64,000 nt of DNA from Owenia fusiformis (taxonomy: Eukaryota > Annelida > Polychaeta > Sabellida > Oweniidae). The stretch is taken from NCBI GenBank assembly GCA_903813345.2, contig CAIIXF020000012.1:31564501-31628500 (forward strand). The letters run 5' to 3'. This document shows, in pieces, positions 1-64,000 of this stretch. A program made the translations under genes and the position numbers. Numbering within the stretch: position 1 is the first letter of the stretch; each line of letters starts with the position of its first letter. The notes beneath the pieces were generated by a model, which did not search any database, was not told the DNA's origin, and was given only the letters and a program-made list of their open reading frames with translations.

Positions 1-1339
1 TTAGAAAGTACATCGAGTACCTGTTTAAGAAATATAAATCGAAGAGCAGGTATTATGTCGACGAATAAATACCCGGCAGGACGAGGCACAAACTTTTTCT
101 GTACCCCGAACGACCAAAGGGAGTGATGGGTTCGAAAGCTTTTGTGCCAAGCCCTAAGGTATTTATTACTCGATATATAATAACTAAACTGAGGTCTATA
201 TAACGATTCGAACAACAACATTTCGCGGTGCACTGAACGAAACACTAAGTACAAATCAGGTATTGTATCGACGAATAGATACCGGGTGAAATATTAACTT
301 TGCAACTTTATAGAAGTGAATACAGTCATGTTCGAATTTGTTTTACATTTCGAGACCACCTTATTGCCAAATTAGCGGGACGGGCCTTTCATAACACTGT
401 ACATAGTGCATAACACTATAACTATACACTATGTATATATTATGACATAGTACATAACACTATCCTTTCAATGATATAATGAGCATATACTATCTCAATT
501 TTGAAAACATTTCACTTCCTCTAGGGAGATATGCATGTTGAATGTTGTCGATACGTCCTCTGGTTCCCATAATTTACAAACTTATACGGGGGAGTGTAGC
601 ACTGTAGTTAATGAGATAATACATAGCATGCATACTCTATAGATTAGTATATTGTACATGGCAACAATTGTCATCGACAACTATTTTCCTGTGACTAAAG
701 GAATTCATCTGTGTATTGCCTGATCGTTGACATAAATTTGGTATAGAGTGTTCCGCAATGCAATAAATTCCTCGTAAATTACTAAACGAAAGTCCCAGAA
801 TAAGCTCCCGGAATATTGGCGTTTGTTAAACGTAGTTTACAGTAAATAGGGACCACTTGTCATCTTTTTCATCTACAGTCACTACGTACACCAGTCTTAA
901 CAAAGTCGAATTTACAATCTGTTATTACATTACTTGTAAATAAATTAGAAAATGCCATTAAGTATCAAATTGAATTCAGGGTTGATTGTTTTATCCTGAC
1001 AAAACATTTTCGATAACCAAGGTATAAAGTTGATTGAGAATTAAACTGGAAAGCGAGTATTCTGACATGTGGCATCTAGGGCAATACGGCATATTCTATT
1101 TGTATCAGATAGCTATGTTTTGTAGACAATAAGAGTAAGCGATGTTGACATTTGGGATGTTTTTGCAGAATGATGACACCCAAAAGACACGTAACATGAA
1201 ATGATTAGCTGTTCAGCGTTTCCAATTCCAAACTACATCCATCTGACTAAGGCCTGTAACACACAGTAACATAAGGCTAAATATCAGCTAAATAAGCCAT
1301 CACTGACAATTACCAAGCGATTGTCAGTAATTTTAGTAC
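1..1339. other. Intergenic, no gene seen
   Basis: AT-rich sequence with no convincing exon on either strand. A short motif around gtcgacgaataaatacc (about 57-73) recurs in altered form near 256-273, which suggests decayed repeat material. Around 395-470 there is a cluster of near-palindromic cataacacta/tagtgcataa motifs. Nothing else can be supported. Confidence 0.5.
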
Positions 1340-1860
1340 GACATACAGTTAAACGACTAGTTATGCCGACATGTAAGTGCAGTAAAGAGGGGGTTCACCC
1401 TCGGGACGATGAGATGAAGCCATAGTTAAGCAATTTTATTCTACAAGAGAGATCTATTAAAGGACTTAGAAATCAAAATAGGAATTAACAGTCAGAAGTG
1501 AGATAGTCCTTCATTTACGACATTAAATTAAACGACAATTTAACACACGTAAAAGTGCAGTTCAGAGAGGAAGAATCCTAAAGACGATTGGGATGATGTC
1601 ATTGGTAAGCAATTTCATTAGATATAAGAGATATATGAATGAATTTAAAATTCAAAATAGGATCAAAAGTCTACGTTGGTAAGTGAGTGTCCTCCAATTA
1701 CGAAATTCAGTTAAACGACTATATAGTTAACACACGTAATAGGGAAGTGAGGGGAAAACACCTTAAGCAGATCTGATCCTAAGTACGATGGGGATGAATT
1801 CATAGTTGTTTTAAAAATAAGTGTATTCTACAAGAGAGAGATTAATTATTAAAAGTACGA
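1340..1860. repeat. Diverged tandem repeat, ~180-bp period
   Basis: Three degenerate units are recognisable by the motif taaacgac near 1350, 1530 and 1712. Each is followed by a run like gtaa(a)gtgcagt, then a gatgaga/gatgatg block, then ttctacaagagag. Spacing is about 180-183 bp. The copies have drifted strongly, so this is an old array; a faint further piece lies at about 1930-1985. No coding potential is evident. Confidence 0.6.
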
Positions 1861-1989
1861 TTTCGCTGTCTGCTTTGAAATGTTCAACATTCGCATTGTA
1901 TTTAAGATAGTCACATCCTCAGAAAAACTGGTTTGAAATCATACGTAATTAAAGCAACTTTATTCTATACAAGAGATATGTGAAAACAT

Positions 1990-2913
1990 TCTAAAAACGT
2001 TAACCTACATTTACGTCAACGTTGGAAAAGAGATTTCTTTATTATGGCGCCATGCTAAGGTAGGCAGCGTTATTAATAATGCAACTGCAAGTCTATATCG
2101 TAGGCAGGTTTAGCAAAGTTAAGGTGGGTTTGGCAATTTAATTCTCATCATATCTTTCCGTTTTCAACTAAAAAGGAACTTAGAGAAAGCCATGCATGCT
2201 TTTTCAAGAGGTTTTACAAATTCTATGTATTGCTAAATAAGTTTATAAGAAAGGCCTATTACGTCTGTTTTAAGCGTAAATCGAACTGAAATGCTTCATT
2301 AAAACACCACCTATTTGCAATGAAATTGAATAAGATATACCCTTGAAATCATCACCCCATTATTCTAATAGACATGTCATTCTGTTGCCACGTTACAGTG
2401 AGTTTTGCTGACATTGTCGAGAAATTCAATAAACACAATTTCCGTTTACTATAGAGATGATAAAACACCATTGTTTATTCGAGTGATAATATGATAGCTT
2501 TATTTTCTAGCTCAGTTGTTTCACGAGTGTGAAAACTGTATGTAAATATAATAAAAATCTGAAATCGATAGGTGAATATATATATGATAGCAAGTCAACT
2601 GTCTGGAGTCCAGATTCATATCAATATGTTCGTATTAAAACAATCAGCTTGTGTTTACAGTAACGAATAATTTACATACAGAAATTAATTGAGTGCGTAA
2701 CATCTTTATTTTCTCAATTGATTGATTAATTGACTTTGACGGTCTGTAACTTTTTGCTTCTGTAAAAATTCAATTGTCTTCTTGTTAAATTCAATTGTTT
2801 TCGTGTTTATCTGCCGGTTTATCTAAATGGTTTGTCTAATGTTTAAATCATAGTAAACACATCATTTCCCTTGTGTATGTGGGAATGGCGATCGAATCAG
2901 TAATCTACTTTCG
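1990..2913. other. Intergenic, no gene seen
   Basis: AT-rich stretch without open frames of useful length, splice-site pairs or clear repeats. Confidence 0.45.
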
Positions 2914-2921
2914 ATCTATTG

Positions 2922-3226
2922 CAAGGAGGATTGGCTCCCAGAGTGCAACATCGATATTCTGTCCCATATATGGGCATGTCGTGCTACAAAATTTGAATTC
3001 CAACCACCGCCATTTTGTTCACTTCAACATTTGAATCGGGGAATTTTGGTCTTATTTCCTAACGAAAAATTCCAAAACTCACAGGAAATGATCGAGATAT
3101 TGGTTCGAATCTTTTGAACTGTTTATTTTGAATTTATAATCGGTTATAATTTCAGAAAATAACGACATTTCGGCGTTTTCATTGTTGGAAAATATCGACT
3201 TCGATTCTGGGAGCCAATCCTCCTTG
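2922..3226. mobile_element. Non-autonomous hAT-like MITE with 8-bp target duplication
   Basis: A 305-bp element is bounded by 21-bp terminal inverted repeats: the left end starts CAAGGAGGATTGGCTCCCAG and the right end is its reverse complement. It is flanked by an exact 8-bp direct repeat, ATCTATTG (2914-2921 and 3227-3234). An 8-bp target duplication is typical of hAT (and P) superfamily elements. The intact ends and duplication imply a fairly recent insertion. There is no transposase inside. Confidence 0.85.
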
Positions 3227-3693
3227 ATCTATTGAGCATGATTGTAAAAATTAGTCATTGGAAATAACACCAGTTTGTATTTTACCCCCCCCCCTCAAAT
3301 AGTTCATTCCATTTTCCTTTGGGTAATTTGGATAAAAGATGGTCGCCAAACGTTTTGATGAAAGCAGTACTGTTTATGTTTAAAACATTAACTTTATTTG
3401 CCGAATATATTTACTGTCTTTCAAATCACAATCACACTGTACTACTAAATAAATACATTTATCAGACGTGGCTCACATTTATTGGAAATTAATGGATTTT
3501 TGTCTTTATATACTTCATAATTTGTATAATATGAAGATATCTTCTTTCGCAGAAAATCGATGATCATAAAATGCCAGTTCAGTTTCTCTCGTTCAGTGAA
3601 TCCCATCAAAACGTGTAATCGAATGATACAGTTGACTGAATTGTATTGTTTAGATTATATAAATCATTGGGATGAGGGCTGTACCATACAACC

Positions 3694-3731
3694 ATGGGCA
3701 TTCAACTAGTTCATTCTAGTTGAAAGCCCAT
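3694..3731. repeat. Short hairpin
   Basis: A 16-bp arm ATGGGCATTCAACTAG is followed after a few bases by a near-perfect reverse complement. It is an isolated stem-loop with no supported function. Confidence 0.5.
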
Positions 3732-3880
3732 GATACAACTTATTTCAGTTTGCCACTCTTGGCATATTAGAGGAAAATATGATTTAGACTGGGAAGGTCT
3801 AATTATTCGTTTTTATGGTATAGGAATAGGCTACTCTTGTATTCATTGTCTCTCAAACTGGTTGTGGGATACTCCCAGCA

Positions 3881-6015
3881 AACAGTGACGTCCATGTAAC
3901 GTCACTCATATGTGGTATATAAGTTCACTGGAGACGTTGTATATTTCCGTTATATAAACGTCAAAGCAACGTAAAATTGTGACATTCAGCAAAACGTCGG
4001 TGGATGGTTAAAAAATGACGTTGTAGTAATGTGTTAGTAAGGTTCGAAATTTGTGCTGGTGTGAAAAACGTAACAATGACGTTGAATTTTTACCAGTTTG
4101 GTTCATTTGCAACGTAATATAAACGGTAAAATTTAACGTTGTCGTAACGTTTTTTAAATGTGTAAAATATTTGTAAGTGCAGGAAACATTACAAAGACGT
4201 TGCAGTTCTCACCAAATTGTTTCATTTGCTACGTAATATAAACGGTAAAATTTGACGTTGTCGTAACGTGTTTTAAATGTGAAAGATATTTGTAAGTGTA
4301 GAAAACGTTACAAAGACGTTGTGTTCTCACCAAATTTGGTACATTTGCTACGTAATGTAAACGGTAAAATTTGACGTTGTCGTAACGTGTTTTAAACGTG
4401 AAAGATATTTGTAAGTGTAGAGAACGTTACAAAGACGTTGCACTTCTCACCAAGTTGTTTCATTTGCTACGTAATATAAACGGTAAAATTTGACGTTGTC
4501 GTAACGTGTTTTAAATGTGAAAGATATTTGTAAGTGTAGAAAACGTTACAAAGACGTTGTGTTCTCACCAAATTTGGTACATTTGCTACGTAATGTAAAC
4601 GGTAAAATTTGACGTTGTCGTAACGTGTTTTAAACGTGAAAGATATTTGTAAGTGTAAAAAACGTTACAAAGACGTTGCACTTCTCACCAAATTGTTTCA
4701 TTTGCTACGTAATATAAACGGTAACATTTAACGTTGTCGTAACGTTTTTTAAATGTGTAAAATATTTGTAAGTGCAGGAAACATTACAAAGACGTTGCAG
4801 TTCTCACCAAATTGTTTCATTTGCTACGTAATATAAACGGTAAAATTTGACGTTGTCGTAACTTGTTTTAAATGTGAAAGATATTTGTAAGTGTAGAAAA
4901 CGTTACAAAGACGTTGTGTTCTCACCAAATTTGGTACATTTGCTACGTAATGTAAACGGTAAAATTTGACGTTGTCGTAACGTGTTTTAAACGTGAAAGA
5001 TATTTGTAAGTGTAGAAAACGTTACAAAGACGTTGCACTTCTCACCAAATTGTTTCATTTGCTACGTAATATAAACGGTAAAATTTGATGTTGTCGTAAC
5101 GTGTTCTAAATGTGAAAGATATTTGTAAGTGTAAAAAACGTTACAAAGACGTTGCGTTCTCACCAAATTTGGTACATTTGCTACGTAATGTAAACGGTAA
5201 AATTTGACGTTGTCGTAACGTGTTTTAAATGTGAAAGATATTTGTAAGTGTAGAAAACGTTACAAAGACGTTGCACTTCTCACCAAATTGTTTCATTTGC
5301 TAAGTAATATAAACGGTAAAATTTGATGTCGTCGTAACGTGTTCTAAATGTGAAAGATATTTGTAAGTGTAAAAAACGTTACAAAGACGTTGCGTTCTCA
5401 CCAAATTTGGTACATTTGCTACGTAATGTAAACGGTAAAATTTGACGTTGTCGTAACGTACGTGTTTTAAATGTGAAAGATATTTGTAAGTGTAGAAAAC
5501 GTTACAAAGACGTTGCAGTTCTCACCAAATTGTTACATTTGCTACGTAATATAAACAGTAAAATTTGACGTTGTCGTAACGTGTTTTAAATGTGAAAGAT
5601 AATTGTAAGTCTAGGAAACGTTACAAAGTCCTTGTTTTCCCACCAAATTGGTTCATTTACCACGTAGTGAAAATGGCTAATTGTAACGTTGTCAAAACAT
5701 GGTTTGAATGTGAAAAATATTTGTAATTGTAACACACGTTACAAAGACGTCATTTTCTGACCAAAATGGTTCATTTTCAACGTAGTGCAAACGGTTAATT
5801 TCAACGTTGTCGAAACGTGTTTTCAATTGAAATGTAAAAAAATATTTGTAAGTGCAGGAAACGTTACAAAAAGACGCTATGTCCTCACGAAATTGGTTTA
5901 TTTGCAACGTTGTCGAAACAGTTAATTTTGACGTTGACGAAACGGGGTTTAAACGTGAAAAATACATATACATGTATGTGAAAAAGAACGTGACAAAGAC
6001 GTTGTGGTCTCAACA
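3881..6015. repeat. Tandem array, ~119-bp units rich in ACGT/aacgtta motifs
   Basis: About 17 units run from just after cccagcaaacagtgacg (3871 on) to about 6015. Each unit contains the order cgtaatataaacggtaaaat, ttgacgttgtcgtaacgtg, gatatttgtaagtg, aacgttacaaagacgttg and ttctcaccaaat. Two unit types alternate: one has cgtaatataaac/ttgtttcatttgc and the other cgtaatgtaaac/tttggtacatttgc. This gives a ~237-bp dimeric higher-order repeat. Units at both edges are more degenerate than the middle. The array begins next to a CCCAGCAAACA-type terminus, which resembles the ends of repeat-bearing non-autonomous elements of marine invertebrates (inference). Confidence 0.9.
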
Positions 6016-6364
6016 AATTCGTTTAATTTGTGACGTGAAGTAAATGTTAAATATATAACGAATATACATGTATGCCTCGAGTTGTGGTAACTTTAAATAC
6101 TGATCGGTGGAGGCACAGGCATATGTTGGCTCACACAGATGAATTTAACGTGGTAAGTCTGACGTTCTGTCCCGGGGGGTTCATTCCAATATACCTCTTA
6201 ATACCTATGTGCCGCGCCAAGGACCCCCTTTTTGAGCATTTTTTCCATGTCAATTTCCTCTCAAAATTGGAAGTTTCCATGTATTATTCCTCTCAGAGTT
6301 ATAAAATTCCATATTTTCTTCCTCTGAACTTCATAGATGTCCATGTCGACTTCCTCTGGAGCTT

Positions 6365-6536
6365 GCCGGTGTAAAATAAATTATGGTCCCCTGGGGATTA
6401 TGGTCCCCTTTCTTAAAGGCCCTTACTGGCCCTGATTGTGGATACGATAATAAGGGAGAGTTGTATTTAGGTCACCATATAAATCAATGGAAAGTAGGAC
6501 CATAATTTGATAGGACCTCCTACCCTTTTACACCGG
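6365..6536. mobile_element. MITE with CCGGTGTAAAA terminal inverted repeats
   Basis: The ends are ccggtgtaaaa and ttttacaccgg. The inside holds ttatggtccc and ggaccataat motifs in opposite orientations. A second member of the family, in the other orientation, lies at about 28190-28366 and shares ggacctcctac/gtcctacttt, gtatccacaatca and the ttttacaccgg end. No transposase is present. Confidence 0.75.
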
Positions 6537-7300
6537 GACTAAAGTTTGCGAATTATCGGTAAATTGACTAAAACTCCACTCTTCCGGCGATTTGTCAGAC
6601 CTCGGGACAAAAAATTTAGTCCCTTTCAACAAGGGAGAGCGTTACAAACGGAAAGTACATCGTTCGCTAATTTGATGTATTTCTCGTTCGGCTTTTTATC
6701 GTATTCTGTTCTATCAACCAATAGAAATAGAGGAATTCCCGCGTCGAAATCAACATGGAGGACAGTTCCAAGTTCAAGAATATTGCTGCTTAAAAGCAAC
6801 TTGGGAGCCGTACTGCCAGCTTTCGAAGGTAAGAATGATGCATGCATGTTACACAATCACCAAAGGTTAAAATGAAAGCATTCCATGGCCGGTACTTGCA
6901 GCGAGAACACAAATAATCTCATGTGAAAGTTGGGATCGTTTCAATTTTCAAAATTTTTGTCAGTTGAAATTAGACTTTTGAATATTCTGATATTTGAATC
7001 GATGTTATTGATTTTCAATTTCATCACGATTTTCAATCATAATTCCTGGTTCATAATTTTCGTTAGGTCAATTACAAGGGGTCCAGGGGTCAATTAACCA
7101 TCAGCGACTTTCAAGTCAGATCCGGTCCCTGGGATCTGGCGCAGAGGTGTTGATTGGATGGTGAAGTGTTTATGGCAAATGGTTTCTTGATGGTGATCTC
7201 TGTTAGATCTACCTCTTTCAAAGAATAGACATTGCCTAGGGAGTCAGTGATTGCCATCTTTAGCCTGATAGATAATCATGATGGCAGAAATACAGAAATA

Positions 7301-7577
7301 CACAAACATGTATCAGTTTCATATGCTTTAGAAAATGTACATGTTTGCGAACAAATAGTTCAGAAGACAATAGAATCGTCGATTTAATTCCTCACTTAAG
7401 TTACATAAACGGTTTTTCGAAAAACAGTTAAGATCTGCACTTTTAACAAACCCGAACCGTTTGTGTAACTTAAGTGAGGAATTAAATCGATGATTCTGTT
7501 GTCTTCTGAGCTATGCCTATTTTTCGCAAACATGTTCATTTTCTAAAACATATGATGCTGATACATGTTTGTGAGAA
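7301..7577. mobile_element. Fold-back element, ~118-bp arms
   Basis: The left arm (about 7301-7418) and right arm (about 7457-7577) are inverted copies. Matching blocks include ttaattcctcacttaagtta / taacttaagtgaggaattaa and acatgtatcag / ctgatacatgt. The loop is about 38 bp. Arm identity is moderate, so the element is not new. No protein is encoded. Confidence 0.75.
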
Positions 7578-8286
7578 AAAATGTTGTGGGGATTCTGCCT
7601 ACAATGCGTGAAATAAGGAAAAAAGAAAAATCGTACCTTCGACGTTCGGACATTTTGTTACCAAAATGAACCGTTTCGGTAACCAGTGTAATCGAGCGGA
7701 TCACCAGTGAATAGATAGCATACTATATTTAGGGAGTTCTTTAATTTTTTTGAAAATAACATGGCAGAGAAGCATTGAAATATGAGGTCACAGATATGAT
7801 AGCTAAACTACAAAACAAACTAAAATAAACAAAAGTAAGAACATGTATAAATGTTTCTATTTTTACATGTTCTGTTTCAATGTGGTCCTTTAATTGCTTA
7901 TTTTTTAGATTCAGAGAAGTTCCAAACATTCAAAATTTTACTGTAATCTCATCTACTCTACGACCCCCACTTAAATTTGTAAAAAACATAAGTGGGGGTA
8001 ACCAAACTCGTCTGGCCCTGTTATCCACTCCCTGATTCTGAAATGTCGTAGACCAACAACGTCAGGCGTAGATAACTGGGCCATACGGGTTTTTGTTAAA
8101 GTGGGGGTAGAATGCGATAAATCGCATGATGTATGGTCTCTCTAAAATTCTCTAATTTTTAACATGGGAAATCGTCGCTTCAGCAAATTCACATGTCATT
8201 TATTTATGTTCCAAAATTCACCCTATGCAGACAGAGCCTGTGGGAAATATTGGGTGCGGAGCAAATGAGCGGAGGGTGCTGAGCTA

Positions 8287-8452
8287 ACGGTCATTTTTGA
8301 AAAAATTCTTTCAAAATCATGCAGTTTTCACCATTTTGAGCACTTCTCAAGTGATTTTGTCCATATTTGGGCCAAAATTGTCAAATGTGAACCCCCCCTG
8401 GAAATTTTTGAAAAATGAACCCCCCTTGGCAAATCCTGGCTACGGGCCTGAT
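8287..8452 (+). repeat. Dispersed repeat with CTACGGGCCTGA end
   Basis: The stretch ttctttcaaaatcatgcag through tggcaaatcctggctacggg is shared with 42224-42404 at high identity, including the C-rich tracts before tggaaatttttga. The related element at 21900-22352 has CAGGCCCGTA and ctacggggcctg ends. It is probably a non-autonomous DNA element with TIRs close to CAGGCCCGTAGCC. Confidence 0.7.
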
Positions 8453-8634
8453 TATTGATATTTATATTTTTTAATCGAAATGGTGGTTGTTATAAGCACA
8501 CGCCTTTTAACAATTGATAGAGACTGAAAAGTGTATTTCATCTTCAGCAAATCTGAAATTAAGCTTTGTTTTTATTGATCGAATTCAATGAAAGTTAATT
8601 TCTTTTAAGTTAAGTTAACTTTTATCAGCCTTTA

Positions 8635-9275
8635 AAAAAACTACTATTGTCATCTGTTTTTCCATATTAGTGTACAATAGTTCTCTACTCTGTTTTCAGA
8701 AGTAGGAGATGAACCAGATTTTTGTAGCTTTCATCCATGATAACCCTGAGACCTTGTTGGTTGTGTTTAGATGATGGTGTTTCATACTAATCAGGTATAT
8801 TATTTCATCGTTTGATTTAATTAACTTGCATCATTTGTGGCTCTTTGCTTCAGAAAGTATTCATTTGTATTTAATGCAGTTATTATTTAACTTTCACAGT
8901 TTCACAGCAAATGAGATACTGTAAATTGCTTTAATTTGGTGCTATTTAATTTGGCGCCCTGTGCAAATTTTAAAAGTATGACTACTATATAATTAAGTTC
9001 TTTTAAAAGGTTTGAACTTAATCCTGATTGACACAATGTTAAAACATCTCAGTAGATTTACTCATCATATTCACAATTTAAAGGTCTTATCTTAATCAAT
9101 ACAATTTGAAATAAAAGTATAAAATAAAGTAACAGTCTTTTAAAGTACTACTATTGTCCTCTATTTTCCCATCTACCTATTCTGTTTTCAGGATTGTTGT
9201 AGCCTTCACCCATGATAACCCTGAGATGATTTTGGCTGTGTTGAGATGAGTGGTGTTATGCTAATCAGGTAGGCC
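8635..9275 (+). repeat. Diverged direct duplication, ~500 bp apart
   Basis: The segment from actactattgtc to actaatcaggta at about 8638-8797 is repeated at about 9147-9271 (tactattgtcctct ... ctaatcaggta). Both copies contain tctgttttcag and the core catgataaccctgaga, and both end at aatcag|gta. So each copy contains a splice-acceptor-like and a donor-like site. Identity is moderate. Confidence 0.6.
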
Positions 9276-10764
9276 TATATTATTTCTAGAGGTGTCACAC
9301 TGACCCGAAGTTGACCTGCCATATTTTATCTCAGAAAGTTAAGAGTCATTCTCAGGTATCTACTTTCCTACCGTTACAACATTTCAAATTATTATCCAAT
9401 AGAATATTTTAATAAATAGATCTCTAGTTAAATCATTGGATGAAGATTATGAGAGTCAACGAAGGAATGTTTTGGCTATATGATTCTACTGTAGAAATAC
9501 AAAAGGATAGTACAAAAAGCTACTAGGGATCTATAAACAGATGAGCATAGGGATTGTTTTACCCCAGAGTAGTCCCAAAAAGTCTCCTGAGACAAAGATC
9601 AGATCTGGTGGAAGAAAGATTACACCCTCAGGTGCATTTTCAGATAACCAACTAATAAAATGTTTATACTACAAGTCTCTAAAATATTTCAGACAAACTA
9701 GCAGTACAAGCAGAATGGAACATTTGACGGTTTGGAAGTTAGGCAGTCTAGAGTCCTCTGAGCTTGGGGAGTTGCGAGGAAAGTGACTTCGGTAAGTCCA
9801 GGTTAATCTATTATTCATTATAGAAGTATTTTATATATATTAAGTTTACAGCAGAATCAAATCTAGCAAGATCCTTGTCATTCTATTCTAAAAATATAAA
9901 GTGCAGACTTTACTTCAGGAATACTAGAGTATTTTACCAAAGAATTTTACAATTATGTATTTTATTTTATATATATGGCTTCCATATTTATATTTGGAAG
10001 AATTTAAAAATTTTCCCGATTTTCGCACTTTTAATCCTCAATAACTTACTGATTTACAACACATTGTAGACCTTTGAGACATATTGTATCTGAGATTGTA
10101 AAGAATAGATCGCTAGCTCAATTTTGGTTGAAAATGACACTGCAAAATATACAGAGTGGGTATGGGTATACAGGTTACATTTCATACTTTTCAATAGATT
10201 GATTTTTTCCAGGAAAATGTCCAAAAACAAGCAGAAATGGCAATGTGTTAAACATGCAACCAGGGAAACAACGACTGAGCTGTACAAGTCATTTGAAAAA
10301 ACATTTGGAAAGTGATGAGGACCAATGAGAGCTCATGCTTTCAAGGAAAAATGAACACTTAGCATAAACAATATCTGTTCCGAGAAGCAAGCCAGTTTGA
10401 ATTAAATTTTTATCTCTATGACAAGTAACGGGACAGTACTTTTAAGATTGCATAGATATAATGGCTTCATATCTGAAACATGCAATTTTTTTAGATTTAT
10501 TCCCAACTTAAAATGGTCATTATTGCTTTTTGAAAATCAATACCATGTTAACTAATAGAGCATTTGTTCAAGCTCAAATTAGAATATTTATTCATTCCCG
10601 TTCAGAAAAATAACAATATAACCCCTAAACAGTTAGGCTATAGATAATTACATTCATAGTAAAGGGGGTGAATAGATCTGCCGAGATCTGGGCACAATCT
10701 CGGAAATGAAATATCAAAATATCATCAAAGTTAATCCCATACTTAGTAGTGTTATAGGTAAATA

Positions 10765-10995
10765 ACATGCGGGAATATAATTGATATCTGAGTTGAGCGG
10801 GAGATATACAAGGGTTATGTACTGGGAGGTTTTGGATACAGGTTTTATCCCAAGGGAAATATGTGTATATCCCGACGGACCGCAGGGACCAAGGGATATA
10901 CACATATTTCCCGAGGGATAAACCCTGTATCCTAAACCGACCGTACATAACAGATGTATTTCATACCTACAGCCGGGCAGCAAGGCCCCTCAAGT
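10765..10995. mobile_element. Fold-back element
   Basis: Arms at about 10813-10880 and 10882-10950 are inverted copies: gttatgtactgggaggtttt / aaaccgaccgtacataac and gaaatatgtgtatatccc / gggatatacacatatttccc. A small loop contains acggaccgcaggga. Just right of it, cagccgggcagcaaggcccc (10973-10992) is the reverse complement of a block at 17023-17042. Confidence 0.7.
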
Positions 10996-13900
10996 CCATT
11001 GTTAGCATTAAAATCCGTGACGTCACGATATATTAATCCGCTGACGTTCAGCAAAAATTTTCTTCGTCAGAAATTTCTAAGATCTCTCATTTCGAAAATT
11101 GAATTGCTTGTAACGCGCAAAATGTATGATCATAATTCCTGAAATTACACAGAATCGTTGAGCTTAAGATAACTGATCTACGCTGCTAATATTGAAACAA
11201 TCACGCACGTCTGTCGTGGCGAACAGAAGTTTGTCAGATTTTCAACTTTTTGTTGAAAACACCGTTTCAAGTCGCAATTACTAAGCAAAAACGTAAAATA
11301 CCTTATTGATTACTACCCTCGACGGAGCATATATATCTCTTCATATGTCCCTTGTATAAAATAACTCATTCGATTAAATATAAGTTGAGAAAACAGACAT
11401 GATCAAGTGGTTAAAAACGATTCCAAACCTACCGCCATTAAAACTCTGAACTCAGTTTGACCTTTGTATGTTTTGACCAGACGGCATGACATCTATAGAT
11501 GAAATCGAATTCTGAATGCATTCTATCTGTCAAGTTTTTAGACAAACTCCACCCTCTCTGACATTTACCGTCATTCACCATGTTCACAATCCCTTTTCAA
11601 AGAACTGTTACTATACCAGGAGGATATCCGGCCGGGAGAAGATAACTGGCCGACCAGAAAGGGTTGTCTATTAGAGCCCCTTAATCAATATCATGGAGTA
11701 CATGGACTTCTATATACTGTACTGTACATAACATGTTTGTTATAGTTTATCACTGCCTAGGTCATTGTGACCTGTGGCTGACAAAGGCACTCACTGTACC
11801 TTTCCATTTAAAGTAGTGGGGTGCAATATTATATTTGAGGGGTCAGTCTCAAAATCATCTTTTTAATTAAAGGCCACCTAATAGGAATTTTATGTTGTTA
11901 CTAATAAAACCCCATTCAAGGTATACCATCAAAGGGTCTAGTGCACTCTCCTTTATGATTTCCCCATGAACAAAATGAACCATTTTAGGTGTAACATAAA
12001 GAATACAATGTCACATAATACTTTGGAAAATATTTAAGCATTTGGACCCACATGGGCTGAGGTAGAGGTCATTAAGTTCAGTAAGGGTGTATTGACTTGA
12101 CATTGGATTTGCTCCATTGACTTAACATGTGGATACCATCAGATTCCAATTGAGGCCATTGATTTCTATTGATTTTCACAAAAATACCTAAAATACACTA
12201 TGACCTGAATTGATTACAAATTAAATAATTTGACAATATGACACAAATGGTATATCACATCAGATGTCAACATAATGGAGTTTGCAATCGATTCACGTCA
12301 CACTTCAAATTAAATGTTTATACATTTTTCATCATTTTTTTCCTACAAAATGGCTATAGAAAAATGCTTCAAAAGCAACGTATTACACTTATGAAACGCC
12401 ATACAACTTTGTAAATCCAAAGATTATACTGTTATGTTTCATTAATTAATAACATATTTGGATAAGATGTAGGGATGTGTACGATGCAAATGGATTTTGA
12501 CAGACACAAAAATACTTCCTGGTTTGGAAATATGCCTCTACACTTCCTCATGGGGAGATCATAATGGAGAATGCACTGCTTCCTTTCAGTGAGAGCACCT
12601 GGGTGCTGTATTATAGACACTTTTGCATTTTGGTTTGGTATATTTTATCTCAATTTCATTTCATCTTCACTAAGAAAAAAATATTACAAAAGGGTAAATA
12701 GGAAATGGAAATTCCATCAGTTTGCTATTGCAATACCGGTAGATTATTTTTTTTAAAACTGAACATTATTTTCCATGCCTGTTTACAAAATTTCATTTCA
12801 ATTTCTAGATTATTCCAAATTAAATTGTCAATGTAATTTATTTTTTATTTAACATACTAGTAAGTTATAACAGGTGTTTAATACAATGTATTAGCTCCTG
12901 CACATCCATGGACCATGTTTGGTCCTTTGTATATGCAGCTAGCTACATATTCTTTGGTAGTAAAACATGAAAATTGTAACTTGTTAATTTAAAAAACAAA
13001 CAGAGAACTATTGGTATTCATGACACATGTGACATGCTGCGGCTGATGGCTAATAAGAACAAAGTACAGTAGGGCAAGTTATTTTAAACAATCATATCTT
13101 TCAACATGAGTGAGTACTTTATGACCATAAATACAGTAGTTTCCATGTTTTCTTTTATTAAACAATAAGTTTTCTGTCAAGTAAAGTCCCCATGTTATTA
13201 AAAATACCAATCAACTCTCTGAAAAATTATGGATTACCACCCCACCCTCTCACTTTTTTTAAAGTGTTAGGCTTATTTTCTAATAATTATCAAAATTAAA
13301 TTTTCTAAAGGATAGGTATCGATATGGTGAAATGAATTCAACAATGTTTTTTTCTTAAACCATTCACTGAAAACATTCTGTAAAAACACAGTCCTTTATG
13401 TAATGTTGACTGATTGACAACAATTTAATGCAAAAATATTGATTTTATATAACTGTTTTTGTTAACTTCATTTCATTCCGAACATATGATACCAGGAACA
13501 AAAGAAGTGTCTGATGTGTTTTCTAAAACAATATAGAGAAAAGTATATACATACATATTTTTCAAATTATAATGTTACCATCCAAAATATGACCATTAAA
13601 TTGATGATGCGTAATATTTTCAGAATTTTTTGATGACTGGTTTAAGAGAAATGTGTTCAAAAAGTTCACCATATCTTCTGAAAAGGGGATGGATATTGAA
13701 ATGTGAGTAAGTTAAAAACCACATATATTCAATGTTTATTTCCCACTAGGAAAACTCGTTCTATCGATTGTTTTCAGCATAATTCTGGTCATCAAAAATC
13801 TTCAAAACTAGACTTTCAATACCATTCTACACATGAAGAGGTTTAGAATAATATTTTCATGCAATTAAAATAAAAAAGAAGATCCTCTTTGTGAGCAAAT

Positions 13901-14610
13901 AGCTTCAATATTTTGAAAGAAATGTTGACATGGGGTTGCTATTCATAAATTTTTGAATTGTTCAATTGATATTTTTATTATCCTTGAGAATTTTCTTGAA
14001 AAATAACATATTGTGTTAATGAGAAAAGTCATATCTAAAACGAGAAAGTACTCATATATGATTGTCTAAAATCACTTGCCATACTATACCTGGTCCTTTA
14101 ACTATCTTATGCCCAACTAAATTAAATATTATAATGGGGATTGCCAATATTCTATTCATATTTCAATGAATATTCTATTCAGATTTAAATGAATATTCTA
14201 TTCATGTTTCAATGAGTTTATCACAAACATTTAGTGGATTACCCTATCTGCCAGTAATCGAATTTAGTCACTCCTTTCTGATTAATAGACTTGAGAGACA
14301 TCAGACTTTACAGTTTATGCCTTGACACTTTTAACAAAGAACAGTGTTAGTGTTTTTGGTCAATGAAAGACTCACCAAATTCTTGATAAGTTGAATTTAA
14401 ATGTATCTTCCATCTTCAGTGTCCCCTCTCAACATTAATTGTTTCTCAATACATCTGAATATTTGTTGTCAACGATACTATTTAGTATTTACAGCTTCAT
14501 TTTTCCAAAACTTATAACAATATCCAGAATATTCTGATGCAACAATAATCAGCACTGGGTATCTAGATTTGTATATTATGTGGATACATAATCCTATTTT
14601 CCTAGGTCAA
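10996..14610. other. Gene-poor AT-rich DNA
   Basis: No supported gene. The sequence is AT-rich with short poly-A/poly-T runs. At about 14143-14210 there is a small tandem repeat of gaatattctattca. Confidence 0.4.
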
Positions 14611-16025
14611 TTATAAGTAAATCATTGTTGCTCTGCATTCCTCAAAATATGTCTCTCTTGATTGGGTCCAGTCAGCAAGTACCCCATTGGCCTGGAAATA
14701 TATAGAAGAGAAATGTTATATCTACATTTTGACTACTAGGCTATTTGAAATTATAAAAGCAGAATAACATTGTCATCTTTAAACTATTTAATTGCACATT
14801 TTTTCAATCGACAAAGTTTTAAAAGATGTTAAAAGTTGAAACATACTAATCTAGTACATGTAATGTACTATGAGGAATTGAATATAAGGTTTTAATTATA
14901 ATATAACCAAATGGTAATTTGACAAGTATGATATTATACAAATATTTTGTATGGTTTAATTTAAGAATACTTGTTCATCTTTCAATGATTCTAGTAAAAT
15001 GTATTACCCAAAGCCTAAAGGGTCAGTGGAATACACTTTGCAGAATCATTGAAAATGCAAAAAGTATCACTGATATTTATATAAGATTACGATAAACTGA
15101 CAATGACATGACTTTTCATAGGCACATTGTCAACAATGATCTGAATTTCACTGTCATTCAGGCTCTAGCTATGTCATACATGTGTGTGCTAAGGAAATTG
15201 CCAGAGGAATCTTGATCGCTTGCACACAAATTTTATTACCTGAATGTTGTATATTCTTGCTAATCCCAAAACCGATATCCAGCAGACAGACATACTCCCA
15301 ACTTCTTGGACAGATATAAAGATGAAATACAATGCAGCACACAGTAATTTGGCTGACAGATGTCCCAGAGCTCCATATTGTATAGAGATTCTTGTACTCA
15401 ATCCAATGAGTAAGGACAGCAAAAAGATTATGATGTATAGCATCATGTCCCCTTATCCTCAGCGGTCCATCCCAACAGTTCGTCACCGTGTGAACTCACT
15501 GCATGGTCGTTCAGATAAAATGTGGTCTGTGTGTGATGGTCCTGGAATCGAGATACACAACAGTAGAGCACACAAACATGGAAGTTACATCATTGCTGTA
15601 CATGTAGACTGCATAAATAATGTACTTCGAAGCGATACTGTATATGTTTAAAGTAATCATCTATGTTAGCTCAAAAGAGGCTATAGCCAGATCTTGGGTA
15701 CATTAAATGTTCAAATCACTCCATTTAGCCTAGGCTAGTGCCTATAAACCTAGACTGACTTCATTGGCCCCCTTCATCATCATCTACAGTGGAATTCTTA
15801 TAATATTCTTTCATTTCTAGTTGGAGATACATGTACAGTGCCTTACTTCTGAAATGCTAATGCACACGATATGATAAGGACCTGCACAACGGTTAGACCT
15901 CATTTACATGTAGAAAAATCAGGATCAAATTCACAAAATCCAAAATCTAGGCCTAATTCTTGAAAAAAATAATCGTAACGTAAGAATGAAATTATACATA
16001 CCTTTTCGTGATAATTAGTTGACAT
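14611..16025 (-). CDS. Candidate small multi-pass membrane protein (partial model)
   Basis: Two minus-strand exons join well. Exon A (15446 to 15240) starts with two Met codons and encodes 69 residues with about three hydrophobic stretches, beginning MMLYIIIFLLSLLIGL; it ends ATTCAG|gtaata. Exon B (14691 to 14611) follows tatatttccag in the same phase, adds 26 residues (ANGVLADWTQSRETYFEECR...) and stops. A possible upstream exon at 16025-16002 (MSTNYHEK, followed by gtatgt) does not join exon A in phase, so an exon may be missing or the start may be the MM at 15446. I do not recognise the family. The overlapping plus-strand frame 15244-15651 has no flanking splice signals or family signal. 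Confidence 0.35.
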
Positions 16026-16029
16026 CTTA

Positions 16030-17690
16030 TATAAATGTATGACACCTCCAAACAAGGAAAGATCACAACTTAACCTTATTGAGCCATATTATCGCATAAT
16101 ATCACAGAAACGACTGTACGTTTCAGCAATATTTCAGTGACCTTGAACTATGCAGATAAAGATGGCGCCGTATATAATTGATTGGGGACCTGTCATTTTA
16201 CACCCATCTTCATGATTGAAATTCCCCTATTTTTCTTGCGTCTTTCAATTGATTATTGAGACAGTAATAATATTTGGAATCAGCACTATAAAAAAACACT
16301 TATTTGAGAAAATGAAATTATCGTTATCATAAAACGGCCCAGACTTATTTTTGGCTCAAGAATTATTTAGTTTTTCTACAGCGCAAATAATCATCGTCTG
16401 CAGTGAAACATGGATAAAAATGAGTAGCTTTAATACCTAACATTAGAAATTTCAGAAAAGATGCATTTGAATGTATGTTTTTAAAATATATTGCTTTCCG
16501 AGACTTTCTGTAAGTTTCTGGTAGAGTTTAAAACCTTTATTTCTACTCATGTCAAAATAAAAAATGAAATTGTATGAATTGCGAAGCCCAATTTCAAAGT
16601 CAGATCTTGCCAACTCATATTGTGATTTTGATTAGGCCACAAGGTGGAAAAGAACCGGCGTCATTAGGGCTATCACATATATGAATATGATAAAATATAA
16701 CAAACGTTATCATCAAACGGCCCAGCAAAATTTGCGATTCAAGCGTTATTTTGGTTAAAAAATATATCGTATTGGGTCCATATGGAAATACGTCACAGAA
16801 ACTTCCATGAATAAGATATTCGTTCAAAAGTACATCAGACCGACGCTTGAGACTACACTCTTACATAATATTGGATAAATATACATTTAAAAATTTTCCT
16901 AATACCCTTAAACTTAGTTTGAAACAGGCTGTCAATTTTACAGAAATCCAATCAACGATCTATTTTCTCTCCGCGGAAGAATACCTCATTTTAATGCCAA
17001 ACAACGTAGACAATTGAAACCAGGGGCCTTGCTGCCCGGCTGCCTACTGATGTTCTTGGTACGTCATATACCTTATAAAGTTCCAAAATTCAAAAATATA
17101 CTTAAGATACACATTTTCTTGGTGTTTTAAAGTGGTTTTTAAGTTTCTGAGATTATCAAACTCATAAATGTGAAAATCTTTTTTTTTTAAATGTGAAAAA
17201 AAATTTGGGGAAAAATGGGAAATTTCAATGCATATTTAATTCTCATAATCTACTAAGTATAGGATAAATCAGTTATTAAATGCTCGATTTTTGATACAGT
17301 GTATATCCCTCAGTAAATACAATATAGTCACGATTTATTAGTTAAAATATGCCTAATTCAATTTTAAGACAAGCCAGAACGGCAAATCTCCCCTGCCCCT
17401 TAACCGTTTAGGGGTTAATAAAATACTCAATAAAACTTATTAACGATAGGATAGATTTTTGATAGATGACATACGAGACTGTAATTATATTTAAGTTCAA
17501 TTCTGTGTGTCAATATTCTCTATTTGGATGCTCAAAAAAGTTCTTGTGTATTAACTCATTAATTATTGGAAAAACAATATACATTTGTTAATAAGTCAAA
17601 GCATAAGTTAGTTGTGTTTTACCTTCACATGTGAAAATGTTAGGCTTAGTGTGTTATATATAATTTTACTGAACATCGGTGTCTACATCT
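16030..17690. other. Intergenic, no gene seen
   Basis: AT-rich sequence with scattered repeat fragments. A ggggacctgtcatttta piece near 16183 resembles part of the 57135-57377 MITE. The inverted block at 17023-17042 is listed separately. Confidence 0.4.
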
Positions 17691-20645
17691 TCCTGTACAG
17701 GAACTTTAAATTATGTTCATGTAATGATTCATTTAACTGGACGTTAGTCATTACTATCACTATATCTTGTTGATGGCATAATTAAGGTTACTAGAACATT
17801 CCTTGCATGTGTTGTCCTAACTTGATGTAACCAGAAGTTATGAATTTGCCATGTATGTGACAAGCACGTTACAGTCTCTTTATTTTGGCAAAGTCGTTGT
17901 TAAGGTTGGTACTACATTCCTGGCTCGTGATATCTAAGTCGAACGTAACTTGTATACTCATTTATGCGTGTCCACACTTTCCTTTGCCTACAACGTTCTA
18001 TAGTTAATGTTACCAGAACTTTAACTTGGCCACGTATATGTGACGTTGCATTAGCACGTTACAGTCTGTTATTTTATTTTTGCAGTCATTGTTAAGGTTG
18101 CTACTACATTCCTAGCACATGATATTTAAGTAAAATGTAACGTTGTATAAACATCTGTGCGAGTCCAGACCTTCCTTTATCACATGCTCTGTAAAATTCC
18201 AGTAATCTGATTGGTTGATTACCGTGTGAGTTTTCCCGTCTCACACGGCCGTCTCACACGTTACTAGAGGCAACCAGTGATGATCGATAGCAACGATGTG
18301 ACGTCACTGATTATATCACTTCTAGCTAAGGAAAACAATATGACGTCATACTATTTCACAAACAAGTACGAATACAACGGTATGACGTCATATTGTTTCA
18401 AAGCGAAATCAAAAATTATAATAGTTACCAGAAGTACACGGGGTTCTGAACACAATCATAACTGACCAAATCAAAATGCTTCAAAATTCCTAGACATGTG
18501 ATAAAATCGTCATCACACGTTTCAGCTTATGTGATACAGGAAATATTCCACTCGGGTAACAATGTATCACCACTCAAGCTTCGCTTTCGTGGATGATACA
18601 ATATTACCTTTCGTGGAATATTTCCTGTATCACATGCTGAAACGTGTGATAACTGATAGTGCCTACATCGGTCCAAGACAAACGTTACCAGAACTTTAAA
18701 CTGGCCAGGTATATGTTACGTTGCATACTAGTAAGCACATTACAGTTTCACTATTTTTGCGAAGTCATTGTTAAGGTTGGTTCTACATTCCTGGCACGTA
18801 ATATTTAAGTCAAATGTAACGTTCTTTAAACATCTGTGCGAGTCCACACCTTCCTGTACCTACAACGTTCCATAATTAACGTACCAGAACTTAAAACTGG
18901 CCACGTATATGTGACGTTGCATAAGCACATTACAGTCTCGTTATTTTTGCGAAGTTATCGTTTAGGTTGGTTCTACGTTCCTGGCACGTGATATTTAAGT
19001 CAAATGTAACGTTCTTTGAACATCTGTGCGAGTCCACAACTTCCTGTACCTACAACGTTCCATAATTAACGTATCAGAAATTTAGATTGGCCACGTATTT
19101 ATGACGTAATGTAAGTACGTTACATTTTCGTTATTTTGGCGAAGTCATCGTCTAGGTTGGTTCCACGTTCCTGGCACGTGATATTTAAGTCAAATGTAAC
19201 GTTCTTTAAACATCTGTGCGAGTCCACACCTTCCTGTACCTACAACGTTCCATATCAACGTTACCAGAAATTTAGATTGGCCACGTATATATGACGTAAT
19301 GTGAGTACGTTACATTTTCGTTATTTTGGTGACGTAATTGTTAAGGTCGCTACTACGTTCCTGACACGTGATATTTAAGTCAAATGTAACGTTCTTTAAA
19401 CATCTATGCGAGTCCACACCTTCCTGTACCTACAACGTTCCATATCAACGTTACCAGAAATTTAGATTGGCCACGTATATATGACGTAATGTAAGTACGT
19501 TACAGTTTCGTTATTTTGGCGACGTAATTGTTAAGGTCGCTACTACGTTCCTGACACGTGATATTTAAGTCAAATGTAACGTTCTTTAAACATCTGTGCG
19601 AGTCCACACCTTCCTGTACCTACAACGTTCCATATCAACGTTACCAGAAATTTAGATTGGCCACGTATATATGACGTAATGTAAGTACGTTACATTTTCG
19701 TTATTTTGGCGAAGTCATCGTTTAGGTTGGTTCTACGTTCCTGGCACGTGATATTTAAGTCAAATGTAACGTTCTTTAAACATCTATGCGAGTCCACACC
19801 TTCCTGTACCTACAACGTTCCATATCAACGTTACCAGAAATTTAGATTGGCCACGTATTTATGACGTAATGTAAGTACGTTACATTTTCGTTATTTTGGT
19901 GACGTAATTGTTAAGGTCGCTACTACGTTCCTGACACGTGATATTTAAGTCAAATGTAACGTTCTTTAAACATCTATGCGAGTCCACACCTTCCTGTACC
20001 TACAACGTTCCATATCAACGTTACCAGAAATTTAGATTGGCCACGTATATATGACGTAATGTAAGTACGTTACAGTTTCGTTATTTTGGCAACGTTATTG
20101 TTAAGGTCGCTACTACGTTCCTGACACGTGATATGTAAGTCAAATGTAACGTTCTTTAAACATCTGTGCGAGTCCACACCTTCCTGTACCTACAACGTTC
20201 CATATCAACGTTACCAGAAATTTAGATTGGCCACGTATATATGACGTAATGTAAGTACGTTACATTTTCGTTATTTTGGTGACGTAATTGTTAAGGTCGC
20301 TACTACGTTCCTGACACGTGATATTTAAGTCAAATGTAACGTTCTTTAAACATCTATGCGAGTCCACACCTTCCTGTACCTACAACGTTCCATATCAACG
20401 TTACCAGAAATTTAGATTGGCCACGTATATATGACGTAATGTAAGTACGTTACAGTTTCGTTATTTTGGCGACGTAATTGTTAAGGTCGCTACTACGTTC
20501 CTGACACGTGATATTTAAGTCAAATGTAACGTTCTTTAAACATCTGTGCGAGTCCACACCTTCCTGTACCTACAACGTTCCATATTTAACGTTGCTACAA
20601 CTTGAGACATATATTCTGACGACGTTATCACAACGTAAAATTGTT
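17690..20645. repeat. Tandem array, exact 190-bp period, progressively homogenised
   Basis: About 13-15 units carry acgttaccagaa, tggccacgtatatatgacgt, gtaagtacgttaca, cctgacacgtgatatttaag and gtccacaccttcctgtacc. From about 19251 the block catatcaacgttaccagaaa recurs every 190 bp (for example 19441, 19631, 19821, 20011, 20201, 20391). Left-hand units (17.7-18.2 kb and 18.66-19.2 kb) are diverged and right-hand units are nearly identical. The array ends at ttgttagctggg (20640-20651). Motif style (ACGT, aacgtt) is like the 3.9-6.0 kb array but the unit differs. Confidence 0.9.
18180..18656. mobile_element. MITE inserted in the 190-bp array, TA target site
   Basis: The array is broken after ccttccttta. 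The insert starts TCACATGCTCTG and ends CGTGTGA, flanked by TA on both sides. It contains a long internal palindrome: ggaaatattccactcg ... cgtggaatatttcc around 18539-18627, with cacacgtttcagc / gctgaaacgtgtg outside. TA flanks suggest a Tc1/mariner-type non-autonomous element. It entered an old, diverged part of the array. Confidence 0.65.
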
Positions 20646-20828
20646 AGCTGGGCTTGTACTCAATTTGTCATTGTTCAAACGAAGGAATAAAGACACCATC
20701 CATTGGTATGTATATTCCTTCTTTCCTCCCGGGGATGCCAATTTCTACATTTGTATAATATTTTGTAATACTGGCGCGTATTAAAATGTGGAATAAGTTA
20801 AATCAGGAGTCTGGTGATGTTCATAACA

Positions 20829-20937
20829 AGTAGGGGGCTGATTCATTCCACGAAAGTGACGTTGCCAGATCTTTGCATGACGGCGTAGCGGGAATGCAAA
20901 GTCTAGGAATCAACGCCTGGGTGGAATGAATCGGTCA
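20829..20937. mobile_element. Short element with GATTCATTCCAC ends
   Basis: gattcattccac (20831-20842) and gtggaatgaatc (20921-20932) are inverted ends. The inside holds tttgcatgacggcgtagcgg. A related copy in the opposite orientation is at about 27084-27145 (cattccacccaggc, cattcccgctacacggtcgt), which defines a small repeat family. Confidence 0.6.
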
Positions 20938-21419
20938 CTGTGCATTGAGTCTTGGGGTTGATTCTTTTCATACATTGCGAACGATTTTGTACAGACAGTG
21001 TCAGTTAAAAGAATGGTATGTTTGCCAGGAAAATAGTTCAAGGGATAAACTAGGTCAACACTGACAATTTCATCATCATGACATCATTCAACACTTACCA
21101 TTTGACCTGCATAAGCACCTGGCCTGTTATTCCCTATGATACTATTCATAGACTTTCACTAAACTATGAAATTGATCAGTATATCAATTTCATTAGTTTC
21201 GCTTATCTAAAAATGACCCGGGTGCATCAGAGTAGTATAATAAATGCAATTATACGAAATACTGTGTTCTGATTGGCTTGAATTGGACACACCTTGCCAA
21301 GCTGGATGAATACCACATAAACACGAGAACGTAACAGGATATCACCTTGACTTAATTAATGTTTATCGATATTCATTTGTATTTGACTATTGAATTATTG
21401 ATCGGCATATTGGTGTTTG

Positions 21420-21600
21420 CAATACTGTTATGATGTTAAGATTAAGATGCCCTTAATTTGACAATTGAAGTATTGATCGGTATTATATTGGGCTTTCAAT
21501 AGTGTCGCTTTGGTGAAGAGGAAGGCACACAGAGAAGTTTACAATTAGATAAAAGAGACTCAATATCTCACACAACTCCCTGTGGACACACAGCTATTTC
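21420..21600. repeat. Direct repeat, copy 1 of 2
   Basis: About 180 bp, from aatactgttatgatgttaag to ggacacacagc, is repeated at 23745-23930 with roughly 85% identity by eye. Shared blocks include aattagataaaagagact and caatatctcaca. A shorter third piece overlaps at 21375-21425 (tattgatcggcatattggtg). Confidence 0.7.
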
Positions 21601-21900
21601 GATACAAACAGTAGGCATTATTTTGTAGGGCTTTAATCGAATTCAAAACAGCATCTTGATTCACGAGGTTTCGGTTGCTCCAACGTTAAGTCATAACCAT
21701 ATTTGAATTCGATCATTCGAAGATGTGAAAATAAAGTACATGCTAGATGCCGGACCGATACTCCCCTCCAACACACGCATAGAAGTAATTAATTAGTATC
21801 TCCAATCCAATTCTTGACCCTTACGTTCGAAAGTTGCTTTATGATTCCTTCGGTAATAACTTACTATCATTCATTATTAGAGCTTCTGATTACTACATCA

Positions 21901-22352
21901 GGCCCGTAACCGCCCAGCTAAGGCAAATGGGTTCACTTTTCTAAAAAATCCAGGGGGATCACGTTTCACAACTTTGGCCCAAAATTGCTTGAAAAGTGCT
22001 CAGATTGGCGAAAACCATCTTCGACTTCCCAAGTTGTTATAACACAAGTTAATTAACTGCATGATTAAAATAATTATGGCCCGTTCAAACCCCCCCCCGA
22101 AGCCCCGTAATAAAATGGCCTTGAGGTCCTGTTTAAGAACCCCTATTATTCTTACTACTGAAATAGATTCTAGCAATACTCCCCTATATTAATCTACTTG
22201 TTGTGACTTGATCAACTTGAGTTCTTCTGTGAAAATGAAGATGTCAGGAAGAGTGCCATTGACTTAACACGGGGATGCAATTGACTTTATCCTGCATGTC
22301 TACTGTAGATATACTTTGCTCTATCGCCCCCCCCCCCCGGGCTACGGGGCCT
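21901..22352. mobile_element. Non-autonomous element with CAGGCCCGTA ends
   Basis: The left end is caggcccgtaaccgccc (21900 on) and the right end is gggctacggggcctg (about 22338-22352). The inside is related to the 8287 and 42224 repeats (aactttggcccaaaattg, ttgaaaagtgctcag) in the opposite orientation. It contains poly-C tracts at 22090 and 22327. There is no coding region. Confidence 0.6.
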
Positions 22353-23744
22353 GAAATTGTCATCTACAATTCACCCTTTTTAGAATCACGATTATGTCCG
22401 TAATTGCGGTACAGAACAATCCTTTATTGATAATGTGACTTGTGATCTGTAATTAGATGATTCCGTGCGTGGATCAAGAAGTGATTGAATTGTGATATCA
22501 TCTGATTAATAAATCTGATAAATATTATCTACTATATCTGTAATAGTACAAACGTAGAAAATGATCGATGAAATAGCCTTAATCGTACTTGGTAATAATT
22601 ATACTCGTATTTATCTGTTTCCGCGATGCGACGATACTACATTTATATTGTGAAAGGAACAAAAAATGGATATATGGACGCGTTTTGGGTAAGTTTCAAA
22701 AATATCAATTACGTTTTTTCGTCAATCTAAAAAGTGCCAACACATCTAACTTTATTTCAGGATAATTGGGATTCCTCTCTTTTCACTTCCAAGGATGCAG
22801 CGTGTCTCCTTTTTCAATTCTTCTTAACATTGCTATTGGCATTACGCAATCCTATGTGATCACGTATCCAGCCAATAGTTGTAGTAACAATTGGCAGATT
22901 TTTTTGAAAATGCACATTACTTTTTCCACCATGTAAGATAATCTTTGTAATTATGATATGATTATATAATAGACTCGACTCCTATTCCGTGACACTAAAG
23001 TGGATGTACAGGGTGTCCAATTGCCAATAGAGTCTATGTATAATTACATACACCCTGTATTTAACACTTTGACGCGAGATACTAGTAAAATTAATCCAAA
23101 AGGCACGGTAGATATAAGTTATAAGGTCATGATTGGAGTTCAAGGTCAATGATCACATGGGTCAATGCTATGAAGGTCACATTAAGTCGATGTCAGACTT
23201 TTGGTCAAGGTCACAGGTGCATCTGACAGCAATTTAAATGACAATCAGGTTTTGAAAAGGATATGGATAAACAACCTAAAACATTCAATTTTGCTAAGTC
23301 TATGTGGGAGAATATGGAATTAATGAACAGAACGGAGATAATGGTTTCACTAGTCCGTTGAGAATATATAATCTTATCAGGATACCATTTTATAGACAGT
23401 AAAATGATTAGGCACCGTCGTATAACGCCACTAAAGTCATCGTTGAATACAAAATCCGATCGTTAAGGTTTCTGAAAGTTAAATGGTAATGTATGAAAAA
23501 GCATTCCTACTCATCCGACTTATCTTATTCCTTATTGGATGTGGGTAGACTTTCTTGTGATGTCCTGGTTCAGTTGTCTATCCATGATAGTGGTGATCTG
23601 GAACTCTGGCGACTGTTGTCAAATTAGGGATTGTGTCCTTGGAGCTGAATACATATAAGACAAAGTGGCAAAAGTGGCATGACAATATATGAATCTAGAT
23701 TCAACTCCATTCTCGGTTAAAGTGACTCCCCGGGTGTATATTCA
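22353..23744. other. Intergenic, no gene seen
   Basis: No supported gene. A 48-bp mini-palindrome at about 23008-23055 (tacagggtgt ... acaccctgta) looks like fused transposon ends. Confidence 0.4.
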
Positions 23745-23930
23745 AATACTGTTATGATGTTAAGTGATGAGATTAAGTTGCCCTTAATCTGACTATTGAA
23801 TTATTGATCGGCATTATATTGGTGTTTGCAATAGTGCCGCTTTGATGAAGAGGAAGACATACAGTGAAGTAAACAATTAGATAAAAGAGACTCAATATCT
23901 CACATAACTCCCCGGGGACGCACAGAACAA
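23745..23930. repeat. Direct repeat, copy 2 of 2
   Basis: Second copy of the 21420-21600 segment, ending with ctccccggggacgcacag. It lies about 0.8 kb upstream of the start codon of the 24706 gene. It could be duplicated upstream DNA of that gene or simply a dispersed repeat. Confidence 0.65.
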
Positions 23931-24705
23931 TAGAATATCCGACAATGTTTCATTGAATTATGTCAGGGTTAACAGGTTAGCGACCGAGATCTTCCGACTA
24001 TGTGCCTTTCTTCCCCTCCACGTGGTATCTGCCTATTCAGGATATAGGTTTCCTTTTCTTTCAAAATCTAAACAAGAGCCAGGATAAAAATATAAAAATA
24101 AGGAGACTAGCTGCTAGGACAAAAAGGTGACAGCAAAACTCACTATATAGATACATTAATTTTAAGGATCATCACATTCACAATTTTAGTAGAAAAATGC
24201 CAATGTGTGCGTGGAAGTTTTCTTTGAAAGTCTTGCTTGCATTAGCTCAGAATTTGTTTGTCGTAAAGCTTTCGGTCTGTTAAAGCCTACAAAATAGTAT
24301 ACATAGTTTAAATGAAGCTCTCTTTTGAAGAGGAAAAATCATATCATATAGGAGATGGTACTTAGCAAATAAGCTGCCTTGTCAGTTGTTTTAAGAGACA
24401 TTTCAATCCACAGCCGGAGATAGAATGCGGCCGATGAACAGTCGCGGAAAACAAGAACAAAAATAATATTTCCCTGGTGGTTTGTTAAGTCCAGTAAGCT
24501 ACTCCGTTGCATATTGACTATTTCAGAACGAGCCAGTACTGGTTTTCTCTTTAGCAAACTGCGAGCGTGGCACTACTGAAAATCAAACTGATATGTTTTT
24601 ATCAATTTTTGCAGTAAGAGACAACCCCGGGGAGACAACAACCGAGAGGATACTTGAAATACTATGTAACATCACATAGGAACGTGAAGACAATGAGAAC
24701 CCAAT

Positions 24706-26600
24706 ATGGTAGTTAACAATACAACCACTCCGGCAATGGACATTACTACGAACAGAGAAGAAGGAGGATTGCTAAGTAAGTTATGTTTCGTTTTTTGGGT
24801 TTTCTAAAAAAGTAAATCAACCTATTTGAATCAATTCAGTTAATTCATTTGAGGCAGATGCATTCCGTTTGCAACATATTGCTGTTTTGTGGATACATTT
24901 TTTATAGCAATTATAGCAAACATGCTCATCCATTGACATAGCCTTTAGCACTATAACTTTAATAAAATTTTAATAAGATAGTGGCAAAACAGCACTTCAA
25001 AGCACTGTTTTATGAAAATGTAGATTTTGTGCAATTTAGTTCAAGCATTTTCTTAGATATTTGCCTCGGAGCTTCTTGTCGTTTATTACCAATATAATGA
25101 GGAAAAAGCCGCCACAAGGGCATCATTGATTGTGGTCAATAATAAATCCAAGTTTCAAATATACCTTAGGGATATATTTGTCAAAAACGTTGAAAATAAC
25201 ACTTGCAAATCAAAAGCGATTATGCCTTGAGTTACAAACTAGTTTTGTGATGAGGTTACTATGACAACAGTAACTTTATTGACCCTTCCCACCCTTTTGA
25301 ACTTTTATCACTTTTGGTCGATAATATTGATCCATTTCTGTCAAAACACTAAGACCAACCCACTCGAAAAATTATGCCAACTATTGTATAATGTATTGGT
25401 TGGTTAGAAAACGTTATTATAGTTTAAAGAGATTAACATTAGACTAATATTTCAAAAATATCTTGCAATTGTATGAGAAACATTGGTGCGTGCAAAATAA
25501 ATCCGATTGGAACGGACTGTTTCATACATCATGTTAAACTGCTAATGGATTTTATTTCAGTATCCCACCAGGAAATCTTCATCATCGCCTTATGTCTGAC
25601 TAGTGTAACCTTCTTAGTTCTTCTACCCATAGACTTCATAAAATATCGTAGGAGAAAGAAGCCTCCGACCCATATGAGACAAGGTTCGAGACCACGTGTT
25701 TACGACGCTCGGGTATTTCCGTTTTGGCATCGGAATGACATTCCCGAAGATGTGTATCTGAAAACGTTATACTCGCCTGCCAAATCAAACAACATGAGAC
25801 AACTTGAAGAGCAAAAATATGCCATGCAAGTTAACACAAATAATGAAGAATTCGAAAAGGAAGGTACGCGATATATTGAGAGAAGAACATCTCGGGAAAG
25901 TTACCATAGCGATATCGTCATAGCAACGAATCCGTTGTTGGACTCGGATGGTCCATATGACGACCTAACGAGTAAGAAACTTTTGCTCAAACCTATTAAA
26001 AAGAAGAAAAGAAAGAAAAGGTTAATAAAAAATACTGTTATGAAAACCAGCTCAAAAGTGTCTCCTTTATACGACGATGCAAATGAACAAGTAAACGACA
26101 ATGATAAACCTGACACAGTTCATTGTAATGACAATATCGGATTTGAAAGTGACGAACACCATAAACAAAATGCAAACATGTATAGCAATCCTCAACGCAA
26201 CAGTGCATCAACTGACAATGATACGCCAAATGACCTCAATGTTAATGATGATACCATTACTAAGGGTCGTGATGTGAATGTAGCAAATGAACATGATATG
26301 CCACATACGAGTCCTGAATATGAAGCCAATGAACACAATGCTGTTACTGAGCAATTGGCAAATGGACACAAAACGCCCAATGCTCAACAGAATAATTCAG
26401 GAAACATATTGTCACATAACTTGAAAACGCAGTATGATACCAACGTACTTATTGATAGTGTAGATACGATACATAAAGATAACGCTCGTATTGAGTCCGG
26501 CTATGGAGGTGTCCCAACAGAAATGAAAATATTCACAATTCAGAGCCAAAATTCTGAGAAAAATTTTCTTGCATTGAATGAGGATTCTGTTATTGTATAA
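24706..26600 (+). CDS. Single-pass membrane protein with long acidic/Asn-rich cytoplasmic tail
   Basis: Two exons, 24706-24775 and 25561-26600, join in phase (CTAA|gtaagt ... tttatttcag|TATCC) to about 369 codons. The short N-terminus (MVVNNTTTPAMDITTN...) has N-glycosylation sequons at residues 4 and 5. One hydrophobic segment (residues ~29-48) is followed at once by KYRRRKK, predicting a type III orientation with the tail inside the cell. The tail has a lysine/arginine cluster at ~162-180 (KPIKKKKRKK), then a low-complexity Asn/Asp/His-rich region, and ends DSVIV, which would fit a class II PDZ ligand. A uORF (ATG 24693, stopping at TAA 24714-24716) overlaps the start out of frame. I do not recognise the family; adhesion or scaffold roles would be guesses. 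Confidence 0.7.
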
Positions 26601-28189
26601 CCATAACCAAAAACTAAGAGCAGTATCGAAATACAGGTATCACAAAGTTGTCCCTGGGCCATTACCCCTGGGACATAAAGTCCCCTGACTATGTTTTCTA
26701 GGAGTTAAGGCCGTGGGATAATTGGCAGAAATAGTAGTCCTGAAGCCTAGGACTGAAATATATGGCGAAGAAATCAATGAGTTTAATTGTATTATCATAA
26801 ACATGTACAATTTGCTTCAAAAATCGCCTAAGATAAATTTCAATTGAAATCCTTGTAATATTGACGCTTAGAACATATAGATGAACAATTATGAAAAGAA
26901 AATTATGAAAAGAAAGTGTTTTATTTGATTCATGTAGTGTGGTTAGTGTATTTATATTTGCAAAACAATTCATTGAAAATGTGTTCTTTTAGTGATTTCG
27001 TTTCTTTTGGATGATTTTGTAGAAAACAAGTGCAATGTGTCAAAGGAATTTAAGCCCAAGACTCAATGCATTGGAGCTGCTTCATTCCACCCAGGCATTG
27101 TTTCCTTGCATTCCCGCTACACGGTCGTGCAAAGGTTTGGAAACAACACCTTCATGGTATAATTCACTGAGTCCAGGGCTTAAATCCTTAAACAAAATGA
27201 AAAATGAAAAATCAATTCAAATTTTTTGCTTTTGTCTTTGGAGGCTTAAGATAGATAAAAGTAAGTGTTAATTCTGACTGTTAAATCTGCTTATAATATG
27301 ATTGTAATTGTGTCTCATAAGCCTTTGGAGGCTGGCCGTATAATTACGGGTGACACTGTAATAAATAAATAAATAAATAAATAAATAATATTTGGTTAAA
27401 CCCTTTTAACACGCTATCCACGACCATGAAGACTATTAATTCGAAACGTATATGACAAAGGTGTAGACGTGTCTTCCAGCCTTACAACGACGATACGCAA
27501 ATTTTGTTAGTTGTTAGGAGTTCCAATTCTATATTTTTATATTAGAAGTAAATACATGTTCATGACATTATGAAACTATATCTTATAATAGCTTACTAAT
27601 TTAGACTAGTGGGATTTTAGAAGAAATCTTGGCGGACATCGACGTCGTCTTATAATTAAATGCTGTGTATTGTTCTCATTTATCGAAAATATCGGAAATT
27701 ATTGATGTTAATTGGCTAATTCTATGCGTTCCAGTCAAAGATTAGAATGTACGTTTGTACATATTGTACTGAATGAGTTGCTTGGAAATTGGAGATATGA
27801 CAAATAAAAGCATGTGTAATTTTGCTGAGGGAAATTGTGCCATAACAGTCTAACTCTGTACATCTTAGTAATTGACCATTTTCTATATAAATGGAAAAAT
27901 AGATGGCATCGTGGGTGTTGGTAGAGCTAGAATACATGCTAATGTATTGCAAGAGTCACTTATTTTTTTAATTTAACAATTCCATTTGAATCAACTTCAA
28001 ACATGATTTGAATGCAATTATATGAACCTGTTGACATGTGGATTGTGATTATGCACCATGTTCAGTTGGTCGAAGAATCTTGCTCATGAATTTTTTTTTG
28101 ATTGGTGTTATGTACATGTACATATCTTGCTCAATGGGTTGTGTATCTTGTATGGCATTCAAGACATGCGTTTACTCGACAGATGCACT
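26601..28189. other. 3' flank and intergenic DNA
   Basis: Contains the ATTCCACCCAGG repeat relative (about 27084-27170) and an (AAAT)n microsatellite at 27360-27387. Part of it is probably the 3' UTR of the preceding gene, but no polyadenylation site could be fixed. Confidence 0.4.
27360..27387. repeat. (AAAT)n microsatellite
   Basis: Seven uninterrupted aaat/taaa tetranucleotide repeats. Confidence 0.9.
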
Positions 28190-28366
28190 AAAAGGCAGGT
28201 GTGAATGGGACTAGGAGGACCTATTAAATGATGGTCCTACTTTCCATTGATTTATATGATGACCTAAATACAACTCTTTCCTTTATTATCGTATCCACAA
28301 TCAGTGCCAGTAAGGGGACCATAAACCCCAAGGAACCATAATTTCTTTTACACCGGGCCTCTAAAT
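28190..28366. mobile_element. MITE, second copy of the 6365 family
   Basis: Inverted relative of 6365-6536, sharing gatggtcctactttccattg, gtatccacaatcagtgcc and a right end ttttacaccggg. The left end is less clear. Confidence 0.65.
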
Positions 28367-28805
28367 AATTCTACAAAATTTTGAAAAAATTAATTATAAG
28401 TGCGTGCAGCACCATCAGTGTTAACTCATAAAATTTCTAAATGAAAAATAATTTGCTTAATAGATGTTCATTTTTTAACGTTACATACAGAAAATAAAGA
28501 TTATTTTATAAAAGTCCGCAGTTGAGGCAGTATGAATTGTAAAGTAAAATTGTATCGTGGTAATTTACGATCTGAGTGAAACACAGGTACTTAAGAATTA
28601 CAAATGTTTCTAGATTTATGTGTATTTATTGTAATTTATTTGATAATGCATATACACGTATGTTTCATATGTTAAAATTGATATTAATACAATTGTACTT
28701 ACTATGTTATAAATAACTTAATAAATGTAGAATACTACAACGGACATTTCTAAGGGATTATCTCCTAAGTAAAATACATTGGCCTAAGAATACATGATAA
28801 AAATG

Positions 28806-28930
28806 TTATAGAATGATTAGAAGTGCAATATAGGATATACTCTGTTCTCGATATTCTGTATTTACACTTGACTCCACCTCGTGTCAATACAGAATTTCTC
28901 TTCAAATCATTCAATAACTTATATTATTTG
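28806..28930. mobile_element. Fold-back element
   Basis: ttatagaatgatt / aatcattcaataa and attctgtatttacac / gtgtcaatacagaat are inverted around the loop ttgactccacctc. It is a small MITE-like palindrome. Confidence 0.6.
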
Positions 28931-29971
28931 TATTATGCTCCACCAAATATTTGTTAAAAAATATTTATAACAACATATAGATCAATAGTAAATACATCAT
29001 TTTAAACAAGGTATTAACATACAAAATGTCACAACCTGCCATTTGATACAGATGCCAAATACCAACAAACAAACACCATACACAAAAGAAGTTGGAGATT
29101 ATAACCACCTTGGCTAATATTGTTCCCCCCCCCAAAAAAAAATTCCTGTCATGAACAATAGGAAATAAATTATGAAAATATATTTTCAAACTTTTCATTT
29201 GGGCTTTTCAAGGCAATAATATTTTTCACTGCCCTTTTATCTATCAAACGGTCACTGAATGGAAACATACAGAAAAACGTATAAAGACACTGTGCTCATG
29301 AGGTAAGGTGCACATTTACCCTGGTGCTCTAGCGAGGAATCACTACACACTGAAAAAGACATTAAATAAATAAACAGTTTTGATTCAGATAACATCTTAA
29401 TTACCCCAAAATAGATGTTCAAGCCTTTAAAGATACAATAATCCCATTAAATAAGTATGCTTCATAACAATATTAAGTCTACTATTAAAAAGATAAGCTT
29501 GGTTACATATGCAATCCATTGATGTATATGCAAACATATTCAATTCAGTTTGGATACTTTCAGTGTGACTTAGAATTGTGTAACTTGTCCTATTTTTTAA
29601 ACTTAGTTGTGGTAAAAAATACATTTTAGCAACTAAGAAGAAATAAATATTCTGTATATTTATATGTCTTTCTAATTGGGTGCCTGGATTTTGATCAACA
29701 GATTCTGAGTAAGTGAAGCCACATCAAAAGATGTCATAACCAAAACGCGATTACTGTAAAAGTATGCAGAGTTCATAAACACTTGCAAATGACATTCTTT
29801 TGATCATTGAAATATCCGTAAATCACGAGCTTAGATTAATCTGAGAATATTACGTATGTCTGTAGTTTTGTCTGTTGGAAATCAGAATAATTCAAAATAA
29901 GTACAATTTGGAATGTCCATGGGGTCAGTCCATGCATTTAAGCACACAATATCCACGTGTAAGTGTATAGT

Positions 29972-30300
29972 ATACGAGGGTTGTCCCAGAAGTTATGCAC
30001 TATATGCTGTAACTTTCATTAATATTCTTCAATTCAGCTGAATTTTTTGTATTATTGCAATTGAAGTGTTATCTGTCATGTCCTGAAGTTTCTGCATCAT
30101 AAGTTAATGTTAAGTATTAAAATGGTTGCTATAGCAACACGGGGGTAGGGATGGGTGTGGCAGGTACCAATTTCGTATAACCATTATCTGTCAGGGAATG
30201 ATGCCTGATTGAAATACCAATGCAGATAATGTACATATTGTATATATATAAGTTATTAAGTAAAGAGGGTTGAACTGCATTATATCCTGGTGGTTAGAAA
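29972..30300 (+). mobile_element. Possible mariner-derived fragment
   Basis: tatacgagggttgtcccagaagttatgcac at 29971-30000 resembles mariner terminal repeats (ACGAGGGTNGTCC). No opposite end or transposase could be placed, so the right limit is arbitrary. Confidence 0.35.
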
Positions 30301-30558
30301 ACCTGAATTAGAAAAATGTCCAACAACTATAATGTATACATTCATCCGCATGTAGCATGTGCTTATGTACATGAGGTCACATGACTAGAGAGAACCAATA
30401 AAACGTTACTTTGGAAGTCACTGAAATATCATTCAGTTCAATCTGAGCATTCAGTTCGTTGTGCATAACTTGTTTTTCTATGTTCATTGCCAAGAGTGAA
30501 AAGTGATTGGCATAGGCAATCAGGCAGATGTGAGTTTCGAACTCTCGTGAAGATTTGA

Positions 30559-33500
30559 TCATTCTGCTCTCCATATAAGGTAGTTGGCCGGGTCAACCAA
30601 AGGGTGAGCTGTTAGCATCAGAACTGCATGTATCAAACCCGTCATTCTGTAGCGCAGACAAGAAATCTCTGGAAAAGATGGAAACAAATAATGATTGATT
30701 TATAAATATGATGCAATATACATAACCACATGTATTTAAATCTTATATTTCTCTCCCAAATTATCTTTTAAACCAAAAATTTCAAAATATCAAAACTAAA
30801 AAATTCAGTCCCATATTATCTTTGAGATATAGATGACACTCTAAAGAACTAGTACTTATTAGATCAGGTGTCGTAAGGAGACAACTGCTGGGAATTGGAC
30901 GATCATTTTGAAATCTTATATTGGATAGGTAAAGTTGGTGAAATTCATAGTATACCCTTACCCTAACTGCTCTCTCTTTCTACTAGGATCTTGTAATGGT
31001 ATTACATCAGGCACCCCAGAGTATCTCGTAGGTTTGCCCAAGCCTAGGATTTAACAAATATAACTAACTATACAAATTGTGATACAGTAGGACCTGTACA
31101 ATCTGAACATGGCTGGGACTGGCCAAAAGTGTTCGAATTGGCAGGTGTTCATACTTCAAGATCTCTTTAACATGGCTGCATGGAAGTCTATGGTAGATTA
31201 AAACATGGGACCAAAATAGGCTAGTTTTCGTATTGAAAGGTATTATGATTAGAGTGTTGTTCGGATACATATGTTTTACTGTATCTTTTCATCCTCAATA
31301 TTATCATTAATTCATTTTTTCATTATATCACTGATAATTATTTTTATATAGATCTAGACCTCTGTTTTTGTTCATGCAATTAATAAATCAAATATTCCAG
31401 GAATGTAATGAAATGAGAATCCATCTTCCACTCTCTGTGCAACAAGGAAATATGAGATTTTCTTGGTTCATAGAGTTTGGGAATGGGTGAATGTTCATTT
31501 CACTGCTATATGTTCCATTGCCTGTGTATCAATATGTAATACCTAAAGGTTTATACTCGTCCTTGTATTTCAAATCTTCAGCTGTGGTTTCCTCCAACAT
31601 TCTTGTAATTCTCTCTAACTGCTTTTCACTCCTCGACAGTTGTATGGGATGAATATTTGCTGCATTTTGATTGGCTTGTTCTTCATTGTCCTTTGAGGCT
31701 ATTTCGAGTATTTTTTCTATACCAACCTGGAACCAAACACCATATGAACACTCTATATGCTACCATAAATCTATGCTTCAAAAATAATCACCCTATTTGT
31801 ACCGTTATCTTAATTCTAAAATTCCCAGACCATAATAGAAATGAATAATTGAAATAGCCAGTCAAAAATGGAATGTATGACTTCTTATGTTATTGAGGAA
31901 ATTCTAAAATGACTTGTTTGACATTGACAAACCTGGAATACATGACATCATAAATACATGACATCATGTTAATATTCGGATGATGCAACATATGTTAGCA
32001 ATTTTTTATGCACTCATCAGTACTGTTAATAATCCAATGACAATTTGATGTATTTTGAACAAGCTACGTGTACTTTCTCATTGGTAATTTGGAAACACTG
32101 TGACTAATACATTGCATGTGTTCGTGAACACTGAAAATGAAACAGCCTATTAGATTTCATTATGATACATTGTACAAAATTGAAAATGTACACTACTTTT
32201 TAAATGAATTGATATCTCCAAATTACCTCTTTGTTAAGTTTCTGTTTAGCAGGTCTGAGGTTGTGAAAATCTGTTGAGTTGAGGAACTCAAGGGCAGCTT
32301 GAAATGTCACCAGTATGTAACTAAAATGAAAGCCATAAATTCATCAATTTACTTATCAATGCATTAATTAATAAGATACACAGTGATAAATACCACACTT
32401 TTTATCAAAAATTAAAAATACATGTATGTAACCACCATGCAATTTAATCCACATGCTAAAACCTTATAAGATCTCTTAAGAATGACAAAAACCTAGTGTG
32501 TCACTCAAAGCGAGAACAATTAAAATGTTATAAGTGTCCACTTCCAACTATGTAACTATAACAACAATAAACAAACGTAGAGTATTTACTATGAGGGCCA
32601 GTTATTTTTATCAAAACAACACTTTTGGAGCAACAATGTCGAATTTTGACTAGATATTAAAAACTTAACCAATATTATAAAAATGACAATTGTCAATTTT
32701 ATTTTCTAGCAATTACTCATTTAAAATTATTCATTTTTATCTAAAATCTAATCTGTAACAATGCTTTTCCACTTACCCAAATTCATCTTTACTGGAGTCA
32801 GACCAGTGAAAGTGCTGTATATAGTATAAGTTACTTTCAAGATACGGACATTTTGACTGTATTATCAAAGAGACTAGAATAGGAAGCAGGTCATCTGATG
32901 TCAGACATAGCTGTTCTGGAATATAGATAGAAAATATTACATCAAGCATGGGAGTGTAATGCTTGACTTGACTTTTTTCCAAACAATGTATTTTCAATGA
33001 CTGTAATAAATTATACATATATAAGTACATGTACTACCTACTACACATATACAATGTACAGTACAATGTACAGTTTATATTACCTTTATCAGTTGGATTT
33101 TGTCGTTCTTCCACAGCTGTATTTACCCCCTCTGTCAACCTATCCTGAAAATATATTAACACACAAACAAATAATAAACACTACTTAGAGTAAAATAGAG
33201 TAACAACTAGGAATAAAACAAGACTCATTGTGATAAATATCACACTTAAACAAGACTCATTGTAATAAATATCACACTTAAGAAAGACTCACTGTGATAA
33301 ATATCACACTTAAACAAGACTCGCTGTTATAAATGTCACACTTAGACAAGATTCACTGTGATAAATATCACACTTAAACAAGATTCACTGTGATAAATAT
33401 CAGACTTAAACAAGACACATTGTGATAAATATCACACTTAAACAAGATTCATTGTAATAAATATCACACTTAAACAAGATTCACTGTGATAAATATCACA

Positions 33501-36500
33501 CTTAAACAAGATTCACTGTGATAAATATCACACTTAAACAAGATTCACTGTGATAAATATCACACTTAAACAAGATTCACTGTGATAAATATCACACTTA
33601 AACAAGATTCACTGTGATAGATATCACACTTAAACAAGACTCACTGTGATAAATATAACACTTAAACAAGATTCATTGTAATAAATATCACACTTAAACA
33701 AGATTCACTGTGATAAATATCACACTTAAACAAGACTCATTGTAATAAATATCATACTTAAACAAGACTCACTATAATAAATATCACATTTAAACAAGAC
33801 TCATTGTAATAAATATCACACTTAAGAAAGACTCACTGTGATTAATATCACACTTAAACAAGACTCGCTGTTATAAATGTCACACTTAGACAAGACTCAC
33901 TGTAATAAATATCACACTTAAACAAGATTCACTATAATAAATATCACATTTAAACAAGACTCATTGTGATAAATATCACACTTAAGCAAGACTCATTGTA
34001 ATAAATATCACACTTAAGAAAGACTCACTGTGATTAATATCACACTTAAACAAGACTCGCTGTTATAAATGTCACACTTAGACAAGACTCACTGTAATAA
34101 ATATCATACTTAAACAAGACTCACTATAATAAATATCATACTTAAACAATACTCATTGTGATAAATATCACACTTAAACAAGACACATTGTGATAAATAT
34201 CACACTTAAACAAGACTCACTGTAATAAATATCACACTTAAACAAGACTCACTGTAATAAATATCATACTTAAACAAGACTCACTATAATAAATATCACA
34301 TTTAAACAAGACTCATTGTGATAAATATCACACTTAAGCAAGACTCATTGTAATAAATATCACACTGAAACAAGACACATTGTAATAAATATCACACTTA
34401 AGAAAGACTCATTGTGATTAATATCATACTTTAACAAGACTCACTGTTATAAATATCATACTTAAACAATACTCATTGTGATAAATATCTCACTTAAAGA
34501 AGACTCGTTGTAATAAATATCACACTTAAACAAGACTCACTGTTATAAATATCTCACTTAAACAAGACACATTGTGATAAATATCACACTTAAACAAGAC
34601 GCACTGTAATAAATATCACACTTAAACAAGACTCATTGTAATAAATATCACACTTAAACAAGACTCACTGTAATAAATATCACACTTAAACAAGACTCAT
34701 TGTAATAAATATCACACTTAAACAAGACTCACTGTAATAAATATTACACTTGAACAAGACTCACTGTAATAAATATCACACTGAAACAAGACACATTGTG
34801 ATTATTATCACATTTAAACAAGACACATTGTAATAAATATCAAACTTAAGAAAGACTCATTGTGATTAATATCATACTTAAACAAGACTCACTGTTATAA
34901 ATATCATACTTAAACAAGACTCATTGTAAAAAATATCATACTTATTAAAACAAGACTCACTGTGATAAATATCTCACTTAAACAAGACTCGCTGTGATAA
35001 ATATCACACTTAAACAAGACTCGCTGTGATAAATATCACACTTAAACAAGACTCACTGTGATAAATATCACACGTAAACAAGACTCACTGTGATAAATAT
35101 CACACTTAAACAAGACTCACTGTGATAAATATCACACTTTTTATCGAAGAATTCAAATTGGCTACCAAGTCACTTGTATTTACCCAGCAGAATCCTTAAT
35201 CAAAATCTTATCAAAACAATGGCACTAGTTTGCTCTTGCATTTGTAATATTTTCAAGTTGAACAGGTAAGCCGTTTTCCTTGAATTTTAATGACAAGATT
35301 TATGTGGTGTGATATTTATCACAGTGAGTCTTGTTTAAGTGTGATATTTATCACAGTGAGTCTTGTTTATGTGTGATATTTATCATAGTGAGTCTTGATT
35401 AAGTGTGATATTTATCACAGCGAGTCTTGTTTAAGTGAGATATTTATCACAGTGAGTCTTGTTTAAGTGTGATATTTATCACAGTGAGTCTTGTTTAAGT
35501 GTGATATTTATCACAGTGAGTCTTGTTTAAGTGTGATATTTATCACAGTAAGTCTTGTTTAAGTGTGATATTTATCACAGTGAGTCTTGTTTAAGTGTGA
35601 TATTTATCACAGTGAGTCTTGTTTAAGTGTGATATTTATCACAGTGAGTCTTGTTTAAGTGTGATATTTATCAACAATGGCAACAGTATATTGAACTTTT
35701 TTGCGAGGTTTTTATTTAATTTAAAAATGATAAACACAATGCAATTTTTTACTTATCCTTATCTCAGTTGAACAAAGAGTTGATAGTACAGTAAAATCTG
35801 TCAAAGAAGAACACCTCAGGTACCTCTGAAAAGTGTTTCACTTGGAAGGTGTTCTACTTATAGAGATTCATTTAGCATTAAGTAAGTTGGTATTGGGCCT
35901 CTGAAAAGTGTTCCAATAACAGAGGTGTTCTTTTTCTCTAGGTGTTCCATGTTACAGGTTTCACTGTACAAAGATTTCAAAAGTCGAAGATAAAGCAGTA
36001 TGTTAAAGGTCAAGGTTTAGGGGTGTATTCACTTTAAGTTTAAGAATATAAAATGGCATCTGCAACACCTGATGATGGGAAACAACCGATATTTTCTAGA
36101 CCATCTCCTCAAAATGAGCAAACGAACACTTCAGAGAAGCAAATTGAGAGGTTAACCAATTTTGTTAACTATGTCTCTCACCATGTCGACATAAGGAATA
36201 GATACACTCCTGAAGAACTTGAACTCCAAACATCGTACATTGAAAATCTGATTCAGTCTATCTGTAAAGATGTTGGTATAAGAAATCCAGCCTTAATTGT
36301 GAAAGAGATACTACACAGAGGAAGCTACTATGATAGAACTAAGATATGGAAACCTAATGAGTATGATTTCCTTGCAATTCTAGCCTTGTTTGATAGTGAA
36401 GCCATTGAGGTGAAGGTGGTGAGTGATGGGTGTGAGTATACCGGACAGGGGTACTATTACATCAAAGTTAAACAGCAGCCTTTAAAACATAACCTACCTG

Positions 36501-39500
36501 ATAATTGCATAAAAGAGCATGAAGGTGACAGCTACATTCAAATAAACCTTGTGTTTCTGTTAATGGACGCTGTTGTGAACTCTCTTAAGCAGATGAGCGA
36601 TGTCAAGTTCATTGGATTTAGAGATCATGGAAGAGATAACACTACTAAATACAACCAGGGTGACATAAGTGTACATGGGACTGAATCTAAAGGTTTCCCA
36701 CATGGGCCAAGTATTTGGCTTTGTGTTGGTGGACCAGTGTGTACTGTAGATATCGATCTCTGCTTTTGCATCGACCAAACGGAACACAAATTGGGTAGAA
36801 GTGTCCTGGTTATTGACGAAAAACAAGTATTATGTAATAAATGCCAAGTGAGTCATTGGATGGAATCTTTGGTAAATCCTCCTGATGACAACATCCACCA
36901 ACTCACGCATCCCCATCATCAACTATTGTTACTATTCAAGTATGCAGTTCATCTACTTGGTGACATTAATTCTGGACACAACTTCCATCCTCCATCATCT
37001 TATGCACTGAAAACATTACTGTTGCAACACCAGCAGCAGTGCAAGTCTACTCATGTAGGGGAATGTTTCATGGAAGCTGTGAAGTTCATGTGTCAAGAAA
37101 CTGATACAATTGATTATCAGCAGAATACATTTAGGATACCTTTAACAACAAGACACACAGTGATAAATATCGCACTTTGAAGAGCAAACTGGCCACCATG
37201 CAATTTACCCAGCATGGCCAAAACCTAATCAGACCGTGGCACTAGTCTGCTCTTCCATCTGTAAACATTTCAAGTTGACAAGGTTAGCGGTTTTCCTGCA
37301 ATTTTGATGACAAGAATTTATTTGTAGTCTTGAACTTTGGGAAAATTTAGATAACATTGTTTGTGACCTAATTTGATGACCTTCGACCTTGAAAATTTCA
37401 CTTTTTCAGACCTCAGTAGGTCTTTTGTAATTAGCTGACCTAAATTTAAATCCAAAATATCAATTTAGAAAATCAAATTTTTTACCTTTTCAAGGCCACT
37501 GAAGGTCAACGAAAGGTGAAATCTGAAATCTAAGGTCAGATTTGAACTTCTGAGAACTTGTAGATGTTTTTAAAAAAAAATTTGGTCAATTTGGAGCAAG
37601 TTGAAAAATTCAAAATGGCCGCCAAATTAAAAATTCAAAATGGCCACCATGTAATTCAGCCAGCATACCCAAAACCTAATCAGATCTTGGCAATAGTCTG
37701 TTCTTGCATCTGTAAAAATTTCAAGTTGAACGGATAAGTGGTTTTCCTGGAATTTTGATGACAAGATTTGTTGAAAAATTCAAAATGGCCACCACGTAGT
37801 TTACCCAGCATGCCCTTAACCTAATCAGATCTTGGCACTAGTCTGCTATTGCATGTGTAAAAATTTCAAGTTGAACAGGTTAGTGGTTTTCTTGGAATTT
37901 TGATGACAAGAATTGATTTGTAGTCTCAAACTTTGAGAAACTTGGATAACATCATTTGTGACCTAGTTTAATGACCTTGACTTTCGACCTTTAAAATTTC
38001 ACTTTTTCAGACCTCAGTAGGTGTTTTGTAATTAAGCTGACCTAAATTTAAATCCAAAATATCAATTCAGAAAATCAACTTTTTTGACCTTTTCAAGGTC
38101 ACTGAAGGTGAATGAAAGGTCAAATCTGAAATCTAAGGTCAGATTTGAACTTCTGAGAACTTGTAGATGTTTTTAAAAAAAAAATTTGGTCAATTTGGAG
38201 CAAGTTGAAAAATTCAAAATGGCCGCCAAATTCAAAAATTCAAAATGGCCACCATGTAATTCAGCCAGCATACCCAAAACCTAATCAGATCTTGGCAATT
38301 GTCTGCTCTTGCATCTGTAAAAATTTCAAGTTGAACGGATAAGTGGTTTTCCTGGAATTTTGATGACAAGATTTGTTGAAAAATTCAAAATGGCCGCCAC
38401 ATAGTTTACCCAGCATGCCCTTAACCTAATCAGATCTTGGTACTAGTATGTTCTTGCATCTGTGAAAATTTCAAGTTGAACAGGTAAGCAGTTATCCTGG
38501 AAATTTGATGACAAGATTTAGTTTATGTCCCGCCCGCCCGCCCGCACGCCCGCACACCCGCACGCCCAAACGCCCGCCCAACAGCACAAGACGACGACAA
38601 TATAGCACTTTTTCAAAGTGCGATAAAAATAACAAAAATAGTTAAAAGATATTCTCTTCACACAAGAACAATACCAGACATAATCTATCCAAAAAGGGAG
38701 ATTAAACTATATGATTTCTACTCACTATCCACACCCACAATGTTACTCTGGATGATACAACATGTGAGACACACCAGTGACTCTAGCTGGTGGGAAATAC
38801 TTATAAATCCAGATCCCAAACTCATCAACGATGCTACTGAGACGCAGAGATACTCTTTTGTGATTGACATGTGGAGGGTCGACGAGGATCATGTAACAAT
38901 TGCATGGAGTACATCTTTTGAAACAAGAGAACTCCAATTTATTAAGCTACAATGGAAGCATCAGCATGGTACTGAAACTACATTGGAGTTTGAATTCGAC
39001 TATCATTCACATATGCACATCAAAGTAAGTGGCATTACTCTCCATACATATACATATAGGATTCATTCATTCACTACATGAGCATGAACATGCAAGCAAA
39101 AACACTTGAAATATTCATCGAGTCAACTTCAACTTTGAAGGGCATATAGCTGTAATCCTACTTTATATAAATCAAATATTTTAGCCCTAATTAATCAATT
39201 TATACATTTATTTATTATTTATCAGACAATCATATCTTTTATTATTATAAGTATCATGGCATTGATATAAGTTCTATCTACTTCGATTCAAATGCTACAT
39301 TTTCTTATCTCACAAGTTTGTTTAGTTCAGTGTGTCAGTCAATATGTACTGTAAGGGTAAGTCTAAAAAATATTTCAAAACAAATATTTACTAGTAGTAA
39401 ATTCAAAGTAAATAAATAATTGTATTGGTGCCTTCCTTAAATTCTTTGGTCATATAAGAAATAAGCAAAATGAGAAAACATTAATAATCATGCTATTTCT

Positions 39501-42500
39501 TTATTCAGGTTGATGACCCCCAAACAGGAAGGTAACAGGACAACTCATCCCCAAGACAACTCATCCCCAAGACAACTCATCCCCAAGACATCTCATCCCA
39601 AGACAACTCATCCCCAAGACAACTCATCCCCAAGACATCTCATCCCAAGACAACTCATCCCCAAGACATCTCATCCCAAGACAACTCATCCCAAGACATC
39701 TCATCCCAAGACATCTCATCCCAAGACAACTCATCCCAAGACATCTCATCCCAAGACATCTCATCCCAAGACAACTCATCCCAAGACAACTCATCCCCAA
39801 GACATCTCATCCCAAGACAACTCATCCCCAAGACATCTCATCCCAAGACAACTCATCCCAAGACATCTCATCCCAAGACATCTCATCCCAAGACAACTCA
39901 TCCCAAGACATCTCATCCCAAGACATCTCATCCCAAGACAACTCATCCCAAGACATCTCATCCCAAGACAACTCATCCCAAGACAACTCATCCCCAAGAC
40001 ATCTCATCCCAAGACAACTCATCCCAAGACATCTCATCCCAAGACATCTCATCCCAAGACAACTCATCCCCAAGACATCTCATCCCAAGACAACTCATCC
40101 CAAGACATCTCATCCCAAGACATCTCATCCCAAGACAACTCATCCCAAGACATCTCATCCCAAGACAACTCATCCCCAAGACAACTCTTCCCAAGACATC
40201 TCATCCCAAGACATCTCATCCCAAGACATCTCATCCCAAGACAACTCATCCCAAGACATCTCATCCCAAGACAACTCATCCCCAAGACAACTCTTCCCAA
40301 CTTGAAATATAACGTAATTTTATACAATAAATTTCAACCTTTGAAAGAGTATTTGAATATTGAATATTTTAGAGATTTTAGCAGTAAGTACATTGTGTTT
40401 GACCCTGGAATATCTTTTGTATTTTGAGTTAGTTTAGTCTAGCTTTAGTTAATTTTATTGATCGATTGGGATAAAGATAAACATGTTCAAATTAATATAT
40501 ACTTTGATTATTAAATCAAAGATCATCAAAGGTGTCAAATTAGGATTAACGCAATAAGAATGTATTATCTGGGGTATTATCAGAATAATTCCCCCAGATT
40601 AATTCAGTCTTTGTTTTAAAATATTTTGCTTAATTCCAATATGTCATATTTGGCTTATTCTTTAATAAGATTTCCAATTTTAAACTTTCAGAATCATGAT
40701 GATTGAATTTGGAAATTATGTCTTATACCGGGACGTAAAAGTAGGACATAACTTTCAAGTGCCATTTCGAAATGCTAAAAATTATCAATACTTAGATTGA
40801 GAGTATAATCAAATATCAATTTGTAATCGTAAAAATAAAAAAATGATATATATAATATAGAGGACTTATTAAAGTATACTAGTGGGATGAGATGTCTTGG
40901 GATGAGTTGTCTTGGGATGAGATGTCTTGGGATGAGATGTCTTGGGATGAGTTGTCTTAGGGATGACTTGTCTTGGGATGAGTTGTCTTAGGGATGACTT
41001 GTCTTGGGATGAGTTGTCTTGGGATGAGTTGTCTAGAAACCAACAGGAACCACTGTAACTAGTGATGCGGATGACGAGTTATGATGTACAATGAAAGATC
41101 CACCGCAAGGGTTGCAAGATTTTGAAGAGCTGTATCGCTAGTTCTAGACTTTTATGATACTGATGAAAAACAATAAGTAAATGAAAGAATAGTGTTTGTC
41201 AAAGTACATTTCTTATCAGCTTCTGTAAAACACTTAACTCTCTGAAAAGAAATACTCGACACGAAAACGTATCCGTTTTCGTAACTCGCTTCATGAGTTC
41301 CTCCACAGTGAGACAATAGGTTTTCAATACTGGGAGGTCCAGTATTGTAAAATGTAAAATAAAATATATAACATAAGTAGTGATTCATAATAAATTTCAG
41401 AGAGTTTAAATCATTAAACCATACAAAATATAAGCATGATAATATTTGAGGCAGGGCACAGTAAAAGGGTCTTATCACAGATTTTTTCTATATTTTGATT
41501 TTTTTGTTTATCTTAAAAAGCAGAGTCATGGCTTATGTCTTAACAATTTTCCTCGCAGATATAGACCTAAAAAGACAGATTAGAATTTAGCACATTTTCC
41601 TCGTAATCTTAGGCGCATATTGTGGCTCTGTAGCACAATTTTCCTCGTAATCTTAGGCGCATATTGTGGCTCTGTAGCACAATTTTAACCTTAATAATAA
41701 GACCCGTTTTCCTGTGTTGAGGCTCTTTTATGCAAGCCAAGTGTTCTTATTACTTACAATAGTTGTCTTTAGAGCCATGAGTTTCTCCAAGGGCGTGGTC
41801 AAGTTATCTAGGTTGGCCAGTTCTACAACCTGCAAATATACAGTAAAATCTTTATAGTGGAACACCTCTGCAAGTGCATCACCTACATAAGTGGAACACC
41901 TCTACATTATGTAAAACACATCTTCAAGTGGAACACCTCCATACGTGGAACACTTTTGGGTGCCCTGGAATTCATTTACTTTAAGCAAAATGAACTTATG
42001 TAAGTGGAACATCTCTGAAGTGGAACACTATTTTGAGGTTCCAAATGTGTGTTCCACTTACAAGGTTTTACTGTACATAACATTCACACATTGTAATTTT
42101 AATCTATAACATTATAAAATTCTTCAATGGTTTTTGTTATTGATTAACTAAAAAGATCAAATAAAACAATACAGAACTTCAGAAGTTCAAAACAATGTTG
42201 AGTTAGTATAGTCAAGAGCAGGCCTGTAGCTCGGGCGAACCCCCCCCCTGGCCAAAAATTCTTTCAAAATCATGCAGTTTTTCACCATTTTGAGCACTTC
42301 TCAAGTGATTTTAGCCATATTTGGGCCAAAATTGTCAAATGTGAACCCCCTGGAAATTTTTGAAAACTGAACCCCTCCTTTGGCAAATCCTGCCTACGGG
42401 CCTGAAGAGTATCTAAAAATGGCACAACTTGCAGTTGGGTGGGTCTGTCTTGTTGCCAACAGCAGTGAAAGAGTGAAGTTAATTTTATAATACTTTAACC

Positions 42501-45500
42501 CCTTTGTAACACAAGTATTGACTATAGAGATACAGAAAGTGTGATAACATTAATACTTTGCCCCTTACCCCTCCCTCTCCCATACAATGGAATTTGTAAA
42601 TGAGCGCCTTGGACTTATTTTTTTCACTCATGAAATCGTCATTCAATGCTCCCACTAGTGAAATAAACTTCTTTTTACAATTTTTAAAACTTACAGATTC
42701 AGGCAATGGGCAAATAAATTCATCACGTATTCCAAGCTGGTCACCAGTAACTCCATCTAGTGAGGAGATCCTATTGGCTAATGCTGCATCTTTGGCTTTT
42801 AATTCATCACGTATGACAGGAAACACCTTATGGTGAACACTTCCAACGATGTAACTGCAAGAGGAATACATAGACATGAATAAGAGGTTAATCAAGGGTG
42901 ACGTCGGTTTTAAAACAGGGAAGGAAAGTTAACCGTAAGAGGTTCGTTTTAGCTTAAAGTGACGCATTACAGTTTCAGTTGAGAAATGTTAAATTGGAAA
43001 ATGCCTATGTATATGTTAGAACATGTCGCCTCATACCAAGAGGAATATAAAGACGTTGAGGTTAATCAAGGGTGATGTCAGTTTTAAAACAGGCGAGGAA
43101 AGTTAACTGGAAGAGGCTCGTTTTAGCTTCAAGTGATGAATAAAGTTTCAGTTGAAAAATTTTCAATTGGAAAATGCCTATGTATATGTAAGATCATGGC
43201 TGCCTCATGCCTGGCTTAATGTCCATGTTTGATATTCACTGGAAGGGACTCAATCAAATAATACAAAGAACACCCTTTTTTGAAATGAGAATTGATCAAA
43301 TAATGAGAATATATAGTTCCACTATTTTATGAAATTGATTTGACCAAATTTTATGCCAGGCATAAAATTTGTTCCAAAATTTATGCCCGGCATAAAATTT
43401 GTTTCAAAATTTATGCCTGGCATAAAATTTGGTCAAATCAATTTCATAAAATAGTGGAACTATATATTCTCATTATTTGATCAATTCTCATTTCAAAAAA
43501 GGGTGTTAAAGGATATATGATCATCCAAACAAAAATATGACATTGCTGGAGACATCTTTGTGAAAACAATCCAACACATTATGTTTGAGTGGAATATCAA
43601 ATAGTTTTCACACTAGATATTTATTTGGAAATCATTTCATGAGAAAACACAAGATGAATCACACGTATCTATTCAACATTTACACACTTGTCTCACCTTT
43701 CAACTGAATTTGAAATATTATCTTGAAATCTCTTGTCATGCTTCTTTGGATGTTTGTTGGCTTTACATATTGCCTAAAACAACAAAGAAATATATTCCAA
43801 CTTTTTTTAAATGTTATTAATTTTCTGGCTATTGTGTCTTTGGATTCTCAATGCACTTCATTTGCTTATTTATTCTAAATTATTCCAAACCTAAGTGAAC
43901 TTGGCAAGCAATAAAGTTAACAGGGCAATCTCGTTTCAACTTTGTCAAGGTAACCAGGGAGAATCATGTAATTGGTTTTGACTTAAAGGGAGCATAACTT
44001 ACTTTGGTTGCTCTACTACACATGCTAGTCAATCTTGAAAAAAATTGATGCTAGAGATTGCCAGAGGCCAGGAAATTAGGCAGCCTAAACACTTTTGGTT
44101 GCTGTAATGGCTACTCTTGCTTCTTTCATCGTCAAGGTAACCAGGGAGAACAATGTAATTAGTATTGACTAAGAGGGAGCATAATTTACTTTGGCTGCTC
44201 TTACATCAGTTAATGTGTTTGTTTATCTTGTGTCAATGTTGTCAAGGTAACCAGGGAGAATCATGTAATTGATATTGACTTAAAGGGAGCATAACTTACT
44301 TTGGTTGCTCTACTACACATGCTAGCCAATCTTGTTTCAACGTCGTCAAGGTAACCAGGGAGAATCATGTAATTGGTATTGAACTGGTGAATTTCATCAT
44401 TTATGTTTGCAAGAATGTTGACATGCTCCTTGAATGACATCAAGAATGTTTTGCACCTGAAATTAAAGAGCGTTTTAAACACACTGATATGTACACTACA
44501 GCATAAAGTACATAACTAAAGTACTGCATATTTACAAGGTATTTACATAATGTACATAAAGAAAACCCTGTCTAAGCAGAGCACCTTTGGCATCTTTAAA
44601 AAGTGTTCCACTTGGAAAGTGTTCTACTTATAGAGGTTCATTCAACATTAGTGAGTTGGTCTTAGACTCTGAAAGTGTTCTACTCACAAAGGTGTTGTAC
44701 TTTGGAGGTGTTCCACTTATAGAGGTTCATTTAACATTAATTCAGTTGGTCTTGGACTCTGAAAGTGTTCCACTCACAGAGGTGTTCAACTTGGGCGGTG
44801 TTCTACTTTAGTAAGGAATATTTAGGTGAAAATATTTCAAAAATATATAGAAGCAATTTTAAGGTTGATTTCAAAACTTCATACCATTGTTTTGAAAACC
44901 TGAAGTGGCACCAAGCGATCCATTGACTTTTTCACCGAAAATCCAAGATGGCCGCCGCGATGTATCAAAAAATTATAAAAAATGACTAAAGTTATGATTT
45001 AATGATTCAAAATAGTTGTATACTGATCAGACATGACTAATAACAGTACCTATAAGAAGTTCATATCCATTTAAAGTCATCATTTTTGTGTGAAAACTGG
45101 AGTCCCACAAGGCTCAATTTTATGTCCGCTACTTTTTTTGCATTGACCATGGCATTTGCACATAGCAATGCATAGAAATCCATTTTTGTAACATGTGCAC
45201 CTAGGACCACATTTCACTTTGCACCCACACTTGACCAATGCTTCGCATGCTGCTTGAGGAAGGGATGTATATAGTGGCACCAGGAGGGACATGTCATACT
45301 GCCAGCCCCATGTTGTGAACTCCGATACCCATGTTGGATTGAGATTGTACAGTTGGCCTCTAACAATACGACCTTGGTTAGCAAGTTCTTAAAATTTTCT
45401 GTGCAAGGGCTCCTTTTGTTGGTGGCATTCTATCAATGACTGTATGGCCATCACAGAATATTTGCCTTCGTGCTGCATTGATATCTATCTGGTTGCTGGT

Positions 45501-48500
45501 TCGATCATATACTAGAACAGTAAAACGTTTTAGGGACTGAATGGCATGAACTGACAAAGTCAGGTTTGTTGTAACCATTTGTGCTACTTGTAGAAAAGCT
45601 GGAGTAACTTCCTTGAACACATTCCATAGCTTGAAGGGCAGATTCTTTGCTATTGGCCAAAGAATGGTGCAGTTATATAATATAATTTAATAGCTGTATT
45701 TTTGAGAGGTCAGAAGGCAATCCAAATTGACACTTATTGCACCCTTATGCGGCAGCCATTGCAAGAACAACTACACCATTATCTCCGCTGATTCTGATTA
45801 TGAATGTCTTTTTTACCCTCTGAGGTCATCTGTTTTACCTGAACAAAGAGTCTAGTGTAGTATCAGCTTCTTCATGAGTACAAGGTTCAATCATTACTGT
45901 AACTGGCAACTGAGAAAAGCACTTCAACAGATTCCACAATAGTCATAAACATCAACCTCAAAAATAAAGTTGGCCAGGAATGCTAACAGTTCAGTTTTGT
46001 TCTGGTTGTTTCTTAGAAAGGCTAACCAATTCTGGGGCATCACATTCTCTGCATAAACCACCCATTGCCACAGTGAGTCCTTGTCAGGGACTTCCTACTG
46101 TTTTATAGGTAGACATCCCAGATAACATCTTATCTTGAAACACCTTCCATAGGACGCCTTAACTTGGGATGAGACATTGGTACCATATTCTTGGAAGTTG
46201 GTTGCCACACCAGGATGCATCACATGGACCAGAAGGATGCCATCTATTAAAATTGCATCTGCAGGTGGCTTTTCCAATACTTCAGATCCATCTGGCTTAG
46301 CCTCTTGACATTTAAGTAAGTCTGCTTTTGTTGTAGGTCTCATGGCTCCGTGGTTATGTAGGGATGGTGGGAACTCATGGTTTTCATATTTTAAAAACTC
46401 AGACATGTCATTGTGTCTTGATTGGCATGCAATGTAGAGTAATAGCAAAAAGGTCATAATCATGTCTCAGATCCTTGACTTAAGGATTCACTTGCATGCA
46501 TGGTTGGTGTGATCTAGGGAGAAAAAAACAAAGCATCATCTGCAGTGATTCCTGAGGTCAAGGAACTGAGAGAAGAAAATTACCTTTTTGCTATGCTCTA
46601 TATTTGCCTTTGACAATCAAGACACATAACATGTCTGAGTTTTTCAAACATGAAAACCATGAGTTCCCGCCATTCCTAGCTAAGCATGGAGCCACGAGAC
46701 CTACAACTAAATGACCTACTTAAATGCCTAGAAACTAAGCCAGATGGACCCAAAGTATTGGAAAAGCCAACTGCAGATGCAGTTTTAATAGACTGCTCCT
46801 TTCTGGTGTCTCATCCCAAGTTAAGGCAGCTTATGGAAGGTGTTCCAAGATTAGATGTTGTCTGGAATGTTTACATACAAAACAGTGAGAAGTCTCTAAC
46901 AAGGATTTATCGTGGCACTAGTGCTAGAAGGATGATTTATGCAAAGATGCACAAATGCCAAAGAATTGGCCAGCCTTTCTAACAACCAATGGAACCAGAC
47001 TAGGCTGTTTGCATTCCTGGCCAACTTTATGTCTGAGGTTGATGTTAATGAAAAGCGAATGATAGCTACTATTTGGGAATCTCTTCAGTGCTTTCCTCAA
47101 TTGCCAGATACAGCAATGATTGAACCTTGTACTCATGAAAAAGCTGACACTAGGCTCTTTGTTCAAATAAAACAGATGACCTCAGAGGATAAAAATACTT
47201 CATAATCAGAAGTGGAGATACTGATGTCCATTTTCTTGCCATGGCTGCTGCATTAGGGTGCAATGCAATAGGTGTCAATCTGGACAGCCTTCGGACCTCT
47301 CAAAATAAAAAATTACAGGTATTAAATTATATTATATATTATAACTGCACTATTCTTTTAGGCCATAGCAAAAAATCTGCCCTTCAAGCTATGGAATGTG
47401 TTCAAGGAAGTTACTCCAGCTTTTCTATATTTGGCACAAATGGTTACAACAAACCTGTTTTTGTCAGTTCAAGCCATTCAGTCCCTGGAACATCTTACTG
47501 TTTTATTATATGATCGAACCAGCAACCAGATAGATATCAATGCAGCATGAAGGCTAATGTTCTGTAATGGTCATACAGTCATTGACAAATACCACCAACA
47601 AAAGGAGCCCTTGCAGAAAATCTTAACTTGCTAACCAAGGCGGTATAGTTTGGTGCCATAACCAAAATTGTTATCGAGTTCACAACATGTGGCTGGCAGT
47701 ATGACTCCTGATGCCACTAAGTACAGCCCTTCCTCAAGCAGCTAAGGCATGCCAAGCATTGGTCAAGTGTGGGTGCAAGGTGAAATGTGGTCCTAGGTGC
47801 TCATGTTACAAAAATGGATTTCTATACCTTGCAATGTACAAATGCCATGGTCAATGAAAGTCATTGGACTAAAAAAGTAGGGGACATAAAGTTGAGCCTT
47901 GTGGGACTCCAGTTTTCACACAAAAATAATCTAGTGACTTTAAATGCATATGACCATCTAATAGTTACTATTATTAGTCATGATTGAACAGTATTTAACT
48001 ATTTTGACAAATTAAATGATGATATTAGTCAATTTTAGTGATTTGCCGATACATTGTGGCGGCCATCTTGGATTTTTGGTGAAACAGTCAATGGATTGCT
48101 TGGTGCCACTTCAGGTTCTCAAAAGGATGGTATGAAGTTTTGAAATCCACCTAAAGATAGCTTCTATTTATTTTTGAAATATTCTGTGAACTTATCTCCT
48201 ATTCAAACCTGACAGGAATATTTAGGTGAAAATATTTCAAAAATATATAGAAGCAATTTTAAGGTTGATTTCAAAACTTCATACCATTGTTTTGAAAACC
48301 TGAAGTGGCACCAATCGATCCATTGACTTTTTCACCGAAAATCCAAGATGGCCGCCGCTATGTATCAAAAAATTATAAAAAATGACTAAAGTTATGATTT
48401 AATGATTCAAAATAGTTGTATACTGATCAGACATGACTAATAACAGTACCTATAAGAAGTTCATATCCATTTAAAGTCATTGGATCATTTTTGTGTGAAA

Positions 48501-51500
48501 ACTGGAGTCCCACAAGGCTCAATTTTATGTCCGCTACTTTTCTGCATTGACCATGGCATTTGCACATAGCAATGCATAGAAATCCATTTTTGTAACATGT
48601 GCACCTAGGACCACATTTCACTTTGCACCCACACTTGACCAATGCTTCGCATGCTGCTTGAGGAAGGGATGTATATAGTGGCACCAGGAGGGACATGTCA
48701 TACTGCCAGCCCCATGTTGTGAACTCCGATACCCATGTTGGATTGAGATTGTACAGTTGGCCTCAAACAATACGACCTTGGTTAGCAAGTTCTTAAAATT
48801 TTCTGTGCAAGGGCTCCTTTTGTCGGTGGCATTCTATCAATGACTGTATGGCCATCACAGAATATTTGCCTTCGTGCTGCATTGATATCTATCTGGTTGC
48901 TGGTTCGATCATATACTAGAACAGTAAAACGTTTTAGGGACTGAATGGCATGAACTGACAAAGTCAGGTTTGTTGTAACCATTTGTGCTACTTGTAGAAA
49001 AGCTGGAGTAACTTCCTTGAACACATTCCATAGCTTGAAGGGCAGATTCTTTGCTATTGGCCAAAGAATGGTGCAGTTATATAATATAATTTAATACCTG
49101 TATTTTTGAGAGGTCAGAAGGCAATCCAAATTGACACTTATTGCACCCTTATGCGGCAGCCATTGCAAGAACAACTACACCATTATCTCCGCTGATTCTG
49201 ATTATGAATGTCTTTTTTACCCTCTGAGGTCATCTGTTTTACCTGAACAAAGAGTCTAGTGTAGTATCAGCTTCTTCATGAGTACAAGGTTCAATCATTA
49301 CTGTAACTGGCAACTGAGAAAAGCACTTCAACAGATTCCACAATAGTCATAAACATCAACCTCAAAAATAGAGTTGGCCAGGAATGCTAACAGTTCAGTT
49401 TTGTTCTGGTTGTTTCTTAGAAAGGCTAACCAATTCTGGGGCATCACATTCTCTGCATAAACCACCCATTGCCACAATGAGTCCTTGTCAGGGACTTCCT
49501 ACTGTTTTATAGGTAGACATCCCAGATAACATCTTATCTTGAAACACCTTCCATAGGACGCCTTAACTTGGGATGAGACATTGGTACCATATTCTTGGAA
49601 GTTGGTTGCCACACCAGGATGCATCACATGGACCAGAAGGATGCCATCTATTAAAATTGCATCTGCAGGTGGCTTTTCCAATACTTCAGATCCATCTGGC
49701 TTAGCTTCTTGACATTTAAGTAAGTCTGCTTTTGTTGTAGGTCTCATGGCTCCGTGGTTATGTAGGGATGGTGGGAACTCATGGTTTTCATATTTCAAAA
49801 ACTCAGACATGTCATTGTGTCTTGATTGGCATGCAATGTAGAGTAATAGCAAAAAGGTCATAATCATGTCTCAGATCCTTGACTTAAGGATTCACTTGCA
49901 TGCATGGTTGGTGTGATCTAGGGAGAAAAAAACAAAGCATCATCTGCAGTGATTCCTGAGGTCAAGGAACTGAGAGAAGAAAATTACCTTTTTGCTATGC
50001 TCTATATTTGCCTTTGACAATCAAGACACATAACATGTCTGAGTTTTTCAAACATGAAAACCATGAGTTCCCGCCATTCCTAGCTAAGCATGGAGCCATG
50101 AGACCTACAACTAAATGACCTACTTAAATGCCTAGAAACTAAGCCAGATGGACCCAAAGTATTGGAAAAGCCAACTGCAGATGCAGTTTTAATAGACTGC
50201 TCCTTTCTGGTGTCTCATCCCAAGTTAAGGCAGCTTATGGAAGGTGTTCCAAGATTAGATGTTGTCTGGAATGTTTACATACAAAACAGTGAGAAGTCTC
50301 TAACAAGGATTTATCGTGGCACTAGTGCTAGAAGGATGATTTATGCAAAGATGCACAAATGCCAAAGAATTGGCCAGCCTTTCTAACAACCAATGGAGCC
50401 AGACTAGGCTGTTTGCATTCCTGGCCAACTTTATGTCTGAGGTTGATGTTAATGAAAAGCAAATGATAGCTACTATTTGGGAATCTCTTCAGTGCTTTCC
50501 TCAATTGCCAGATACAGCAATGATTGAACCTTGTACTCATGAAAAAGCTGACACTAGGCTCTTTGTTCAAATAAAACAGATGACCTCAGAGGATAGAAAT
50601 ACTTCATAATCAGAAGTGGAGACACTGATGTCCATTTTCTTGCCATGGCTGCTGCATTAGGGTGCAATGCAATAGGTGTCAATCTGGACAGCCTTCGGAC
50701 CTCTCAAAATAAAAAATTACAGGTATTAAATTATATTATATATTATAACTGCACTATTCTTTTAGGCCATAGCAAAAAATCTGCCCTTCAAGCTATGGAA
50801 TGTGTTCAAGGAAGTTACTCCAGCTTTTCTATATTTGGCACAAATGGTTACAACAAACCTGTTTTTGTCAGTTCAAGCCATTCAGTCCCTGGAACATTTT
50901 ACTGTTTTATTATATGATCGAACCAGCAACCAGATAGATATCAATGCAGCATGAAGGCTAATGTTCTGTAATGGTCATACAGTCATTGACAAATACCACC
51001 AACAAAAGGAGCCCTTGCAGAAAATCTTAACTTGCTAACCAAGGCGGTATAGTTTGGTGCCATAACCAAAATTGTTATCGAGTTCACAACATGTGGCTGG
51101 CAGTATGACTCCTGATGCCACTAAGTACAGCCCTTCCTCAAGCAGCTAAGGCATGCCAAGCATTGGTCAAGTGTGGGTGCAAGGTGAAATGTGGTCCTAG
51201 GTGCTCATGTTACAAAAATGGATTTCTATACCTTGCAATGTACAAATGCCATGGTCAATGAAAGTCATTGGACTAAAAAAGTAGGGGACATAAAGTTGAG
51301 CCTTGTGGGACTCCAGTTTTCACACAAAAATAATCTAGTGACTTTAAATGCATATGACCATCTAATAGTTACTATTATTAGTCATGTTTGAACAGTATTT
51401 AACTATTTTGACAAATTAAATGATGATATTAGTCAATTTTAGTGATTTGCCGATACATTGTGGCGGCCATCTTGGATTTTTGGTGAAACAGTCAATGGAT

Positions 51501-54500
51501 TGCTTGGTGCCACTTCAGGTTCTCAAAAGGATGGTATGAAGTTTTGAAATCCACCTAAAGATAGCTTCTATATATTTTTGAAATATTCTGTGAACTTATC
51601 TCCTATTCAAACCTGACTACTTATAGAGGTTCATTTAACATTAATTCAGTTGGTCTTGGGACACTGAAAAGTGTTTCACTAGCAGAGGTGCACCACTTTA
51701 CAGGTTTTATTGTATGCACATGTACAATGCAATAATTTCAAAATACATTGCTAACAAACTAAACAATGATATGTAGCTTTTTAAAGATTATAATCCACAA
51801 ATTACCTAAATGTAGACTCATTATATAAAATTATCAAGGCAGTTTTCAATAACAAAAGACTGGAATGATTTCCCATAGACTAAGTAAAACATGTAGTTTT
51901 GTGCAATTAGGAAAACAAACATGACTTACTCAATGAATGATGTTTTCAAATGTAAGACATCCTCAGCATTGTCTGCAGCAGATTTAGAGACCTATAAATA
52001 TAATGAAGATTTAGAGAATTATAAATATAATGAAGATTTAGAGAACTATAAATATAATTGAGATTTAGAGAACTATGAATATAATGGAGATATAGAGGCG
52101 TATAAATATAATGGAGATTTAGAGACCTATAAATGTAATGAAGATTTAAAAACCTAAAATATATTGGAGATTTAGAGACCTACAATTGCCCATATACGAA
52201 TATATTAAGAGATTAGAATTTATCTCATATGATAACAAGAACATAAAAATTACTAAAATTGCCAAAATAAAGATGTACTGGTGCATAATGTTTGATTTAT
52301 CAATATAAACTTTGAAAAGTGAAGACAAAGTTTCTACTGAAGTTTCAACAACTTAATCTAAAAAAGTACATATTTTACAATGCTAAACCAAAGTTTTGGC
52401 AAGAAGCAACTGTTGCCAAGAAATGAATTGATTTCAAAAAATAGGACAACCATCTGCACATTACAAATTCAAAAATTGCTAAGACTTAACAGCAACTGTA
52501 TGTTTTAAAATTCATTGTCTCTGATATATAGTGTTTTACTTGCCTTTGGCGGTGCCACTAGAAGCTGGTCTATTAATAGAATTGAGAATGGCTTGTAGTC
52601 CTGGAAACAAACAAGTTTGAAACAATTATACAAATATATTTTATGACCTAAACAATTTCAAATTGTTACCAAAATATTTATTACAAAGTATTGAAAAAAG
52701 CTAACAAAAAACTTCAGCTAGGCTCTATGGTATTTGGTTAATTAGAAGTAGATTTTGGCAGTGATATAGCAAATGAGCATTGCACTTTTGAGATTTTGAA
52801 AATTTTGTGCACCCTTTGAAATGAGAAAAATGTTAAAATCAGCATATTTTGGCCAACTTAGGCTAGGATTGTGAAATTAAGAATGACAGATGAGAAAAAA
52901 ATTTGGGGAAAAACACATCAACATGGCACATTTATTTAAAGTGGCAGTGTTGGCTCAGAGTGTAGTGCAAGTAAGTATACTTCATTGTAATATCTACTCA
53001 ATAACAGCATGTAAAATAGTAGTTTAAAATGGAAACATGCAAGTAGATGTACCTTGTTGTATCCTGTTTCTTCATATAGCACCTTTGCAGTTACATCCTT
53101 TGGGAACCCTAAAACATGATAAATAATTTAAAAACATTATATCACTATTTAAATGGTAAACATGATATTAAAAAGCAAAATGTCACCACCTGCCATTTTT
53201 TACAGACTCCGAACGCTGACTGCCAGATACCAACTGCCATATGCCAAACACTGTCAATAAAAAGTTGGAGACTTAACAATATGTCACCGCTTCTTGAGAT
53301 GACATAAAAACATTATTAAACAACTAGCAACTAAATTTTTTAATTTATTTTGATCAGGAAAATGATTGTATAAAGTTACCTTCAATAGTTTTGATGACTC
53401 CATTCTCGTACTCTATAGTGCCTTTGCTAGCCTTATCTGTAGTTAGGTACTGGCCTTGGAAGAATGGCGATGGGCGGAAAATATGACTCTCTGGAAAGAA
53501 ACATACGTACATGTACACCATACATCAGTGAATGAGAGTATACAAAATGTACACTACATATCTTATGCATATACATGTACATATGTACACACATATAGCC
53601 CAGCAAGAAAAAGAAAACATCTAAATGTACACCTAAGTCATAAGAAAAACAAACTTTAACTATCCCAAACCATAATCTAGTCTTGGTTCAAGACTGAGTA
53701 CCCCTCCCCCAATGTCATTCTGGAGTGTTTATACTCTTCTTTGTACCTGGTGAGAGAAGATGATCAGAAGAGAACGGATTCTGGGTCTTATGAGCAAGAC
53801 TGTAGTCCAACGTTAAAAGAAATAGTGTCAAATACCCCCCCCCCCATCATTCAAGTTCCATTATCACAATCCAGGACTGAAGAGTTTGTCATAATCCATA
53901 AATATGGCAGAGTGAGTTTTGTTCCATCTACATCAATAATCTGCAAAAGGCCAACAAGCCCATTTTAAGCAGATATATAGTTTAACAGTGATAGAATTTG
54001 AATAGAATACAAGAAATAGTTTAATATCAACTGATTATACTTTGAGGTCATAGTAAGAAGGTATTCAGGTTATCTAAAACTTGACTGATATTAGGTCACA
54101 CTAATATCAGAATTTTCAAGAAAATTAATGATTCTCTTGTCCTTAATGTATTTCTAAGTATTGTTATCTCTGGAACTGTGTCGGTTATATTTTCCTTAAA
54201 GTCCCCGTCTAAAGTTTGAAAATATTTTTTTATCATTCATTTACTATTTGTAATGACTTAACAAGTTATTTTAGAGATCTTTGAAAAAAAAAATTTTTTT
54301 TCAAAAAAAGTTGTGAGCATTTCATTTCTCAAATATTCAAATTTCCCGCCATTTTTCAAAAAAAGTTGAAATTTTTTAATCATCAAATATTTCTTAATGC
54401 ACTTCAAAAAAGATTATCTTTTTAACACCAATGCAAAGATTGAACAAAGGACACACTATTTCAATAATAAATTGCTATATTAAATGGGCAACTTCAATGA

Positions 54501-57500
54501 TTTAGCATATCAAATATATTTTGAAACATTAGTGATGTCACTAAGGTACCAAAAACTTTTTGAAAAAAAATTGAAATTTTTTTTTGATGTCAATCTTTTC
54601 TCAATATGCTAGACTTCAATAGTCAACCAATGTTGATTGTCTAACCAGGTTAAAAGGAAGAATATATTATGTTTTAGATATCATTGTACCATTGGTTTCT
54701 ATGAGAACTAAAATTTTGAAATGCATTTTTCTCGGAACCATTTTCATGCACTGATAAGTTCATTTCTCGCTTATTTATGAACCGATTTTCTTTATTTTTT
54801 CGTCAAGAAACATGCGAGGATGAATGCTATGCATTGGTATGAATTGTTGCTAATTAAAAGATACAGGGTGACCGGAAAAAAAGGAGACCATTGAAATAGG
54901 CAATATCTCCTAAAATAGACTAGTGACATCAATGAAATTTTGCATACATCAGGACAGTTCTATGGAAATTTGTTCCTGAAAGTGTCAATACAAGCAGTCA
55001 ACTGGTTCAGGAGCTATGATCATTTACATAACATGCTCCAAATAGGTGCAATTGAGACCAACGCAGAGCTGGATACATTTGGCAAATACCCTTACATATT
55101 CCGACCTTGTTATGGCATTACATTTAGCATTTATTGCCACCTTTAGGTCAGCAATTGTCTCAGGATTGTTTTGGTACACATTGTCTTTCAAATTGCCCAC
55201 CAAAAAGAAATCAGGTGGATTCAAATTTGAGGTGTATGGAGACGAAGCTTATCTGACCTATGGCTTCTGACTCAGTGGTCCCACTCAGTTACAGTATCAT
55301 CCTAAGGAGGTTTTGGGCAGCCCTTGGTTTCCATATGGGATTTAATTGTGCCATATAGTGGTTTTAGTAACATGGCACTATGCCCAATACCTAAAGTGAC
55401 TCTTAAGATTGGGTAAATCAGCACTTTGGCAACAGGATGATGAACCACATGTCAGATAACCCTTCATTGCCATTACAGCCTAGACTTGAATCCTGCTGAT
55501 TTCTTTTTGTATGGATATTTGAAAGACAATCTATACCAAAACAATCCTCAGACTATTGTTGACCTAAAGAAGGCAATCACTGCTATATGTAATGCCATAA
55601 TAATGCCATAGAGGGCAGAACATGTAAGGGTAGTTTGCCATATGAATCCAACTCTGCGTTGGTCTCAATTGTGCCTATTTGGAGCATGTTATGTAAATGA
55701 TCATAGCTCCTGAACCAGTTGAATGCTTGTATTGAAACCTTCAGTAACAAATTTCCATATAACTGTTCCAGTGTATGCAAAATTTCATTGATGGCACTTG
55801 TCTAGTTTAGGAGAAATTGATTACTTCAATGGTCTCCTTTTTTTCCGGTCATCCTGTATGTGTGACCTCTAAAAGTTAGTTTTAAATAAATTTACAAAAT
55901 TTGGAACAAAAAGTCTATCAAAAACCACTTTTTGAAATTTAAAAAAAAAGTTTCACATATCACACTTTGATAACATTGGGTGACTACAATAAGAGCCAAA
56001 GTGGTTTAAACTTTATACGGGGACTTTAACAAATCTTAGCTCTTGGACTTTTATAAAAAAAATTGGTAAAAACTAGTCAAATATGTTTTCCTAAAATTGG
56101 CTTTGAGGAAATCAAAAATTTTGATTTTTGAAAATTCCTTATTTTACCAAATCCTTATTTTTGACAATTTTTCTAAAAACTCTTTTCCTCGATATTGACT
56201 AAAATTAAAAAAATTATACAAATTTATAAAATAACATTCTTTGAAGCTTTCTTCAGCTTTCAAATCACAGTAAAACCTAATTATATTGAACATTTTTTTT
56301 TACGAGAAAAAGCGTTCAGTATTGGTACATACAGTAGGTTTTCACTACAGAGATAGTAATTAATGCAAAAGTCAATACAGTATGTGCTGAGGGTGTCTAC
56401 TACAGACAGGTGTTCACTATAGAGAGGCGTTCACTAAGACAGGCTTTATTGTATTTTCATCAATATATATCCCATACCTATAAATGCAGCATTCATGATA
56501 GAGTTCTTCAGCAATGATGACCTTGGGATGCAGATAAGGAACTGTTTATCTTGAGCTCTTTTGAAGAAACCTCCATATTTATCCTAAAACAATATAAATA
56601 AAATATAATGCTACTTTGAGGAAAGGTAGATATTATTTGTCAGCTGCTCAGTGCAGCCAGTAGCCAGATATACTTAGGTGGTTCAAAAAGTTTTGCAGTT
56701 GATTCCATAACTTCGAGGAAAATAGGACTTTCACAATGAAACTTGGTACACATATGTGTTATATATTTATACATTATATGGTAAAATTTGGGACCTCAAT
56801 TTTGATTGGTTCTTGAGATATGGTTGCTATTGTAACCAGAGTGGTGGGTACCATGTTCAACCCGAAATTACAATTGAAAGATGGTCCATATTATGCATCT
56901 GGTTTATATTTGACAGATGTCACTTTAGTAGGCTTAGGCTGATGATAAAATGGATAGTGCAATATTATAGAAAGCTTTTGCGCATACTTGAAAAATCAAA
57001 CCAGAAAATCAAACCAGGTGCAAAAAGCACCTATATGCACTCTTACTATATGTAGTCTTATTCACTCAATTTGGCGACTCAACGATACACATGAAAGTTA
57101 CTAACTACACTTACAGGCTACCGTTTAGTGAAATCTATAGTTGGGGACAAAAATAAATGACAGGTCGATTTTTGATCACCATTTCCTAATTATGGTGGTC
57201 TGAAAGCCCATAATTTCCAATATTGTCTAGATACATATCCCTTAAAATTTGTATATTTTACATTTTGTATAATCTCATCCACTGATTTATGGCCTCTTGT
57301 AAATTCTCTTATTTTTAACATGGGAAATCCTCACTTCAGCAAATCCACCTGTCATTTATTTATGTCCCCAACTGTAGGCTAAACTCGACTGAAACGGTGA
57401 AACTGAGAGTGAACACAGGAACTTGAAAATGAGAACAAAGTGAGGTACCAGTCTCTACTAGCACAGCTAAATCACAAACTAGCATCTAACCGCTAGTCCT

Positions 57501-57586
57501 GCATAAATTATATTCATAACATTTACCTGTAACGCTTCATAAAATGGGTTGAACTCTAAATCGTCTTCTTTCGACATTCTGGACAT
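30559..57586 (-). CDS. ANKRD27-like: VPS9-domain Rab guanine nucleotide exchange factor, ANKRD27/Varp-like but without ankyrin repeats
   Basis: Fifteen coding exons join without a phase break to 501 codons: 57586-57527, 56583-56478, 53490-53380, 53108-53053, 52600-52544, 51991-51930, 44456-44300, 43773-43697, 42854-42695, 41829-41758, 33144-33084, 32915-32777, 32320-32227, 31726-31543, 30668-30559 (TGA). The N-terminus (NPFYEALQ), the VLYEETGYN...FSILLI block and the helical region match the start of vertebrate ANKRD27. Residues ~230-400 are the VPS9 exchange domain, with TSDDLLPILVSLI and GYILVTFQAALEFL as the signature helices; known family members activate Rab5/Rab21 on endosomes. ANKRD27 goes on into ankyrin arrays, but here the chain ends ~100 residues after VPS9 with a Glu/Lys-rich segment. 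Intron 5 has a GC donor (CCAAAG|gcaagt). Exons 6 and 7 carry tandemly copied splice sites. Exon 15 is the least certain. Confidence 0.85.
31083..31281. mobile_element. CAGTAAAACC-family repeat (diverged)
   Basis: Begins acagtaggacctgta and ends gttttactgta, with aagtgttcgaattggcaggtgttcat inside. It belongs to the same family as 35785-35969, 41841-42076 and 56268-56455. Confidence 0.5.
32377..32480 (+). repeat. Fragment of the block-A repeat (see 37133-38640)
   Basis: acacagtgataaataccaca followed by ctttttatc and accaccatgcaatttaatcc matches the left end and first block of the composite repeat downstream of the nucleotidyltransferase gene. It shows that the gtgataaat...cacactt motif belongs to this element family. 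Confidence 0.55.
33219..35142 (+). repeat. 32-bp minisatellite, forward array (~60 units)
   Basis: The unit reads cacacttaaacaagactcac + tgtgataaatat (32 bp). Each unit contains the palindrome GTGATAAATATCAC. Variants (gtaataaatat, ctcgctgttataaatgt, cttaagaaag) are arranged in blocks that recur, so segments of several units have been duplicated together. The array sits in the intron between VPS9-gene exons 10 and 11. It ends at cacactttttatcgaagaattc, where a copy of the block-A repeat begins. Confidence 0.95.
35143..35307 (+). repeat. Block-A repeat copy between opposed minisatellite arrays
   Basis: Contains tggctaccaag, tttacccagca, ttaatcaaaatctta, ggcactagtttgctcttgca and tttcaagttgaacaggtaag. 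These are the same order of motifs as block A at 37187-37320 and four further copies. It forms the spacer of a large inverted repeat. Confidence 0.8.
35308..35674 (-). repeat. Same 32-bp minisatellite, inverted array (~11 units)
   Basis: tgtgatatttatcacagtga + gtcttgtttaag repeated about 11 times is the reverse complement of the 33219-35142 unit. Units here are nearly identical. Together the two arrays could fold into a hairpin with ~370 bp of paired arms around a 165-bp loop. Confidence 0.95.
35785..35969. mobile_element. CAGTAAAACC-family repeat
   Basis: tacagtaaaatctgtcaaag at the left and acaggtttcactgta at the right are inverted ends. The inside repeats aagtgttccactt/ggtgttcta motifs. 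It is a non-autonomous element found at least four more times in this window. Confidence 0.65.
36053..37180 (+). CDS. cGAS-like receptor / Mab-21-domain nucleotidyltransferase
   Basis: A single uninterrupted exon of 375 codons starts at aaaATGG and lies inside an intron of the minus-strand VPS9 gene. Residues ~85-110 carry the nucleotidyltransferase signature: RGSYYDRTKIWKPNEYDFL has the GS motif (90-91) and metal-binding E103/D105, laid out as in cGAS. The third acidic residue is expected in TVDIDL (D233, or D235). A C-x2-C plus His cluster (VLCNKCQVSHW, 259-269) lies in the later half. SSYALKTLLL (315-324) is the conserved Mab-21 helix before the C-terminus. Catalysis therefore looks possible: animal members make cyclic dinucleotides in innate immunity, while Mab-21 proteins proper are mostly non-catalytic. 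The last ~11 codons and the stop lie in a repeat (from 37145), so the native C-terminus seems replaced. Ligand and product are unknown. Confidence 0.85.
   Translation: MASATPDDGKQPIFSRPSPQNEQTNTSEKQIERLTNFVNYVSHHVDIRNRYTPEELELQTSYIENLIQSICKDVGIRNPALIVKEILHRGSYYDRTKIWKPNEYDFLAILALFDSEAIEVKVVSDGCEYTGQGYYYIKVKQQPLKHNLPDNCIKEHEGDSYIQINLVFLLMDAVVNSLKQMSDVKFIGFRDHGRDNTTKYNQGDISVHGTESKGFPHGPSIWLCVGGPVCTVDIDLCFCIDQTEHKLGRSVLVIDEKQVLCNKCQVSHWMESLVNPPDDNIHQLTHPHHQLLLLFKYAVHLLGDINSGHNFHPPSSYALKTLLLQHQQQCKSTHVGECFMEAVKFMCQETDTIDYQQNTFRIPLTTRHTVINIAL
37133..38640 (+). mobile_element. Composite A-B-A repeat inserted at the 3' end of the nucleotidyltransferase gene
   Basis: Block A (~135 bp: ggccaccatgtaatt, acccagcatgccc, aacctaatcagatcttgg, tttcaagttgaac, ttttgatgacaag) occurs at about 37187, 37630, 37780, 38240 and 38385. 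Block B (~300 bp: tttgtgaccta, cagacctcagtaggt, gacctaaatttaaa, aggtcactgaaggt) occurs at about 37323 and 37920. The order is A-B-A-A-B-A-A, a ~600-bp tandem unit. The right end is a C/G-rich cccgcccgcccg tract, then cgacgacaatatagcac and tttcaaagtgcgataaa. Inverted motifs atcgcactttgaa (37168) and caaagtgcgat (38614 on) lie near the ends. Possible TTAA duplications flank it (37141 and about 38642). Confidence 0.7.
38740..39535 (+). CDS. Candidate 3' exons of unknown protein
   Basis: An open frame (38740-39025, open upstream to about 38628 in the same frame) has a protein-like composition (SSWWEILINPD, SFVIDMWRVDEDHVTIAW). It ends CACATCAAA|gtaagtgg. A strong acceptor, tttctttattcag, precedes 39510, and the joined frame gives VDDPQTGR and a stop at 39534-39536. 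No acceptor upstream of 38740 is convincing. It could be a downstream exon of the nucleotidyltransferase gene, cut off from it by the inserted repeat, or a separate gene. I do not recognise the sequence. Confidence 0.4.
39534..40300 (+). repeat. 15/16-bp minisatellite CAAGACA(A/T)CTCATCC(C)
   Basis: About 50 units of 15 bp (ccaagacaactcatc, ccaagacatctcatc), some with an extra C giving 16 bp. The A/T variant pattern repeats in multi-unit blocks. It begins just after the proposed stop at 39536, so it would form 3' UTR of the upstream candidate gene. A long open frame of SHPKT-type repeats through it is a by-product of the 15-bp period. Confidence 0.95.
40885..41033 (-). repeat. Same 15-bp minisatellite, inverted short array
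   Basis: gggatgagatgtcttgggatgagttgtctt units (about 10) are the reverse complement of the 39534-40300 array, 585 bp away. A subset contains an insertion, ttgtcttagggatgac. This mirrors the long-array/short-inverted-array arrangement of the 32-bp minisatellite 5 kb upstream. Confidence 0.92.
41592..41684. repeat. Two-copy direct repeat, 46 bp
   Basis: cacattttcctcgtaatctt then aggcgcatattgtggctctg + tagcacaatttt is repeated immediately. A third, partial ttttcctcg piece sits at 41549. Confidence 0.75.
41841..42076. mobile_element. CAGTAAAACC-family element
   Basis: tacagtaaaatctttatagtgg and acttacaaggttttactgta are inverted ends. The inside contains six aagtggaacacctc-like motifs. It is intact enough to define the family termini. 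Confidence 0.75.
42224..42404 (+). repeat. Dispersed repeat, copy of the 8287 family
   Basis: caggcctgtagctcgggcg at the left and tgcctacgggcctga at the right are imperfect inverted ends. The inside matches 8287-8452 nearly base for base. Confidence 0.75.
43269..43507. mobile_element. Near-perfect fold-back element, 239 bp
   Basis: Starts aacacccttttttgaaatga and ends with its reverse complement tcatttcaaaaaagggtgtt. The arms match almost perfectly over about 100 bp (tatatagttccactatttta / taaaatagtggaactatata). The loop region repeats atgccnggcataaaattt three times. It is intronic to the VPS9 gene and its high arm identity marks it as young. Confidence 0.85.
43925..44386 (-). repeat. Tandem copies of the VPS9-gene exon 7 donor region
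   Basis: gtcaaggtaaccagggagaa, the reverse complement of coding sequence in exon 7, occurs at 43944, 44131, 44241 and 44344; only the last lies in the real exon position. The unit (~100-110 bp) also carries cataacttactttggttgct, which holds the 5' splice donor (ttac = gtaa on the minus strand). Extra donor copies follow the true donor (44299-44298) at about 44003 and 44175, the latter altered. Confidence 0.85.
44560..44811. mobile_element. CAGTAAAACC-family repeat, left part, split by insertion
   Basis: Two tandem copies of cttatagaggttcatt..cattagt..gttggtctt..gactctgaaagtgtt. The element resumes at 51618 (cttatagaggttcatttaac) after the 6.8-kb insertion and ends acaggttttattgta at 51715. 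Confidence 0.65.
45080..46463 (-). pseudogene. Decayed element protein, left arm of unit 1
   Basis: Fragments in order on the minus strand: 46463-46095 (KADLLKCQEAKPDGSEVLEK, ADAILIDG), 45620-45378 (FKEVTPAFLQVAQ ... YDRTSNQIDINAARRQIF ... MPPTKGALAQKI) and 45292-45080 (TSLPQAACEALVKCGCKVKC, then a CxC-type Cys-rich tail). Frames are broken between them. The order matches the C-terminal half of a protein family common in invertebrate and fish genomes, in which a PIN/FEN-like core precedes a Cys-rich end. Confidence 0.7.
46626..47860 (+). pseudogene. Decayed element protein, right arm of unit 1
   Basis: Plus-strand fragments: MSEFFKHENHEFPP (46632 on), LLKCLETKPDGPKVLEKP and RLDVVWNVYIQNSEKSLT (46686-46982), a frame change, LLAFLANFMSEVDVNEK-like sequence and PCTHEKADTRLFVQI (46939-47205), SGDTDVHFLAMAAALG (about 47215-47270) and KCGCKVKCGPRCSCYKNGF (47767 on). 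THEKADTR and GDTDV correspond to acidic motifs of the FEN/XPG-like fold. Stops and frameshifts are present, so it is not translatable as one protein. Confidence 0.7.
48427..49867 (-). pseudogene. Decayed element protein, left arm of unit 2
   Basis: Near-identical to the unit 1 left-arm fragments: 49867-49499, 49024-48782 and 48696-48427. The last differs downstream of CKCHGQC by a small indel that changes the C-terminal frame. Confidence 0.7.
50030..51270 (+). pseudogene. Decayed element protein, right arm of unit 2
   Basis: Same fragments and same frame breaks as the right arm of unit 1 (VLEKPTADAVLIDCSFLVSH at about 50160-50220, THEKADTRLF near 50537, SGDTDVHFLAMAAALG near 50620, Cys-rich end near 51171). 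Shared lesions show that the tandem duplication came after the gene had decayed. Confidence 0.7.
51618..51715. mobile_element. CAGTAAAACC-family repeat, right part
   Basis: Continuation of the element interrupted at 44811: cttatagaggttcatttaac, gttggtcttggga, then acaggttttattgta. Confidence 0.6.
51981..52187 (-). repeat. 27-bp minisatellite containing the acceptor of VPS9-gene exon 6
   Basis: gatttagagacctataaata + taatgaa recurs at 51981, 52008, 52035, 52062, 52089, 52116, 52143 and 52169, giving eight units at a 27-bp (once 26) period. Read on the minus strand each unit is intron end plus exon start: ttatatttatag|GTCTCTAAATC. The real acceptor is the last one met by transcription (51992/51991). 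At least four upstream units keep an AG at the same place; others are mutated. Confidence 0.9.
53155..53290 (+). repeat. Dispersed repeat related to 29005-29120
   Basis: aaaatgtcaccacctgccat, ccagataccaa and aaaagttggagacttaac match aaaatgtcacaacctgccat, ccaaataccaa and agaagttggagattataacc at 29022-29105. Confidence 0.55.
54864..55856. mobile_element. Tc1/mariner-type element made of two inverted transposase ends
   Basis: Terminal repeats CAGGGTGACCGGAAAAAAAG and their inverse (ccggtcatcctg) are flanked by TA at 54862-54863 and 55857-55858. About 220 bp at each end are inverted copies (caattgagaccaacgcagag / ctctgcgttggtctcaattg). Both arms encode the C-terminal end of a DDE transposase: on the minus strand 55224-55024 reads MNPPDFFLVGNLKDNVYQNN, and on the plus strand near 55490 LNPADFFLYGYLKDNLYQNN. 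The right arm goes further upstream (ALWQQDDEPHVR) with stops. It is non-functional. Confidence 0.85.
56268..56455. mobile_element. CAGTAAAACC-family repeat (diverged)
   Basis: acagtaaaacctaattatat at the left. Right-hand motifs are gtgttcactatagagaggcg and acaggctttattgta. It is intronic in the VPS9 gene. Confidence 0.55.
57135..57377. mobile_element. MITE with 31-bp terminal inverted repeats
   Basis: ctatagttggggacaaaaat + aaatgacaggt (57135-57165) and its inverse (57347-57377) differ at two positions. Relatives at 8140-8215 share taacatgggaaatc, cttcagcaaat and tgtcatttatttatgt. There is no coding region. Confidence 0.8.
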
Positions 57587-58009
57587 TTTGTTAGGCTGTC
57601 ATGACACACCACGTATTTTTTGATTGCATTTTACTTTTTCCTCTCTTTATTTAATTAACGTGACATATAACTACTTGATATTATACATAAAGACAAACTA
57701 TTATCGTGTGGAAATAGTTTGTACTTCAAACTGTGTATCACTGCTATATTCTTGTCAATAATATATGTATGTATGTATTATTTATTTGCGTCTAGAATAA
57801 GACAGTTACATGCACATGTTATACAATAATTATAGAAAATGAAATAAAGTAAAATAGTAACAGGGAACATGATTTCAAATCAATTATGTAGTGTGAACTA
57901 TATAATGAGAATAAAATAATTTTTGGCGATTCACTTTACATCCGGGGAACTTTCGCTTTGGTGAAAAGCAAAATTAACAAATTTGGGTCTCTTTTCAGGC
58001 AATTTCTTG
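57587..58009. promoter_or_regulatory. Shared head-to-head promoter region and BRE1 leader exon (inferred)
   Basis: The VPS9-gene start codon (57586, -) and a probable non-coding BRE1 leader exon ending TTTCTTG|gtaagtat at 58009 (+) face away from each other across about 400 bp. The leader lies around tccggggaactttcgctttgg (57951-57971), the most GC-rich spot nearby. The first coding BRE1 exon has an in-frame start only after an acceptor at 60442, so an upstream leader exon is required. No TATA box is assigned; tatgtatgtatgtatt at 57765-57780 is simple repeat. Confidence 0.45.
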
Positions 58010-58189
58010 GTAAGTATATTACTATTCCATCATTATTGTATGCTTTAGGGTGCAGCATTATGATAATTTTACATTGAACCCTGCGAAAATGAAGATATTT
58101 CCATCAAATTTAAGATTTGTTGCATTTTAGTTTTTTTACATGATTTTTGAATTTGATTTTCAATATTTTATCATTATTCATTCTAGCCC

Positions 58190-58400
58190 ACTTAGAATGG
58201 GGTCGGCCCACTGGTCCGAATCCCAATTATTACATCCCAACAGTCCGAATCTCATCGGTCAGAATCCCAGTCGACTGAATCCCATTCTTCCGAATCGTAT
58301 TTGTCTGGATCCCATTCATTTGAATCCCAATCTTCCGAATCCCAATCATCTGAATCCTATTGAGTCAAACCCCATTTGTTTGAATCCCAAATATCTAAAG
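58190..58400 (+). repeat. Degenerate ~16-bp minisatellite, CCGAATCCCA type
   Basis: tccgaatcccaat, tcggtcagaatcccag, tcgactgaatcccat and ttcatttgaatcccaat recur about 12 times. A related inverted trace, ttgggattgggacaattggg, is at 60186-60205. It lies in the proposed first BRE1 intron. Confidence 0.75.
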
Positions 58401-60120
58401 ACTGAAACCAATTGTTTCGAAACCCGCCAATTTTGATATCAGATAGACATGCAAGAAATGTGTGAACGTGGAATAAAACACTACACTGATGTTTGATTTT
58501 TTATCGAATAATATGGATTCCCTGTTTAGGCCATGTTTATTAGAAATATAACGTTTTAGAGCAGTATTCTTTGCTGCCACGCCAAGTCAATGTCAGGGTT
58601 TATTTCTGATTGTAGCTCTTGAAATATTCAAACAAACGTAAAACACCCATTGAACTTATTTATTCCTTGTTTGAATGAAATGCCTGTCATGGCTAAAACT
58701 TTTAGATCGAACAGTTGATCTGTTATGCCATGCGCAAAGCTCTATTTAGTGATATATTCATTTCAAATATGGCAGCCAATCCGATGTCTGACAACCCTTA
58801 CAAAAAATCTAGACTGTGTGCATTTTTACGTCCTGTGAATTAACAAGTGGAATTTAGTAGAAATACATATCCATAACGATAATCGAGTGAATTAGATAAC
58901 AGATTTTTCAAAACCTGTCTCCTGCTAAGGATATAAAAACTTGTATTAACATGCTCAAAAGTGTGAATGTGCACCTCAATCTCAAGCTAAATCAATGATG
59001 TGTCTAAAACACATACCTGATCTGCTCAAAACAGCTTGTCATTCATGTATACACTAACTTAGCAAACATAGCAGAATGATCTGAATCTTGGAATTTTGTT
59101 CGAGAGCTAGTAATACTCACTACATGTGTTCATCATAAGTGTTCCTCAGACTTCGAGCATACTCAGGAGAAAATCATCAACCAATCATGTTTATAAATTA
59201 ATTTTGCGAATGTGTCTTACAAGGGTAAAGAAATTCGTATTTATAAACAAACCAATTTGAGATAACCCTATATCAGTCAGAGAAATCTGACGATCTTCAA
59301 ACTCACTTCAAAAAATCAAAAAAGGGCTGACAACATATTGTACTATGCTGGCATCTAAAATTTTCAGTTTAGATAAAATCTCTTGGAATCTTTTCGAATG
59401 AGGTTAGTTTCTAGTCCGAAAGACAATCGTATCAACTTGAGCAAAAGTTGAGTTTTGACGAAAAATTTAAACATGCGCAGAAGTCCCATTTTCGTAATGC
59501 CATATTGACTGAGAAGATTACGAGGCATTTTAATTTTAAATATGTTATATGAACAAATAGTTTGTCTATATCCTAACTTGAGCATTGCCCGCTAGGATTA
59601 CTACCCATGAAGCCATATCCGACAGTACTATAATCAGGTTATCGAATTTTACAGGGTTTCCACAAAGCCTATTTATACAATTACAAATGCTGTGTACAGT
59701 GTAAAAATACTTTACACCCTGTATAGCAAATACACAATTAGCTGAGACGCACTACACATTTTAATTTTAATGTATTACAGATTTTGATATTGGACGCTGA
59801 GAACATTGCAAAATGCGTAATTTGTCTACAATTAATTTGAATGTTAAAATTAGATGTATTATCCAGTGTACTTAAGTCAAAAGCCTCATTTTCGTGTTTA
59901 CAGAACCCCTACAATTACCTGAACATAAAGAGAGAAACATCATTTGTGTAGATTTGGTCAACGGAACTGAATGCAGGTTTTATACGAGGGGTGATCCAAA
60001 AGTCTTGTTAGAGTGGGGCATCCAAGACTTTTGGATCACCCCTCGTATATGTTGAGCTAAGACATATGCAAACTCTTTTGATCATGATATTCCCCCTAAG
60101 TCCCTCAAAAAATATCATAT
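58401..60120. other. Proposed BRE1 intron 1, no exon seen
   Basis: Apart from the short palindrome at 59981-60050 this stretch shows no exon or clear repeat. A 23-bp gtgtacagtgtaaaaatact / tttacaccctgta palindrome-like piece is at about 59692-59725. Confidence 0.4.
59981..60050. mobile_element. Minimal mariner-end palindrome
   Basis: tatacgaggggtgatccaaa + agtcttg and its exact inverse flank a 14-bp loop (ttagagtggggcat). The arms match mariner-type termini (ACGAGGGGTGATCC), so this is two transposon ends fused with nothing between. Confidence 0.8.
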
Positions 60121-60442
60121 CGACAATTGTTAATTCTCGGATCATTAAGTTTCAGACTAATAGGTTTCCAATGTAATTTGAACCATTGGGATTGGGACAA
60201 TTGGGATTCAGACCAGATCATTCTGCATTGCTCTTATATAATGAAGGACTCAACTTCCAAATCTGTTTTTACTAAATATTGTGACCCCCTGAAACTTAGT
60301 ACTAAAACTCTCACAACCTATTCATCAACAACAGTTAAGAACCGAGTCATCAAATAAGGAATTGTCAAAAGACACAATGTTGATACAGGTGTTAAAGTGT
60401 TTAATTCAAGAGATAAACAAATACATTAAATCATATTTTTAG

Positions 60443-63400
60443 AGTCTCAAAGATGTCTAAGAGGGCAGCTCCACCAGATAGTCCCCCTGCATCAGGCTCA
60501 GGGGGTCCACCTCCAGCCAAAAAGTCTGTGACACAGTTTGCTCCAATACAACTGGGACCCATTGCATCATTGGTAAGTACACTGACACCTCTTCACTCTT
60601 CATTCTTATTTTTAGCCAGAATCCCCCAGATAGCCAAATTGTACTTAATGTTGTTCATAATTAGCTCATTTTAGATATACCTAGCTATTGTCATCTTAAA
60701 GCTTGGCCTATAATACCTGTTTGGCGATTGGCAAGCCATTTGATGTTAAATCAGATTTATGAAATAAATAGATTACCATATAAAAAAAAATTGGTAAGTA
60801 CATATTGTAGAAAGGCTTTCATAAGTAGCAGATAACATGTCATTTTCTCTGGTCTCCAGTTGTTAGATTGGCTATACCAATTGAAAAGGATTTGATACTT
60901 AATTTTCCGACTCTGCGGGGAGTTGCTTTTTCTGTAGTTTTGAATCACATAAATTGTAATGTCACACACAGGAAACAAAAATTGCCTTTTGTTCTATGTT
61001 AAAATTTGGCTATTAATGTCCAAAGAGGACACAGCCAAGGAAAAATTGATTAAATAAAAAAAATGTAAACACCATCAAATACTTGGATACAGACTTTTGT
61101 ATGAAAGAATCAAAGCTGAAAATCGAATGAAGCAATTCCTGTTAAATATTCCCAGAGACTAAAATCAATTAATTTTCATTTTACAACTTGCAGGAGGAGA
61201 TGGATATGAAAGTTCTCCAGTTCCAGAACAAGAAATTAGTTGAAAGAATCGAACACAGAAAAAAAGCTGAGGAGGAACTAAGAAAAAGGTAAGAAGATAG
61301 TAACATAGGGTCAATTTGATCACTAGAAATTGAACCAGAATTGAATTAATATAGAACAATCTTTGCAACTCAAGAGCTGAGCACATTGCAACCCTATAGG
61401 GATTTTTTAAAACATTGACAATTTTCATATTTAATGTTTTAGAATGATTATATAAATAAATCAATTTTTGAAAATTTTATGGAGTGGTACTTTGTATTGT
61501 ATAACATTCTCCATTTTCCAGAATTGAACAACTGGAGCAGAGACAAACAACTGATGATGCAGTACTTTGTATTGTAAAAAGACTTTATGGCTAAAAGGGT
61601 GTCCATAGAGTCTCTTTACAATGATTTACATTGACTTTGTATTGTAAAGAGACTTTATGGCAACCCTGTATAACATATCTCCATTTTTTAGAATTGAACA
61701 ACTGGAGCAGAGACAAACAACTGATGATGTAGTACTTTGTATTGTAAAAAGACTTTATGGCTAAAAGGGTGTCCATAGAGTCTCTTTACAATGATTTACA
61801 TTGACTTTGTATTGTAAAGAGACTTTATGGCAACCCTGTATAACATATCTCCATTTTTTAGAATTGAACAACTGGAGCAGAGACAAACAACTGATGATGT
61901 AGTACTTTGTATTGTAAAAAGACTTTATGGCTAAAAGGGTGTCCATAGAGTCTCTTTACAATGATTTACATTGACTTTGTATTGTAAAGAGACTTTATGG
62001 CAACCCTGTATAACATATCTCCATTTTTTAGAATTGAACAACTGGAGCAGAGACAAACAACTGATGATGCAGTACTTTGTATTGTTAACCGATATTGGAA
62101 TCAATTTGATGAAGATGTCAGGGTTTTACTTGAGAGATTTGACACTGAAACTATCACTGAAGAGGATGAAGGTAGATAATTTGAATACTTATTATAGAAT
62201 CTGATTTCTTGAAAAATATATTTTAACTTCCCCATACAACTTTGGTTTCACACTGAATCTAGTATATATTTTCAGTCCTGAGGTTTCAATTACTTTAGTG
62301 ATTATATGCATGGATCAGTAGATAGATGCTGATTTGACTGAAATAAGGCAAAATACCACATTGAAATAAATGGTAGCCTAATTTGGAATATTTCAAAACA
62401 ATTGTTAAATAAACACTAATTTGAAAATCTGGTCCAAAATCATACACAGTAATGGGAACTTCCAATGTTTTATTTCAGGGCCCAGTGAAAGTATCACATC
62501 ATTTCTTAACCAGCTGTCTTCCTGTATTCCAATGTTATATTTCAGGGCCCAGTGAAAGCATTACATCATTTCTGAACCAGCTGTCTTCCTGTATTCCAAT
62601 GTTATATTTCAGGGCCCAGTGAAAGCATTACATCATTTCTGAACCAGCTGTCTTCCTGTATTCCAATGTTATATTTCAGGGCCCAGTGAAAGCATTACAT
62701 CATTTCTGAACCAGCTGTCTTCCTGTATTCCAATGTTATATTTCAGAACCCAGTGAAAGCATCACATCATTTCTGAACCAGCTGTCTTCCTGTATTCCAA
62801 TGTTATATTTCAGGACCCAGTGAAAGCATCACATCATTTCTGAACCAGCTGTCTTCCTGTATTCCAATGTTATATTTCAGGACCCAGTGAAAGCATCACA
62901 TCATTTCTGAACCAGCTGTCTTCCTGTATTCCAATGTTATATTTCAGGACCCAGTGAAAGCATCACATCATTTCTGAACCAGCTGTCTTCCTGTATTCCA
63001 ATGTTATATTTCAGGACCCAGTGAAAGCATCACATCATTTCTGAACCAGCTTTCTTCTTGGGACAAATCAGAGATTGACCTACGTCTTCACCAAAGGGTG
63101 GACTTCTCCATGAGGGCCATGGGAAAGATCCTCCAGTGTTACGACAGGCTGCAACAACGTCATGAAAAGCTGATTAAATCAATCAAGGTCACTGAAGAGA
63201 AAGTGGATGGTGAGATCACTCCACCTCCCACTGTCAAAGAGGGGGATAAAGAAGGTACTTTCCCATGTTCATTGAATGTAACCCAAAACTTTTAATTAGA
63301 CAGCTCTTATAGAGCCACTGGGAAAAGTTGGTGACAACCAAAACCAGTGTTCTGGAAAAGCTAAGGTTTCAAATTTGCACACATTACGCTGATAAAATGA

Positions 63401-63765
63401 TGAGAAAACTTTGTCCAGCAATAATTTAGGCTTAAGATCAAATATGAATGTTTTGAATAGTTCAGACACTGGAAAGTTTATTCATCATTATGTGGTCGGA
63501 TTGCTTTGATAGAAATAACTTAATATTATTTAATATACTTTTCCAATTGTGTTGTGACATTTCTGTTTCAGACGACAAAAAGGATGATGGTGATGAAGCA
63601 GAAAAGAAGGATGACGATGAAAAAGAAGAGGAAGAGAAGCGACCAGAAACACCATCTATTGGTGAGGTTACTAAACAGGAGATCATGACGTTAACTGAGG
63701 AGAATCGTCGTCTCCAGAATTTGTGTAATCAGCTTCATGAAAAACATCACAACACAAGTCTTGAG
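60443..63765 (+). CDS. RNF20: BRE1 E3 ubiquitin ligase (RNF20/RNF40), N-terminal exons; continues beyond the window
   Basis: Coding exons 60453-60572, 61194-61288, 62032-62171, 63015-63254 and 63572-63765 join in phase. The start ([21 protein letters not shown]) resembles the RNF20/RNF40 N-terminus. [20 protein letters not shown] + [18 protein letters not shown] is the hallmark block (human ERRQATDDASLLIVNRYW), followed by [15 protein letters not shown], a [16 protein letters not shown] coiled coil, a Lys/Glu/Asp-rich linker ([15 protein letters not shown]) and [20 protein letters not shown]. In known family members the protein forms nuclear coiled-coil complexes and, through a C-terminal RING not in this window, monoubiquitinates histone H2B with RAD6. 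Exons 3 and 4 are each preceded by tandem copies of their own 3' splice site. Confidence 0.92.
61522..62031 (+). repeat. 170-bp tandem copies of BRE1 exon 3 acceptor and exon start (3 decoys)
   Basis: Acceptor-exon junctions lie at 61522, 61692, 61862 and 62032, exactly 170 bp apart. Each copy holds ttccag| or tttttag| followed by aattgaacaactggagcaga and the first ~52 exon bases up to tttgtatt. The first three then read gtaaaaagactttatggcta, a piece with inverted partner tctctttacaat, instead of the true exon gttaaccgatattgg. Read as exon, the decoys meet TAA eight codons after TTDD. Copies 2 and 3 have gatgatgt where copies 1 and 4 have gatgatgc. Confidence 0.95.
62479..63014 (+). repeat. 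67-bp tandem copies of BRE1 exon 4 acceptor and exon start (8 decoys)
   Basis: Acceptors (atatttcag|G) occur at 62479, 62546, 62613, 62680, 62747, 62814, 62881, 62948 and 63015, exactly 67 bp apart. Each unit contains ccagtgaaagcatcacatca, tttctgaaccagctgtcttc and ctgtattccaatgttatatt, so the exon start runs straight into the next polypyrimidine-AG. Units 1-4 begin ggccc, unit 5 aaccc and units 6-9 gaccc. Since 67 is not a multiple of 3 and an in-frame TGA (cagtga) appears in the next unit, use of any decoy truncates the protein. Confidence 0.97.
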
Positions 63766-64000
63766 GTATTTTATTAACATCTTGAAATAAAATTTGTATT
63801 TTATGTGACATTCTCAAACTTCTCAAAATAAGTTTCGAGGTATTTTAGGTAACATTTCAAAGTCTTGAGATATATTATTTAAACTTCTTTTTTACTTTCC
63901 TTATTTGTTTGTATTTGTTTACATTAAAATAATAATTTATATGTTCAAACATAAGAAAATATTTTCAATGAAAAAGAAGTCTGAAAAACAATCATGAAGA
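63766..64000 (+). other. BRE1 intron 5, cut by window end
   Basis: Begins at the donor GAG|gtatttt. AT-rich, with ttgaggtattttatt (63761) and its variant tcgaggtattttagg (63835) as a small local repeat. The next exon is outside the window. Confidence 0.6.

Follow-up and report, generated by a model that had tools for sequence, protein, structure and literature searches.

Tandem repeats that lie across intron–exon boundaries have been named mirages in amphioxus, where the available parts of two papers describe them in Adh3, in the globin genes BflGb6 and BflGb9, in TnC and in PGBD5, on the acceptor or the donor side, with units of 10-72 bp in Adh3 and 150-160 bp in the globins (PMC3087553, PMC3902484). 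The same passages report that haplotypes differ in array length and that units are homogenised inside a cluster but divergent at its ends, and the data on Adh3, together with RT-PCR on the globins, suggest that these repeats leave regular splicing undisturbed (PMC3087553, PMC3902484). In a published model mirage units become new exons and introns, and intron gain by tandem genomic duplication is mentioned in the same paper (PMC3087553). As far as the accessible parts of these sources go, we recognised such arrays in the open-access literature as described in amphioxus only (PMC3087553, PMC3902484).

Both of the arrays that we describe here belong to this known kind, mirages, and the same genome has larger ones. 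As in the mirages of those passages, each array spans an intron–exon boundary and repeats the splice signals in every unit; unlike them, the arrays are in an annelid, Owenia fusiformis, and occupy two neighbouring acceptors of one gene. Elsewhere in the genome, three matches above the cut-off to Pfam Eryth_link_C, an annelid linker family, fall within 15 kb on C6. The stretch of DNA that was analysed, 64,000 nucleotides long, is referred to below as the window. The gene runs in 18 exons from 60453 to 73265 (window coordinates), its 3′ part lying past the window's end, and encodes 943 amino acids without an internal stop. The original prediction had taken it for BRE1 (RNF20/RNF40), and this identity is confirmed by similarity over the whole length, with the BRE1B and BRE1A chains of the PDB matched at E 7.8e-253 and 1.5e-242 in three stretches each, and by a C-terminal RING domain (PF00097) above the Pfam cut-off. 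Searching the genome with a 507-residue part of the BRE1 protein gave 11 matches, namely nine exons of this gene and two weak hits outside it (E 9.9e-6 and 8.9e-5), for the most part to the RING region; a second copy of BRE1 was not found by this search. The end of the last exon (73206-73296) has an 81% identical copy just downstream, at 73384-73474, and a 24-bp piece of exon 11 (67533-67556) recurs in the intron directly upstream, at 67383-67406 (window coordinates throughout). The features of the gene and of its two arrays are as follows.

60453-60572, forward strand: BRE1 exon 1, with the start codon
61194-61288, forward strand: BRE1 exon 2
61498-62085, forward strand: acceptor array of exon 3 with 3.5 copies of a 170-bp period and four acceptors, at 61522, 61692, 61862 and 62032 (Tandem Repeats Finder and reading frame)
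61596-61675, no strand assigned: self-complementary MITE-like stretch of about 80 bp inside the 170-bp unit, with further copies 170 and 340 bp downstream
62032-62171, forward strand: BRE1 exon 3, from the productive acceptor of the 170-bp array
62460-63057, forward strand: acceptor array of exon 4, nine units of 67 bp in which an intron end with its AG is followed by about 46 bases of exon sequence (Tandem Repeats Finder and comparison of units)
62479-63014, forward strand: eight decoy acceptors with exon fragments, each leading to a predicted truncated product of 143 amino acids (reading frame)
63015-63254, forward strand: BRE1 exon 4, from the sole productive acceptor among nine
63572-63765, forward strand: BRE1 exon 5
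beyond the window, forward strand: BRE1 exons 6-18, up to the RING domain and the stop codon

For the exon 4 array (62460-63057), Tandem Repeats Finder gives a period of 67 with 8.9 copies, 98% matches and 0% indels, at a score of 1112. The first bases on the exon side are exactly 67 bp apart (62479, 62546, 62613, 62680, 62747, 62814, 62881, 62948 and 63015), and AG is intact in all nine units, which is the geometry of nine indel-free units that had been claimed. The original prediction had further argued that any upstream acceptor brings a stop and that the last acceptor alone is productive, and both points stand: among the nine, translation from 63015 alone gives the 943-residue protein, and from every upstream acceptor an in-frame TGA is met in the next unit. 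The predicted product is 143 amino acids in eight of eight cases, including those with n = 3 and n = 6 extra units, where 67n is a multiple of three, because the unit that follows the acceptor used is then read in frame with its TGA. What had been said about 67n and the shift of frame is correct, though the stop does not depend on it. Use of acceptor 1 would stretch exon 4 to 776 nt instead of 240. At tandem acceptors of the NAGNAG type, several AGs compete for one donor; unlike these, the BRE1 units are as long as 67 or 170 bp, and in each array every acceptor but one leads to a truncated protein.

The exon 3 array had been overlooked. It too spans the intron–exon boundary, with AG intact in four of four units, and acceptors 61522, 61692 and 61862 each lead to a predicted truncated product of 95 residues (3/3), so that a premature stop is predicted from 11 of 11 upstream acceptors when the eight of exon 4 are included. 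Were its first acceptor used, exon 3 would be 650 nt long instead of 140. Each array was translated with the other set to its productive acceptor, and since both of these separate tests favour the last acceptor, the pair last–last is expected to be the only one of the 4 x 9 = 36 acceptor pairs to give a full-length protein. It follows from the reading frame that 62032 and 63015 would be the authentic acceptors.

Further unlike the mirages in the amphioxus passages available to us, one of the BRE1 units contains a MITE-like element. The stretch 61596-61675 matches many places in the genome, and frequently a single place is matched on both strands. There are at least 71 such matches, a lower bound as 40 of the 88 candidates were scored; three are the array itself, and the other 68 are 72-90% identical. 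The string ACTTTGTATTGT is common to exon 3 and to the MITE-like element, and the exon 3 array may have its origin in recombination between these short homologous stretches.

What, then, distinguishes a productive acceptor from its neighbours? An acceptor weight matrix was built from 77 acceptors (15 from BRE1 and 62 from the sample of other genes described below, with arrays left out), whose median score is 10.8 and 5th percentile 6.3. On this scale the productive acceptor of exon 4 scores 11.6 and its eight decoys 10.3-12.3, while the productive acceptor of exon 3 scores 9.1 and the three upstream of it 8.0, 9.1 and 9.1. The decoys of both arrays (8.0-12.3) thus fall inside the range of the 77 training acceptors. 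Equal scores are no proof of equal strength, because the matrix is rough: most of its training sites were called automatically, and an AG that does not belong to the array, at 61443, reaches 10.2 and so exceeds exon 3's own 9.1. A search 15-60 nt before each of the nine acceptors of exon 4 gave a single match to yUnAy, TTAAC ahead of acceptor 2, a decoy, and a reading of each unit for a branch point gave nothing clear. The productive acceptor of exon 4 is without a clear local mark; what differs is position, in that the last one alone adjoins the remainder of the exon.

Intron gain by tandem genomic duplication starts with a tandem duplication inside a gene and needs a usable donor in the unit. 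Unlike the arrangement expected of that process, the 67-bp array has no donor that scores in the training range: the best of its 35 GT sites reaches 0.86 (62491, in unit 1) and the next -0.89, against 1.98 for the lowest of 102 training donors. Mini-exons inside the exon 4 array were rejected because of these scores. More broadly, that the upstream units of the BRE1 arrays are mini-exons or recursive splice sites, with intron gain in progress, would agree with the published model, as its available part describes it, in which mirage units turn into exons and introns (PMC3087553); with the best GT of the array below every training donor, we regard this as extremely improbable.

The copies of the exon 4 unit are not uniformly alike. 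Units 2-4 are mutually identical, as are units 6-8, from which unit 5 departs by a single base. Divergence is greatest in the edge units 1 and 9, which differ from the other units at 4-8 sites. A homogenised interior, divergent edges and an authentic copy that by reading frame is the exon-proximal one are all shared with amphioxus mirages as those passages describe them. The array region has one matching place in the 498-Mb assembly, so that no second haplotype copy was seen there, although such a match is no substitute for reads. Long runs of near-identical tandem copies pose difficulties for assembly, and an artefact of assembly or polymerase is the obvious worry. We consider it very improbable, however, given that the variant blocks are ordered along the array, that BRE1 has a second, unrelated array and that other genes have arrays with other periods. 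Amphioxus PGBD5 offers a precedent, in that the accessible part of the report has re-sequencing speaking against assembly error (PMC3902484).

To place BRE1 in its genome we sampled exons from matches to three protein families, Cpn60_TCP1 (49 used of 60 matches), tRNA-synt_1 (20 of 27) and Myosin_head (60 of 92). These 129 exons were picked by coordinates alone, as those lying close together, and arrays were counted by self-comparison and by eye, a procedure different from the Tandem Repeats Finder count given below. Acceptor arrays were present in six of the 129, which come from CCT, tRNA-synthetase and myosin genes.

C11:35576738: nine acceptors, 83-89 bp spacing
C11:134865: four acceptors, 96 bp; the upstream frame stays open
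C8:21853866: two acceptors, 86 bp
C11:11020623 (L033, around 1855-2848): tRNA-synthetase exon with the KMSKS motif, 24 acceptors (23 extra, AG intact), 40 bp
C1:57373730: four acceptors, 61 bp
C4:24501404: four acceptors, about 259 bp

In five of these six arrays, translation from the upstream acceptors examined runs into a stop, the exception being the 96-bp array; at C11:35576738, C11:134865 and C11:11020623 this refers to the nearest and the first upstream copy. With up to 24 acceptors in one array, this genome also differs from what the amphioxus passages describe. Arrays at the donor end were present in four of the 129 exons, with two borderline cases outside this count.

C1:58969963: donor array, two copies
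C11:142062: donor array, three copies, GT lost in one
C11:140077 (L012): donor array in a CCT gene, 53-bp unit with exon end and donor, 20 consecutive copies that each keep GT, and another four some 1 kb further on
C10:13377174: donor-end array, no second donor copy kept
C10:4787212: borderline donor case, one degenerate copy with GT at +367
C4:17297275: borderline donor case, 34-bp array starting at the donor, which recurs within it

Acceptor arrays are thus not special to BRE1. The ten counted arrays are not independent, because three of them sit in one region (C11:134-142 kb), and the two of BRE1's 17 acceptors that carry arrays are not significantly more than the 6/129 of the sample (Fisher p 0.23). 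In a replication on helicases, which took the best 30 of 85 listed Helicase_C matches in loci of about 3 kb and used strand-neutral self-comparison only, none of the 30 had a tandem copy of the match or of its 80-base flanks; two of these loci (L058 and L059) look like mutual copies and two others (L061 and L063) overlap. Arrays cover 4.65% of 83,970 windows in the helicase loci. Given the 0/30, the rate of arrays varies, and that of the first sample may be an overestimate; over both sets together, acceptor arrays were found in 6/159 exons (95% interval 1.4-8.0%). Among the myosin matches, C9:37986009-37994334 holds twelve consecutive same-strand matches to profile positions of about 18-84 of the myosin head, as if it contained a dozen alternative copies of a heavy-chain exon.

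We also asked how often arrays lie at exon ends compared with elsewhere. Tandem Repeats Finder places 7 of the 118 called acceptors and 5 of the 121 called donors inside arrays, 12/239 together, against 10.35% of 113,353 non-exonic 20-nt windows from the sampled Cpn60_TCP1, tRNA-synt_1 and Myosin_head loci. It is important to read the counts at exon ends as resting on automatic calls. At C4:17297275 the acceptor, in a 21-bp array, is a doubtful call; the donor called at C11:135225-135701 stems from a match reading through an acceptor array and was not counted separately; the donor array at C11:140077 is absent from the count, having no called donor, with the true donor 24 bases inside the match; and the automatic acceptor is one unit upstream of the productive one at C1:57373730 and about 90 bases too far upstream at C4:24501404. 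We ourselves counted 10 of 258 ends inside arrays (12 of 258 with the borderline donors), which is below 10.35% (binomial p ~0.0002 assuming independence, an assumption that fails here). Targeting of arrays to exon ends was rejected, as the ends lie in arrays less often than non-exonic windows do. The arrays look like a general minisatellite load that is thinned at exon ends.

It is against this background that possible roles of the BRE1 arrays have to be weighed. Splicing choices that introduce early stops are the basis of poison exons and of splicing coupled to nonsense-mediated decay, and the upstream BRE1 acceptors resemble these in bringing early stops. The original prediction had accordingly raised a control of BRE1 dose, in which a regulated share of transcripts takes upstream acceptors and the early stop, through nonsense-mediated decay, sets the level of BRE1. 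The main point in its favour is that premature stops are predicted from all eight upstream acceptors of exon 4 and all three of exon 3; that decoys score similarly to the productive site and that the search found no second BRE1 also count for it. Poison exons differ, however, in that arrays of the BRE1 type also occur in unrelated genes, where they lie at acceptors and donors alike, and identical interior copies fit a recent expansion rather than a conserved switch. With no enrichment at exon ends, and with amphioxus mirages reported, in the parts of the papers available, not to disturb splicing (PMC3087553, PMC3902484), the proposal is left unsupported, and we consider dose control quite unlikely. 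Alternatively, the upstream acceptors could be used at an appreciable but unregulated rate, so that the arrays are a mildly deleterious load. The similar acceptor scores would allow this, and arrays are rarer at exon ends than in non-exonic windows, as weak purging would give. Nevertheless, young arrays were common enough among the first 129 exons to suggest that their cost is small, and leaky splicing of this kind seems to us unlikely.

The original prediction had also offered a neutral young expansion, and of the readings considered this fits best, given that unrelated genes have arrays of the same sort and that exon ends are not enriched for them. We infer use, choice, growth and neutrality alike in proposing that both BRE1 arrays are probably mirage minisatellites, largely neutral, at which the exon-proximal acceptor is chosen by exon definition. 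A tandem duplication would have happened to span an intron–exon boundary, the array would have grown by unequal exchange or slippage, and the upstream exon would be joined to the exon-proximal acceptor while the upstream copies behave as intron. The exon-proximal acceptor would be taken because the last copy alone then has the rest of the exon and a donor. Exon definition is expected with a layout of short exons and longer introns such as that of BRE1, where the medians are 156.5 nt for exons and 449 nt for introns. Against a choice of the exon-proximal acceptor, the rule of the 'first AG after the branch point' would favour the upstream acceptors. If BRE1 is needed, however, the productive pair would have to be used at some rate, because an intact protein of 943 amino acids needs both 62032 and 63015 and no second BRE1 was found.

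One feature of the exon 4 array is perhaps left unexplained by a neutral origin. Six of its seven exon-side variants are synonymous, where a fraction of 0.25-0.36 is expected (p 0.004 at 0.30, 0.009 at 0.35), and a purely neutral array does not predict such a run. In other arrays the synonymous variants number 0/1, 0/3, 5/10 and 0/3, two arrays being free of variants and C4:24501404 left out of the test. That units were copied out of a selected coding copy, as the 6/7 had suggested, was unrepeated in the six other arrays, and we have not used this interpretation.

A wider proposition is that mirages recur in this annelid genome, with a few per cent of splice sites in arrays, up to two dozen near-identical sites in each, and the exon-proximal one reliably taken. 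We put this forward tentatively, as a conjecture that falls somewhat short of an even chance. If it is true, the genome is a large natural experiment in which position relative to the exon can override both local strength and 5′-to-3′ order, and cephalochordates are not the sole group in which mirages arose or have persisted. With near-identical acceptors in one transcript, position can be told apart from local splice-site strength: BRE1 by itself has 36 acceptor pairs of which one would be productive, and the variants between units let some of the acceptors be distinguished in reads. The arrays of 24 acceptors and 20 donors elsewhere suggest that RNA-seq of the species could test exon-proximal choice directly.

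Other repeats were noticed in the window. Two minisatellite pairs, at 33216-35139 with 35307-35673 and at 39539-40300 with 40883-41034, have units of 32 bp and 15 bp, each repeated on the opposite strand in the second array of its pair. Between 45080 and 51391, open frames with near-identical translations, a cysteine-rich CXC-like motif among them, are found again about 3.4 kb away on both strands, and from its sequence this region looks like a duplicated transposon.
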